Assembly (NCBI GenBank): GCA_001839685.1
Contig: MLAK01000353.1
Location: 43,294-104,238 of the forward strand
Source of the DNA: Tritrichomonas foetus
Taxonomy: Eukaryota; Parabasalia; Tritrichomonadida; Tritrichomonadidae
DNA: 60,945 nt
Reading direction: 5' to 3'
Positions within the stretch are counted from its first letter, which is position 1. Each line of letters starts with the position of its first letter. Of the stretch, positions 1 to 60,945 are shown piece by piece. Both the position numbers and the translations under genes were made by a program. Under the pieces are notes generated by a model, which was not told the DNA's origin, did no database searches, and saw nothing but the letters and a program-made list of their open reading frames with translations.

Positions 1-51
1 GTGTTTATTTAATGAATGTGTTTATTTAATGAATGTGTTTATTTAATGAAC
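1..51. repeat. 17-bp tandem repeat, 3 copies
   Basis: Three head-to-tail copies of GTGTTTATTTAATGAAT (1-17, 18-34, 35-51; the last ends in C instead of T) open the window. The array may extend beyond the window edge. It lies downstream of the Myb gene that runs on the minus strand from 1444, and no function is suggested. Confidence 0.85.
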
Positions 52-268
52 GAGTGTGGCTAGTTGCTAAATGTTTACTTTTCATTCATGGTGATCGATG
101 ATAAAGATTTAAGTCTTGATCGAAATCCATGATTATAATCCGACCTTTTAGATCTAGACATACATTAGATGATAAAAAAAGGATGAAACGAATAATAAAA
201 AAGAATTTTCAAAAATATTTTTAGATAATGGTATAAAAAAATAGTCCGAATATAATACAAGGAAAAAT

Positions 269-348
269 AGGTATAGTGAAAAAATAGGCATGACGGTCAA
301 GCTTGATGTGGGGAAAAAGGACGATTTACCTATTTTGTCACTATGCCT
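269..348. repeat. Imperfect inverted repeat (hairpin-capable)
   Basis: The arms at 269-290 and 327-348 are reverse complements over 22 bp with three mismatches, separated by 36 bp (the core arm reads AGGTATAGTGA on the left). It sits about 120 bp beyond the stop of the flanking Myb gene. It could be a small mobile-element relic or a structured 3' flank; the sequence does not decide. Confidence 0.6.
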
Positions 349-469
349 TTGTTTATTTCTAATATAATATATAATATAATACTTTCAGCAAAATCGTAAG
401 TCCGAAAAACAATTTTGAACAAAATGCCGACAATCTCTATAGCTCCGCCCGAATTTTGAATAGATTAGT

Positions 470-1444
470 TTAACTTTGTTGGCTTTGCAGATTTACAAAC
501 TGTGTCGGGTTTGGAGAAATTTCCAAAAAGTTTGTAATTGAAGGGAGCGCCATATTTCTGTGTTGAATTGAATTGAGCGAATTTCCGATATCTGAGACTG
601 ATGGGCTTTTGAGAATTGTCTTATTTGAAGCGATGTTTGTTTTTGAAGAATTTAGGATTTTTGGCGAAATTTCGTCTGATGGCGCGGAATGGCCTTTTTT
701 CTCGCAGGCGCGTTGAAGGAGGTGGAAGCGGTTTTTCAAGTCGATTGGTGTTCTTGATTTCAGATATTGAGTGATTTGCGACCACTTTGGACCTAATTCG
801 GCATGTTTGACCATCAATATTCGATCTTCAGATTCTGTCCATTCGTTTTTGTTAAGAGTTGGTTCAAGATAGTATTTGAATCTTTCTCTACATTGTCGAG
901 CTGATCTTCCCTTCATATGCCTCATTACTGCCTTCCAATTTGAAGTTCCATATTGCTTGACGAGTTCGTAAAGGAGATTGTCTTCCTCTGGCGTAAACTT
1001 CTGTCTGCTACCTGTTGGGGAAAAACGGTATGGGTTCACATTGTTTGTTGCTGCGGTAGTCTTGGATGCTGGATGTTTAGAATTGTGGGAAGAATTTGAT
1101 GAATTACTAATGGTCAAATTAACAACGTGATTGACGTGCGAAACCGTCGGAAATTCAGAACTAACCGTTGGAGCAACAACAGCAATGCCATTTAAAAGAC
1201 TATTCCTTTGATCGAAGCCGTTGCTACTTGGGGTTGCGATTGTGTTAACCCCGAGAGCTGTTGGGTGCGGGTAAGAATTCATGTGCTGCGTAATTTGTCC
1301 CATGGTAGGCTGAGCTGCCGAATAAGATTCCAATAAAGACCGTGATATTGCTTGTGGATGGCTCGTTGGCTGGTGAATGTAAAGCGCTATCGGCGGGTTT
1401 GCTTGAGGCGTGCCGGAGTACATGATTGGGTAACTCTGTAGCAT
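470..1444 (-). CDS. Myb-like DNA-binding protein (two Myb repeats)
   Basis: This is a probable nuclear transcription factor of the R2R3-like Myb class that is greatly expanded in trichomonads. The open frame continues upstream to a TTG at 1471, but the first ATG is at 1444, giving 324 aa, and I use that start. The N-terminal ~140 residues are Ser/Asn/Gln/Pro-rich and look disordered. Myb repeat 1 spans about residues 149-193, with regularly spaced Trp/Phe and the recognition-helix motif RQCRERFKYYL. Repeat 2 spans about 200-244 and contains EWTESED, GPKWSQI and DLKNRFHLL. The C-terminal ~75 residues are low-complexity with no domain I recognise. The nearest gene is more than 2 kb away. The Myb class is secure; target genes are unknown. 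Confidence 0.88.
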   Translation of the reverse strand: MLQSYPIMYSGTPQANPPIALYIHQPTSHPQAISRSLLESYSAAQPTMGQITQHMNSYPHPTALGVNTIATPSSNGFDQRNSLLNGIAVVAPTVSSEFPTVSHVNHVVNLTISNSSNSSHNSKHPASKTTAATNNVNPYRFSPTGSRQKFTPEEDNLLYELVKQYGTSNWKAVMRHMKGRSARQCRERFKYYLEPTLNKNEWTESEDRILMVKHAELGPKWSQITQYLKSRTPIDLKNRFHLLQRACEKKGHSAPSDEISPKILNSSKTNIASNKTILKSPSVSDIGNSLNSIQHRNMALPSITNFLEISPNPTQFVNLQSQQS

Positions 1445-3642
1445 GTGCGTCTCTCGATGGAATGCTTTCAAATGATATTCAATTTAAAATATTTTTCTCA
1501 AATTTGTTTTATGCTCGAAAAATAATACAAAAATTTTTTTCGTCTAATGGATGTATTCAATTGATGAAAACCAGAAAAGTATTCATAAAGAAAAAATCAT
1601 AATTATTCTGAAATTATTTATTAACAGTCTGATTAAATGATTGAAATTCAATTGCAATTCGAAATAATTGTATTAGTTTTATCTGAATTAAGTTGAAGTT
1701 TTGATATAAATCATTGAATTCTTTCAATAAGAAGATGAGAATCATTATTTATAAAGCATAGAATAATAATTTTTGATGAACAATATTGAGACAGAAAGAA
1801 AATCTAAAGTATTATCGACTTTCTAGGATTTTTCCTTATTAAGAGAAATGATAATAAAACAATTGAAATTACCATTTTAGTCATTGGAAAAGATAAGAAA
1901 GAAGAAAATAAAATTGAATGAAACGAAATTTTATTTGAAATTTTCATCGATTTAAGTCGAAAAAAATTCATTCAAAATTGAAGACAATATTTTTATGCTA
2001 GTATTTTCCTGAATTGAGGAATCATTGCTCAACTGGTGATGATATCATTTATTAATGAAAGAAAAGCGGTTAAATAACAATAATGGTGAATAGTTTAATT
2101 CAAAAAAGCGTTTGTTAATTATCTCAGTGATTCAAACGGTTATAAGAGATTTTTTCTTGGATATCCATCAGCAATACGAATAATATAATATATTTTTCGT
2201 AATTCAGACGAATTAATATTTTACATGAAACTATATTTCGAATTTTATATTCTTAAAATTTGAGATAACTTTTTCAATCATTTCGAACAGAATTGTGTTG
2301 ATGTGAAAAGAACCTATTTTCTGCTGAATTCAGAATGAGAATTATTAAATAAGCCCAATAATAAATGTCTTTCCTTCTCACCATTTGAAAGATTTTTTTC
2401 ACAATAAATTCTATAAATTATAATTTTTTTGTGATAAATTTTGTGAAATATCATTAGTTTATTACAATCGATGTAATATTGAAATTTTTGTTGGTAAATG
2501 TAATTGCCAATTCATCGGGAAATATTTGGATATTATAGAAATGATTAATATATCTCCTTTGTAACTGCTAATATACCCACTAAACCTCCATAATAATTGA
2601 AGAAAAATGGAAATTTCGTAAGATATAGGTGAAATTTAAATTCCAAAATTTTCAAAATCTTTCTAATTTAAAACATTATTTGAGAATGAATTTGCGAATA
2701 TCAATTCAAAACAAACCGTTTTTGTACATTTTTCCAACCAATATTCCCCGCAGAGTATCTGCGTTTTGTAATGATATCATTCGATTTTCTATGTTTAATT
2801 GTTAGTTAAAAGTTATGAACTGAACTATTACTATTCTGCTTTTTCTTCCAATGAATTCAATTTAATTGAAGCGATTATCTGAAATTCACCTTTTCATAAT
2901 GATGTTATTCTTTTGATTTCGAATAGTGCTGCTGAGGAATGAATTTTTCATTGAAGTTGAAAAATTTGGTTTCATCATTGATTCGATATGATGAATCGAT
3001 AGATTGAGAATTGATTTTACTTTTCCGAAATGAGTGATAAAACCAGTGAAATTGATGTCCAATCAGCTTTTGGGCTTCAAAATTAATTCATAATATCGAT
3101 CAAAATTCGAATTCAATTAAATCAATAAAATTTGGTTTGGAAAAATGCAATTAAGGACAAAAGGATTGTTGAATACAAGAATGAATGTAACTATTGTGAA
3201 TTTTCAAATAGAAAAAAAATAAAAAAAAAATCATTCTATTTTACCTTGAGGGATGATACAATTGGATTTTTCTAAAGTTTTTTTAGACAAAATTGTTGAA
3301 TTTAGATGAAATTCATATTCAGGAAACCTCAAAAAAATTATATAAAAAAAACTTTATCAGTTATCAAAAGAAGCAATTTTAGATCTCCATTTCGGAATCT
3401 TTTTCTTGAAATGAGCCTTCATTTTTTTGTTTATTATATACCCCAAAATCGCAAACTTTTCCCCTTTCTGTTTTACAAGATATGGTTATAATTCGACGAA
3501 AATCTGACAATTGTCAGATTTTTATTGATAGTTTTTTTCAATATTAAAATAACTTTTTGATTAAATTAATGTACGGTTAGAATGGATCATTTCACTTTTT
3601 ATATTCTCACATATGTATATTTAATTTCTAATTTCAGACTTA
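1445..3642. other. AT-rich intergenic spacer
   Basis: These 2.2 kb have no supported gene. The one open frame of about 60 codons (3306-3491, plus strand) is low-complexity, Lys/Phe-rich and matches nothing I recognise. A perfect palindrome at 3499-3522 lies just before the transposase gene. The bases directly before that gene's ATG (TTTCTAATTTCAG) look like a generic 3' splice site, but no matching donor or upstream exon was seen. Confidence 0.6.
3499..3522. repeat. 24-bp perfect palindrome
   Basis: The half-site AAAATCTGACAA is followed directly by its exact reverse complement, with no spacer. It lies 121 bp upstream of the transposase ATG. Possible roles are an operator-like or transposase-binding site, or a hairpin in the 5' flank. 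I found no second copy at the other side of the transposase gene, so it is not shown to be a terminal repeat. Confidence 0.8.
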
Positions 3643-4965
3643 ATGGGGAAGAAAAGAAAGTATTCCAAAAGAAAACAAATACTACTTCCGTTGACGAATA
3701 TTCGAAAAGTGCCCAAGTTTCCGAAACTGGTCAAAAACCATCATGTGTGGATGAATGATTCCATCAATGAAGTAGCTCCCATATGGGAATACTTGAAAAT
3801 GAAGGAATTACCATATGGGGCGCTTAAACAAGTTTCACATGATACGAATATAAAATATCAAACGCTTAAAAAATGGCGACAAAAATTTAAAAAAGACCCT
3901 AACTACACTCCATATGAAGCACTAGGGGTAACAACGCTCCCAAATGAAACAGAAGATCAACTATTCAATTTAGTATCTGATAAACTTAATAACGGAACTC
4001 CATTCACCTTGAACGAACTTCAAGACACAGCAATTCATTTGTATCAACAATTATCCATGGAACAAGTTGGTAGAGATCGTTTCTCGGCCACAAATTCTTG
4101 GGCTTACAGATTCCTTGACAAATACGGCCTATCGGTGAGATCATCAAAACCCAGTAAAAAGGGAGAAGTGGATCCAAAGTTTATTGACATCTTTATAGAA
4201 AAATTAACACATGCAGCTCAAGATTATCATCCTGAAAGAATCTTCAATATGGATGAAACTTTTGTCCATGTGTGTTGCCCACCTTCCAAAGTAATTGGCA
4301 GGAAAGGAGCTGAAAACGTTCCATCTTTTATTAATGAAGATGAAAAAAGTGGTTTTACATGTTTAACAACAATTAGCTTTGGGGGAACTATACTTGAACC
4401 AATATTTCTCACGAAAGGTAATCAAGAAAACTCCGAAATGCAATTCGGAGAAGCCTGGAATTATGAAAATGATATCAAAATAATGAAAAGTGAAACAGGT
4501 TGGGCAACCAGTGAAGTGATGTGTCAATACATTAAATGGTTATCAGAACAAGTTAATAATGAGCCTTGCTGTTTAGTCTTAGATGTATACAGCACGCATA
4601 AAGATGCAATTGTCAGAGAACTTGCACAGAGTTTGCAAATAGATCTCATTTTTGTCCCCGCCAATGGTACTGGTTCCTTTCAGCCATTAGATAGAAAGAT
4701 CTTTGGAATTATTAAGGCTAAAATGAAAAAAGCGTGGGATATTTCACGGAGAAAAGCAATTGAAGGGAATTCAGTTTGGAATAAAGCTTTAGCTGCACGA
4801 ACATTCAAAGAAATACTTAATAAAGTAAGCAGTCATGCATATAAATCAGCATGGAACATTCCTGGTTTCCCCATGATAAGTAAATGTGAAAATAAGATTT
4901 CTAGCACAGATGATACGGATGATACAGATTATAATTTTGAAGATGAGTTTTTAGAGTATTTTTAA
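3643..4965 (+). CDS. Pogo/CENP-B-like DDD transposase
   Basis: This is a 440-aa, apparently complete transposase of the Tc1/mariner superfamily, pogo/Tigger/jerky branch. A Psq-type helix-turn-helix lies at about residues 45-85 (YQTLKKWRQKF). A second, CENP-B-type DNA-binding segment follows at about 100-168 (SWAYRFLDKYGLS). The catalytic core (DDE_1 type) shows three acidic residues in the expected contexts: D204 in FNMDET, D314 in LVLDVYSTH and D350 in FQPLDRKIFG, the last two separated by 35 residues. The protein has an acidic Asp/Thr-rich C-terminus. No stop or frameshift interrupts it, so it could be active or domesticated. I could not find terminal inverted repeats or a TA duplication by eye, which leaves open a single-copy domesticated gene. 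Confidence 0.88.
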   Translation: MGKKRKYSKRKQILLPLTNIRKVPKFPKLVKNHHVWMNDSINEVAPIWEYLKMKELPYGALKQVSHDTNIKYQTLKKWRQKFKKDPNYTPYEALGVTTLPNETEDQLFNLVSDKLNNGTPFTLNELQDTAIHLYQQLSMEQVGRDRFSATNSWAYRFLDKYGLSVRSSKPSKKGEVDPKFIDIFIEKLTHAAQDYHPERIFNMDETFVHVCCPPSKVIGRKGAENVPSFINEDEKSGFTCLTTISFGGTILEPIFLTKGNQENSEMQFGEAWNYENDIKIMKSETGWATSEVMCQYIKWLSEQVNNEPCCLVLDVYSTHKDAIVRELAQSLQIDLIFVPANGTGSFQPLDRKIFGIIKAKMKKAWDISRRKAIEGNSVWNKALAARTFKEILNKVSSHAYKSAWNIPGFPMISKCENKISSTDDTDDTDYNFEDEFLEYF

Positions 4966-7900
4966 TCATCATCAACAAGTGTATTTACTATTTCGAACTC
5001 ATATTCAGCTAGAACAACTCATGATATTGGTAAGAGAAGGTGTACATTCCGTGAATTTTGCGAAATCAATTCATTTTGAAATAAAAAGTAGGAAATGAAT
5101 CAGCTCAAACAGTTTTTTGTGGATCATTTAATGTAAATTCATGAAATTATGAATTTTTACCTTTAGATGAAAAAAATGTTTTCATTTCCAACTTCTGTGA
5201 AAACAATAACAAGAATATATTTCTTTTGGAGCTTTTCCACTTTTAACTGCAAAATCACAAGCTATTTTTTTGATGGCAGAAATAATGTGACAGAAAAGGT
5301 CGGTAATAACAAAAGGATATGCTTCAATCAACAATGTAAACGATTCTTCACTTACTTTAATAGAGTGAATGGTAAATTTTCTGGTCTTGAGGCAATCACG
5401 AATGGCATGAAGAGTAATTTGAATAAAAATGCTTTCACATCTGTGAAATAGTAGAACTTAGAACAGGAGCAAAGAAGCAGATTCACCATTAGTTTCACGA
5501 ATCACTATATCACTTGGTAAGATTTCATATAAAAGTTTTGAACTTTGAACTTTAGTTTTCTTTTCCCCCTCCTTCTTTTTTTCTGCGTCTTCTTATTCAT
5601 TAATTAAATTCGATTTTACCTTTATAACCAGAACAAGAAAAATCATTTTTCATCTCTTTCAAGTCTTAATAAAATCACAGCGTATGGAAAATTTCTAAAT
5701 ATTATCATTATTGAGAGAGACATCATCTATATTTATATAAGTCTATTTATAAATATGTATAGCTTAAGTTGTAAACATCATTTTTGTTGTATCTTAACAA
5801 TATTGTATTTATTGAATCTTTTTCAAATCAACGATTGATGTCTTGACCGAGCATTGATCAGGCGTGAAGCGATTAATCCAGAAATTGGCATATCACTTCT
5901 TCTCCTACTTTCATATCTTCGTACTTTTAGCATGTTAATAATTGTACATGCCAAATTTATTCGAAGTTGTGTTCATGATTTTGCAAGCAAACAATTTCAT
6001 GTTCAAAGGGAAAAAAACGAGATTTTCATTGTTTGCAAAGTCGTTTCACTATGATAATTCTGGTTCTTACAGAACTAATATGCCAAAAAATGATCCTCGC
6101 GAGGATTTTATTGTTGAACCAATGAATGCTTTATTTTATCTTGTGAAACAAATATAAATCTCCAAGTTATATCGATATTTGTACGAATTTTTACATGATT
6201 TTTTAGTTGATGATGATTAGGTGCAAGAGTAGAAGTAAAAAGAATTGTATAAAGAAACATTGATGCAGTATGATCACGTTCAACATTAAAATTAGGTGCA
6301 TGCGAGGCTGGAGAAAAACACACCACCCAAAAAAAGTGGAAAAGGTATTTCTCTAATTTGATACTATTAGTGAACGATTTGTTAATCGATATTTGTCCAA
6401 TAACGATTAAAAATTATACTGCAACAAAATAGGTAAATAAAGAAACCATTAATTAATAAACGAAATAACATTTCACGACTTGATAATAACTAAAAGGAAA
6501 AATAACGATAATTTATTGATGATTTTCATTCAATATATTGATTGTAAGATTGTATTACATCACCAGATAATATATTATATTTGACTTCTTAGAAAATTAA
6601 ATGATAATATCTAAAATTAAAGAAAAGCAAAATAATATCGACTTTTTCGATGTAATTTTGAGCAAATTTACCTCACCAACTTGGATGGATTAAAAGTGAA
6701 AATTCAGTAGTCAATAAAATTATCAATGAAGAAATAACAACAAGTTTTCTGACTTAAAAACGTATATCAGCATATAATTCACGCGTTGCTATTAAGAAAT
6801 ATAAGGATAAAACACAAAAACAAGAAAAAATGAAAACCGCTATTTTGATGATTTGTGGCTATTTTTTTATTTTCGGCTCTAACTGAAATATAGAATTATA
6901 TTTGACGCGATAATTTCTATTTCCAGAAATAACTTTTGAATTTCCTTTGAATAAAAATTATTGAGAAATGTAAATGATTCCATTTTTGGCGCGAATTTTT
7001 TTATTTTTGCAACATATAGAACACATCTCATTTAGATTAATTTCACTTGAGGTACTTGGTAAATTTTGTTTGAAGGTCGTTTTTTTAGACGATTAATGTC
7101 AGATAAAGTGTCCCAAAAAATCTAATTTTCGTTGAATTACCGATTATATGTTTTTGTACGTGTTTAAAAATATGTGCCCCAAAATACGAAACAAGAAAAC
7201 ATCTGTGTATAATGATGAAAGGATTTCAATTTTTTTTGCGATCGATGTTTTTAGTGGAAAAGAGCTATTTTGCTGTGCATGCAAAGGCGAATAATCGTGT
7301 AAAAGGTATCGAATAGAAAATCATTTCTCGGCGAGTTATGATCATTTTCTGATATTTTTCGGTAAATAACGTATTTTATTCAATATGTTATCGTACGTTT
7401 TTTGGCAAAATGGTCGTCAAAAGGGGAAAAGTATACGATTTTGGGGTAACATAATAAATCAAAATAATATCCAGAAAATCACCAAAAGTTTATAAATGAT
7501 AAATTCAGATGTAGTTAAATCCACTAGAAAGATCAAAATCAATGTTTCCCGTATCATGTTAGATAAAATAATTTTCTTTGAAAATATAAAATTTTCTTAA
7601 GAAATGTTTCTATGTAGGTGAACTTTTTCTAATATATTTTTACAGAGTTCTCAATTTATCCATCATTACACTGAAAACTCTAATCCAAATAGATTGTGTT
7701 CTGCAATTTCTTCGAAAAAAAATCGTGTTTTTGTGATTTTAGTCTCATTTCAGTGTTCAATAAGATGAGGTTTTTGGAGGGAAATTCACCGTTACATTTT
7801 CATATAATTGCTTTCTGTTCATTTTAATTTTATCAAACACTTTGTAGGAATTCCAATCACTTTCTTTTCAGAGATTTTCTGAAGTGTTCACAAAAAGTTC

Positions 7901-9462
7901 TTGTGTTATTTCCAGTAATGACACAAAATTGATGAATCATATTATCTTAAATCTGGATGAATTGAATAACATTTAATTTAAATTGGATTTTGCGAATATT
8001 CCAAGACAAAAGATGTGAAAATAAAATGATCAAAATGGTTGGCAAATATAAAAGTTTGTGAAGAATTGAGAAGAAAAAGATTGAGAAAAGAAAAATTACT
8101 CATGTGAAGGATGTAACTTTTTTACGTTATGAATTTTGGGTCAAACGCACAGAAGCATCTTGTTGACGCAATTTATAAAGAGATCCACAAGAATTAGTGC
8201 AATATTCCGATTTCACCGAAGTTAATCACTTCTTTCTTAAAAAACTAAGAGTATGATATTATATAATATGAGAAAATATAGTCGTTTTTTCGTTAGATAG
8301 ATATCTTGTCTTATAAATGAGAAGATAAAGTCATTCACAATAAGAAATTTTCAATAATTATTCAAATTATTATTTTTCACAAAATTTATGGGAAATGAAT
8401 TTTTCAATGAACATTTTCCAGAATCCTTTGAAAAATATTTAAAAATATAAATGATTCTGGATTTTGAATGTGGAAAAATACATTTTTTGAAAGAGTATTT
8501 CTGATGATCTTCGATTTCCAGAAGATTTATTTTCAACGGATAAATTAAATCTCTCAATTTCTTGCGAATAATATTCTTTTTCTGTTAGACAATAGAAATA
8601 AATTTGAGAGCATCAAACGAAGAGTTTTATGCAATCAAACGATCAACACAATTTTTATTCCATGCAACTACCGAGATTGAAAGAAACATAAATTTTCCTG
8701 GAACATACTGTTAATTTTAATTACATTATTTCTTGATTTTTTTTAGTTTTTTTGTATTTCTTGGTTAACAAATATGTTTTTTAATTAATTTGTGTTTGAA
8801 TATATTGGTAAATTCAATATATATTAGTAACTATCATAAGGGAGATATTTTCATAGAATGAGACATTTTAATTTCAGAAGTTGGTGAAGATTTTAGAAGA
8901 AAACGCAAAAGTGCATTATAGAGTGATAATTTCCTTTTATAAAAGAGTATTTCTAATAATAAAACGCATTTAGCTTTTTTAATTAGATTTTAATCAAACT
9001 TTTCAGCTATTGGTAAAAATATCTTCGAAAATATAAACTTTAATCTTTCCATAGCACAAGCTATATTATTTTCTGTAAATAGAAATTATATTTAACAAAC
9101 CATTTCCACTAATTACATTTCTTGAGGAAAAAATGAAATAAATTTTTTGATCAAAAAATATTTCTTCAAATTTGATTTAAACGTAAGAGACAGTTATCCA
9201 AAGTAAAGTTTTCGAAACCAAGATCTATTTCCTTGATTTTGATGAAACTCACAAAAATAATTATTTTTCATCAAAAAAATCGACTTTTAACTCATTTGCA
9301 TAACCATTCTGCTTATTATCTAGCATTAGAAATGACCAATTCCAGGAAAAAGATTGAAAATATTTTGTATTTTTTTATATAATAGTATATTTCATTAATA
9401 GAATATGTAAATCACTATTAAAACTACAAACAGTATAAATTATTATTTCCTTCTCAGGTTTC
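4966..9462. other. Long AT-rich intergenic region with possible decayed coding segments
   Basis: These 4.5 kb have no supported gene. On the minus strand 5170-5451 stays open for about 91 codons without an ATG, and an independent plus-strand frame over the same DNA is also open (5167-5451). A plus frame at 5942-6157 and a minus frame at 6108-6326 are also longer than expected for such AT-rich DNA. None resembles a family I know, so they may be relics of old insertions. From 6330 to 9460 I see only AT-rich spacer. Confidence 0.4.
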
Positions 9463-10779
9463 TTAAAAATTCAAGCATGATATCGGCATTGGAATTTGAA
9501 TCATCTTTCTTTTCTGCCCAATTTTCATCAAATTTTCATTATCGCTTCCAATTGGGCTTGACTGGTCAGAGCTGCATGATGAAGAAGAATCATTCTTTGT
9601 TTTTAAAATCGAATTTTGCGATTTTTCATCGAAATAATCAATTTTAGGAATTAAAAGCGAATTTTGAAGGGCTTCGTTCCCTTCAGAATTCACAAAAGTG
9701 TTCCTGTTTCTTCCTTCAATCATGGCCGTTTGGCCAGAAATCTGAAATGTATCATTATGATATTTATTGAAAACATTTCCATCTAAAAAATTCGCAAACT
9801 CCTTCTGATTGAGCTGGATATCATTAATTGTTTGTTTACAACTACTTGATGAACGAATGGCCGATAAAATGTCAGTATTCCCAATTGGATATTTCTTGTC
9901 GTTATAAGGATTTTGATCGTTCATTTCATCGATTGTATTTTTATCAAAAAGATTCAGATTTTTGAAAAATTGTTTTCGACAATTTGTGAGGGTATTAGAA
10001 AAATTGAAATTACTTGGTGAATTAGAGATGTTTTGAAAAGTACTTAATTTTTCGTTATTTTCACAATTGTTTATATAAACAATTGAATGATTTGAATACT
10101 CAGAAATATTTGTAATCTCACAAATTTCTTTTTGAATTGAATTTAATGGTTCATTCATATCTCGATTATTGTTGTTATTTTCACATTGATTTTGTGTATC
10201 ATTGAATGTATTTTGATCATTAGTAGTAGATATTTCATTAGTTTCGCAATTGAATATAGATGCATCCATTTTTTGATCCAAATTTCCGGAATTTTCATGA
10301 TTGTTGTCATCTTCCTCTTGCTGTAAAGCGCTGCCTGCTATTGGGGAACTCCGATTTTGCTTCCGCATGATTCTGCGGTAACGATTTTTTAAGTTGATAT
10401 CTGTTCTTCCATCGAAAAAAGAGGAAAGGAGGGCCCATTTGGGTCCAAGCTGTTTGTATTTCGATAGGAGTAGCTCGTCCTCTTCGCGGGTCCATTCTTT
10501 TTTCTGCTGCGAAGCCGAGCTCAAATAATATTTATATCTTTCGCGGCACTGACGCGACGTCCGTCCTGTATTCATCATTGAAGCGACTGTCTGCCATGCC
10601 CTCTCGCCGTATCTGCTCACGAGAGCGAGCAAGTATTTGTCTTCCTCTTTTGTGAATTTTCGATGAAATGGAATCTTTTTGCGACTTCTCTGATTACTTG
10701 GAATTGTTTGTCGTGCGCTTGATAATTCGATATCTGGGTTACTTTCGGATGTTTGTTTGGTTCCTTCTGATTGAGACAT
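9463..10779 (-). CDS. Myb-like DNA-binding protein with Asn/Ser-rich tail
   Basis: This is a two-repeat Myb protein, probably a nuclear transcription factor. The open frame extends to a TTG at 10857; the first ATG in frame is at 10779, giving 438 aa, and is used here. Repeat 1 covers about residues 41-87 (KFTKEEDKYLL, RAWQTV, TSRQCRERYKYYL). Repeat 2 covers about 95-138 (EWTREEDELLL, GPKWALL, DINLKNRYRRI). The remaining ~300 residues are Asn/Ser/Gln-rich, typical of disordered activation-type regions in this group. Repeat order and spacing match the Myb proteins at 470-1444 and 19357-20493, so they are paralogues. The Myb-domain DNA is richer in G+C than the tail, although less sharply than in the gene at 19357. 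Confidence 0.88.
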   Translation of the reverse strand: MSQSEGTKQTSESNPDIELSSARQTIPSNQRSRKKIPFHRKFTKEEDKYLLALVSRYGERAWQTVASMMNTGRTSRQCRERYKYYLSSASQQKKEWTREEDELLLSKYKQLGPKWALLSSFFDGRTDINLKNRYRRIMRKQNRSSPIAGSALQQEEDDNNHENSGNLDQKMDASIFNCETNEISTTNDQNTFNDTQNQCENNNNNRDMNEPLNSIQKEICEITNISEYSNHSIVYINNCENNEKLSTFQNISNSPSNFNFSNTLTNCRKQFFKNLNLFDKNTIDEMNDQNPYNDKKYPIGNTDILSAIRSSSSCKQTINDIQLNQKEFANFLDGNVFNKYHNDTFQISGQTAMIEGRNRNTFVNSEGNEALQNSLLIPKIDYFDEKSQNSILKTKNDSSSSCSSDQSSPIGSDNENLMKIGQKRKMIQIPMPISCLNF

Positions 10780-12098
10780 TCCTCGGAAGAAAAAAAATTC
10801 TTTCGATTGTGGGAAAAATGTAAAATTTTTCAATAAACTTTTTGAATAAATAATCAAATTTGTTGTTTCCTAAAAGAAAATCAGGAAATAATCGAAATTC
10901 TATTCTTCTATTCGAAAATAAAATGATAATTTGGAGATAATTTATTTTTAGGGAAAATATATCTAAAAATTGTTCATAGGAAATGACAAATTCCGTGAGA
11001 TAAATAGAATTTTAATGATTTAATCTAATTCACTATTTTTGTGAAATCCATTGAATTGATTCAATAATTGAATTAAAATTCGAGAAAAAAGATATTCGGT
11101 CTAATTTCTTTTATTCCTTCTGTATATCAAACCAGCATGTGAAGAGAAGAATTTTTGAGTTTTAAGTTATTGTTAATCTATGAAATAATCGGTGATTTTT
11201 CTGTTAATTCGAAATTGAATAATATCTCAAGATTGAAAGATTATATATAATAATCAATTTCCCCGGAAATTTTGCTTAATTGAATTAGAATCCTTTTTAT
11301 GCGATATTGTTTGTGGTTCATCAGTAACATATTCAATTATTATATATTATAACAATTTCTAATAATAGTCTACAATACTTTACTCTGTTATTTCCCTTTT
11401 ATATCAAAGTATATTAATATCAAATTTTCAATGTTACTGATATCAAATACATTTGAATAAATTTATTTTCTGTTTATTCAATAAAATTGAAAGAATGGTT
11501 AAAATTAAAAGCCCATTTTTAGATGAATTTACGGAATTCTGAAAATTTCAGAATGATTTCAATGATTTACAAATATTTCTGAATTAATATCGTTTAATTA
11601 TTTTTTTTTTTTTAACAATTGGTTTATTCTGTTTTGAAGATTTATGCAACCAGAAATCTCTTTTCCCATATTATAAACTTATATTGGAAACTAACCAATT
11701 TACATTTTTCCTTCACAGTAATTTTCCCACAAAGTATTCAAAGTTTTAACCAATTTTTTCTGAATAAACGTTAATCATATCGTTTTTTTTTTTTTGGTTG
11801 AATAGAACATTTTACAAGGCCTCATTTTTAATATTTTCCTTAGATGTTTGGTGAATAAGTTTATTTTTATATGTAGATTATTATCAACTAATATTTCGCG
11901 TTTTGAATTACCAATTTTTTGCCGAAAAAAATGTTTTTGAGATTTGGTGGAACTTTTTGATAGATGTGACCGTTAATTGATGATAAACATCGAGAAAGAT
12001 AAAACTACTTTAAAAATATATTTGTCAATTAAAAAATGCATCAACAAATTAATATTTCAATTATGTGAATGAATCTTCATTTTAATGTAGAATTTGAG
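10780..12098. other. AT-rich intergenic spacer
   Basis: No gene or repeat of note was seen here. Short T homopolymers occur near 11600 and 11785. The spacer ends at the left terminus of the TTAA-flanked element. Confidence 0.6.
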
Positions 12099-12118
12099 AT
12101 TTAAGGGGCAACTGACAT
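12099..12118 (+). repeat. Left terminal inverted repeat plus TTAA
   Basis: ATTTAAGGGGCAACTGACAT is the exact reverse complement of 15385-15404. The element proper probably begins at 12105 (GGGG), with the preceding TTAA as the target site. Confidence 0.88.
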
Positions 12119-12552
12119 ATGAAGTGACCGAATGAAAAAAATGAAGTGATTGTTTCTATGTGATCTCTCAATCGTGATTTGACAGGATTTATCAGAAAAG
12201 AATTGAATGCATAAAAAATAGTTCTTTCAATTTTTTTTCTGTGTGCATTCAAATGATCATATTAATCGAAAAAAATTCTCTTTATCAGAAGATTAGTAAT
12301 GCTTTCTTTTATTCTTTAATTGGTATGCAATAATATATATATATCGAATAATGAAGACTTTTGCGCAAGAAAAAATGGTGCAATTTCATATGATTTTGTG
12401 ATCAAGTTTTGGCGATACAGTTTTAGATAAACATGCATATAGCGTGGGAATTTTAACTTATTTTAAAAGTAATAAAATCGATAAAATATTTATATATTAT
12501 AAAAAAATAGTTACTTAATTGTTTATTTTTCCCCTCCTGTTTTTATAATCTC

Positions 12553-14409
12553 TTACAGATCCTGCATAATTTGCTCATATAATAAAATTTCTGGCCGTGA
12601 TTTTTTGTCAATCTCAAAAGGACTTTTTATTTGATTGATAAATGAATCTGAAATCAAGAACCACTTATTATTTTGGCGTACTACATCGAAATAATGCCCA
12701 GAATCTGGTAAATCTCGGAAATAAACTATCGATTTCATTGAATATAATTTTTGATTTATATGAAGTGTTTCTTTGATGTGAAAAATTTGTTCATAATTCG
12801 AATCAGTTAAATGAATAATTAAGAGAATGTTGATGGACACAATTTGAGTCATCATTAAAGGAGTATTTCTACAGAACTGACAAATACTATCATTTATAGG
12901 TTCATTTTTACAACAATCTTCAATATTTTGTAATTCAGAGCATGAAATTGAGTAAAGTAGGTTATTTTCCAACACTTCATTTCGAGCGCCACATTGTGAG
13001 CATAAAATGGATTTAGCAATAAATCCAGTCATATTTGCTATCATATTATATTTTTCTTCTAAGTCGTTCAATAAAAATAGTAAAAACGCAGAGGTATCTC
13101 CTTTTTCATTGTACTTGATTGTTTGTGTAGAATTATTAATATAATAATTTATTATATAATCAATATCTCTTTTGTTAACGATGTCTTTTGTACATTTTTT
13201 CAAAAATAATAACAAATCGTCTTCTTTATTGAATAATAATAGCTTAGTTCGAAAATGCTCTGAACTCATTAATAATTGAATTCCACTGTTTATGTAACAA
13301 TTATTAGCTATATTATATAAACGAAAAATATTTCCTAGTAATGCTTGATCAAGAAATAGTTTCCCAAAGTTAAACAAATCGAAAATGGTCATAGAAAACC
13401 AATCATCTGCATTGATGTCCTTAAAAAAAGAATCTTCTTCAGGTGAATTGAAGTTGGTTTCACGAAAATCTAAATCGTTTGTTTCTTCTTCTTCTTTGAA
13501 ATCTGAATGAAGGACATCAGTTTCCCGAAATTCTATATTTATTGGAGTGAAAACTTTCTTTAATTTGTAATCACCTTCTTTCCTCCCTGATTGTCTCCTA
13601 AGATTTCTAGTTTTGTTTTTTTGTTGTATATATTTTTCTGTTTGTTGCTTTTCTTTGTTTAGGGTTTTTCGCAGTATATATTTATCGATAATTTGTTTAT
13701 TATGATCATTTAATTCTGCGATATTAAAATTGTTCATGAGCTGGTAATAAAACTTGTGCCCCTCATTCCAAAGTAAAACCGTAATTTTCATTCTGGTTGA
13801 AAAAGTCATTTTCCAAGATTTATTTTTGGGAGCCAGTTTGATTTTGAGTGAATGTAAACTTTCATTACATTGAGTATTCTTATGGGGTTCTGTTTTTTCA
13901 AAGATAATAACATTATCATCAAGAAACGTATCAAGTCTATTTTTTAAATTAATATTTTTCGCAAAAGCTGGAATTTTAAAATCAATTAAATTCTCATGCA
14001 AACATTTCTGATGGTTATTCGAAAAATGTTCTGTAATATTAAAAAATTGTTCTTTTTTTGTTATCAGAGGTAAATCTCTGTCAAGCATCAGGACTTTAAC
14101 GAATTTTAAAAAAGACTTGATTATATCTGAAAATATATTTTTATTGTCGAAATTAAATTTAAGAAAACGGTTTTTAAATTGCTTATATGCGTGATTTACA
14201 TCTATAAATTGAATAATTTTCCAGTTCAACTTAGTAAATATTCCACCTACATTGTTATCGTTATCCATTGTGATACTATCTATTTTTGATAATGAACACC
14301 ATTTAGAACTTAATTTATTTAAAATTTCTGATTCAAGTGACTGGGGAAATCCTTCGCAATTTCCAATAGACCAATGGCTTTTTAATGACACTACATAATA
14401 GTCAATTAT
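12553..14409 (-). CDS. Transposase-deubiquitinase fusion, C-terminal part (Mutator-like core + C19 peptidase)
   Basis: The frame is open into the assembly gap; its nominal start at 14391 is GTG, so the true start lies beyond the gap. Numbering from that GTG, residues 1-215 carry Mutator-like transposase signatures. These are HWSIGNCEGFPQSLE, an aspartate in SITMDNDN (D43/D45), FIDVNHAYK, a zinc-type EHFSNNHQKC, and CNESLHS...APK...R...NEG with E177 as the likely catalytic Glu. A basic linker (about 245-280) and an acidic linker (about 285-330) follow. Residues 355-600 form a USP-like C19 peptidase: Cys box NIANNCYINSGIQ with C365, GDTSAFLLFLLNDL, zinc pairs C464/C467 and C504/C507, and His box SGHYFDV with H566 followed by D582. 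The expected catalytic residues of both modules are present except the first transposase Asp, which should lie in the gap. The fusion is inferred from one continuous frame. Confidence 0.75.
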   Translation of the reverse strand: MIDYYVVSLKSHWSIGNCEGFPQSLESEILNKLSSKWCSLSKIDSITMDNDNNVGGIFTKLNWKIIQFIDVNHAYKQFKNRFLKFNFDNKNIFSDIIKSFLKFVKVLMLDRDLPLITKKEQFFNITEHFSNNHQKCLHENLIDFKIPAFAKNINLKNRLDTFLDDNVIIFEKTEPHKNTQCNESLHSLKIKLAPKNKSWKMTFSTRMKITVLLWNEGHKFYYQLMNNFNIAELNDHNKQIIDKYILRKTLNKEKQQTEKYIQQKNKTRNLRRQSGRKEGDYKLKKVFTPINIEFRETDVLHSDFKEEEETNDLDFRETNFNSPEEDSFFKDINADDWFSMTIFDLFNFGKLFLDQALLGNIFRLYNIANNCYINSGIQLLMSSEHFRTKLLLFNKEDDLLLFLKKCTKDIVNKRDIDYIINYYINNSTQTIKYNEKGDTSAFLLFLLNDLEEKYNMIANMTGFIAKSILCSQCGARNEVLENNLLYSISCSELQNIEDCCKNEPINDSICQFCRNTPLMMTQIVSINILLIIHLTDSNYEQIFHIKETLHINQKLYSMKSIVYFRDLPDSGHYFDVVRQNNKWFLISDSFINQIKSPFEIDKKSRPEILLYEQIMQDL

Positions 14410-14571
14410 NNNNNNNNNNNNNNNNNNNNNNNNNNNNNNNNNNNNNNNNNNNNNNNNNNNNNNNNNNNNNNNNNNNNNNNNNNNNNNNNNNNNNNNNNNN
14501 NNNNNNNNNNNNNNNNNNNNNNNNNNNNNNNNNNNNNNNNNNNNNNNNNNNNNNNNNNNNNNNNNNNNNNN
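14410..14571. other. Assembly gap (162 N)
   Basis: This is a run of undetermined bases inside the fusion gene. The frames on the two sides do not agree modulo 3 across 162 bases, so either the gap length is an estimate or a frameshift is hidden in it. A T homopolymer borders the gap on the right. Confidence 0.98.
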
Positions 14572-15160
14572 TTTTTTTTTCGGATTTGGCTTTTATTTCA
14601 CTGAATTTATTAGATAATTCGCAAAAAGAACTATTTAATTCGGTTATTTTTTGTTTTAACTGAGTGTTTTCATATGTCAATGACGAGATCTTTTGTTTCA
14701 AACGGTTATGTTCCTTTTTTAATAACTCATTTTCAATTCTGCATTGAAATTGATCAAAATTTGGGTTGCTTTGGAGCAAACTGATAATTTCCGTTTTATT
14801 CATTGAATCAATATAGTTTTGAACATCTATATATTCACTAATTGCCGGTACATTAATTATCTCTGTATGAGAAAACGACAATAAGTGAAATTTATTATTG
14901 CATTCATGAAAAGTTTGTTTCTCCGGGAAATTTGGAGCTTTTGAATCTACATAATTCTTTGTTTGAATCAGATGACAGTTTTTGTGAAAAAACAAGCGCA
15001 TTTGATTGATATTATAGGTTGTAATAGGAATATTGCAGATTTTCAAAGCCTGCTCAATTGCAGTTCTTCGCATTTTGCTTCCCTGTAGTGAATGGTGATA
15101 GCAAAATATATAGGGATAGAAAAAAGTTAGTTTATTCGCTGGAACAAACACTTTATCCAT
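14572..15160 (-). CDS. Transposase-deubiquitinase fusion, N-terminal coiled-coil part
   Basis: The ATG is at 15160 and the frame stays open through 196 codons into the assembly gap. The likely reading is that this is the start of the same protein as 12553-14409. The first ~50 residues contain SKMRRTAIEQALKICNIPI, reminiscent of the helical N-terminal region preceding the catalytic core in Mutator-like proteins; that resemblance is weak. Residues about 135-196 form a strong coiled coil with leucine/isoleucine heptads (RLKQKISSL, NTQLKQKITEL) ending in a Lys-rich run at the gap. About 225 bp separates the start codon from the right terminal repeat, leaving room for a promoter inside the element. 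It could instead be a separate small gene if the gap hides a stop. Confidence 0.65.
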
Positions 15161-15257
15161 TTTGAAAATGGCGGATTTTTAGTAAAAAAATTGAATAATA
15201 TAATTTCAGGGATTATTGAAAATATTTCAATGAAAAAGTTGATAAAATTGTGAAAGA

Positions 15258-15336
15258 AACTTTTTCAATAATTCTAGTAACATAACTTTTTAAGTGACGA
15301 ATAACTTTTTCAATAATTCTAGTAACATAACTTTTT
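15258..15336. repeat. Subterminal 34-bp direct repeat inside the transposon
   Basis: A 34-bp sequence starting AACTTTTTCAATAATTC occurs at 15258-15291 and again at 15303-15336, 45 bp apart. It lies between the gene start and the right terminal repeat. Subterminal repeats of this kind are often transposase-binding sites; that role is inferred. I see no matching copy at the left end. Confidence 0.85.
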
Positions 15337-15384
15337 CTAAATCATTCATAGAGCTGCTTCAAAATTTTGATATAGCTCGATGTG

Positions 15385-15404
15385 ATGTCAGTTGCCCCTT
15401 AAAT
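15385..15404 (-). repeat. Right terminal inverted repeat plus TTAA
   Basis: This is the exact reverse complement of 12099-12118. Read on the plus strand it ends in GCCCC followed by TTAA. Confidence 0.88.
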
Positions 15405-18400
15405 GCATCAATGAAAATCTAATGATACATTTTGTTGGACTAATGTTAATTAAAACTTCCAAAATCGTGATAGTCCAATAAATAATATTATTTTCATATA
15501 AATTTTATCAAGACTGGTATATAATGTTTCCTTGAACATCGAAAAAAACGATGAAAATTCATTTAAAAACCTATTGTGCCAATATCTTATCAGAAAATTA
15601 GAATCCCATTTTACCAAGAATAATATAATCATCAAATAATAATATAATAATTATACAAAACATAAAATAGTAAATTATAATTTACACCATGGAAAAAAAT
15701 CGAAATTAGACTTTTCTTTCCTGTATTCAATAATTGAAGCAACTTGATCGAAAATGATTGAAATTATTTTTCTTTTTTCGGCGATATCTCCATATTTTTC
15801 CTTATAAAATTCTCTTATCATTCAGGAAAGTTTTAGATATTTCCTTTTTTTAATAATATAAAAGTTTGAAATTTTCATAGAGATTACGTACGTTCTGGTT
15901 GAACAAAAGACTGAAATTCATGCATATTGTCTCCTTTCAAAGACTTTTACTTTTTGTGAATCTCGGCAAAAACACTATTACTGAGAATAGGCAACAAGCT
16001 TTTAATCTCATCAGAGATCTTCTGAATCTTGGACCAAATTCACATACTATATTTAATAACTTTTCAATTCATCATTTATGCCATTAAAATCAAAAAGAAA
16101 AAAAAAGAAAATGTTCTTTGATAGAGAATCCTTCACTTAAAGCATATCATTTCTATTTCTAGGATTCATTTAGATTCATTTTGATTAGACATTTTTTGCT
16201 AAGCTCACTGAAATTGGTGAATCCTAGAAATAAGTTCCGACCAACAAATGATTCGTCCAAGAATTGCTTTCATGATATTATCTGGCAGCTTTAAATCTCA
16301 ATCAATACATTAATATTTTTAATTCATCATATTTTTGGGTTTCAATAAAAGTCAAATGAATTTAACAATAACTTTACAATCATTACATTAAGAAACATGA
16401 ATCATGCGACCCTTTGGACCACAAAAATGGCCCAAACCACAACAAAGGAAAAAATTTTTGGTTCAAAATTATTCAATTTTTGAAAAGCTCACGAATTTTT
16501 ACTTCTTGGAAACACAAAAACACACATACACGAAAAATAATAATGATTGAATAAAGATTACTGGGGCATGCTATTTTCAGCAATAATAAGTTAAATCTGT
16601 AATCGACAGAAGAAATGCCACTCTATCGAAATTAAATATGCTTTTTCCTTTAATACGATAAACTGTGTTGTTCAATCTTTCATTCAATTACATACACCAT
16701 TTGGTCCAGTTAGTTGTTCAAATAGATTTGTTCTAGTTATTGGTCTTTCGAATAAATACCCAAAAAGATATGGCCTATGGAAATTACATAGGTCTAGCTA
16801 CATGACCAAAAAAGTCATGGATGAAAATGAAGGAATATATTGATAATGGATTATGAACTCATGAATGTAAATGATTTATATTTCTATATCAATTATATTT
16901 TCACCATAATTATGAAGTTATTTTATTCATTGACTTCAGGATACATTTTAATAATTATTATTTTCCTTATTTCAACTTTCTAAAATTCATAAGTTCAACA
17001 AAAAATGTTTGTTCAAAAATGAATCAATGTAAAATATTTGACTGGATTTTTTTAGCTTTGATGTGATTTGGTTGATTCCAGTGGCATCAATAATGATACA
17101 TACCATTCTCGATGTTGTTATATAGGTCAATTGAATTCGGATTGAATATATTTTCGAAATACTCCATCAAAAAATGGAAATAATTTGTTTTTCTAATAAA
17201 ATATTGAATTCACACTTGTATTTCTAGACTTCAGTAGCTGCGCTTATCGATTGTGGAAATTATGATTTGCATTTAATAATAGTCAGAGATAATTCGCCTT
17301 TCACTAAAATTTCCTGAATTGTTTTTGAATCATCCAACCCACACCAAAAGTCATGAAAGAATCCTAAAGATTAGAATTTTGAAGACCCAAGATTATCCAA
17401 TTTGGAATAGCACAGATAGTCAACACATTTTTTCAATACTGTGAGAGTTTCTCCAAAGAGATTCACATGTTTGTGGTTTTCACACTTGCGACAAGAAGCA
17501 AACTAAATAAATTCAAAAAGTAGAGTTGATCGATGACGAGTTGAGTCTTCACTAGGTAAAATTCATCACATGTTAATGATAGAAGAAGGTGAATTATTTT
17601 ATTGTGATTTCATCATATAGAGAATTGTCTTTATTCAACTCACAAAGGCACAACATATTTTAAATTACATTTTCTTTTCACTATATTCCAATTTTATTCG
17701 TTGATCATGATTAAGCTATTGACTTTACCACAATTTTTTTGATGTTATGGAATCGAATTTTCTCTTGTTATGTTTTGTGTGTATTGGAGATATGTCAGTA
17801 ATGTGCTATTTTTAGATAGAAATGTGATTCAATCTGAAAAAAATTGAGCTTCTGTTGAATAACCAAAAACTTCGATGATTAAAAATGCATTCTAAAAAAA
17901 ACATTCCAAAAATTTGTTTATGGCTCTAAAAAGAATCAAATGATTTTACAAAAGCGTGAATTTGTCAAAACAAACTATTTGTTCGATATTTGACCATAAA
18001 ATCATATCGCCAAAAATAAATTACTTAAAAAGTCACAAAATGGAGTCACCTAAACACAAAGTGAATTTTAAATGCAAATGCAAAGAAGATTCCTTATAAT
18101 GCGAGTTTAATAAAATCAATAAAATAATTATCAAAAAACTGCAAAGATCATTCGAATAATGAAAAGTTCTTTATAAGAGATAGAGAAATAATTAAATTAT
18201 CGCAGATTAATTCCAAAAAAAGTGAATTAAATATCTGAATATAAAAAAATTGATTCGAAAAGATAGTCATTATGAACTGTTAATATACAAATATGTATTT
18301 GCTAATTTACTGTATGTTTTCATGAGATAAAGAAAGATTAGGTGGAGATTTTCATAGTTTGTAAATCCGATTTTTTTCGAAGTTTGAATATAAACTTTTT

Positions 18401-19356
18401 AAATGAAAATGTTGAAATTTGAATTTAAATACAATTTTGATTATCATAACTGAAATATTGATAAAAGAAACAATTTCTGAGGGATCATGATTGGCATTGG
18501 AGAGAAATACAATAAATTGATGATTCGAATTGCTAAAAGAGCTTTCAGATACTTATCATGTTTACACAAATTCTTGACATTCCTCTCAATTCTAAATTCT
18601 ATTGTAAAATTTATTTAAAATGTTCTATGTTTTTGAATAGATCATGCAATATTTTATTCTCAAATACTGACGATTCGAAATAATAGTCAGAATTCACAAA
18701 TTGTCTACACAAACCTATGAAAAAATACTTTTAATAGAAATCAAAATTTTCTCAATCATATTTGAAAAGGATCGTACTCAAATAAAATATTAGAAAAGTC
18801 ATTTACTTCTCAAAATTTATTCATATGTTTCAGATTCAATATATTTACACTATATTTTAATTTATTTTCCATAAATTATTCTCTTTTTTTCATCAGAATA
18901 GAAAATATCATTACTGATGACATCTCAAGTCAAGTCTATCAAAAAATAAACTAATCAAAAAATAACTTTCAATTCATTTTCAAAACTTTGAAACTCCAAA
19001 TAACAATCGATATTTTCTTAGGAACTAGGATTGAAGGAACCTCGACGCCCAATCATGTATTCATTAAATTTTGACTCAGAACATCCATTAAGCTTTTTTT
19101 ATTCAAGTTTCAGACGATTATACTGATTTGGTTCATAGAAAAATTTGAAATCACAAAAAAATTAAATATTATTTTGTGAGTTGAAATAATTCAAAATATA
19201 AAAAAGTTGATAATCGCATTGAAAAATGTATCAATGATTTCAATAGGCCATATTTAGCCCTATTCAATTTCTCACAAAACCATTCAATCTGTCCCAAAAA
19301 AAAAAATCAATGAAATTTCAATTCCAAATTGAGGGGTTTGTTTTAAAAACAGCGGT
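15405..19356. other. Long AT-rich spacer, one possible coding relic
   Basis: These 3.95 kb have no supported gene. On the minus strand, 17240-17510 reads as two consecutive open segments (about 45 and 37 codons) separated by one stop. They include ASCRKCENHKHV and DFWCGLDDSK. This is unusually open for DNA this AT-rich but has no recognisable homologue. The remainder shows only AT-rich spacer. Confidence 0.4.
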
Positions 19357-20493
19357 ATGATTCAGCAGTCACAGCTTCCTAAACGAAAATTCACTAAGGA
19401 GGAAGACGACCTGATCAACCGCATGGTCAGCGAGCACGGAGAACACTTTTGGAAAGAAATTTCGAAATTACTCACATCTCGGACGCCTCGCCAATGCCGG
19501 GAGCGCTGGAAGCACTACCTGTCGCCGGGCATCGACAACTCGCCCTGGACGCCCGAGGAAGACGAGATCCTCGAGCACAGGTACCTCATCCTCGGCCCCA
19601 AATGGAGCCTCATTCGCGAATCCCTCCCCGGACGAACAGACGTGAATATAAAAAACCGGTATGCGTTACTTTGTCGGAAAGTGCAAAAGGATGCACTCAA
19701 AAAGAACAAAACCCAGCCGCAAAAAAGCCACGTAATTTTCGGTAAAAATTCAAACGCCAGCATGAATCCAAATATAAGTCCAAACATCGTGCAGGAACGC
19801 CAAAATGTAGCCCAGAATCTACCACAAAGTTTTGGACAATGCGTGGGCCAAAATTTACAACAAAATATACAAATAAATGGTTTTGCAGCAAATTCAAATT
19901 ATATCAATTCTTCAACAGCTGCTCAAAATTCGCCCGCATTTCATGTAGTTCAACAGCCGTTGAAGCAAAGCGGAAAGCAACAAAAACAGAAACATCAAAC
20001 TGAAGGAAATTCATTGAATTTCCAAAAAACTGAAAAATTGAGAGGAAAAACGAAAAGTGCGAAAAAATTGAATTATGGCGTGAAAAATAGCCAAAAAGGC
20101 TTTACAATAGGAAACATAAATGTAAAAGGAATGAGTTTAAATGAATGTTTCCAACAAAATGAATTTCATGGAATTACAGCTTTGATTTCAAATATTTCTC
20201 AGGGAAGCGTTCAAGATGAAATCCAAGGGGGTTTAAATAATTTGAGAGCGAATGGAAATAATTCTGAGTGCAATTGTAATGGAAATAAAGAGGAAATAAT
20301 AATGGAAAATAAAAACGTCGATATTGGCAAAAATAATACAGGGAATAGTGTTAACAACAACAATATTTGCAAGAGTAGTGGTTATAACAATAAAATCGAC
20401 ATGAAAATGGACGACAATATTTTTAAGAATTACAATGTGACATTTGAAGATGACGACAATATTTACACATTGGATATTGATACATTCATGTGA
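19357..20493 (+). CDS. Myb-like DNA-binding protein with GC-rich Myb domain
   Basis: A 378-aa two-repeat Myb protein with ATG at 19357 and a TGA stop. Repeat 1 spans residues 11-55 (KFTKEEDDLI, FWKEISKLL, PRQCRERWKHYL). Repeat 2 spans 63-106 (PWTPEEDEIL, GPKWSLI, DVNIKNRYALL). A Lys/Gln-rich segment follows, then a long Asn/Gln-rich region and an acidic C-terminus (EDDDNIYTLDIDTF) that could act in activation. The Myb-coding DNA around 19490-19640 is strikingly G+C-rich with C/G-ending codons, while the second half reverts to AT-rich codons. This contrast may reflect codon selection in the DNA-binding domain, gene conversion among Myb paralogues, or transfer. Probably nuclear; targets unknown. 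Confidence 0.9.
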   Translation: MIQQSQLPKRKFTKEEDDLINRMVSEHGEHFWKEISKLLTSRTPRQCRERWKHYLSPGIDNSPWTPEEDEILEHRYLILGPKWSLIRESLPGRTDVNIKNRYALLCRKVQKDALKKNKTQPQKSHVIFGKNSNASMNPNISPNIVQERQNVAQNLPQSFGQCVGQNLQQNIQINGFAANSNYINSSTAAQNSPAFHVVQQPLKQSGKQQKQKHQTEGNSLNFQKTEKLRGKTKSAKKLNYGVKNSQKGFTIGNINVKGMSLNECFQQNEFHGITALISNISQGSVQDEIQGGLNNLRANGNNSECNCNGNKEEIIMENKNVDIGKNNTGNSVNNNNICKSSGYNNKIDMKMDDNIFKNYNVTFEDDDNIYTLDIDTFM

Positions 20494-22179
20494 ATTTATT
20501 TTATTATTTATTTATTTTTATAAAATATTTTTTGATAATTTCCTCATCGCTATTTCCTCTTTATGTTGCAACAAAATAATTGTATGGCTAATTGCTTAGA
20601 TATTTTACTGATTTAATACTGGATTTTTGTGATTAATTTGAATCAAATATTAAATAGAAAAGACAACCAAAAATTCTGAATTCATAATATAATGACTTTA
20701 TAAAGAGTTAAGCAATTTCCAAGATTTCGATCAGGAACAATTGAGAATCCGTTTATATTTTCATGTAAAATGAAAACGGAAAATGACCGTTCACATGATT
20801 CAATTTATTGAAAACACACAAAATAACTTTAAATAAAATGATTTGATGAAAGAATTTTCGAAATTTGAGATAAAAAAATATTTTTGAATATTTGATAAGA
20901 GAATATTCAAAATGGAAGAGAAGAAAATGATGGAATCATTTAACTAAAAGTATTTTCTTCAACATTTTGTAGGCGTTGCTAAAAAAAATAATGGAATTAT
21001 TGGAAAAATTTTGATAAATCTGAAAAATCGTCAAAATTCTGATTTTTTGTTCAATTCTTAAAATAAATCAATTTTATGTTACTTTAATGAATAATCTTTA
21101 AGTTTTTGTGTTGATTTGCCGATTTTAATTACATCAAATTTAATTCAGAACTGGCTTATTGAATTCGAGAAACGATTAGAATAATTAATTACTTTATGTC
21201 TCTGCTTGATGATAATTCCATTTTCTTTGGAAATTCTGCATATTTTTGAATTGATTTGATTTTCACCATTTTTCATTAAAAACACTTTAATAATTGATTA
21301 ACCATTTCAAATCCATTTTGTCCAAATTAGAAGTCGTTTGAAAAAGTATTCAAATCCCTTTGTTTTCCGATATTCCGATAATTAAGAAGTTTTCTATGTA
21401 GATTCATAAGCAGGCCAATTTATTTGATTAACCTGAAACTATCCTTGGGGCAAATCTTGAATAAGAAAGCAAAGAACGAATAACAAAAAATTTACCTTTC
21501 TGAGCCTTGAGATAGTTTGATTTTTTGAATGCATCATATAACTTTTAGAAACTTGACTTGTACAATCAAAATGCATTCAATAAATAATTCGGGATTTCCC
21601 TTTCCTGGATCTTATCTCTTGCTGAAGATTTTTGCGATATTTTAGTATGGATTATACTAATAATGATGATGGCCATAAAAGTGGATTTTCAACAATTTTA
21701 TTTAATGGAGTTCGCCGAAAAAAGAGAATCTTTATCGACAGGATTCTTTTGCATGACCAAATAACTTAAGAATTATTGACTGTTTGATCTCACATTTTGG
21801 GATTTGACTTATAACTCTGCATAGTTTTTTCATAATCTGGCTATAATAAGCATCGCTGCTATGATCAAGAGATTAGTTTTTGGACAAAATCATGGTCATA
21901 AACGAAATTTAATGTGAAAAGATAAATTCATGAAATGTGATATGAAGAAATTTTTTCCCCTTTATTTTCCCTGATTTATTCTCCCGCTATTGTTACTGCG
22001 AACTTATGCCTGAATTCACTTGAAATGAGTCACAACATGCCTATTATAAAAGAGTTATGTTATAAAAGAGTTATGTTATAAAAGAATTATGTGATAAAAG
22101 AGCTATGTGATAAGAGAGTTATCAAATCTATTATTGTTACAATTACTATTGTTTATTTACATTTTTAGAAATAGTGAAT
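20494..22179. other. Intergenic spacer between convergent genes
   Basis: This region lies between the 3' ends of the Myb gene (plus) and the phosphatase gene (minus). Apart from the 16-bp tandem array at 22044-22122 I see only AT-rich DNA. Confidence 0.6.
22044..22122. repeat. 16-bp tandem repeat, 5 copies
   Basis: Five head-to-tail units of TTATAAAAGAGTTATG (22044, 22060, 22076, 22092, 22108) diverge gradually from left to right, and the last unit is one base short. The array begins 58 bp beyond the phosphatase stop codon, so it would lie in or near its 3' flank. Confidence 0.9.
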
Positions 22180-23229
22180 TTACATTATTTTAATTTGCAA
22201 TTGTTCAGCGACTTCGATTATTTCTTTTGGTATCTGTTTAGAACTTGGTAGTTCTTTTTCTCTCGTAAATACAACTTTTTTCCTTGGTAAGAACGGCAGC
22301 GGAGGGTAAACTTTGATTTCTGTTGAATCTCTCGAATTTATTAGCAAAATAGCACCATCATTTTCAAGTTGTCCACAATAATTTGATGCACTAAAAATGG
22401 TTAAACATAATTTTCCAAATTGATATTCATATCCTTGTGAAATTGATTCATGCCCACGAATCAGCATTTTGAATTTATTTCTCGATAAAAAATTTTCAAT
22501 GGCAGTTTTTCCAAACATGAATCCTGTCCCTCTTGTTGATTCTTGAAAAAGATTCAATTGCGCGTTTGGATCAGACCAGAGAAGTGCATCAATGATAGGA
22601 TCACCAAAAGTATATATCGGCCTAGCTAGATTTTGTATTTGTTCAATATGTGATAAATCAGGGCCGATGCCAGCGTGGGTGAGAAAATAGGTATTATCAA
22701 CTACAGCACATAGGGGAAGATAGACAAAAACTGATAAAAATGCTGAATATACTGTTTCTGAGTATCCTGAAGCTTTAATTTCTTTCAAAAATCCAGCAGA
22801 GCCACAGGTGGAGTGAAATTCATGATTTCCCCGAAGTAAAAAAACATTGGATGGAAACAAAGTTTTCAAAGACAAAATGAAAAGTACAACATCAAGACTG
22901 AATTCACCTCTGTCAACAAGATCACCGAGAAAGACATATTTTCTATTGTTTGGGAGACCGTTTTCTTTAATAATTCTAATTAAATCAATGAATTGCCCAT
23001 GAATATCACCAACAACAATGAGAGGTGAATTTATGGTTAATATATTTGGCTCTTTCTTAAAAATAGAAAGCGCACTCATACAAACAGATATAATTTTTTC
23101 TTGTGAGAAATGGATTAAATTTAACTTCGATTTTCCTGAAGCCAGCATCTTTGGATCATAGTGTAAAAGTTTAGTGTAATGATCATATAGATATTTGCTG
23201 ATCTCAATTTCTACAGGTGCTTGCTTCAT
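22180..23229 (-). CDS. PP1-like serine/threonine protein phosphatase, divergent
   Basis: A 349-aa enzyme of the PPP family that should hydrolyse phosphoserine/phosphothreonine using two bound metal ions. All core motifs are present: GDIHGQ (74-79), GDLVDRGEF (102-110), LRGNHE (132-137), LLWSDP (216-221), RGHES (258-262) and SASNYCG (280-286). The usual HGGLSP motif is replaced by HAGIGP (185-190), which keeps the metal-binding His but marks a divergent paralogue. Length and the absence of long extensions fit a PP1/PP2A-type catalytic subunit, closer to PP1. A true ATG is at 23229. Trichomonads carry many PPP paralogues. Probably cytosolic or nuclear, with targeting set by unknown partners. 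Confidence 0.9.
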   Translation of the reverse strand: MKQAPVEIEISKYLYDHYTKLLHYDPKMLASGKSKLNLIHFSQEKIISVCMSALSIFKKEPNILTINSPLIVVGDIHGQFIDLIRIIKENGLPNNRKYVFLGDLVDRGEFSLDVVLFILSLKTLFPSNVFLLRGNHEFHSTCGSAGFLKEIKASGYSETVYSAFLSVFVYLPLCAVVDNTYFLTHAGIGPDLSHIEQIQNLARPIYTFGDPIIDALLWSDPNAQLNLFQESTRGTGFMFGKTAIENFLSRNKFKMLIRGHESISQGYEYQFGKLCLTIFSASNYCGQLENDGAILLINSRDSTEIKVYPPLPFLPRKKVVFTREKELPSSKQIPKEIIEVAEQLQIKIM

Positions 23230-23616
23230 ATTGAGAAAGCGTATACAGATTTCCAGATTCTAAACGTTCACATTATCAACTATTCAATTGATATTTGTTC
23301 GGATAACTTTTTGATATCATATTCATTCAAATTAAAATCCTGAAGAAAAAAAGAAAGTATCGATGAGACAGAGCTTGGATCATGATATTTGATGATGCCA
23401 ATGTTTTCCAAAGCTTAAATTATATTCTACTAGAGTAGTCACAACAATCCATCATATTGTAGTAAATTGTATATCGTCTTTTCAGAATTTTCTCCATTTG
23501 ATTATTATTTCTGCTCAAAATTTTTGAGTTGAGAAACTTCAGAATCTCTCTCAAAAAATTGAATAAATCTGTTTAGATTTTAATAACATATTTGGTCGAA
23601 AGAAGTTACACAAAAT
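23230..23616. other. Divergent intergenic region
   Basis: These 387 bp lie between the divergently transcribed phosphatase and seven-helix membrane-protein genes and must hold both promoters. No clear trichomonad initiator element is visible. Confidence 0.5.
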
Positions 23617-24516
23617 ATGAAGACCCCTTCCGAGTTTGTGTGCAAGAATGCTTCGCCAGGCATCGGATGTGGTCTCCCAGAAATGCTTTGCCTCGGAATT
23701 TTTTATCTCATCAGCGGATTTTATTGTTTTATCAATTTTGTTTTTCACGTTCGAAAATCGATCAAAACCGACACCAAAAACAATTCATCAGGCGCAATTT
23801 CGAAATTATTTGGTACGTTTTGGCTTTCAATGTTTGTTTGGCTCACCTACGACGGCGTAATAACGATTGTTCCTTTCAATTATTCGAATTTAACTTTCCG
23901 AATCTTTTATTTGGGACTCGATTTAATTTTGTACTTAATTCCATTGTCGTTTTTCGTACTTGTCGTTCTTGAATTCAGCTTTGCGTGGAGAAATCCGAGC
24001 AATAAAGTGGTGAAGTTTTTCAGAGTTGTTTTCACAATTTTTTTGAGCGTGTATTTGGTCACTGGCGCATTATTATCACTCATAGAACCAGACCCAAATG
24101 AAGACCCATGTATTAATTTATACTTATGGGTTGCATCAACAGACCTTCTTATATCTCTCTTTATAATTGTTCCTGCTTTCCAGCTCATCAAACTTATTTC
24201 TGAACCAGTTGTTCAGCCAGAAGATGTTTGTTGTGTTCACTCGTCAAAAATTGGCGCGGTTCTCTTTTTCATAGTTTTTATGGCCAGATTTGCATTCAAT
24301 ATTGTGAGACTTACGACGATAGATCCTCTTGGGGACTGGGCAAGTCATAAATCGAATGTACTTTCGCGCCTTTATAAATTCGCGCAAGGATTTATCTTCA
24401 ACTTAGGTGCTGCCTGGCTAGCTATTGTTGGGACATCCATTCTTCAAAGATACGACTTTAAATTTTTGGATGAATCGACTTATGCGCGCCAACAAAATAT
24501 GATGTTGCCTGCATAG
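23617..24516 (+). CDS. Seven-helix integral membrane protein, unassigned
   Basis: A 299-aa protein with about seven predicted membrane segments, at roughly residues 24-44, 62-86, 97-121, 134-156, 168-190, 210-232 and 253-272. There is no cleavable signal peptide; the N-terminus is short with two cysteines and a possible glycosylation site (NAS). Helix spacing suggests an outside N-terminus. Notable conserved-looking spots are WLTYDG in helix 2, EFSFAW after helix 3, a Cys pair (DVCCVH) in the loop before helix 6 and a soluble tail rich in charged residues. The layout recalls TOM1/THH1-type or other seven-helix receptor-like proteins, but I see no decisive motif. It is a real gene judging by ATG, length and composition; function unknown. 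Confidence 0.8.
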   Translation: MKTPSEFVCKNASPGIGCGLPEMLCLGIFYLISGFYCFINFVFHVRKSIKTDTKNNSSGAISKLFGTFWLSMFVWLTYDGVITIVPFNYSNLTFRIFYLGLDLILYLIPLSFFVLVVLEFSFAWRNPSNKVVKFFRVVFTIFLSVYLVTGALLSLIEPDPNEDPCINLYLWVASTDLLISLFIIVPAFQLIKLISEPVVQPEDVCCVHSSKIGAVLFFIVFMARFAFNIVRLTTIDPLGDWASHKSNVLSRLYKFAQGFIFNLGAAWLAIVGTSILQRYDFKFLDESTYARQQNMMLPA

Positions 24517-25010
24517 AATAATTATTTTTCTTGTTGTAAACTGTTATTTTATCTAAAAAATATAAATATGTTTAAAAAATTACAATCTTGCTTTTTTTCT
24601 GATTTATTTTTGTATACTTTAAGTACTGCCACTAAGCATGTAAAATTTACAACCAAATATAACTTTCTCAGTGAATTATTAGTGAAAAGATTGTTTCGCA
24701 AATACTCAAATCAGTCACAACTGTTTCATATTATCAAGGAAAAGATGAACAACTTGTTCATGAAATCACTAGATATTAATTAATCGATGGATATGAATAG
24801 ATGTAAATACCAATTTGGTCATATTACGTCTTGGTAATAGCAATGAGATGGTATATTTGTCTCCATTTTCTTAACATTAGTCATTCTCCCTACAATTACT
24901 TGTCGCTTGACAATGATTATTTTATTCTATTTTACTCGTGTCATGAAAATATTTATTCAATTTGACAAGCATCATCATCTTGATTTGTACTGACTGAATA
25001 TTTATTATTA
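24517..25010. other. Intergenic spacer
   Basis: This AT-rich spacer follows the membrane-protein gene. A 71-codon frame (24568-24783) is Phe/Lys/Asn-rich without recognisable features and is not called as a gene. Confidence 0.5.
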
Positions 25011-26656
25011 ATGGATGAATATATCGAAATTAAAGAGATAAAAGAGAAGCTTTAAGTTAATAAAGAATACTAAAGATGATTTTAACAAATCCAGTCCTGA
25101 TCTTTATTCTGAAGATAATGTTGCTGGAAATATTGCTAGTGTTAAGAGAAAAATATGATTTAAGCAATCTCTTCAAGAAATTGATCTTCAATCAAACAAT
25201 TGAAATTTATTAAGTATTTCTACATTTAATTTCTAATACTTCATATTCTTGACATTCAATCAACCTGAGTAAAACTTTTTTCATTGATTTTTGATGAACT
25301 TGTTTTACATCATTCTTTGAACAAAATATTCCGACAATCAACACTATTATTAGTTTTCAAAAGAAATCTATTAATATTAAAATTGATTGAACAACAATTT
25401 ATTGATATGCATTTTATTGGAAAAAGAAGTCCCAAATACTTACAATTAACAATTTTTCATTTTTTTAAATTCACATATCCAATAGAAATTTCTTAGAAGA
25501 TATAATGTAATAGAAGAAGATCAAGATGATATATTTATAGAAAAAATGAAACATTCAAATGAAAAACTTGCAAAGACATATTCATCAAGATGATTTCGAA
25601 TCATTCATTGATTTCACTTCCAACATCAACAATGTTGATTTAAATTCTAAAATTTTACCAACTTTATTTTGAAATCAATTCATATATTAATAATTTTGGA
25701 TCTAAAACAGTCTGAATTACTCTTCTTCAATATTAGATAACATATGAATTTTCAATAATACATTAATAATTGTCGCTATATGTGGTTAAATCAAGGTAAA
25801 TATTCACATGAATTAAAAAATAATTTCAAAATTATACCAATTTTTATCAAAAGAATCACAATATCAAATTAATGAAAACTTTAATTTCAAATCAACAGAA
25901 TATCAGCAAAATGAAATCCTAAATTCTTTTCATGAATTCCAACATTTCTTAAATGGCCAAACTTCATTTTTTCCTATACAACTTTGCATATTTACCAGAA
26001 ATTTTTTTATTTTATTTTTATTTTTTATTTATCGAAATATTCATTTTTTCCCTATTTGTTGTATTATTTTTCAATAATACACACCATTATCTGTTTATAT
26101 TCATTCCATTATTCATGATTCTTTTGAATTTATTAATGATTTTTTTTATGTTCATTGTACACAACTTCATTTTGCATGTTCCAGAGGTCATTCTGAAATT
26201 GTTGAAATTTTATTGAAGCAATCTAAAAATAATATTTTATCTCAAATAATACAATAATTTATGATTCCTCATCATCAAAATTTCGTAATTTTTAATAAAA
26301 TTGTCATTCTTTACCATGTAATTATGATGAAATTTTAAAAAAGAACGAAAATATTAACCTTAATATGAAAGATCTCTGAATATTTCATTGTTTTATGATT
26401 CATACTTTCATCATATTTATTCTTTTATATAGATTTTTCATCAATTTATTATGCTAATCAAAATGGAAATATCGATATATGAAACATTTTTTGAATCCTA
26501 GAACATTCGATTCAATTGAAAATGTAAAATTTCCTGATATTTTCTTCATTGTACTATATTTTGTGCTTATCAAGTATTCCTTAACGAATTTCCATCTGAG
26601 AATTTTTCATTTCGCCTGTGAATTTAATCAAATTCAAATTGTGGCACTTTTGTTAA

Positions 26657-27221
26657 GGGGGTTGTTTAACCGCCAAAAAAAAGTGCGCATAAATTCCTTA
26701 TTATCAAAAAAACGGAGAAGACCTCTGCGCTGATCTCTTGCAGAATAACTCACTACGAACCAAGCTTTTATATACTTATTTACCGAGTCGATCCAAATTT
26801 TACAGCTGAAAATTAATTTTTCAAATTTCCTCAAATCGATAAATCTTAATTTTCGGNNNNNNNNNNNNNNNNNNNNNNNNNNNNNNNNNNNNNNNNNNNN
26901 NNNNNNNNNNNNNNNNNNNNNNNNNNNNNNNNNNNNNNNNNNNNNNNNNNNNNNNNNNNNNNNNNNNNNNNNNNNNNNNNNNNNNNNNNNNNNNNNNNNN
27001 NNNNNNNNNNNNNNNNNNNNNNNNNNNNNNNNNNNNNNNNNNNNNNNNNNNNNNNNNNNNNNNNNNNNNNNNNNNNNNNNNNNNNNNNNNNNNNNNNNNN
27101 NNNNNNNNNNNNNNNNNNNNNNNNNNNNNNNNNNNNNNNNNNNNNNNNNNNNNNNNNNTCATCCTTTTATTTCTAATTTTTAATACATATGACGATAGAA
27201 TAAATTTGACAGACAACCCCC
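26657..27221. mobile_element. Short TTAA-flanked element inserted in the ankyrin pseudogene
   Basis: A 565-bp insertion has ends reading GGGGGTTGTTTAACC at 26657 and, on the opposite strand, GGGGGTTGTCTGTC from 27221. TTAA stands outside both ends (26653-26656 and 27222-27225). The terminal repeat is short, 9 bp exact and about 11 of 12. Ankyrin-like coding runs up to the left TTAA and resumes after the right one, so the insertion boundaries are supported independently. More than half the interior is an assembly gap; the visible parts contain no transposase. It shares the TTAA target and the G-run start with the element at 12105-15398, but the inner repeat bases differ, so it is likely a non-autonomous relative of the same superfamily at most. 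Confidence 0.72.
26857..27158. other. Assembly gap (302 N)
   Basis: This run of undetermined bases lies within the short TTAA-flanked element. Both ends of the element are outside the gap. Confidence 0.98.
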
Positions 27222-27253
27222 TTAAAATCTCAATATTGACAATGATGATAAGG

Positions 27254-27257
<4 letters not shown>

Positions 27258-27291
<34 letters not shown>
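27258..27291. repeat. 34-base T homopolymer
   Basis: An uninterrupted run of 34 T lies in the ankyrin pseudogene just beyond the TTAA element. Its exact length is likely to be unreliable in the assembly. Confidence 0.9.
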
Positions 27292-27292
<1 letters not shown>

Positions 27293-27575
27293 GAGTTAAT
27301 GATACATCACAATTATTAAAATATTTTCTTTATTTAAATCTTTATAGGACACCACAAGTTATTGCAAATGAAATATGAAAATGACAACGATAAAATTTTT
27401 GATGAATGTCAACAATAATTCAATTTCCAGCAAAAATACCATGCATTGTATGACATTCTTTGATTTTCTTCAACATCCAAGTGACTTCTCAAAAATTGTG
27501 TCTCAATATTTCTCACATCACAAGTCAAACACACACAATAACTTCCAAAGTATTTCTAAAAATCCTCTTGATTGA

Positions 27576-29205
27576 AAATAACAATTGATATGTTTTAAAA
27601 ACCACCAAATGTGAATTGATTAATTTTTGGAATCATTCCAATGGAATGTTTTTTTTTTTTTGTTGTTGAGAGTCTCGACTAGAGACTTGAACATCTGCTC
27701 ATTTATAATAATAAAGTGAAAATGGCCAAAATCACAAAGTGTCACTGTGAAACTGCATTTGGGTATTTAGAAAAAGATATGACCAAATATGCATTTAAAA
27801 ACATATTGATCAGCTGAAATCAAAGAAGTCGGTAAAAAAAGCAATTACTCATCCTGCCATGGATGTAACAGAGATGTGTAACTTGAAAAACCACCATTCA
27901 CTTTGTTTTCATATTCGATCGAAATGCGCAAAAGATGATTCTTTGATTTTTCAATAAAAATGATCGAAGATGTCTATCAATTTTGCATAGTGAATTTGGT
28001 TTCAATGTTATTGAATTATTCAGTGAAATAATAGAAAAAATAACCTGGTAACAACTAACATTCTCAAAAATGATTCGGTAATTTTTTCTTAATTTTCATC
28101 AAGTCAGAGTCAAAAATCAGATAAAATCATTTGAGATCAAATAATAACAAAATATCAGGAAATGAACCTCAGAAACAAGACTAACTTAGGAAGATATTGA
28201 AAATCTACAGTGAATTCTAAGGAGTTGCAAATTATGAAGAGTGAATGTATTTAAAAAGGTTATTGGTAGTAAAAATAGGGAAATATTATAGGGAATTTTT
28301 AGAAAATAAATCGAATGAGATCGAATCAAGTAATTAACAGTTGTCATTCAAAAGTTTTTATTCAAAAATCTAATAAAACGATTGAAATAAAAAATAATCC
28401 AAGAAAATTTAAGAACCACGTTGAAGTTATTCAAATATTCTTAAAATCAATATTGGAGCATTTGTCAATAGAGCATATATTTCGTAACATTTCTCTGTAG
28501 TATTAAGAATATTGTTCTCCATGATCCAACATTCTTTTTTTAAAGATAATTTATTTCTGTTTCTTCGAAATGTTTGAATTCAAATTATATTGAAAAGATT
28601 TCTTGGATTCAGAACTTTAATTTCTTTTTACAATGATTTTTCTGTTGGCAAATATCAACTTTCCTATTTCACATTGGGACTTGAAAAAGGGGCCATCTTT
28701 TTTAGAGTAGAACATTATAAGATATTCGTCTGGATTTGTCCCTAGTCTTTTCACTTCCTATTCAATATTTCTTTCAAATTCACCAAAAGTCTATTTTGAA
28801 TAAGCCTATTTTGAGTTGATCACATCACTGATTTTATATTGCTTTCGCTATCATTATTTCTTCTAATTTCGAAATTGACTTTACTTCTTATTTCCAATCG
28901 ATATTCGTTCCTTTCTTAGAATTAAAATTTTTCATTCAGAAATTCTACATTCTGTTCTTATATTTCCTAAAAAAAGTTTCACAAAACAACTCACCTAATT
29001 CAACTCAAAAACTAATGGATATCTCTCAATCTCGGTGTTAATTTCTCAAAAAAAAAAATTATAAATCACTAAATTTCATTCAATTCTATTTAATTATCAC
29101 AAATTTCCAATTGTTTCAAAAACAACATTTGTTAGTCATTCAATCATATCACTTCATTTTTTTTATTTTCGTTTTCGAAAAAAAAAAATTCCTCCTCTCC
29201 AGATC
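27576..29205. other. AT-rich intergenic spacer
   Basis: No gene was seen. A tRNA-like stretch near 27670-27710 was tested by eye and does not fold as a T arm. The last 60 bp before the Myb start contain a possible initiator. Confidence 0.55.
29149..29160 (+). promoter_or_regulatory. Possible initiator (Inr-like) element
   Basis: TCACTTCATTTT lies 46-57 bp upstream of the Myb ATG at 29206. It resembles the Trichomonas vaginalis initiator consensus TCAYTWYTCATTA over its first seven positions. A similar TCACTTTTTCA occurs about 20-30 bp upstream of the WD40 start at 37241. Two partial matches in AT-rich DNA are weak support. Confidence 0.25.
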
Positions 29206-30231
29206 ATGTCGAAAGAAAACACCATCATTCGTTCCCCACTTGTCGATGTTGCCATGAGCTACATCTCCGAAATTAACTCGGAAATCATGGAAACTCCAAA
29301 TAATCACGTCGTTGAAGAACTCCGTCTCGCTTTCGATGGTTATATCAACAAAATGAGACCGAGGAAGGAAATTGTTGAACTCCTCATGAAGACAATCGAC
29401 ACAATTTCCCCTCTTGAAAGGATCGAATCCATATTGAAGCTCGGTGATATTCCTGCCCCACCACCACCACCAACTGTTGCCCTCTACGATGCCTCTGGAA
29501 ACGACTCCGAAGGTAAAAATCGAAAGAAAACCCGCAGTTGGACCACCGAAGAAGATATGAGATTGTTAATGGGAGTTCATCTTTACGGCCTTGAAAATTG
29601 GACACTTGTTTCACAATTCGTTGGGAATGGAAGAACACGTTCGATGTGCAGCCAGAGATGGATTCGCGTATTGGATCCAAGGATATCCAAAAATCACTGG
29701 ACTGAAGAAGAAGACCAAAACCTCCTACAAATGGTCAAATTATATGGCGAAAAGAGCTGGATGAAGATCGCCACAAAGTTGGGAAATAGAAGTGACGTTC
29801 AATGCAGATATCATTACCAACAACTTCAAAGAGCAGGAACAGTAGTAACAACATCATCAACAACCACAACCACTGTTTCTTCGCCTTCTTCGTCATCTGG
29901 AGCAACTGCCGTGTCACCAATGAACGTTTCACAAGCCGAGATTGTCACTTCACCTGAATTAGATCTTTCATCATACGATGCTAAGCAACAATTCTTCCCC
30001 ATCCCTACAACATCGCCATCATCATCTTCTGGAAATCTTTATCAGATTCCAAATGTTGTAATGAAGGATACAGCACCAAAAACAGACATCCTTCAATTTG
30101 ATCTCCCACCTTTAACGGAACATGAATTGCAACTCAGATTGAATGAGCCTTTCGGATTTGATGATAATTTTGACTTCTTCAAGTCAGATCCAATTTACGA
30201 CAATTCGTTCTGGGCTTGCATGAACTTCTAA
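29206..30231 (+). CDS. Myb-like DNA-binding protein with helical N-terminal region
   Basis: A 341-aa Myb protein of a different subtype from the other three in the window. The first ~80 residues form a predicted helical domain (VDVAMSYISEINSEI, VEELRLAFDGYINKM) followed by a polyproline stretch. Myb repeat 1 covers about 110-156 (SWTTEEDMRLL, ENWTLVSQFV, RSMCSQRWIRVL). Repeat 2 covers about 163-206 (HWTEEEDQNLL, KSWMKIATKL, DVQCRYHYQQL). A Ser/Thr-rich linker and an acidic, Phe-rich C-terminus (FGFDDNFDFF) follow; the latter could be an activation surface. Codon choice is richer in C-ending codons than in neighbouring genes, which may mean strong expression. The ATG at 29206 is the only sensible start. 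Probably a nuclear regulator. Confidence 0.9.
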   Translation: MSKENTIIRSPLVDVAMSYISEINSEIMETPNNHVVEELRLAFDGYINKMRPRKEIVELLMKTIDTISPLERIESILKLGDIPAPPPPPTVALYDASGNDSEGKNRKKTRSWTTEEDMRLLMGVHLYGLENWTLVSQFVGNGRTRSMCSQRWIRVLDPRISKNHWTEEEDQNLLQMVKLYGEKSWMKIATKLGNRSDVQCRYHYQQLQRAGTVVTTSSTTTTTVSSPSSSSGATAVSPMNVSQAEIVTSPELDLSSYDAKQQFFPIPTTSPSSSSGNLYQIPNVVMKDTAPKTDILQFDLPPLTEHELQLRLNEPFGFDDNFDFFKSDPIYDNSFWACMNF

Positions 30232-30600
30232 GAGAAAGAAGTTAAATAATGTGTTTTGAAATTTACCATGAATATATATTGGGCTAAACATGTACCTATC
30301 GAATCTCTCTCTTTCTTTACTTTTTCTTTTCGTTTTGTCCATCAGACTAGAAATCAACCGATGAGAACTACTAAGGATATACTGAGTGGTTTTGGCCAAA
30401 GCTGAATGTTGTGGAATCTTCTTTTGGGAAACAAACAATGAGAATTTGTGGAATCAAAATGATTCCAAAGACAATATTTGCCTGCTGAAAAGCAGTGACA
30501 AATTTCTTAAGAAAGGCAAAAAAGAAAATGAAGAGAAATGTTTGCATGAATAAGATTTAATATATTAGAAACAAATAAAGAAAACATGTTTGGGATTAAA
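30232..30600. other. Short convergent spacer
   Basis: This 369-bp spacer lies between the stop codons of the Myb gene (plus) and the RasGAP-like gene (minus). Nothing else is visible. Confidence 0.5.
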
Positions 30601-32403
30601 CTAGACGGATTCATCAAAAAAAGATTTGATTGGTTTGACACGAATAACCTCTTTATATTCAGCAACAATTGAAGGAAATTCAGATTTCATGACTTGAACA
30701 GCAAAATCTTGTTTCTCATCAAAAGATCTTTGAATAAGAACTTCAATTTCAGCCATGTTCAATCGAGCGCCTACCGGAAAAACATATTTTTTTGGCATCT
30801 GAATTTTTTCGTAAATCAATTTTTTAAATCTGACCTGGTGGGGATTCTCTTCTGCCACCTCTGACCCACCCTGGTTTTTGTCAGTGAGGTTAAAAAATTT
30901 CATCAGTTTCGAAATTTCTTGAAGATTCACATTTACCGACATCAACTTTGCCATAATTCTGAGAAAAATAATTCCACTAATTGCATAATATCCTGCAGCT
31001 TTGGAAAGAGGAAAGACACGCTTTGCTTCAGCGTAAATTACTGAGAGAATATATCGAGAGAATCCATTAAAGTTCACTTTTTCAAATAGGCTAAGCATAT
31101 CTTCTTCACTAGGTTTTTTAATTGTCGACATATTATGCGAAAATTCAATTAAACTCGAATCAAGAAATAATAATGCCGTTAAAAGTGATGCTAAAAAATT
31201 ATTTCCTCTTAGCAAAGTTGTTTGTTGTCGGTTATTTTTGAAATTCATATATACAAGAATAGGTAATAGCAATTTTATGTTCATTCCAGCCGCAAGAGCC
31301 CAAGTTTGATAGAATGAATGTGGAGTATCCTTATCATACTTCATTTGAGAAATCAGAAACAAAAACTGAGGATCTTCAACAATCATTCGAAAGAAAGGTA
31401 ATGTGTAGATATTAAATGGTGGTAGAACATTGAAAGTTGTATAACATGCTAATAATTTCTCGTACGATCTTTTGTTTTTAAAATTCATATCATAATTTAA
31501 ACTAATATTATTTTTTATATTATCTTGTGCATTACTTTGTGGATTATCTTGCGCATTATCTTGTGTATTATTTTGATGACTGTTTGAGTTTGTATTGGAA
31601 TGAGATGCTTCATTATTGTTCTCAAGAATTGCTCTCGTATTGATAATGTAAATATTATTCTCATTATTTTTATTATTCTCATTATTAGTGTTGTTGATGC
31701 TGTCATTTGTTGTGGAGTTTTCATCAGGATTTGCTTCACTGATTTCATTGAAGCTGCTTGTGCTTAAACTAAAGCTTACACTGCTGTTTGCGGTAAGTGA
31801 ACAATCAATGAAAATGGCCTGGCTGTTCTTTGAGATTCCTTCTTTCATGAATGAATAGAATTCGCGGACTTTCGATTTGGAAAGAATTCGAAATTCGCGC
31901 TCTTCACCATTCACACTGATGACCAATTTCCCTTTGTTTGAAAGTGGCGGAATCTCGCGGACTTCAAAAATTTTATTAATATCTGAATCATATAATTTTC
32001 CGACGCTTTTTGTGTAGAAATACCAGAAAGTTGGCGACTTTGAATTTTTTGAGCGGATTAAAGGAATATAGAAAGTTTTGTTAGGCTCCATTGAAATGGC
32101 GCTGAATTCATCAAACGCGATAAAATTGATTTCCTTGAACGAGGATTTGATCGAAGTCTTGGAGGGAGTATAAATCGGGTGGGTTGGCGCATACTTTTCA
32201 TCGGGCCCGTCGAGAAGAATCGAGGCTGTGGTTTGAATATGATTTTGATCAAAAAATCTGTCGCGTTCAAACTCAAAAACATAATTCGTGGATTCGAAAA
32301 AACAGAGGTCGGCCGAAATTTGATTTGAAAATTGCAGGATTTTGTTGCTTTTCAAATTCATAAAATTTTGGAAATGTGATGTGAAAAAGCTTCTATTTGA
32401 CAT
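30601..32403 (-). CDS. RasGAP-like protein with PH-like N-terminus
   Basis: A 600-aa protein likely to regulate a Ras-family GTPase at membranes. The C-terminal half (about 335-550) fits the all-helical RasGAP fold. TLLRGNNFLASLLTALLFL at 396-414 corresponds to the LFRxN..A region, with R399 in the place of the catalytic arginine finger. ISGIIFLRIMAKLM at 475-488 corresponds to the FLRxxxPA signature, with the usual Pro replaced. The N-terminal ~190 residues look like a PH-type beta fold (KGKLVISVNGEEREFRIL followed by a helix at 178-190). Between them, about 220-300, is an Asn/Gln/Asp-rich linker with a short imperfect repeat (NTQDNAQDNPQSNAQDN). A true ATG is at 32403. The GAP assignment rests on these motifs and is moderately secure; catalytic competence is uncertain. 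Confidence 0.65.
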   Translation of the reverse strand: MSNRSFFTSHFQNFMNLKSNKILQFSNQISADLCFFESTNYVFEFERDRFFDQNHIQTTASILLDGPDEKYAPTHPIYTPSKTSIKSSFKEINFIAFDEFSAISMEPNKTFYIPLIRSKNSKSPTFWYFYTKSVGKLYDSDINKIFEVREIPPLSNKGKLVISVNGEEREFRILSKSKVREFYSFMKEGISKNSQAIFIDCSLTANSSVSFSLSTSSFNEISEANPDENSTTNDSINNTNNENNKNNENNIYIINTRAILENNNEASHSNTNSNSHQNNTQDNAQDNPQSNAQDNIKNNISLNYDMNFKNKRSYEKLLACYTTFNVLPPFNIYTLPFFRMIVEDPQFLFLISQMKYDKDTPHSFYQTWALAAGMNIKLLLPILVYMNFKNNRQQTTLLRGNNFLASLLTALLFLDSSLIEFSHNMSTIKKPSEEDMLSLFEKVNFNGFSRYILSVIYAEAKRVFPLSKAAGYYAISGIIFLRIMAKLMSVNVNLQEISKLMKFFNLTDKNQGGSEVAEENPHQVRFKKLIYEKIQMPKKYVFPVGARLNMAEIEVLIQRSFDEKQDFAVQVMKSEFPSIVAEYKEVIRVKPIKSFFDESV

Positions 32404-32780
32404 GAATTCATAACCTGCATTATGATGGTTTAATGTATATAAGAGTTAATGTTGCAGATTTATATATATCACATACATATATTGATTTAACAAAAATAAA
32501 GATATATTTCTTAACCTAGAAAAAAATTAATATGATTGTCACTGAATCTAACTCATATATACAAACTTGATATTATTTCTTGAAATGAATAATTATTTAT
32601 TCATTATCACTTGACTTCACATTCTTTTTGTTAAGTTCATCAAAGAATTTCTAAAGTGATTCATTCGGAGATGAAAGCACAGAGATAATTCACAACTTTA
32701 TAATGAGGAAAAAAGAAAATATAAATAAAAATTTGTTTTACTATAAAAGTTTACAATCATTATTCATTCATTTGAGAGTT

Positions 32781-33600
32781 TTATTCATTGGAAAACATTG
32801 TCACATGATTTTCATTCAGTTTTTCGTATTTATTCCTCCTAAGGAAGAAAACTACCAACCCAATGATTATTACAACTATTGCATTGCATGTAACACTAGT
32901 TGTAAGTTTCTTTCCATCATCTTGAGCTGGATAAATAGAAGTCGTTTCCAATGTTGGTTCAACTGTTGGCTCAATCGATGTTTGTGAAGAAGGTTCAGCT
33001 GTATGTGAGGTTGTTGGCTTTAGTGTAGTCTAGGTTGTGAAGCTGTTGGGTAAGTTAGTAATTTTTTCATTACAAGAACGGAAAGTGTTTGTGTATTTGG
33101 TTTGGTTTCACATTGAAGTTCAAAAATTCCATTGTCGCCATCGCTAATTGTGAACTCTGGGATTTTCACAGATTTCTTGACAAATGATAATATTATAGCA
33201 TTTCATGTAACAGAATCTTTGCAAATCTATTTGAAGTAGCCTCTTTATTTAAAACATAATGTTATTTAATATATGAATTCTGCTGATCGGGAATTGAACA
33301 GATGCAATATTTAATGGTTCAAGATGAATGAAAGCACCGTCAGCTGGATAAGTCATGTCCACTTCTAATGTTTTAATATTAAAGCTTGAATTTGTATGTA
33401 GGTAAATTGTTTTAATGCTTCAATATCACTTCTTAAATGAGTTGTTTTCAGATACTCACAATCAAATAACTCAATTTTATCAATTTGATGTTTTTCACAA
33501 TAATTTTTTAATATCAAATACAGGGAAAATGACACGTAAATCGGCCTTATCTTCATATGAGAAAATATGCTTATAATCCTTCTATGTGAATTCAATTGAG
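32781..33600 (-). pseudogene. Decayed C-terminus of a type I surface protein
   Basis: Read on the minus strand, the DNA near 32781-33010 encodes a Thr/Pro/Ser/Glu-rich stalk (TSIEPTVEPTLETTS), then a transmembrane segment (SVTCNAIVVIIIGLVVFFL), a stop-transfer RRNKYEKL and a short tail ending at a TAA at 32781. Upstream fragments in changing frames, KIPEFTISDGDNGIFELQCE near 33110-33180 and FNIKTLEVDMTYPADGAFIHLE near 33300-33380, appear to be its ectodomain. An open piece at 33365-33595 adds more (KHQIDKIELFDCEYLKTTHL). Stops and frame changes rule out an intact gene. The anchor layout matches trichomonad BspA-like and related surface proteins, but the ectodomain family is not certain. Confidence 0.6.
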
Positions 33601-34542
33601 CTGTGATTTTATATGTACGTTGGACTCCTTTGGCTCCAACATAGAATTTAAAATGGAAATTTATTAATAATTGTCTTTAAATCAAAATTCAGACCTAACA
33701 AATCTTCATAATTATGAGGAAACTCACTTTTTTAATTCAATGGCAGTACTTAAAAAAATATAATTAATATTGTACTTAAATGATTATTTAACGCAGAGAT
33801 CTTCTCTAACAAAATTCCTTCCTATTTTATTATGTCATTATCAATATAGATTCTGAACAGAAATATATATGACACACATAATAACTATACAACAAACCAT
33901 TTTCCAAGTAAATAATTATCATAAAAATAAATTTGTAACCTATAAGAGATGCAGATTAAATGATGTGATCATTCAAAAATATAATTAAAGAGAAATGGAT
34001 ATATTTTAATGATAAATTTGTGTGGAACAATGTAATATCAATGGGTACATTAATCTATTTGACAAAATAATTCATTCACTTTTTTCCAGTTTCTTCATTT
34101 TACACCTTTAATGCACTATCTATCTCTTTATATACAGAAATCAAAAGTCAGAAATAAATAAATAAAATAAAATAAATATAAATAAAAATATGTAATAATT
34201 AAATATTTTCGACTTTGCTGAATGTTGTTTTAAACAGTAGAACTACCATCTCTAGGACCATTATATATGATAGATACGAATTTTTTTTGTATGGGTAGAA
34301 TGCGCTTAATATTGGTTTCTGTTCAGACTATATATAATAAGAAAAATTACTGAAAATAATTTATCTTATACCATATTATCAAAATTCATTAGTATTATGA
34401 ATTCATGAGGGAACACGCTGCGTTTTTGTGAAGTGTTACCTTTGCAGTGCTATTTCTCCTATTTTCATCAGAATTATTTTTTTTTGCCGGCTAGTAGATC
34501 TTCTAAAGCTGCTAAAATATACTAGCTAGATTATTTACAATT
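33601..34542. other. Intergenic spacer
   Basis: AT-rich DNA with no gene seen, ending at the stop of the coiled-coil gene. Confidence 0.55.
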
Positions 34543-36771
34543 TTATTTCTTTTTACAATCATTTTCATCAATTTGTAATCCTTTTTCTTGTCTCATTTGA
34601 AGTCGAACTTGGATTTCTTTATTAATATACCGTTTTCTTAACACTTTTGCGTTCGATGACTTTAAAATAAAAATTGATGACTTCATGAACTCATCAAGAT
34701 CATTTAATGTCAATGCAAAATCATTTTTTAATGTTTGAATGTTCATCTTTAGCGATTTCATGAAACTTGTTGGATGCCTTTCTTGATCAATATCAGAAAT
34801 ATTCATTGCCATTTCTAATCCTGCTAAAATTTGATCATTGGAAGAACTACATAAAATATCCAATGCTTTATTTCTATGATTTTTTAGGTTGATTTGATTA
34901 ATGGATTGAATAGATTTCGAACCTTTCAAAGTTTCAATTTTTGTCATACTAATTTGTTTCGTTTGTGTTTTTCGTTTCTTTTTATGAAGAGATGACGCTT
35001 GTTCATTTAAAGAAAATGTTGATGTTGATCCAGAAGTTGACGCATTTTTTAATATTTCAGCTTCTATAATTGGATTTGGTTCAGAAATTAAAGAAATTCC
35101 AGAAATTGAAATTATTTTTTCTAAAGTTTTAATTGTTTCTCGATTATTAAAAGTCATATTCATAATTTTGAAGTGATCATCTTTTAAAGATTTGTATTTT
35201 GATATTACTAAACTAAGTTCTTTTTCATATTTCCTTTTTTCATCGATTAGTGAAATGATTTGTTTTGTCATTTCAATGATTTCTTTCTGAAAATTATCAA
35301 AATTATTTTGAATAAGCCGTAGTTTTTCACAATAATCGGCATTATTTTTAACTAATTTATCTGCTTGTGCAGTTGGAAAATCTGGAAACTCAGGTGGTAA
35401 AAGTTGGCATTTTAAACCTTCAGAATGTTTCAATTTTTCATATTGACTTTGGGCAACTTCAAATGCTTCTTCAAATGAGGATGATGTTGGATCATTTGAT
35501 TCAGTTTCAAATGAAATTTCTTCATCATTAAAACCAGGATCATTACATACTAATGTAAAATTTTGTCCTTCTTTTTTCGATAAGGGTTGTTTTAAATCAT
35601 TAGAAAAACTATACACCGAATCAATTATAGATTGTAAAATTAAAACCATTGATTGATTTCCTAAATGCGACAAATGTGCAAAAGGTCTTCTTTTTGTCAT
35701 TGAATCAAGAATGTAAGTTTTTTCAAATTTTTTAAGTTTAGCATTTTCTTCTTCAAGTTTTTTAGCAACCTCTATTAAATTTGAAACAGATGTAAACTCT
35801 TTATGAATTTTACCTATAGATTCATCACTTTGGTCAACTGACAAAGCTCTTTTTTTCAGTAAATAAATTAAAGCTTCAATTTCTCGGAAATTTAATTCTT
35901 TTAAATGAAGGAATTTAAGAACATCAGATTCTTCTTTATTAATTACAGTTTGTGGATCGACAGCCATTGGTGGTGGATGCTGAACTAATCTTTCACTGTC
36001 AAATTCTAAAATTGATTTTTTTAAAACTTCAATTTTTTCTTTCAAAACATTTTTTATTCTTTTTTCATTATTTTTTTGCTCTTCATTATCATTACCATTA
36101 TTATTTGTACTGTTATTGTTATTATTATGATTACTTCTACTACTGTCATTAGAGTTACCATTCGAATTTTTGTTGGAATTGTTATTTAAATTGTGATTTA
36201 CATTGTGATTTATATTGTTATTTACATTGTGATTTATATTGTTATTTAAATTGTGATTTATATTGTTATTTACATTGTGATTTATATTGTTATTTATATT
36301 GTGATTTATATTGTTATTTACATTGTTATTTACATTGTTATTTAAATTGTGATTTGCATTTTTATTGGCTGTTTCATAATTTTCATGATTTTGAAAGGAT
36401 TCATGATTTAAATTGTTATCCTCTTTCATACATTTAGTAGTACTATTGCTCATACTTTGAATTATATCGAGTATTGATGTATTTGATTTCAGCGTATTAA
36501 AATCTTTTTCTAATTGATGAAACTTTTTTTGTTCGAGTTGAAGCTGGCCAGATTTGATTTCATTTGAACGATGGAATGAATCAAGCGCATCAATATCTTT
36601 TTGATAAATCGTTTGAAGCTCGATAATAATATCGTTCAATTCGTATGTGGTAACGGTTAGTCTAGCCTTGTCGATTAAGGCTAGCTTTTGAGAGTAATCA
36701 ACGAAATTGTAGTTTGATAATTCCTGTGAAGTCCGCGTGGGTTTCAAAGGAGGAAGCGCGGATTTCATCAT
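34543..36771 (-). CDS. Large coiled-coil protein with an Asn/His repeat tract
   Basis: A 742-aa, mostly helical protein with several coiled-coil stretches (about 45-95, 235-290, 315-355, 480-550) and no enzymatic motif. Two adjacent ATGs (36771, 36768) open the frame. Between about residues 140 and 200 lies an in-frame four-residue repeat of the NHNV/NNNI type, encoded by a 12-bp minisatellite, followed by more Asn/Ser/Gly. The C-terminal part has a basic patch (KKKRKTQTKQ) that could be a nuclear localisation signal. The composition would suit a cytoskeletal or scaffold protein. It lies divergently from the WD40 gene at 37241, with a kinase relic between them. Function unknown. Confidence 0.82.
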   Translation of the reverse strand: MMKSALPPLKPTRTSQELSNYNFVDYSQKLALIDKARLTVTTYELNDIIIELQTIYQKDIDALDSFHRSNEIKSGQLQLEQKKFHQLEKDFNTLKSNTSILDIIQSMSNSTTKCMKEDNNLNHESFQNHENYETANKNANHNLNNNVNNNVNNNINHNINNNINHNVNNNINHNLNNNINHNVNNNINHNVNHNLNNNSNKNSNGNSNDSSRSNHNNNNNSTNNNGNDNEEQKNNEKRIKNVLKEKIEVLKKSILEFDSERLVQHPPPMAVDPQTVINKEESDVLKFLHLKELNFREIEALIYLLKKRALSVDQSDESIGKIHKEFTSVSNLIEVAKKLEEENAKLKKFEKTYILDSMTKRRPFAHLSHLGNQSMVLILQSIIDSVYSFSNDLKQPLSKKEGQNFTLVCNDPGFNDEEISFETESNDPTSSSFEEAFEVAQSQYEKLKHSEGLKCQLLPPEFPDFPTAQADKLVKNNADYCEKLRLIQNNFDNFQKEIIEMTKQIISLIDEKRKYEKELSLVISKYKSLKDDHFKIMNMTFNNRETIKTLEKIISISGISLISEPNPIIEAEILKNASTSGSTSTFSLNEQASSLHKKKRKTQTKQISMTKIETLKGSKSIQSINQINLKNHRNKALDILCSSSNDQILAGLEMAMNISDIDQERHPTSFMKSLKMNIQTLKNDFALTLNDLDEFMKSSIFILKSSNAKVLRKRYINKEIQVRLQMRQEKGLQIDENDCKKK
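36178..36360. repeat. 12-bp coding minisatellite (Asn/His repeat)
   Basis: About fifteen copies of a 12-bp unit of the type ATTGTGATTTAT / ATTGTTATTTAC encode four-residue NHNI/NNNV steps in the coiled-coil protein. Because the unit is a multiple of three, gain or loss of copies keeps the frame. The ends of the array are approximate. Confidence 0.85.
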
Positions 36772-36942
36772 GAAAAAATCTCGTTAGACGATAAGTATTC
36801 AAATATTAGAATTGATTTTGGAAATGTGAGATGAAAAATATCAAAACTATTTCACATCACTTATGATATAAATAAATAAATAATAATAAATAATCTAAAG
36901 TTTGGTGGAGTTAACTCATAATAATATAATTTTGAATTCTTT

Positions 36943-37140
36943 CTAATGATTACACATTCTTTCTTGATATTCTTTCAAGCTATCAAGAGCTGTTTTGATG
37001 AATTTTTCTTCGATTAAAAACTTTTCTTCTTTTAAAACAGATATATTAGTTGTAAAATCTGGTCTTTGATAAGGATTATGAATCCAACATGTTGTAATGA
37101 GTTCCCAATAATCTTATGGTGTCACATCTTGTTTGATGAG
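36943..37140 (-). pseudogene. C-terminal remnant of a protein kinase domain
   Basis: Read on the minus strand, the segment gives YWELITTCWIHNPYQRPDF, the subdomain XI signature of tyrosine-kinase-like serine/threonine kinases (CW...P..RP). KEEKFLIEEKFIKTALDSL and a stop at 36943 follow. An in-frame stop lies just before the motif and nothing of the rest of the kinase is visible upstream, where the WD40 gene begins. It is a fragment left by truncation or insertion of neighbouring DNA. Confidence 0.75.
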
Positions 37141-37240
37141 ACGATGAATAAATATGAATAAGTATGAATCTTTTTTAAAAAATAAAAATACGCGCACGTT
37201 TATTTATTGAGTCACTTTTTCAAATTTTATTTCGAACTTC

Positions 37241-39544
37241 ATGAAACGCGTAATTCAGCAACCATGCGATTGTTTCACAATTGTTGACGATAATGGAACT
37301 CTAGCTGTTTCAAACAAACGAACTTGCCAACTTTTCGATGTTGATTCCAATGTCAAGAAAAAATTCGATTTAGACCGCCCAATTGCCCTCCTAAGTGGCG
37401 ATCCCTACCTCACGATCAGCACAGAAGGTGCCGCCTACGTCCTCGACCCACGAAACAAACTTATCGGATATCTCTTTCCGGACGATTATGCGTCAATTTC
37501 CGCCTCTTGTGTTTCGTTTAGCGCCTCTACAACACTGATGGCTGTTGGTGTGTCTGACATTGTCTTAGTTTATGATTTGAACAAACCACTTGAAAAATCA
37601 CTGATCGCCCTTTTACAGGGCCACGAGGCGCCCATCGTTAAGTGCACTTTTCTGACGTACACTGGGTACGAGCATCTCATCATTTCGTGCAGTGAGGACC
37701 AAAGGTTTATCGTGTGGGATTTAAACAAACGTGTAATGGTGTATGAGTCGCCATATGAATCATCATATTCGATTAAGGGAATTTCATCATTTGATACGAA
37801 TCATTTCTTCGCAATTGCTTTTGAAGATGGATTTGTAAGACTCTATGATGCTTCTCCAATTTTGGCTGATAAGCCTTCTGTGAGGTTCGTGAAAATGATA
37901 AATGTCACAAAAGCAGAATTCGACATGGAAGATGAAGAAGAAGAACCATCAATAATCATATCTAAAACGAAACCACCAAAGCCTCAGCCAAAACCTGATA
38001 TGTCAGGTGAAGCTCCTCCACTTATAATAGCAGCAGGATCAGCAGCACTCTATGGAAGAGAATACATGCTTGTGGCAACAGCAAATAGTGTAATTTCTTT
38101 AAATGTTGCAACATTTGAACGAAGCTTGGTTCATACTTTCGATGAAGAAGCAGCAGAAGTGTGTTTTAACACATTAATAGTTGCATCTAAGTCTTCATTT
38201 TCCACAAATATATATATAAAGCGTCTTTCGATTGGAGTTATGCCAGAAGTTGGGCTTCAATTGTTTCCTGAGAGTGAGCCTCCTGTTAATTCACCTTTGA
38301 ATTCTGAAATTGCATTAAAAACGAAGCAAGCGACACCTATTGCAACACTTCATAAGACAGTAAAAAGCAGTGGCTATGCGAAAAAACCACAAGCTTCACG
38401 TTTCACAAAAAAAACAGCTGCAGCAACTAAAAAAACAACAAAAAAGACAACAACTGCAGCAAGCGAAACTATTTTAACAAATGTAAAAATACCGAAAACT
38501 ATTACAAAAAGTTATAATCCACTTGAAGCACCACTGTCTAATGCTGCTTTATCGGCTGATGGTAAACGCTTAATATGTGCAGATAATGCAGGCACTATTG
38601 TTTTTGTGAAAGCAAAATCAACACCAGCATATCTTGGTCATAAACAACCAATTACTGGATTATCATGGAATACAACACATGGTTTTATTAGTGCATCACT
38701 TGATCGGACAGTGAAGTTCTGGGACATTGATCGACCTGATCCACTTTTAACAATGAGCAAGCCAAAAGGAGAATCATCAAAAGGTCCGACTTTCCAAGAT
38801 GATATTACAGGTGCTTCTTATTTCTGGCAAGATAAATTTGTTCTTCTTGCTTATGGGCAAACATTAAGTTTATATGGATATCATCTACCATCACTTAATG
38901 CAAATGCAAAAACAGTTGCTGACATGCACCAAACAGGCACCTACAAACCAGTAAAAAGTATTCATATTGAAAACAATAATTCTAATAATGGAGCAAATCA
39001 GCAAGCAGCAGGAAATACTTCATCTTATGGAAAAATTATTGCAATGGCTGCTTCAAATGCACCAATGTCTCCAATTGCACTTGTTGCAACTACTGCAAAA
39101 ACTATTCATGCAGTTGATTTCTATTCTGGAAATCGTGTTCTTGATCTAGAAACTAAACATGACAGACCAGTATTTTCTATATGTGCGAACTACGGTGGTA
39201 TTTTTACACCACGAGACAGTTCTGAAACACCAGACATGTGTCTAACTGGTGCACTGGATGAAACATTCAAACTGTGGGATCTTCGAAGTGCTCGTTGTGA
39301 AAGAACAATGGTCTGTGGATCAAGAACTGTACGTGTTGGTTCTTGCTTTTCACCAGATTCACATTTTGTCGCGCTCGGCACTGAAAGGCAAGGAATTGAA
39401 ATCTGGGACATTGGACAAGGAACCTGTGTGACGAAGTTGAAAGATGATTTGAGAGGGCAAACAGTTACATACCTACAATGGAATCCATCCACCGGAAAAC
39501 TCACATGTGGAACAGAAGCAGGAGTGATTAAGATTTTCTCTTAG
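37241..39544 (+). CDS. WD40-repeat protein, WDR27-like
   Basis: A 767-aa protein built of two sets of WD40 repeats separated by a Lys/Thr/Ala-rich linker (about 375-425). The N-terminal set includes LLQGHEAPIVKC, IISCSEDQRFIVWDL and ...VRLYDAS. The C-terminal set includes YLGHKQPITGLSW, FISASLDRTVKFWDI, CLTGALDETFKLWDLR and FVALGTERQGIEIWDI. An acidic patch (DMEDEEEE) lies near residue 230. The two-propeller layout, length and the position of the low-complexity insert fit WDR27, a poorly characterised scaffold protein present in many eukaryotes; other double-propeller WD proteins remain possible. ATG at 37241, with an initiator-like TCACTTTTTCA about 28 bp upstream. The WD40 class is secure, the subfamily tentative. 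Confidence 0.85.
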   Translation: MKRVIQQPCDCFTIVDDNGTLAVSNKRTCQLFDVDSNVKKKFDLDRPIALLSGDPYLTISTEGAAYVLDPRNKLIGYLFPDDYASISASCVSFSASTTLMAVGVSDIVLVYDLNKPLEKSLIALLQGHEAPIVKCTFLTYTGYEHLIISCSEDQRFIVWDLNKRVMVYESPYESSYSIKGISSFDTNHFFAIAFEDGFVRLYDASPILADKPSVRFVKMINVTKAEFDMEDEEEEPSIIISKTKPPKPQPKPDMSGEAPPLIIAAGSAALYGREYMLVATANSVISLNVATFERSLVHTFDEEAAEVCFNTLIVASKSSFSTNIYIKRLSIGVMPEVGLQLFPESEPPVNSPLNSEIALKTKQATPIATLHKTVKSSGYAKKPQASRFTKKTAAATKKTTKKTTTAASETILTNVKIPKTITKSYNPLEAPLSNAALSADGKRLICADNAGTIVFVKAKSTPAYLGHKQPITGLSWNTTHGFISASLDRTVKFWDIDRPDPLLTMSKPKGESSKGPTFQDDITGASYFWQDKFVLLAYGQTLSLYGYHLPSLNANAKTVADMHQTGTYKPVKSIHIENNNSNNGANQQAAGNTSSYGKIIAMAASNAPMSPIALVATTAKTIHAVDFYSGNRVLDLETKHDRPVFSICANYGGIFTPRDSSETPDMCLTGALDETFKLWDLRSARCERTMVCGSRTVRVGSCFSPDSHFVALGTERQGIEIWDIGQGTCVTKLKDDLRGQTVTYLQWNPSTGKLTCGTEAGVIKIFS

Positions 39545-39904
39545 AAAGGAAAAAAGAAATCACTTTTTTTAGTTTTACTTTGATTTATTTGTGTATTTTA
39601 TAAAATTTATTATAATCTTATTGATATTTGTATTATTTTGATATTAAGTTTTTTTATGCATTTTGAACCTGATTGAACTTTAATTATGCAATATTCATCA
39701 AATATTTTAATTAAAACATTAATGAATGCATTTCTCATGGAAAAGTATGTCATTATATAAATATTTGTTTCGTCTTTGTTGATCAAGTTCGGAAGCTTTG
39801 TAAAGAGTTCATCCATAAATACTGAAAGAAAACTTTTTGTAATTATATCTGGTCGTAATTATCGACCATTTAAAGTCTCTAAAAGTGACCATCAAAATCA
39901 TTTG
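39545..39904. other. Spacer between tandem plus-strand genes
   Basis: This 360-bp spacer includes 43 codons in frame with the next gene that begin only at TTG (39776), so they are left untranslated here. Confidence 0.5.
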
Positions 39905-41803
39905 ATGAATAAAAATGCACTGGAACTTTTAGAACTTGCTTCCAACGAACTCAAATTGCAAAAGGACACTACCATTTCGAAAGACTTCAAACAAATTCTC
40001 GAAAATATGAAAACGATGATTCCTTCGCTCATTAAAGCCCAAACTCCAGAACTCAAATCTTTAGCTTCAATTTTCATCTATCAGCTACTTCGATTTCTCC
40101 AGCAGATTGATACCCTTATTGTTATGATTCGCCTCGAAAAAAACGAACCAAACGCTCTCCTTCAAATTGTTTCATCAGATATCCGGTCAATTTTAAAACA
40201 GCTTTTCAAGGAAAAAGTCGAAGTCCACGAAACCTGCGGAAGAGAATTCTTACGATTTGCGACAGACCGGGCCTTAATCGCCGAATTTGCATTCACATTT
40301 AATATTCAAGATTATTTCAAACCACCAAAAGCAGAATTGACACATTTGTTATTACCTAAAGAAATTCTCACAAAAATTGATGAATGCGTTTCTGACTCAG
40401 ACATCAAAACGACCGTTAAGAGAATAACAAATGAAAATTCTTTGATTTTTCATAATTTTTTAATTTGTGACATAATTCGATATATTTTTTCAGCAAAAAG
40501 ATTATCTGTGGAATCAAAATTCAATATAATTAAATATATTGTCACACTTTTACCAAATTGGAAAGATACTTTTTCAACTTTTGAAATTTTGATTAGTTTG
40601 TGTATAGATATTTTGACATTTAAGAGAGCTAATAAAGAAGATGATACAAACGTCAAAGTTGTGATTAAATTAATTAAAGAATTTCCAAATTTGCTAATTT
40701 TTGTTGAAAATATTGCGAGAAGGAATGATTTAATGCTTGTGTCACTTTCTGAGGCAGTCGTGAGGTGTAACGAACCAAAATTATTCTCTCGTTTAATCTT
40801 GCCAACAGTTGAGCCGGAAGCACCAAAAGTTAATACCGAAGAAGCATTAAAAGCCGTTTTAACGAAAATTAAATGGCAGAAAAAGGATGTGAGTAATGTT
40901 TTAACAGAATTTTCTTCACAAATTATTAATAATTTATTACCTTGTTACTTTGACATTCCATTTACACCTAGCAATGATTTATTATTAATAGTAAAATCGG
41001 GAAGCCCTCCAATCATCGCTTCAGTCTGTGAAAAGAACTCCAACATCCTTAAATCATCCTTGTTCCTTCTTAAAGATGATCCTGATACTTTTGCAAAAGT
41101 TTTGGAAATTCTCTCAAAAACAGATGCTGTTAATTTCATGATTCAAGCAATTTCAAAAGTTTTGGTAATTGCTCCAGAGCTATTAAAACATTCACTTAAA
41201 GTTATATCTACAATGGTTCCAAAAGAAATTGATCCATCACCCATAATTCGTTTCATTTGCTACAATTGTACTGGTAATGAGCTATATTCCATTATTAATC
41301 CAACTTCACATCAAACTGCTAATAATAATTATAATAACAGCAATAATAATTTTATATTTCCATCTGTTGATTCCCAAGTTCTAGGCTTGATCAAACAGTC
41401 TTTAAAGTGGAGAGATATACCACAAAATGTTTTTTGGATTTATTTAAATGCAGCTTTTCAAACCAAACACATGAAAAACATCATTGATGCATTGGAATCG
41501 ACGTTACCTTTGATGTCACACTATCCAGTTGCGTTTTCAAATATGAAGGTGATGATGCAAAGATTAACACCATCCCCACAAATTTCGAAATTGACTGAAG
41601 TTTTCATGCGCGGGAACGATGAACTCCAAAACGCGTTTCTTGCAATAATTAACGCATGGTGCAGGTCATCAAAAGATGAAACTGTCACTTTCATTCAAAA
41701 TCGTCTTAAATCTTTTCGCGCCTTTTTGGATAATCTTACCAATGAACAAATTTCACGTGTCCCTGAACCTTTGATGAGTAATTTGTTTCCGAAATCAAAA
41801 TGA
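39905..41803 (+). CDS. Alpha-helical repeat (HEAT/ARM-type) protein, unassigned
   Basis: A 632-aa protein from the first ATG at 39905; the frame is open further upstream but only from a TTG at 39776. It is helical almost throughout, with repeated amphipathic pairs typical of HEAT/ARM solenoids and no catalytic motif. A short Asn-rich insert (NNNYNNSNNN) interrupts it at about residue 475 of this start. The segment LICDIIRYIFSAKRL followed by KFNIIKYIVTLL faintly recalls the central part of Integrator subunit 3, and LKAVLTKIKWQKKDV its later helices. I treat this only as a hypothesis. The gene follows the WD40 gene in the same direction without sharing a transcript signal that I can see. Confidence 0.75.
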   Translation: MNKNALELLELASNELKLQKDTTISKDFKQILENMKTMIPSLIKAQTPELKSLASIFIYQLLRFLQQIDTLIVMIRLEKNEPNALLQIVSSDIRSILKQLFKEKVEVHETCGREFLRFATDRALIAEFAFTFNIQDYFKPPKAELTHLLLPKEILTKIDECVSDSDIKTTVKRITNENSLIFHNFLICDIIRYIFSAKRLSVESKFNIIKYIVTLLPNWKDTFSTFEILISLCIDILTFKRANKEDDTNVKVVIKLIKEFPNLLIFVENIARRNDLMLVSLSEAVVRCNEPKLFSRLILPTVEPEAPKVNTEEALKAVLTKIKWQKKDVSNVLTEFSSQIINNLLPCYFDIPFTPSNDLLLIVKSGSPPIIASVCEKNSNILKSSLFLLKDDPDTFAKVLEILSKTDAVNFMIQAISKVLVIAPELLKHSLKVISTMVPKEIDPSPIIRFICYNCTGNELYSIINPTSHQTANNNYNNSNNNFIFPSVDSQVLGLIKQSLKWRDIPQNVFWIYLNAAFQTKHMKNIIDALESTLPLMSHYPVAFSNMKVMMQRLTPSPQISKLTEVFMRGNDELQNAFLAIINAWCRSSKDETVTFIQNRLKSFRAFLDNLTNEQISRVPEPLMSNLFPKSK

Positions 41804-42500
41804 AAGCCCATTTTTGTTTTATTTTTTATGATGTCTCTGTTTATAAAAATTAGAATTATTATTTTACATGGTTTTTTATCTTTGTTTATTTGATATATCA
41901 TAAAATATCATTCATAATTCTGTTTTTCTGATAAATAATACCTTTAAGCGAATTACTCTGCATCATTTTTTCTTTATATATGTATGTGTTTCATGAAAAT
42001 TGTTTCTGAACAATCATGTTGTGGTATGACTCCTATGTTTCCAATAGACTTATACAGGAAAATTGAAAGTGGATACATTTCACTGATTTGAAGTTGAGAA
42101 AGATATGAATAAGATCATGTCGATATCCTAATTTTATTCAATTTTCATGCAACAAAAGTGAAAAATGAGAATATAGCTGTAGGAAGATAAGCAATTGGGT
42201 AAAGATGTCAATATTCTTTAATATAGTTGATACTATCAGCTTCATGGTCAAATCAAATCAAATAAAAATAGGGTTCATTTCAATTTATTGTCATTCAAAT
42301 CTCATTACATAATTTTCTTGATTCATATTTCCAACTAAATTCAGAAAGTCTGTTTGATATTGAAAGAAGCTTAGAAAAATTTCTTTGTAATGCAAAGTTT
42401 GTATAGAAATGACAATTTGAATGATTATCAGTTCACGTGTTTATTTCTAAACGTATGAAAAAAAAATATCTGGACGTTTATTCGAGAGAATATAACAAAT
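41804..42500. other. Intergenic spacer
   Basis: AT-rich DNA with no gene or notable repeat seen. Confidence 0.55.
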
Positions 42501-43922
42501 ATGTTGAGGAGAGAAACAAAACAGCCGAAAAATCAAACTCTTCGCCAAGCTGCCACTTCTTGGCGTCAGCAAACACATGATGAACCACTTCACCTCAAGA
42601 CAAAACGAATCAATCCACAGCAATTTCGACGATCAAACTCTCATCTTTACACTCGAACACCAAACAAAAGCAATAACAATGAAAATAAAGCAAACCAAAG
42701 TCTCTGGGACGAAAATGGCTGTCTTATTCGATCAAAGAATGAAATCGGAAAATCAACAAAAAAGCCTCTTCTCAAACGATCAGCATCAGTTAATTCAATT
42801 CATCCAAATATTATCAAAAATTTGACACACCAGACGACAGAAAGACCTCCACTCGATACAAAAACTCATCATACAATCAAATTTACCGAAACGAGAGTTC
42901 GGCCAATTACCAGAACAAGGCCAACAAGGAAAGAACAAGAAGACTCAACAATTCGTTTAGCAACAAGATCATTACCAAAAAGAGAAAGAAGTGTTCAGCC
43001 AAGAAGACAATCATCTGATTTTCAAGGTTTTATAAACCGTCAAAATAAGTCAATTAAAAGTCATAACCGTAAACCATCTCCACAAAAAGAATACAAAATT
43101 GATTTTTCTGAAGGTACTAAAAAGCTCCTTCAAAAAAGTACAAGTTCAAGTGTTCTAAGTCATTCAATATATTCAATCAAAAAAAAGGAAGATCCATCAA
43201 GAAGAGAACAAACAAATCAAACCAAAAAAACAACACCATCTAAAAATCAAAATTCAAACAATAATCAAAAAATAAATAATAACACTAATACTAACAATTC
43301 TAATAATACTACAAATAATACTAACAAAAATAATAATAGAAATAATAAAAATGCTGTAGTGGAAGGAAATGTTAGGCCAAAAATTATGAAAAGAAGTCAA
43401 AATAGACTTCAAGATATGGATTATGATATGGAAAAAGTCTTAAAAGAGGACAGACGAAAGATTTTGATCGCAAGTGTTCGAATTGAAGATGGTTCAATGA
43501 AACTGCCTTCTTCAGCACGAAATCAAAATCCCAATGAAAGCAATTCAAAGCAAGCAACAAACAGAGATCTTTCACAATCACGAAAATCAAATTTATCATC
43601 AAGAAGAAGATCAGCTTCAGTAAATTCGTCTTTTTCAGGCATGAACAAAGACTCCTTTGTTCCAAGGAGATACCAACCAGACAGTGTCTACTCAACTCGA
43701 ATGAGAATCCAAGAAAAAATTAATGAAATGAGGCCAATTATTGATGCTGATGAAGATGAAATCAAATACTCTGCTGCTGCAAGAAGAAATTCCCAGAAAA
43801 AGAGAAATTATGTACCTGATTACATTAGATCATTTGATATGATCAAACCTGATTTTGATGATCCAAGGCGGATGGAGAGAAGAAAAACTATGTCAAAGGC
43901 GTTAGGTTTAAATTGTGTATAA
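42501..43922 (+). CDS. Basic Arg/Ser/Asn-rich disordered protein
   Basis: A 473-aa strongly basic protein with ATG at 42501 and a TAA stop. It has no folded domain I recognise. Arg/Lys and Ser/Thr alternate throughout. The motif RSASVNS occurs twice (KRSASVNSIHP near residue 97 and RRSASVNSSFS near 370), each in an R-x-x-S context suited to basophilic kinases. An Asn/Thr-rich stretch lies near residues 250-290. The last ~110 residues are less repetitive (RRYQPDSVYSTRMRIQEKI, YVPDYIRSFDMIKPDFDD) and may hold the conserved part. A microtubule- or nucleic-acid-associated role would fit the charge but is speculation. Confidence 0.75.
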   Translation: MLRRETKQPKNQTLRQAATSWRQQTHDEPLHLKTKRINPQQFRRSNSHLYTRTPNKSNNNENKANQSLWDENGCLIRSKNEIGKSTKKPLLKRSASVNSIHPNIIKNLTHQTTERPPLDTKTHHTIKFTETRVRPITRTRPTRKEQEDSTIRLATRSLPKRERSVQPRRQSSDFQGFINRQNKSIKSHNRKPSPQKEYKIDFSEGTKKLLQKSTSSSVLSHSIYSIKKKEDPSRREQTNQTKKTTPSKNQNSNNNQKINNNTNTNNSNNTTNNTNKNNNRNNKNAVVEGNVRPKIMKRSQNRLQDMDYDMEKVLKEDRRKILIASVRIEDGSMKLPSSARNQNPNESNSKQATNRDLSQSRKSNLSSRRRSASVNSSFSGMNKDSFVPRRYQPDSVYSTRMRIQEKINEMRPIIDADEDEIKYSAAARRNSQKKRNYVPDYIRSFDMIKPDFDDPRRMERRKTMSKALGLNCV

Positions 43923-44347
43923 AATTTTTTTATAATAGATTTTTTTGATTCCAATTGTTCATTTGTGTGAAACTTTTTTATTATATAAAATATTTATTGA
44001 ATAGTATTTTAATTATACAGTTTGATGTTTTCTTTTATGTTTCATTTATTTGATACTTTTTGGATTTATCATTGATCGAAAAAAAATCAAAGGATTCTAT
44101 TTTTTTCTCATTTTTATTTGATATATTCAAATGGAATTCAGATTTAATAATTACAAAACGCTACTTGATTGGTACAATCAAAAAGATAGTATAATTGAAC
44201 TATTCAAACCCATATAAAAAGAGATCACTACAATAAAACGAATTATCGGAAGTAGACAAATTTTTAGGTCATGAATTAATATAAATAAATCAAAATAAAA
44301 TAAAATAAAAGATTCTAGTTATATAAAACATCAAATTAATCCTCAAG
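43923..44347. other. Short convergent spacer
   Basis: AT-rich DNA between the stop codons of the basic-protein gene and the CARMIL-like gene; nothing else seen. Confidence 0.5.
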
Positions 44348-47191
44348 CTATTTTGGGGTTTTCTTTCTTGTTACCTTTTCGTCTTTCATATTTTTGTAAA
44401 GAACATCGAGAGAAAGCTCAATATCGGTGGCATCCCATCTTCTATCATCGTAACTAGGTGCTTCAATTTCTGGGAATGGAAGGAATTCTTCAAGTGCATT
44501 TTCTTCTTTGAAAAGTTTAATTTGCTGTTGTGCAAAAGTCGACAGTCCATTTTTCTCAAATAATTTTTTGGTACTTCTATTTGATAGATTTCTTCCATTT
44601 GAACGAAGACTCTCTGTCTTCACACTCGATTTCGAACGGGATTTAGAATCAGTGTGTTTCGCTTTTGGTGAGACTGGTGGCGAATAATTGTCCAAAATTG
44701 TCGAGTGAAAATTCATCGATTTCTCAACGCCATCTCGATGACTAACTTTCTTGTCTAATTTACCACTTTTATTGTTTGTTTGATTTTGCGATTTTTGATG
44801 AGATGACGAGATTTTGAGTTTCATTGGTTGTGGTGGTTCACTGTATTCTTCCTCTTCTTCTTCTTCATTGGAATAATCGTATTCAATGAGAGAAATTTGA
44901 GCATTTCGAGAAATGATTTCTGCTTTTTCTTTACTAATTTGATCAAGTAAATCATTATGTTCATCTTCTTCGAAAAACTTAGGGAAATTACTACTTAATA
45001 ACTTATTTGAATGAATAATAAATATTGGATTTTCGTCTAATTTTGAATTCTCAACTTTACCAAATCTAAAATTGCCATAATTTTCCTCTTCGGGAATTTC
45101 GTCTTCAATTTCCCCATTTTCACTCAAGTTTTGATCACCTTGAAACTTAAAGAGTTCTCTAATTTCGAAGTAGACTTCTTCAGATATTTTATTCTCTTTT
45201 AAAAGCTGAAGCAAATCATGTTTAGGAAAAGAAATCTTAATATTTTTGGATTCTTTCACAAAAGTTGTTAAAAGTTCAATGTATTGTTCCGGTTTGTCAG
45301 AAAACGGTTTCATTCCATCAATCTCAAGCAATTTCAAAGAAGGAAATTGATTGTTTACAAGAAGAGGAATAAAGAATAAAAGTCCACTGTTTCCACATCC
45401 AGAATTAGACAAGTTTAAAGTCTTCAAATTTGGATGGTCTGTGATGGCGTCAACAATGACCGAAAACTTTTCACCGAGGAAAGCGGTTTCTGAACCACGT
45501 ATTGAAAGGTTTTCAAGATTTTTGGCGGACTTCAAATATTCTGCCATACCTAAAATTATATCTGAATAATTATGATCAAAGCAACCTAACATTGAAAGAC
45601 TTTTCAGTGATTCGTTCATTTTCAAGAATTTGAATAAAGAAGGACTGACTGGATTATTATCCCAGATGAGAGTATGTAAACCAGTGAATTTTACATTATC
45701 GAAAAATTGAAAAACTGAATTCCATTGATTAGCAAAAGCATCTGCATTGGCAATTGAAATATGTAAGTTATTGAAATTTTCAGTAGTCTTTTTAGCACGG
45801 AAAATGAAATCAAAAAATGATAAGAGTGATTCACCCGACCAAGAGACGTTGTTCACATATATATGAGAAAGTGAAGGTGGTAATGTAATTCGAGTATCAA
45901 TTCGTGATGTACATTTGTTTCGACTTAAATTTAGATATACTAAGTTATTTAATTGATGGTTTCCGAGTGTTCTCAAGAAGGAGTAAAGATCAATATGGCA
46001 TTTTTCAAATGAAAGGGAAGTGAGTGTTTGAAGTTTTGGCAATAAAATATTAAAATCAAGGTTCTTTGTATGATCTAGATTCAATGACCAAATATGCTTA
46101 CAGAAATCATCATTCAAAATCGAATAAAATTGACGTAAGCCATCATTTGGTTGGTCATTTGTTTGAAATGCTTTATTGAAACCAATACTATGAATATTGG
46201 ATTCAAGAATACTTGTTTGAATTAACTCAAGATCATCCTTTTTGAGATTTGAATCTTCACCGAAAACTAAAGAAGATAATTTCAATTTCTTATTTGTTGA
46301 AATCAGATTCAAAAATTCAGGGAAAAATGAATCAACTTTCCAATTAGAAATTTCAATATGTCTCAAAAATTTACATTGTGGTAAAAGTGAAGTGAGGTAA
46401 CTATAAACAGATTTGAAATCTTCATTTCCTTTGATTTCTGAAATATTCAAACTTTTCACGAATTTCATTAAAGGAAGAGAATCAAAAATCAATAATGATT
46501 CATTTTTCCATTCATTAATATCTAAAACTGGATTTTGGAATAAAACCAAAGACGTTAATTTGGCCATTGATTGAGGACTTAAAGAAATTCCAACTTTTTC
46601 ACTAGTTAATAATAAACGTGCACGTATTGAATTTGATGTGGGAGAGACCGGATAACAATTGAATGATTTGAAATTTAATAATTTCAATTCTTGTTTGGTC
46701 AGGATTCTTTGAATAACGTCTGCTAGATTTTCAAAGAATTGTTTAAAATTCTCTTGAAAGATGATATCAATTTGAATTAGACCAGAATTTTGAACAGTTT
46801 TATTACTCTTTTGACTTTTCTCATTATTTTGATTTTTTGCATTATTTTGATTTTTCTCGTCGTTTGAATTTTTATCGTTGTTTTGATTTTCTAAGTTTTT
46901 TCCTTTGGTTTGGGATTCAATTTTTTGAGGTTTTGTCTGAATTTGTGGATTATTTTCATATTCGAGAATCAAAGTCGAATCTGCGATTTGGATCGATTTT
47001 AGTGCGTCCCATGAAATGTCGTTTGTGATTTTCAAGGATCGGCCGTCTCGGGCTTGAATTCCGCGATTTGTTATGATTGCGATAATTTTCTTTTTGCCTT
47101 TAAATGCTTTTGCTGAAGATGCATAAAAAGCCAACGTATTTGGAGTTTTTTCACATTCGAGAATTGCCTTTTTGATGACTTTTTCGCTCAT
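44348..47191 (-). CDS. CARMIL-like leucine-rich-repeat protein
   Basis: A 947-aa protein with ATG at 47191. The N-terminal ~175 residues look like the PH-type domain of CARMIL proteins (KAFKGKKKIIAIITNRGIQ, DISWDALKSIQIA), interrupted by an Asn/Lys/Gln-rich insert with a repeated KNQNN/EKNQNN step. From about 200 to 690 it is a leucine-rich-repeat solenoid of the RNase-inhibitor/CARMIL type (LVYLNLSRNKC, LKTLNLSNSGCGNSGLLFF, LKSLSMLGC). The C-terminal ~250 residues are acidic then Ser/Lys-rich (NEEEEEEEYSEP) and include FEEDEHNDLLDQI. In other eukaryotes CARMIL proteins bind actin capping protein and promote branched actin networks. The capping-protein-binding motif is not evident here, so actin function is inferred from architecture. 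Large families of such proteins occur in trichomonads. Confidence 0.78.
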   Translation of the reverse strand: MSEKVIKKAILECEKTPNTLAFYASSAKAFKGKKKIIAIITNRGIQARDGRSLKITNDISWDALKSIQIADSTLILEYENNPQIQTKPQKIESQTKGKNLENQNNDKNSNDEKNQNNAKNQNNEKSQKSNKTVQNSGLIQIDIIFQENFKQFFENLADVIQRILTKQELKLLNFKSFNCYPVSPTSNSIRARLLLTSEKVGISLSPQSMAKLTSLVLFQNPVLDINEWKNESLLIFDSLPLMKFVKSLNISEIKGNEDFKSVYSYLTSLLPQCKFLRHIEISNWKVDSFFPEFLNLISTNKKLKLSSLVFGEDSNLKKDDLELIQTSILESNIHSIGFNKAFQTNDQPNDGLRQFYSILNDDFCKHIWSLNLDHTKNLDFNILLPKLQTLTSLSFEKCHIDLYSFLRTLGNHQLNNLVYLNLSRNKCTSRIDTRITLPPSLSHIYVNNVSWSGESLLSFFDFIFRAKKTTENFNNLHISIANADAFANQWNSVFQFFDNVKFTGLHTLIWDNNPVSPSLFKFLKMNESLKSLSMLGCFDHNYSDIILGMAEYLKSAKNLENLSIRGSETAFLGEKFSVIVDAITDHPNLKTLNLSNSGCGNSGLLFFIPLLVNNQFPSLKLLEIDGMKPFSDKPEQYIELLTTFVKESKNIKISFPKHDLLQLLKENKISEEVYFEIRELFKFQGDQNLSENGEIEDEIPEEENYGNFRFGKVENSKLDENPIFIIHSNKLLSSNFPKFFEEDEHNDLLDQISKEKAEIISRNAQISLIEYDYSNEEEEEEEYSEPPQPMKLKISSSHQKSQNQTNNKSGKLDKKVSHRDGVEKSMNFHSTILDNYSPPVSPKAKHTDSKSRSKSSVKTESLRSNGRNLSNRSTKKLFEKNGLSTFAQQQIKLFKEENALEEFLPFPEIEAPSYDDRRWDATDIELSLDVLYKNMKDEKVTRKKTPK

Positions 47192-47575
47192 TTTTGATTT
47201 CTTTATTTTGTGATTATCTAAAAAAATTCAGAGGATTTTAATCGTCGAAAAATGTCCGTTAAGAATTCAATATTCAACCGTTATGCTTTCACCAAAAAGA
47301 CATCAAAATTGAATAATTATCTTGAATATAGACTTAGATCACAATAGTTTATAATATTCAGTAACATGGTTATTTATTCTTTCGAAATAATAAAAAAATT
47401 TTCATGAGAGAAACGGATAAACTTATTTACTCATTATGGGAATTCATTCATGAATAGAATGAATATGAATCTTTATTTTACTCAAAAATCACAACTAAAT
47501 ATTACTTAAAGCATCACTCAGAATTCTTGATTCGTTCTAAAGTGTTGGTTTGTAGTTGATTCACCAGACCAAATT

Positions 47576-47778
47576 TCAGAAATGTATTGAATCTGATGAT
47601 TTGTGTTTGAGGGTTTCATAAAGTTTTTCAAAAGTCAGACGAGTGTTTTGATCGAATAATAAGCACGAACGAATAATTTTTTCATAAAATGAATCTATTT
47701 CGGATCGAATTTGAAGTTTATTCCCTTGAATAACATTGAAAAGTGGATTTGGAAATGCTTGATTTTTGGTTAAAATTA
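47576..47778 (-). pseudogene. C-terminal remnant of a second protein kinase
   Basis: Minus-strand translation gives FPNPLFNVIQGNKLQIRSEI and then DSFYEKIIRSCLLFDQNTRL, the end of a kinase C-lobe including the R-L/P position of subdomain XI. A short tail and a stop at 47576 follow. The rest of the kinase is missing; the sequence beyond 47780 is unrelated. It is a fragment similar in kind to 36943-37140, though not an obvious copy of it. Confidence 0.65.
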
Positions 47779-47862
47779 ATAATAAAAGAAAAAAAGAAAA
47801 TTATTTAGCAAAACTTTGGAGTTTATTCAAAAGAAAATTATCTACATGAAAAAAAACTTCAT

Positions 47863-50800
47863 TTAGATTACACTATCACCCCAGCTTTCTTCAAAGTCAT
47901 TGGTGATCATTTGATCGTCTTCGTCTTGTTCATCATCACCACCATTGAAGAGTGGATTATCTTGTGTTGCTGTTGTTCCTGCCCAGATTGGATCATCCTG
48001 TGTTGTATCAATTCCTGAAATTCCCGAAATTGTTTCATCATTCATTTCTGATGCGTTTTCAGAGTCTGACTTATGTTGGAGTGATCGTCCTCTCAAGACA
48101 AACAACCATAAAAGAACAATAATAACAACGATAATAACAATGGAGCCAATTGCAATTCCAGCAATCATTCCCACTTTCTTAGAATTATCATTTCCATCAT
48201 CAACAGTATTATCTGTTGATGATGATTCGTTAAAATCAGATGTTTCATTGATTTCTATTGATGGAATTTGTGTTGGTATGCTTGTTGGCAAAGATGTTAA
48301 ATCAGATGGTTCAATTGTCCTTTCTGGTGTTGCCTTTGGTGTAGGATCTGGAGCTGCTGTTGGAATATAAATATCTTCGCAGTTATTGCAGTTGAAGATA
48401 CCTTTTTCTTTGTTAACACTTCCACCACCATGTTGGAAACCGGCTGATTCTGATGTATCGAAGCAGTTTCCAGCTGGTACATTTATTAAACCAGCAATTG
48501 TTGATAAAATATGCGTTAATGTTTCATCACTTGTTCCTTTGTGTGTGAAGCAACATTTGTTGAATGAAAGTGTTGATGAACTTGCTGTTCCTGTTAATGT
48601 AATTTGATATTGAGATGTTTGTCTTGTGAAATCAAATTTACATTGATCAATAGCAGCTGTTCCTTCATTATTAAGGTATAATGAAGCAGCTAAATTATTT
48701 CCAGCAGCTGAGTTAGATGCAATTGTGGAATTAAACAATGTCAATTGATGTTCGTTATTAATGTAAATACCGCTTGTTTTCTCAGCTGCTTGATTTCTGG
48801 CAATTTGAGTATTTTCAATTGTAACATTAGATTCTGTATGGATGTATAAAGCACCACCAGTACCATATGTTGCTGTATTGTTATCAAAAAGACATTTAGA
48901 AATGAAAACCGGCTGAGTAGTGCGAAGGTATAAAGCACCACCTCCGGCTTCTTGACCTGAACCTAAAGCACTATTATGATAGAATCGGCATGCTTCAAAT
49001 GATAATACAGTATGTTTAACCGTTGCACTGCCACCATATGAAAAGGCACCACCTGATCCTGCAACTGAGTTTCCAATGAATGTACAATCACTGAAAGTGA
49101 GATATTTGATTTCATTATCAGCAACTCCTTTGTCTGGTGCAATCCATATACCTGAACCACCCCCATCAGCAGTGCTTGTTGGCCCAAGATAGTTGTTTTC
49201 AAAGTTGCAGTTATCAAGTAGTGTATATTCAATAAATTTAAGATAAAAGATCGAAATAATGTAATTTCCACCTCGTGAATTCTTAATTACATTTCCGCGT
49301 AAAACTGGCTGGTCGTTGATTCTCATGAACATTGCAGCGCCATTAGTTCCATAACATCCATCAAATGTACAATCTGTGATTGACATTGATTCATTAAGTT
49401 CTGAATCACCATTTCCATGATCAACGTAAATAGCACCACCTTGTTGGGTTGAATAGCAATTAATGAAATCTGTTTGTGTGATTGTTGTTGTAGATTTGAT
49501 TTGTAAATCAATACCACGTGCTGATTTAGAAGGGGCACTTTCATTAAAAATAATTTTTGATGTTGATAATTGGAAGTCTTTGGCATTTGAAGTAATAACG
49601 GTATTTGATGTGCCACAATTATCAAATGTAACTCCATAAATTTGAAGAGATTTAGTCTTTGCTTCGGCGTAGATTGCATTTCCTTTCTGAGCGTTGCTGG
49701 AATCAAATGATGAATCATAAATTTGGATCTGTTCAGATGGAGAATCAACATAAATATGACCTCCTAGGTTATTAGCTCCAACTGCTTTATTGTTTTTGAA
49801 TGTGCATTTCGATACCAGCATTGGTTCATCACCAGTGAACCAAAGAGCACCACCTTGTGCACCATTAGCTGTATTTCCTTCAAACAAACATTCCTTCAAT
49901 TGAAGGAATGTGGTCTTTAACGTAGGACTGTCACCATATGAAATAGCACCACCATTAGTTTCTGCAACATTGTTAATGAAATTACATTTATTAAATGTTA
50001 ATTTAGATGAAGTTCCATTGTAAAGCTTCTTATCAGTTGCGATCCAGATACCTGAACCTCCTCCATCAAGTGTAGTTTGTTTGTTAAGCTTAAGATCTTG
50101 GAATGTACATTCTTCAACTGTAACATATTCTTGGAACTCTCTAAAGAAGAAGCAAAAGACATATGCGCCACTCTTCATATTCTTTACAGTACAATGGCTA
50201 ATTGTTGGGTTGCACATAATTTCGCATAAAACAGCAGAACCATTTGAAGCAGAACAAGAATCGAATATACAACCATCCAATGTAAGTTGTTCTTCATTTT
50301 TGCTATTAACATCATCATTAATGTAAAGACCGCCTCCCCATCCATCTGTCTCGCATAAAGTAAAGTCACATTTAACAAAGTAAGACATTGACTTATTAAT
50401 AATTTCAACACCGCGAGCATGCAATGTAATTGTTTCATAGTCGAAGTTGGTATTTGTTGCATGGATTTCTTTTCCATTATGTAAAACTTGAGAACCAACA
50501 TTTCCATTACTGTTGGATAAGAAATGGCTATCTATAAGTTCAACATAAGCAGTTTTCTCTGTAACATATAAAGCATTACCATTTTGAGCCCCATTCTTGC
50601 GGAATGTTGTTCCAATAATTGTACATGTGGTAGCTGATGTATCTAATGTTATGGCACCTCCTAATGCTTGGCTTCCTTTTCCAATGTTGTTTAAAACTTT
50701 ATTATTAATGAATGTACATCCATCAATATAAATTGGTTGAATAGTGAATAAGAACAAAGCACCGCCCATATCACCTGATGCTTGATTATTTTCAAAGTGG

Positions 50801-53800
50801 CATTTTTCAAATACCAGTTCTGTATTCGAAACTGTATCACTTTTTCCATATGAAAAGGCACCTCCATAAACGCCAGAATTCTTAGTCCAGTTACAGTTCT
50901 TGAAATTGATTTTAGTTGGAGCTCCTGGTAATAAGTATTGATCGTTTGAAATCCAAATAGCAGAGCCTCCTCCATCTTCTTTATTAGAATTTTGGAATTG
51001 GTTATTGCAAAACGTGCATGATTCAATTGTGAATAAATCTTGGAAATATGTGGTACAAAAGATGCTGAAAATATATTTTCCACTACGATGATTTTGACAT
51101 AAAGTTGAACGAATAACTGGAGCGGATGACATATTCAAACAAATTGCACAGCCATTTGGTCCTTCGCAAGCATCAAATTCACATTCTTCCATTGTGAAAT
51201 CTTCTTGTTCTTGTGATTGTAAGGAATTATTAAGATAAATACCAGCTCCCCATGTATGGCGATCTGCTTCTGCCATAGATCCAATGGTACGGCATTTCTG
51301 GAACTTAGATCCAGAAATTGTTGTAACTGCAATTGTACGAATTTCAAGACCACGACAAGCTTTTTCAACACGATCGAATAAAATATCGTTGTTTTCAAAT
51401 AGGATTTCTTGGCATTCAAGAACAACAACTGTTCCTGTAACACCACAATTCTGGAAATAACAACCTGAAACAAAGCAGGCTGGAACCTGGCTAGTTACGA
51501 AAATAGCATTTCCATCATCAGCCGTTTCATTGTTGAAAACGCACCCTGTGATTGAAACTAATGGAGTTGTAGAATCAACGAAGATAGATGAACCTCTGGA
51601 TTTTTCATTGGCATTCTTTGGTGTGACATGATTGTTCGTGAATTTACATTCATTGAATACAATTGGTGATTTAGTAAGTAATGAGACAGCACCACCTGTT
51701 CCTTGAGCTTGGTTACCGATAAAATTGCATTTATCAAATGTTAATTCCATTCCAACTAATGTTTTAGAGTTTCCATAATGAAGAGCACCTCCTTTGTTTG
51801 GAGTTCGATTGTTTTCCCAAGTACAATTTCGGAAAATCAATGACGCTGGACGTCCATTAGATATCTGTTCTTGATTAGCAATCCAAATACCTGAGCCACC
51901 TGAATCATCTCCTTGAGTGCAAGTGCAATTCTTGAATTCCATATTTTCAACAACACAAACATCTTGAAATGCAACAAAGAAGACAGATAAGATAAATCTA
52001 CCAGTATTTTGATTCTTCACGATATTTCTTGTTAAGACTGGAACAGTAGATGTACTTAATACCATAACGCATCCATTTCCTGCTATATTACTATCAAATA
52101 TGCATCCATCAATAGTTATTTCTTCATCCAAAATAGAATCTGATGGCTTATAATATCGTATGGCACCACCATGAAATGTTGTAATACTGTTGGCTCCTAC
52201 TCCTGCATTACATCGTGTAAATGTAGAATTGATCAAATTCATTCTTCCTGTATAATCCATATCAATACCACGACATCCTTTTTCTGTGGTACTGAATGAA
52301 ATTTCACTTTCAATGAAATCTAATTGTTTCCCTGAATGTTGAACTACAGATGTTGAAAATGTGTCACCGTTATCATAAAATTTAGACCCACTAATTACAA
52401 CATGACATCTTCGATCAACATAAAGTGCATGTCCTAAATGTTGACCTTTGGCTTCATTTCCTCTAAATGTGCATTTAGTAATTTTAACTTCCACCTGTGA
52501 ATTAAAGCTTAAAGCGCCTCCTTTATCACCATCGCAAATATTATTTTCGAATATGCATTTTGAGAAATTCAAATAAATATACCGAAGTGTATTAGAATAG
52601 CCATAAGCAAATGCACCACCAAGTTTATTGGCATGATTATTTCTCCATGTACATGTCTCAAAAGTTAATGGCCAAGAATCTTTATATCCAGCAGTAGTTT
52701 TTTCTGGAGCAATCCACAATCCACAACCTCCACAATCGTCGGTTTCTCGACCTTCAGATGTGAAGCAATTATTTTCAAATACCCAATGATCCAAAATAAC
52801 TTCCTGCCGAAGGTGTTCAGAGAAGAATATTGCAACAATAAATGATGTATCGTTGTGATTCTTAATTGTTACATCTTTCAGTTCTGGAACTGATGTACAT
52901 GTAATTCTTATAGCACATGCTGACAAGGCATTAGGATTAGAGTTATTATCGAAAACACATCCATCGAGAACTATATCTTCAGTATATCCAGGTCTGTCCA
53001 TTCCTTTATATACTATAGCACCACCAGCTTTATTTGTATTGCATAGGCATTTAGTAAAGTTCGAATCAATTAATTTGAAGGAGCATTTATAAGCACAATA
53101 AATTCCAGCTGCAATGTATTCTGGTTTTTTACGGGTAAATGTAATTTCACTTTGTGTAAATGTGAAATCTTTACACACTTGAACAATCACAGATAATGTG
53201 TTAGTATTGTATCCACAATCGATAAATTTACATGTATCAACAATGGCAGAGTTGGTTGCTTCTCGAATATTAAGTGCTTGACCATCTTCTTGGTGACCAC
53301 AACGTGTGAACTCACTATTATATAGTGTAAATGTTGTTGAATTTTCCCAGATACCACGAGACGTTAGATTATCTTCATAACTTAATGTAATATTGTCTAT
53401 TAGCAATGATTTAGCACCAACTACAATTGTTGATGACTGTCTATTATAACTGTCACGATAGAAACTGCTTCCAAGAACAGAAACGTCCGTTGTTGTGGCA
53501 TATGGAATATATATAGCATTACCATCTGTTAAAGCAAAATTACCGTTAAATGAACAGTTAATAATATTAATAGAATCTGCAACATTGTGAATTTCATTTC
53601 CATATTGATAATTTGGATGAATAACAATAGCACCTCCTCTATTTACTTGAGTCATTGTACCTTGTCCTGCATGATTATCGTTAAATTTGCATCTTTCAAT
53701 GATAATATTTCCTTGTACATGAAGAGCCAAAGCACCACCTTCACGCTCTGCATAGTTGCTTGAAAAAAGGCAATCAGAGAATCTTAACACAACATTACTG

Positions 53801-56262
53801 ACTGTTTGAGTCATACCACATTGAAATGCACCACCATGTCCTCGGCATCTGAAATCACCATTTTGCACTGATGCCTGATTGTTTTCCCAAACGCATGATT
53901 CAAAGTTTATATTCAAAAGTTGTCTGTTATTGGCAATCCACAAACCAGAGGCACCACCAAAATCAGATGAAGTGACCAAATTCTTGAATACGCAATGATC
54001 AAAAGTAAAACTAGTGAGAAAACCAAGACCATCAATAACACCAAGATATGAATTTGATCCTTCAACACAATTTTGAATTGTATTTCCACTAAAGATAACA
54101 TTTGATGAATGTAAGAAAATCTCAAAACATCGAGCATTTGGACCTAAGCAATTATCAAATATATTTCCTTCAATAGTTAAGTTTTCATTTTTAGGATTGC
54201 CAAATTTATCAGATGGGTTATATAGCAAAGCACCTCGAGTATTAGTATTAGAGATTCTGTTATTAGAAATTGTAATTAATCCATATGCTCTGATATCAAG
54301 TGCTTTGATGCCTTTATTTGCATCAGGGAATGTAATATTTGATCCATCAAAAATGACTGGGGCTGATTCAATGACCACAGGTGCATGACTAGTATTTCCT
54401 CCACTTCCACATCCATCGAATAGACAATTATTGATACGAACAAATTCGGATTCAGGTGGAACATATAATGCGCAGCCATTTCCATCATTATTCGTGTTAT
54501 TTATAAATTTAACATTTGTTAATAGTGTTTCACCTTTAGTTTCTAGACCTCTTGCCTTCTGTGAAACAAATTGAATTGTAGAATCTGACATGTCGAGTTT
54601 CTTAGCTTCAGAAAGAATGGAACATCCTTTGTTGCCATTGTCTGTAAATATACAATTTTCTGTGATTGTTAATACGGTTTGTTTTGTTCCACCCTTACAA
54701 TAGATAGCTGCTGCATTGAATGCATCACTATTAGAAAAGTTTGTATTTGAAATTTCGATTAATTCACATGAAGATTCATTATGATGACCTTGTGGGTGAT
54801 CAAAATCAGGTTCAAAGTATATTGAGCCACCACGACTTGCAGTTCCTGCACCATTATCATGGAAAACACAGTTCATAATCTTGACAGTACCAATTGTTTC
54901 AATTGATAATGCACCTCCATCTTTATCTGCATGATTGTCAGTAAATGTACAATTATCCATTTCTATGTTGATATTAGATGTTGATTCTGTAAAACCAATT
55001 TGGAAGGCACCACCTTTTCCATTGTCTCGGCCTCTTTTATCGTTGTAGGAAAATCGGGCACCATTTTTATAGAAAATGCAATGTTCAAATCGTAAGGTGA
55101 ATAGTGGATAAGAATTTGTTGGTTCATCTTTATTACAAATAAATAATCCTGTTCCGCCTCCATAATCTGAATTGCACAGATTTTCACCAAAATAGTTATT
55201 AGATAATGTGAATGTTTCTTGATTAATTAAATTAGCGTGGAAATAAATGGCTCCTAAATGATATTGATTTCCAGGGTTTTGTTTAATTATTTTGTTGAAG
55301 TTAAATTCAAATAAATGATAAGTATTAATTTCAAAACAACATGGATTAATAGCATAGCAATCTTCAAATGTATTAGACTCAATAATTAACTCCGGTGTAT
55401 AAGATCCTTTTTCAAGAGCAGTATAAATGAATGCCATTTTTGATCGATGGAATAGGTTGTTGAAAATATTAAAAGTGCATTTCCTACTTGAAGTAGAGTT
55501 GATTTCAATAGATGAACTAACTTGATCTCCTCCTTTATTAAAAATAAATTTATTATCAAGAATATCGATAGATGATCCATCACAATAAATAGCTGATCCT
55601 TTACCTGTTCCAACATCAATAAATGAAACATTCGAAACAAGTCCATGAACTGCTCCTTTTTCGATGAAAATAGCATTACCAATTGAGTCGGCGGATTTAA
55701 TGTCACGAATTGTAGCATCATGAATATTCATACTACCACCTGATAATAAAGAAATAACTCTTGAAAATGATTGAGCGCCATTTGAAAGAGAAATTGTACT
55801 ATTTGAAAAGTCAAAATTAGAACCACCAATTGCAATTTGCGATTCAGAATTTTGGGAGTTATCAATAAATTGGCATTCATCTTTGATCCAAACTTGACCT
55901 TCACCTAATGAATAAATAGCATGTCCATTGAATGCTTGATTCTTCTGAAATATGCATCGTTCAATTGAAACTTCTCCAACACCATTAATATAAACGGCCC
56001 CACCAAATTTATTATTTTTCTCTCCACTGTTAAAATCTTGTGTTGCACCTTGATTGTGAAGAAATTGACAGTTACAAATTCTAACTTGGCGACCATTTGA
56101 TAATAAAATTGCAACTGCACCACCTTCTTTATCACCCTTGTTATTATCAAATATGCAATCTTCAATAATCGTATTAGAATTACCCAAAATTTCTGTTGTA
56201 TCAATGCATAATCCACCTCCTTGTCCTTGAAATGCTAAATCACCTGTTGTCTTGTCGGTTTG
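47863..56262 (-). CDS. Pmp-like beta-helix surface protein, C-terminal segment with membrane anchor
   Basis: A continuous frame of about 2,800 codons forming most of a giant surface protein. Its nominal first codon at 56187 is TTG and the frame runs back to a stop at 56263, so it has no start of its own and continues the frame of 56235-58214. It consists of right-handed beta-helix (Pmp-like) repeats with frequent GGAI/GGAL and FxxN motifs. Longer modules contain a GGGSGIWIA-type signature near 49139, 50041, 50951, 51880, 52711, 53935 and 55141. Near the C-terminus a Thr/Pro-rich stretch precedes a transmembrane helix (AIGSIVIIVVIIVLLWLFVL), then LRGR and an ~80-residue acidic tail containing DNPLF, an NPxF-type endocytic motif. 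The protein is probably displayed at the cell surface. The Pmp-like class is known in trichomonads; ligands are unknown. Confidence 0.85.
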   Translation of the reverse strand, partial: QTDKTTGDLAFQGQGGGLCIDTTEILGNSNTIIEDCIFDNNKGDKEGGAVAILLSNGRQVRICNCQFLHNQGATQDFNSGEKNNKFGGAVYINGVGEVSIERCIFQKNQAFNGHAIYSLGEGQVWIKDECQFIDNSQNSESQIAIGGSNFDFSNSTISLSNGAQSFSRVISLLSGGSMNIHDATIRDIKSADSIGNAIFIEKGAVHGLVSNVSFIDVGTGKGSAIYCDGSSIDILDNKFIFNKGGDQVSSSIEINSTSSRKCTFNIFNNLFHRSKMAFIYTALEKGSYTPELIIESNTFEDCYAINPCCFEINTYHLFEFNFNKIIKQNPGNQYHLGAIYFHANLINQETFTLSNNYFGENLCNSDYGGGTGLFICNKDEPTNSYPLFTLRFEHCIFYKNGARFSYNDKRGRDNGKGGAFQIGFTESTSNINIEMDNCTFTDNHADKDGGALSIETIGTVKIMNCVFHDNGAGTASRGGSIYFEPDFDHPQGHHNESSCELIEISNTNFSNSDAFNAAAIYCKGGTKQTVLTITENCIFTDNGNKGCSILSEAKKLDMSDSTIQFVSQKARGLETKGETLLTNVKFINNTNNDGNGCALYVPPESEFVRINNCLFDGCGSGGNTSHAPVVIESAPVIFDGSNITFPDANKGIKALDIRAYGLITISNNRISNTNTRGALLYNPSDKFGNPKNENLTIEGNIFDNCLGPNARCFEIFLHSSNVIFSGNTIQNCVEGSNSYLGVIDGLGFLTSFTFDHCVFKNLVTSSDFGGASGLWIANNRQLLNINFESCVWENNQASVQNGDFRCRGHGGAFQCGMTQTVSNVVLRFSDCLFSSNYAEREGGALALHVQGNIIIERCKFNDNHAGQGTMTQVNRGGAIVIHPNYQYGNEIHNVADSINIINCSFNGNFALTDGNAIYIPYATTTDVSVLGSSFYRDSYNRQSSTIVVGAKSLLIDNITLSYEDNLTSRGIWENSTTFTLYNSEFTRCGHQEDGQALNIREATNSAIVDTCKFIDCGYNTNTLSVIVQVCKDFTFTQSEITFTRKKPEYIAAGIYCAYKCSFKLIDSNFTKCLCNTNKAGGAIVYKGMDRPGYTEDIVLDGCVFDNNSNPNALSACAIRITCTSVPELKDVTIKNHNDTSFIVAIFFSEHLRQEVILDHWVFENNCFTSEGRETDDCGGCGLWIAPEKTTAGYKDSWPLTFETCTWRNNHANKLGGAFAYGYSNTLRYIYLNFSKCIFENNICDGDKGGALSFNSQVEVKITKCTFRGNEAKGQHLGHALYVDRRCHVVISGSKFYDNGDTFSTSVVQHSGKQLDFIESEISFSTTEKGCRGIDMDYTGRMNLINSTFTRCNAGVGANSITTFHGGAIRYYKPSDSILDEEITIDGCIFDSNIAGNGCVMVLSTSTVPVLTRNIVKNQNTGRFILSVFFVAFQDVCVVENMEFKNCTCTQGDDSGGSGIWIANQEQISNGRPASLIFRNCTWENNRTPNKGGALHYGNSKTLVGMELTFDKCNFIGNQAQGTGGAVSLLTKSPIVFNECKFTNNHVTPKNANEKSRGSSIFVDSTTPLVSITGCVFNNETADDGNAIFVTSQVPACFVSGCYFQNCGVTGTVVVLECQEILFENNDILFDRVEKACRGLEIRTIAVTTISGSKFQKCRTIGSMAEADRHTWGAGIYLNNSLQSQEQEDFTMEECEFDACEGPNGCAICLNMSSAPVIRSTLCQNHRSGKYIFSIFCTTYFQDLFTIESCTFCNNQFQNSNKEDGGGSAIWISNDQYLLPGAPTKINFKNCNWTKNSGVYGGAFSYGKSDTVSNTELVFEKCHFENNQASGDMGGALFLFTIQPIYIDGCTFINNKVLNNIGKGSQALGGAITLDTSATTCTIIGTTFRKNGAQNGNALYVTEKTAYVELIDSHFLSNSNGNVGSQVLHNGKEIHATNTNFDYETITLHARGVEIINKSMSYFVKCDFTLCETDGWGGGLYINDDVNSKNEEQLTLDGCIFDSCSASNGSAVLCEIMCNPTISHCTVKNMKSGAYVFCFFFREFQEYVTVEECTFQDLKLNKQTTLDGGGSGIWIATDKKLYNGTSSKLTFNKCNFINNVAETNGGAISYGDSPTLKTTFLQLKECLFEGNTANGAQGGALWFTGDEPMLVSKCTFKNNKAVGANNLGGHIYVDSPSEQIQIYDSSFDSSNAQKGNAIYAEAKTKSLQIYGVTFDNCGTSNTVITSNAKDFQLSTSKIIFNESAPSKSARGIDLQIKSTTTITQTDFINCYSTQQGGAIYVDHGNGDSELNESMSITDCTFDGCYGTNGAAMFMRINDQPVLRGNVIKNSRGGNYIISIFYLKFIEYTLLDNCNFENNYLGPTSTADGGGSGIWIAPDKGVADNEIKYLTFSDCTFIGNSVAGSGGAFSYGGSATVKHTVLSFEACRFYHNSALGSGQEAGGGALYLRTTQPVFISKCLFDNNTATYGTGGALYIHTESNVTIENTQIARNQAAEKTSGIYINNEHQLTLFNSTIASNSAAGNNLAASLYLNNEGTAAIDQCKFDFTRQTSQYQITLTGTASSSTLSFNKCCFTHKGTSDETLTHILSTIAGLINVPAGNCFDTSESAGFQHGGGSVNKEKGIFNCNNCEDIYIPTAAPDPTPKATPERTIEPSDLTSLPTSIPTQIPSIEINETSDFNESSSTDNTVDDGNDNSKKVGMIAGIAIGSIVIIVVIIVLLWLFVLRGRSLQHKSDSENASEMNDETISGISGIDTTQDDPIWAGTTATQDNPLFNGGDDEQDEDDQMITNDFEESWGDSVI

Positions 56263-58214
56263 TTAGAACCACCACATTCAGTAAATGTGCAATTTAATAA
56301 ATGGAATTCTTCCGATTCATTATTATAGATAATACCTGTAAAACCGCCGACTGTAACATTCGTAAATTTACATAATTCCAGATCTATTTCTTTGCAATGT
56401 TCAAAATGAATGCAACTCCATCCTATAAGATTCTCAAATGTACAATTATAAAATGAATTAGATTTGGTTTGAGATTTCGATAATAATGCTGCGCCTGTCC
56501 GATCAACTTTCCAGAAATTCTTAAAAGTACATTGAACAAGTTCTAATCCTTGCTCTTGCTCTATCCAAACAGCTCGGTTAGTTTCTTCAGACACTCCATT
56601 TTTTTCCTCAAATGTACAATTAAATAATGTCAATAGGGTATCAGAACTTTCACCAATGTAAAACATACCATTTTCTTTTTTTCCATTGTAATAACAATCA
56701 ATGAATTGGCATGACTTAAGTTCGTAGTCTTTTTCAGCTTTAATGTGCAACCCTGATCCGCCATTAGTTCCAGTACAATGAAGGGAATCAAAAATGTTTT
56801 CATTGAATTCAAAATGATCGTTCTTCAGAGGCAATTTAATATAAATGCTATTATTTTGTTTGTCTGGAATATTTGAAAATAAACATTTCGAAATATTAAT
56901 ACTATCCATACTGTCACCATTAGCATATATATATGAACCTGTTGATGCACGACAATTATGAAAAGTACAATTAAAGATAATCAATTCTGATACGGATTTA
57001 TGAAGGAAAATAGCTCCTCCTCCTGCTGCATTTGAACTTGCTCCTACTGCTTTAGCTTCATTGTTTTCAAAAGTGCAATATAATATACTAACGGGTCTCA
57101 TTGTATAAATGTAAATACATCCACCATTTTCACGATCACAAGAGTTTCCTACAAAATCACAATGATCAAATGTCAATTCCACACCCTGAAGTCGAGGGCT
57201 AAGACCATAGTAAAAGGCTCCACCAAAACCTGGAGCATGACTATCTTTGAATTCGCAGTCACGAAAGACTAAATTCATTTGATTATCATTGTCGATAATA
57301 ACTGGCCTTTCAGCTTCTGCTATCCAAATACCATTGGCTCCTACAAATGTATCTTGGGAATTAGCATGAGAATTATTATAGAAATTACATTCTTGGATTA
57401 CAAAGTCATGACCATCTGTTTCCATTATGAAGAAAATGCAGAAAATATATTTTGTATTCTCGTGATATTCAATTGTGCATTTTTCAATGTGTGGATATGA
57501 AGATGTCGGTTGAAGAAGAATTGCAACACCATTACATCCTGTATTGTTTCTGAATACGCAATCTTTAATATAAATATCTTCGTTATCTCCACTGGTTTTA
57601 TTACAATATGCAATTCCACCTCCACCATATTTATCGATATTTCCTGCATGGCATTTTTCAAATAAACAATTAGTCACATTTAAAATGGATTTACGAGTGA
57701 CATTAATACCACCACATGCTTTAGTAAAGTTGTCATTCTTGAATACACAAAATGTTACAATAGTTTCGGCAGCCTCTGATACAACACATGATCCTGATTG
57801 GAAAGTTTCTGTGAAAAAGTTATTGAAGAAGTTACAGCTATGGATCCTTAACGTAACTTCACTCCTCTGAATATAAATGCAATGAGATTCTTTTCCAGTG
57901 TTACCCTCGAAATCACAGCCAACAAATTCAAATTCTTCTAAACCGTCACGTGCTGAAGAACTGTATGAAATGTATAGAGCACCACCTTTTTCTCGAGCAG
58001 TATTGTTATAGAATTTGCAATATTGAATAGAACAACTCCTTTGAATTTCAAAAGCTAAAGCTCCTCCAAATTTGGCTTCGTTTCCATCAAACTGACAAAA
58101 AAGGAAATGAACTGGAACAGTGAAACATAGTGCACCACCTTTTTCACCTGCAGAATTATTAATAAAAAAACAATTGTTAAAAACAATTGTTAAAAACAAC
58201 AGGTTTATTTTCAA
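56235..58214 (-). CDS. Pmp-like surface protein, middle segment (frame-broken)
   Basis: A 659-codon open frame of the same beta-helix protein, lacking any ATG; the nominal start at 58214 is TTG. It carries the same motifs: SAGEKGGALCF, KFGGALAFE, REKGGALYIS, NGIWIAEAERP near 57321 and FTECGGSN at its end. It overlaps the upstream segment in the 13-bp duplication at 58166-58191. It runs into a stop at 56235, while homologous sequence carries on in another frame from 56262. A single-base change between 56238 and 56265 would reconnect it to the long downstream segment. It is therefore part of one gene, either truly broken or affected by sequence errors. Confidence 0.75.
   Translation of the reverse strand: MKINLLFLTIVFNNCFFINNSAGEKGGALCFTVPVHFLFCQFDGNEAKFGGALAFEIQRSCSIQYCKFYNNTAREKGGALYISYSSSARDGLEEFEFVGCDFEGNTGKESHCIYIQRSEVTLRIHSCNFFNNFFTETFQSGSCVVSEAAETIVTFCVFKNDNFTKACGGINVTRKSILNVTNCLFEKCHAGNIDKYGGGGIAYCNKTSGDNEDIYIKDCVFRNNTGCNGVAILLQPTSSYPHIEKCTIEYHENTKYIFCIFFIMETDGHDFVIQECNFYNNSHANSQDTFVGANGIWIAEAERPVIIDNDNQMNLVFRDCEFKDSHAPGFGGAFYYGLSPRLQGVELTFDHCDFVGNSCDRENGGCIYIYTMRPVSILYCTFENNEAKAVGASSNAAGGGAIFLHKSVSELIIFNCTFHNCRASTGSYIYANGDSMDSINISKCLFSNIPDKQNNSIYIKLPLKNDHFEFNENIFDSLHCTGTNGGSGLHIKAEKDYELKSCQFIDCYYNGKKENGMFYIGESSDTLLTLFNCTFEEKNGVSEETNRAVWIEQEQGLELVQCTFKNFWKVDRTGAALLSKSQTKSNSFYNCTFENLIGWSCIHFEHCKEIDLELCKFTNVTVGGFTGIIYNNESEEFHLLNCTFTECGGSNKPTRQQVI
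58166..58191. repeat. 13-bp tandem duplication breaking the Pmp-like frame
   Basis: AAAAACAATTGTT is present twice back to back (58166-58178, 58179-58191). Thirteen is not a multiple of three, so the second copy shifts the frame and causes the stop that ends the N-terminal segment. With one copy the coding sequence reads through as VVFNNCFFINNSAGEKGG. Confidence 0.9.
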
Positions 58215-59400
58215 CTGTTGAAATTAGGAAAGCGTTTCCATTTCCACTTGTCCTGAAACCTGTAAATTCTTGATTAGATACGGTGTAATTATCTTTTGAT
58301 AATGTTCCTTGGAAAACGATTTTTACGGCTGGAACATTTGGTGGTAATTCATTGAAGCGATTTCCAGTAAAAACAGTACTTTCATTCCAAAGATAAGCTT
58401 CAATGGCACAACCTTCAACGGCTTGAGTTAATTGATTGAAATGGTTATCTTTAATTTCTGCATCTTCTTCGCCACCTTCTTGTCCTAAATATATAACACC
58501 TCTTTGACATGCTATAAATTTGTTGGAGTTAATTCTGATATAACCTTTTCGAATTACTTTCAAGCCAACACAAGCTTTAGCGGCAAATCTTGAATCAAAT
58601 CTAATTTCGCAATTAATAATTTCGATATTAGAATTTTCCATCCATAAAGTAGTTGCTCCTGTTTGTCCTTCTTGAAATCCACAGCCATTAATATTTAATG
58701 ATTCTAATTTTAAAAATCCAGTTGATACCTTATATACAGCAGCCTTGGGATCAGATAAACGGTCACAGCAGAAATGAATATTACCTCCAGTAATATTCAC
58801 ATAACCTGTGGTTTCCATCTTCAGAAAGCCTCCACCTGTATCAGAAGTGTGATTGTAGCAATGCATTTGGTTGTATAGCAAGTTACTTTGATTACATATT
58901 CTTAACGCTCTTGTTGGCGCAATTTCCCATTTTTGTGGATTACTATTTCCATTACCTGTAGTATCAAACTTTACATCATTGAAATTGTTTTGAGAGTTAC
59001 CACCGATATAAATAACTGAACCATCAGATGTCCATTTCATACCGCAGTAATTGAATCTTGAACCAGTAATAGAGTGAGTTCCTGATCCTTCAAAAGTGAT
59101 ACACAAGCCTTTCGAGCAATTGGCTGCGCAAGCATAAAATTCAGTGATTGAGCAATCAAAATCTGCATTGTTAACATATATAAGGCCATTAATAGATTGA
59201 CGATTTCTATTGTGTATCTGATTCATTCTGTTTCCAGATAATGTCAGTTTACTTCCGTTGCCTTCACATGCAATCCAGGCGTCTTTTCCCTCCGGGAAAC
59301 GAGCCTGATATGGCCATCCTGCATTTTCATTTCGGTAATTACCAGTTGGGTTACAATCATGAAAAGCATCTCTTATTAATTTTGTTGGAGTAACTTTCAT
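58177..59400 (-). CDS. Pmp-like surface protein, N-terminal segment (truncated start)
   Basis: The open frame begins after a stop at 59488, with HTQEELKFEERLGKFQNNQQ before the first ATG at 59400 (MKVTPTKLIRDAFHD). That start would lack a signal peptide, which a surface protein needs, so the real 5' end seems lost or replaced by the neighbouring GH95 relic. The segment is beta-helix throughout (LTLSGNRMNQIHN, VIYIGGNSQNNFNDV, VYINITGG-like strands). It ends at VVFNNCF followed by a stop created by the 13-bp duplication at 58166-58191; without that duplication the frame would continue into the middle segment. Confidence 0.7.
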   Translation of the reverse strand: MKVTPTKLIRDAFHDCNPTGNYRNENAGWPYQARFPEGKDAWIACEGNGSKLTLSGNRMNQIHNRNRQSINGLIYVNNADFDCSITEFYACAANCSKGLCITFEGSGTHSITGSRFNYCGMKWTSDGSVIYIGGNSQNNFNDVKFDTTGNGNSNPQKWEIAPTRALRICNQSNLLYNQMHCYNHTSDTGGGFLKMETTGYVNITGGNIHFCCDRLSDPKAAVYKVSTGFLKLESLNINGCGFQEGQTGATTLWMENSNIEIINCEIRFDSRFAAKACVGLKVIRKGYIRINSNKFIACQRGVIYLGQEGGEEDAEIKDNHFNQLTQAVEGCAIEAYLWNESTVFTGNRFNELPPNVPAVKIVFQGTLSKDNYTVSNQEFTGFRTSGNGNAFLISTVENKPVVFNNCF

Positions 59401-59599
59401 GCTTTCATCTTGTTGATTGTTCTGGAATTTTCCCAATCGTTCTTCAAACTTGAGTTCTTCTTGTGTGTGTAATTTAAGGATGTAGTCTCACCGATCAAAA
59501 AGCAATCAAAATATTTTTCAATAGTATCATTCAAAATAAAAATTGAGAGAACTTTTTGAATTGTGACTATTTTTTTACTACATTCAATTTATTTTATAT

Positions 59600-60945
59600 G
59601 ATTACGGAATGTATAGAAATTTTCGAACGAAAGAAATTCCAACTTCAATACGAAGAAAATGATCAATAACATAAATTCCATCAAATGGACCTTGATTCCA
59701 GATATCAAGTAATGAATGTAAAAGATTGATATCCAATTGCGCTAAAATTACCATCAGTCTGGAATGGTGATGAGTATCCCATAAACAAAGACATATACCA
59801 TTATCAAATCACGATGTAATTAATTGATGTTCATGATTTCCATCTCCTGTTCTTACCCATGAATTAATACGTTAACCCATTCTCCATCAACTTTAATTAA
59901 ATCACCTCTGTCTTTTAATGAAATAATTGCAGTAGTAATCCATTCTTTAGTATCAACTTTAATTAAATCACCTGGATAAAACCCTAAGAAATGTGTCATT
60001 TGATGATGATTTGATTTCTAAGAGTTGTTTCATGATATTATTTCTTTAATTTGTCCTAGTTCACCAATTTCGACAGGATTAAAACGTTCAACTCTTTCAG
60101 ACCATTTCGAAATTAAATCGGAATCAACATTTAAATATCGTGCAGATTTAATTGGAATATGATATATTATGTTGCTAAATTCAATCTTGTTCGTAAACAT
60201 TTTCATTCGTTTGAGGTCCATGTTCATGTGAAGAAGTTGGCGAAGAAACTAATTTTCCTGTTTTATCATCAACTAATCTGATCATTGAAGACAGCACATT
60301 CTTTTATCATTGTATAAATTAGTTCTTTCAATATTTTTTCATCATTAGTATATAAATAGTAATCAAATAAATTCTGAAAAATCCAAAGAACAGCACCAGA
60401 TGACCAACCCCAAGAAAATGGCCAACAAAGACATAACATTATCTGGATAAGATATGAAATATTCTCGAATAGAAGAATTAATGTTGAACCTTGATAATCA
60501 AATTGAACAATTGAAATTGCTCGATCAAGACCTCAATATAGAACATAATTTGTTATTTACTTTGTTTATGATATCTTCTAATGGAAATTTTATTACACCA
60601 AAAAAAACATATTTACCATATCATCCGCCTGATTCATTTTCACTTGTTAATTTATCGTATTCATTACTAACTTCATTATCTTTGCCTTCACGGAATCATT
60701 GTTGAATTCGACGGAACGTAGCAAAGCATCACCATTTTATCCTTAACTTATACGTCCATTATTATTTGACTTTTTCTTCAAATGTTAAATGTTCTGTTTG
60801 AATTTCACAATATATATTTGCAAGTCTTAATTGAAAGTTTTCATTTTCTGCGGTTTCACTCAGAAATGAGTAATTTCAGAACTGAGTTCAGATGATGTGT
60901 TTTTCAAGAATTAAAAGAGTTAGATTGAATCATTCAATTGGTATC
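59600..60945 (-). pseudogene. Decayed GH95-family glycosidase (alpha-L-fucosidase type)
   Basis: Minus-strand frames give an ordered series of GH95 landmarks across many stops and shifts. The N-terminal sandwich contributes REYFISYPDNV (about 60432-60468). The catalytic barrel contributes LFDYYLYTNDEKILKELI (about 60325-60375), TGKLVSSPTSSHEH (about 60230-60270) and FNPVEIGELGQIKEI (about 60034-60080). HFLGFYPGDLIKVDTKEWIT and SLKDRGD follow (about 59915-59998), then RTGDGNHEHQLI and PFQTDGNFSAIG (about 59735-59768). GH95 enzymes release fucose or galactose from glycans such as mucins and are common in gut bacteria. The copy lacks part of the barrel between the first two landmarks and cannot be functional. 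It continues past the window edge. A bacterial origin by lateral transfer is likely but not shown. Confidence 0.72.

Follow-up and report, generated by a model that had tools for sequence, protein, structure and literature searches.

A Kolobok-like TTAA transposon of Tritrichomonas foetus whose transposase is fused to a predicted deubiquitinase

Results

The element, its ends and its copies

The window analysed here, a stretch of 60,945 nucleotides from the cattle parasite Tritrichomonas foetus, contains a transposon (family A) with 14-bp terminal inverted repeats that are perfect, as an earlier note on this DNA had described. Its features, in window coordinates, are as follows.

12101..12104, no strand: TTAA target copy, left
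12105..12118, plus: left terminal inverted repeat, GGGGCAACTGACAT
12556..14409, minus: frame encoding transposase and USP (ubiquitin-specific protease); the window shows 618 aa of it, and copies without the gap have 731 aa from stop to stop
12577..13323, minus: ubiquitin-specific protease domain (UCH/C19)
12646..12648, minus: predicted catalytic Asp (LISDSF), nearly invariant column D236 of peptidase alignment A2
12694..12696, minus: predicted catalytic His (SGHYFDV), invariant column H220 of A2
12871..13002, minus: CSQC and CQFC pairs, which we take to be the USP zinc-finger cysteines
13297..13299, minus: predicted catalytic Cys (NNCYINSG), invariant column C19 of A2
13843..14271, minus: transposase core, with MDNDN, DVNH (DxxH), the H2CH motif (HFSNNHQKCLH) and CNES (third acidic residue), by alignment and a fold match to ISCth4
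14410..14571, minus: gap of 162 N, in gap-free copies 313 bases of transposase that include the first catalytic Asp
14573..15160, minus: N-terminal frame of 196 aa, coiled-coil-like at its end, adjoining the transposase at an A-run of ambiguous length
15385..15398, minus: right terminal inverted repeat
15399..15402, no strand: TTAA target copy, right

TTAA stands at both ends in eight of nine family A copies, the ends of the ninth (L005) not having been found, and a genome-wide search for the end pattern that allowed one mismatch gave 41 hits, all exact, for a pattern that itself includes TTAA. The copies are near-identical and lie at different genomic sites; flanks differ among the eight with ends read, and in none of these are the 8 bases on either side, TTAA included, repeats of each other. 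Once the flanks of L002 and of L006 are joined, each reads open across one TTAA, and a paralogue confirming the empty site of the L002 insertion was looked for and none was found. The window element is a multi-copy, Kolobok-like transposon of T. foetus sitting at TTAA sites.

One frame for transposase and peptidase

The main frame unites a DDE transposase with a C-terminal ubiquitin-specific protease on one polypeptide. At the place of the 162-N gap the gap-free copy L004 has 313 bases that extend the transposase frame, with the first catalytic Asp inside (SFDSAWSH), so that no stop or intergenic sequence, which the earlier note had considered possible there, lies between transposase and peptidase. 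Gap-free copies rule out a gap artefact, and the final 618 residues, from the transposase core to the USP, form a single uninterrupted frame at 12 places on 12 contigs. The motifs that the note had quoted are present in the minus-strand frame 12556-14409, for which the UCH match is significant (E 9.5e-14) and, with the gap unclosed, no transposase profile scored; once the gap is closed, PF20700 matches residues 23-250 of the 731-aa frame (E 8.6e-13), and PF20700 and PF00443 are the only profiles above their cut-offs. A USP-type (C19) peptidase on the transposase polypeptide, as first proposed from the window, is thus borne out. The profile search reported no ubiquitin-like domain in the frame, and a self-processing polyprotein was set aside on that ground; it gave no chromatin-reader domain above the Pfam cut-off.

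The same proposal had joined an N-terminal coiled coil to this gene, and here the copies give differing readings. Followed on the minus strand from 15160 to 14573, the coiled-coil part adjoins the transposase at the A-run, which is 9 A in copies L004, L006, L007, L016 and L018; in the three of these that were read (L004, L006, L007) the N-terminal part and the transposase are in different frames, whereas in L008 and L012, where the run is 9 A, N, 9 A, there is a single frame of 928 aa. The A-run is poorly assembled, and the assembly leaves its length ambiguous; for the KV-1 strain of T. foetus a chromosome-level assembly has been published (PMC11415386). The divergent lineage of L056 has a stretch, resembling a coiled coil by eye, that runs in frame into the transposase.

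Class assignment

In alignment A1 of transposases the residues D162, D164, DxxH and E296 are present in five of five rows, and the D of SFDSAWSH in four, the fifth row being truncated. The H2CH motif is HFSNNHQKCLH in family A, with equivalents in lineages B, C and D and a variant in lineage E (HFSRNCTPLCNH); lineage D' is without it, and the decayed lineage C deviates at the DDE motifs (QDTHN, AINH). Two purines at the element end are the Kolobok rule (available text of PMC6004289), and a DDE triad with a C/DxxH motif between the second D and the E is that of the superfamily (PMC10045372). Family A has all of these: a TTAA target, ends that begin GGGG, DDE with DxxH, and H2CH. The N-terminal 197 aa gave no THAP domain at E up to 5, and we therefore file the element as Kolobok-like, not as a typical Kolobok member.

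The earlier note had called the element Mutator-like, and PF20700 does carry the Pfam name Mutator-like transposase. MULEs duplicate 8-11 bp of their target. For Hop the duplication is 9 bp (PMC2725143). The target (no 8-11 bp duplication in eight of eight copies) and the ends rule out MULE membership. piggyBac, whose ends are CCY, is ruled out by the GGGG ends and by the lack of a piggyBac profile. Assigned by motifs and ends, the class is Kolobok-like and not MULE, and the transposase is presumably of the cut-and-paste kind.

The peptidase

Alignment A2 has 23 rows: the USPs of lineages A, B, E and C and of L051 (see below), and 18 other T. foetus USPs, two of which (L068, L069) were inspected beyond the domain. 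C19, H220 and D236 align in its Cys and His boxes. In a first model of the whole frame the USP stayed unfolded, with pLDDT below 50 for residues 386-731; it was therefore modelled by itself on A2, and this predicted structure has the USP fold; the nearest solved folds include USP46, USP12, SAGA Ubp8 and USP1, at about 20% identity, and USP18 and USP30 fit about equally well. The family A USP, taken as residues 466-731 of the 731-aa frame, is divergent: its identity to the rest of A2 is 14-22%, and its QQD box is KGDTSAF. Both active sites, of transposase and peptidase, look intact from their aligned residues, and the USP is predicted to be an active deubiquitinase.

Recurrence of the fusion

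Divergent lineages carry the fusion again; over the matched part, most of it transposase, their identity is 28-30%, and the Cys and His of the USP are kept across them. Lineage E has the same transposase-USP order on two contigs, with the frame open throughout; lineages B (fullest copy L024) and C are interrupted by stops or frameshifts. In lineages D and D' a PF20700 transposase stands between TTAA-GGG ends but no USP is fused to it (D copies L026, L027 and L058 carry the TTAA); the class can thus do without the USP. A USP frame near a D-type transposase on C426 (L052; 1868-2545 of the reverse complement, PF00443 E 8.9e-10), which begins roughly 1 kb downstream of that transposase's frame, was rejected as part of D, as it falls outside the element end expected from L026. 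In protein-database searches that required shared 5-residue words, only the T. foetus genome's own proteins appeared among the matches listed.

A second fusion, L051, joins a USP to an IS630/Tc1-mariner transposase (PF13358, DDE_3, E 7e-23); three of the best five of 168 records matched by tblastn are annotated as IS630 family transposase. TA precedes CAGTCG at the left end in four of four copies fetched, L063 having that end twice, and the right end runs into N in three and was not identified in the fourth. The USP is N-terminal here and C-terminal in the Kolobok-like fusion. With 16% identity to the USP of family A, against 15-22% for the 18 other T. foetus rows, the L051 USP is no closer to A than are other USPs of this genome. 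These form a very large family, with at least 143 UCH matches (142 of 205 candidates scored), which would make chance capture easier here; inspection of five lower-scoring places (L065-L069) of 143 listed gave no further USP-transposase fusion.

Phylogeny and selection

In a transposase tree of eight rows the five USP-bearing rows fall on one side of a branch with weak support (72/58; 73% of bootstrap trees). The USP tree, which kept 26 of 31 sequences (L065, L066, L067, L083 and L084, with no Cys in the aligned column, were dropped), leaves A, B, C and E apart, has long branches that meet, and places the two IS630-type USPs in a clade of their own (100/100). Five of 25 other sampled T. foetus USP domains lack a Cys at that position, which for some may reflect misalignment. 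A single capture for all lineages was tried and not upheld, given the weak transposase branch and a USP tree that does not group A, B, C and E; a single capture followed by loss in D, or several captures, may account for the pattern. That capture was not a one-off is supported by the fusion in divergent lineages.

The conservation that the note had proposed to look for is seen in part: the fusion recurs with active sites that look intact, but omega for the family A USP, from comparison with one older relic (A-C373), is 0.61 (0.31-1.14), not confidently below 1, the other A copies being nearly identical. For the IS630-type USP omega is 0.14 (0.03-0.27), with silent sites near saturation.

Discussion

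We propose, with a probability of roughly 0.4, that this Kolobok-like TTAA transposon encodes a transposase-USP fusion whose predicted deubiquitinase probably acts in cis and shields the transposition complex from the proteasome. The USP would act on its own transposase, stripping ubiquitin from it and from proteins bound beside it; the complex would thereby escape proteasomal destruction, and transposition would rise. We infer the protease activity, the transposase complex as substrate and the raised transposition alike, starting from what is observed: the fusion itself and the ends of the element, near-identical copies inserted at several places, triads that align, and recurrence in other lineages. 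Counted against this explanation are the divergent USP, D and D' without it, the omega of family A, the broken B and C, L002 without an empty-site paralogue, and the very large USP family of the genome.

The earlier note's other suggestion, that the enzyme edits chromatin, strikes us as possible but rather unlikely. A USP that travels with the transposase to the donor or the target DNA would deubiquitinate histone H2A or H2B, or some other chromatin protein, opening the site or blocking silencing. The transposase would indeed take it to DNA, and USP46, USP12, SAGA Ubp8 and USP1, among its nearest folds, have roles in chromatin or DNA repair; however, proximity at about 20% identity is uninformative on substrate, the fit to USP18 and USP30, which act on other substrates, is about as good, and the frame has no chromatin-reader domain above cut-off. 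Improbable, in our judgement, is a role in repair, in which the USP would reverse ubiquitin signals at the break after excision or insertion. Bao et al. raised this possibility for the Ulp1 and OTU domains of transposases (available text of PMC2836005), and it fits the flanks of L002 and L006 that read open across a single TTAA, but the TTAA-ended D and D' carry no fused USP, which TTAA elements as such therefore do not need.

We hold it slightly more doubtful still that the USP is a captured host exon carried along without benefit to the element. The very large USP family, the long branches of the Kolobok-like USPs and the A-C373 omega all accord with such a passenger; against it, Cys and His persist at 28-30% identity when some other USPs of this genome appear to lack the Cys, the IS630-type omega is low, if near saturation, and two superfamilies have taken up the same enzyme class. 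That the joint is an artefact of assembly or reading is scarcely credible, for although the window copy is gapped and its neighbouring A-run poorly assembled, the 618-residue frame is unbroken at all 12 places, flanks differ in eight copies, and lineage E repeats the order on two contigs, in a frame that stays open.

Proteases of the SUMO and ubiquitin systems occur on transposons of scattered classes (Ulp1 in Mutator, OTU or Ulp1 in Ginger1, VTD in Helitrons; available text of PMC2836005 and PMC9741609), and the fusions bear on why transposons carry them. Here a single genome has USP, a highly abundant deubiquitinase class, joined to two transposases that are unrelated, and the copies are open and near-identical. 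We would put it just short of even odds that deubiquitination has recurred, under selection, as a weapon of trichomonad cut-and-paste transposons, two unrelated superfamilies having independently been fused to an intact USP, which would imply a ubiquitin-based host defence overcome in cis. The copies offer natural replicates, and the related TTAA elements without a USP natural controls, for asking whether cells restrain transposases through ubiquitin and whether transposons fight back.

Comparison with known systems

Kolobok has reportedly been treated in T. vaginalis by Meng et al. (2011). With the Kolobok superfamily (Xenopus XKol, PMC6004289) the T. foetus element shares the TTAA target, purine terminus, DDE core and H2CH motif; it differs in that no THAP domain was found and in its added C-terminal USP, which the available part of that account does not mention for Kolobok. 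Contrary to what the earlier note had supposed, a fusion of this general kind is not wholly undescribed: Bao et al. (2010) had already named T. vaginalis XP_001314237.1, which combines transposase_11 with Peptidase C19 (available text of PMC2836005). In this trichomonad protein, too, a DNA transposase bears a C19 peptidase, but the transposase is Transposase_11 (PF01609), a profile with 0 matches in the T. foetus genome, rather than PF20700/Kolobok-like.

In Ginger1 transposons, too, a DDE transposase has at its C-terminus a cysteine protease of ubiquitin or SUMO type (OTU or Ulp1), but that transposase is integrase-like and the protease families are others; Ulp1/C48-bearing Mutator elements of plants and animals pair a related DDE transposase with a protease of a ubiquitin-like system (both from the available text of PMC2836005). 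The protease of these Mutator elements differs in being a SUMO-type Ulp1. Their target duplications are longer. The catalytic domains of human USP46 and USP12, about 20% identical to the T. foetus USP, have no transposase fusion. The Helitron VTD is, like the T. foetus USP, a transposon-encoded deubiquitinase with a suggested anti-degradation role, but it belongs to a rolling-circle element and to another deubiquitinase class, and VTD has been tested biochemically where the T. foetus USP is predicted (available text of PMC9741609).

Results

A transposase and a USP on one polypeptide

The element at window 12105..15398 is 3.3 kb long and is delimited by two perfect 14-bp inverted repeats with TTAA adjoining each; its minus-strand frame of 618 aa, interrupted on the 5' side by 162 N, carries a ubiquitin-specific protease (USP) domain at its end (PF00443, E 9.5e-14 in a Pfam scan). 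A search with this frame of the 63.7-Mb T. foetus assembly (G000), in which the window lies on contig C130, gave 42 matches, and at 12 places, the window among them, 618 of 618 residues are identical (family A). The IMP dehydrogenase of this assembly agrees with PDB 1ak5, the T. foetus enzyme, at all of 503 residues. In L004, our gap-free reference copy, and in L006 and L007, an N-free frame of 731 aa spans the position of the gap, the window's 162 N replacing 313 bases of the gap-free copy, and a fourth copy, L005, has a comparable 733-aa frame containing a single X. Two profiles score above the Pfam cut-offs in the 731-aa frame: PF20700, Mutator-like transposase, at residues 23–250 (48.4 bits, E 8.6e-13) and UCH at residues 476–724 (51.6 bits, E 1.3e-13). 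The earlier note's claim that a transposase and a C19 peptidase share one chain is thereby borne out; its Mutator-like class is corrected to Kolobok-like, and apart from this and the coiled-coil joint treated next the observation stands.

The same note had placed a coiled coil at the N-terminus of this chain, a stretch which in the window forms a frame of its own:

Window 15160-14573, minus strand: separate 196-aa frame, ending in a leucine-rich, heptad-like stretch

Every Pfam match to coiled-coil families in this frame is below its cut-off. The frame borders on the transposase at an A-run, and the coiled coil is a candidate part of the chain: two copies with 9 A, N and 9 A give a read-through frame of 928 aa, and in the translated 9-A copies the two parts lie in different frames. 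The sequence of L001, L002 and L010 enters N exactly at the run, and in an older relic on C373 this junction carries 8 A. The run, near position 1200 of L004 and likewise in L008, L010 and L012, is assembled as 9 A, as 9 A-N-9 A, or broken by N. It may reflect collapse of the run in the assembly, a genuine break of the frame, or a frame-shifting site. Since a coiled-coil-like stretch (judged by eye) continues directly into the transposase in L056, a copy of the divergent lineage C, this module order is natural in the group.

Mobility of family A

Genome-wide, the end pattern including TTAA has 19 forward and 22 reverse occurrences, all exact although one mismatch was allowed, and the control pattern 0 times in either direction. 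TTAA on both sides and differing flanks were found in eight of the nine copies read, the ends of L005 being the ones not found; in three of the 12 full-frame copies (L003, L009 and L011) one end or both fall within N. Compared with L004, identity is 99.6–100% over the main aligned segments, 98.1–99.0% over three end pieces of roughly 100 bases (L006, L007, L012), and 99.0–99.7% for a 1.1-kb deletion derivative on C455. The different TTAA sites and the near identity of the copies therefore speak for a recent spread of the family.

When nine insertions were joined over a single TTAA, long open host frames were regained in two, L002 (197 aa) and L006 (190 aa), the remainder giving frames of 34–125 aa. 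For the joined frame of L006, 19 of 21 other genomic matches span the insertion point, at an identity of only 22–32%; for that of L002 no other genomic match was found.

Two shorter elements were also observed. L070 (C455:6700-8100), the deletion derivative just named, is a copy of the window element internally deleted to about 1.1 kb, with both ends and TTAA intact. Window 26653-27225, partly N, has TTAA on both sides and 9-bp ends (GGGGGTTGT), and it has the look of a MITE, a non-autonomous relative of the Kolobok-like elements.

Related lineages with and without a USP

Weaker matches of the 618-aa frame, 28–30% identical, led to divergent Kolobok-like lineages, and in three of them (B, C and E) the transposase and USP recur, which answers the concern that the fusion is a one-off capture. 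In lineage B (L024, L025, L030) the USP follows the transposase (UCH E 8.8e-9); the L024 frame contains one stop. In another B copy, L023, a sub-threshold DUF3447 match (E 4.9e-4) precedes the transposase, and the USP lacks its middle but retains the region of His and Asp. Lineage C (L059, L056) carries PF20700 (E 2.3e-6) and USP (E 3.7e-15) in broken frames. Lineage E (L054, L055) holds both parts in a single open frame; with UCH at 23.0 bits, slightly below the 23.9 cut-off, and no PF20700 match in the Pfam scan, it is placed by its match to A (E 5.1e-10) and by aligned motifs. A search for element ends in B, C and E found none, so these lineages are presumed mobile by kinship and, in B and E, also by their repeated copies.

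No USP is fused to the transposase in lineages D (L026, L027, L058) and D' (L057), whose elements end in TTAA-GGG and whose transposases match PF20700 (L026 and L057 scanned). A D-type transposase in L052 is followed, roughly 1 kb downstream, by a stand-alone USP frame (reverse complement 1868-2545). In a transposase tree the USP-bearing rows fall on the same side of one branch, with weak support.

A second fusion

L051:1591-3831 (also C71, C169, C202, C281, C340, C627, C849, C826 and C373:9109-11061): N-terminal USP, C-terminal IS630/Tc1-type DDE_3

L051 and its relatives encode a 747-aa protein, with the USP at residues 28–306 (E 6.8e-24) followed by DDE_3 at 573–699 (E 7e-23). P0003, the relative on C373, is 53% identical to L051 and has equal-score matches at eight places, each a 747-aa frame, besides a 708-aa relative on C826. 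The DNA of three further copies is 99.9–100% identical to L051. All four copies read have the left end TA|CAGTCG with differing flanks; on the right, three enter N and no end was identified in L051. The C-terminal half has bacterial relatives of IS630 type, three of the five matches listed being so annotated. Because the domain order is reversed and the L051 USP, 16% identical to that of A, is no closer to it than other USPs are, we read this fusion as a separate USP capture.

State of the USP domains

Cys and His are kept in all six aligned USPs from transposons (one each from A, B, C and E, two of IS630 type), and Asp stands in the aligned column in five, that of B being one residue earlier. 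Among 25 other sampled USP domains, five (L065, L066, L067, L083, L084) lack Cys in the aligned column, some perhaps through misalignment. The genome has a very large USP family, with 143 UCH matches, many in frames of about 2,200–2,600 aa.

Omega by domain (NG86, 1000 bootstraps)
IS630-type, silent sites near saturation: USP 0.142 (0.030–0.267); linker 0.190 (0.029–0.386); transposase 0.063 (0.012–0.109)
B1-B2, silent sites near saturation: USP piece 0.320 (0.043–0.629); transposase 0.113 (0.033–0.293)
A vs C373 relic, neutral decay included: USP 0.607 (0.313–1.141); transposase 0.356 (0.148–0.991) and 0.371 (0.195–0.697)

Given these values, the near-saturation, a linker constrained about equally to the USP, and the decay in the relic, constraint on the IS630-type protein, its USP included, is supported, and for the Kolobok-like USP is only suggested.

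Discussion

From family knowledge and element anatomy, the transposase would bind the element ends, cut, and paste at TTAA. The USP, as part of the same chain, would accompany every transposase molecule, and its simplest benefit would be to strip ubiquitin off the transposase and bound partners, prolonging the life of the complex. Such deubiquitination in cis would account for a fused rather than a separate enzyme and for the uptake of USPs by unrelated transposases. The existence of related TTAA elements with no USP counts against the enzyme being necessary. Editing of chromatin and action in repair signalling are possible alternative roles of the USP.

Kolobok elements of T. vaginalis were reportedly treated by Meng et al. 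in 2011. Two MULE papers do not mention a protease, a peptidase or ubiquitin, and among the literature matches listed, drawn mainly from open-access papers, none reports C19 fused to a Kolobok or an IS630 transposase. The earlier note had thought a C19 peptidase on a transposase undescribed, which is too broad, as Bao et al. (2010, PMC2836005) name, in one line, a T. vaginalis protein that combines transposase_11 with peptidase C19; they also give OTU and Ulp1 domains for transposases of Ginger1. With this precedent in T. vaginalis for the kind itself, the fusions of Kolobok-like and IS630 type, the fact that they recur, and their open, nearly identical copies are new as variants.
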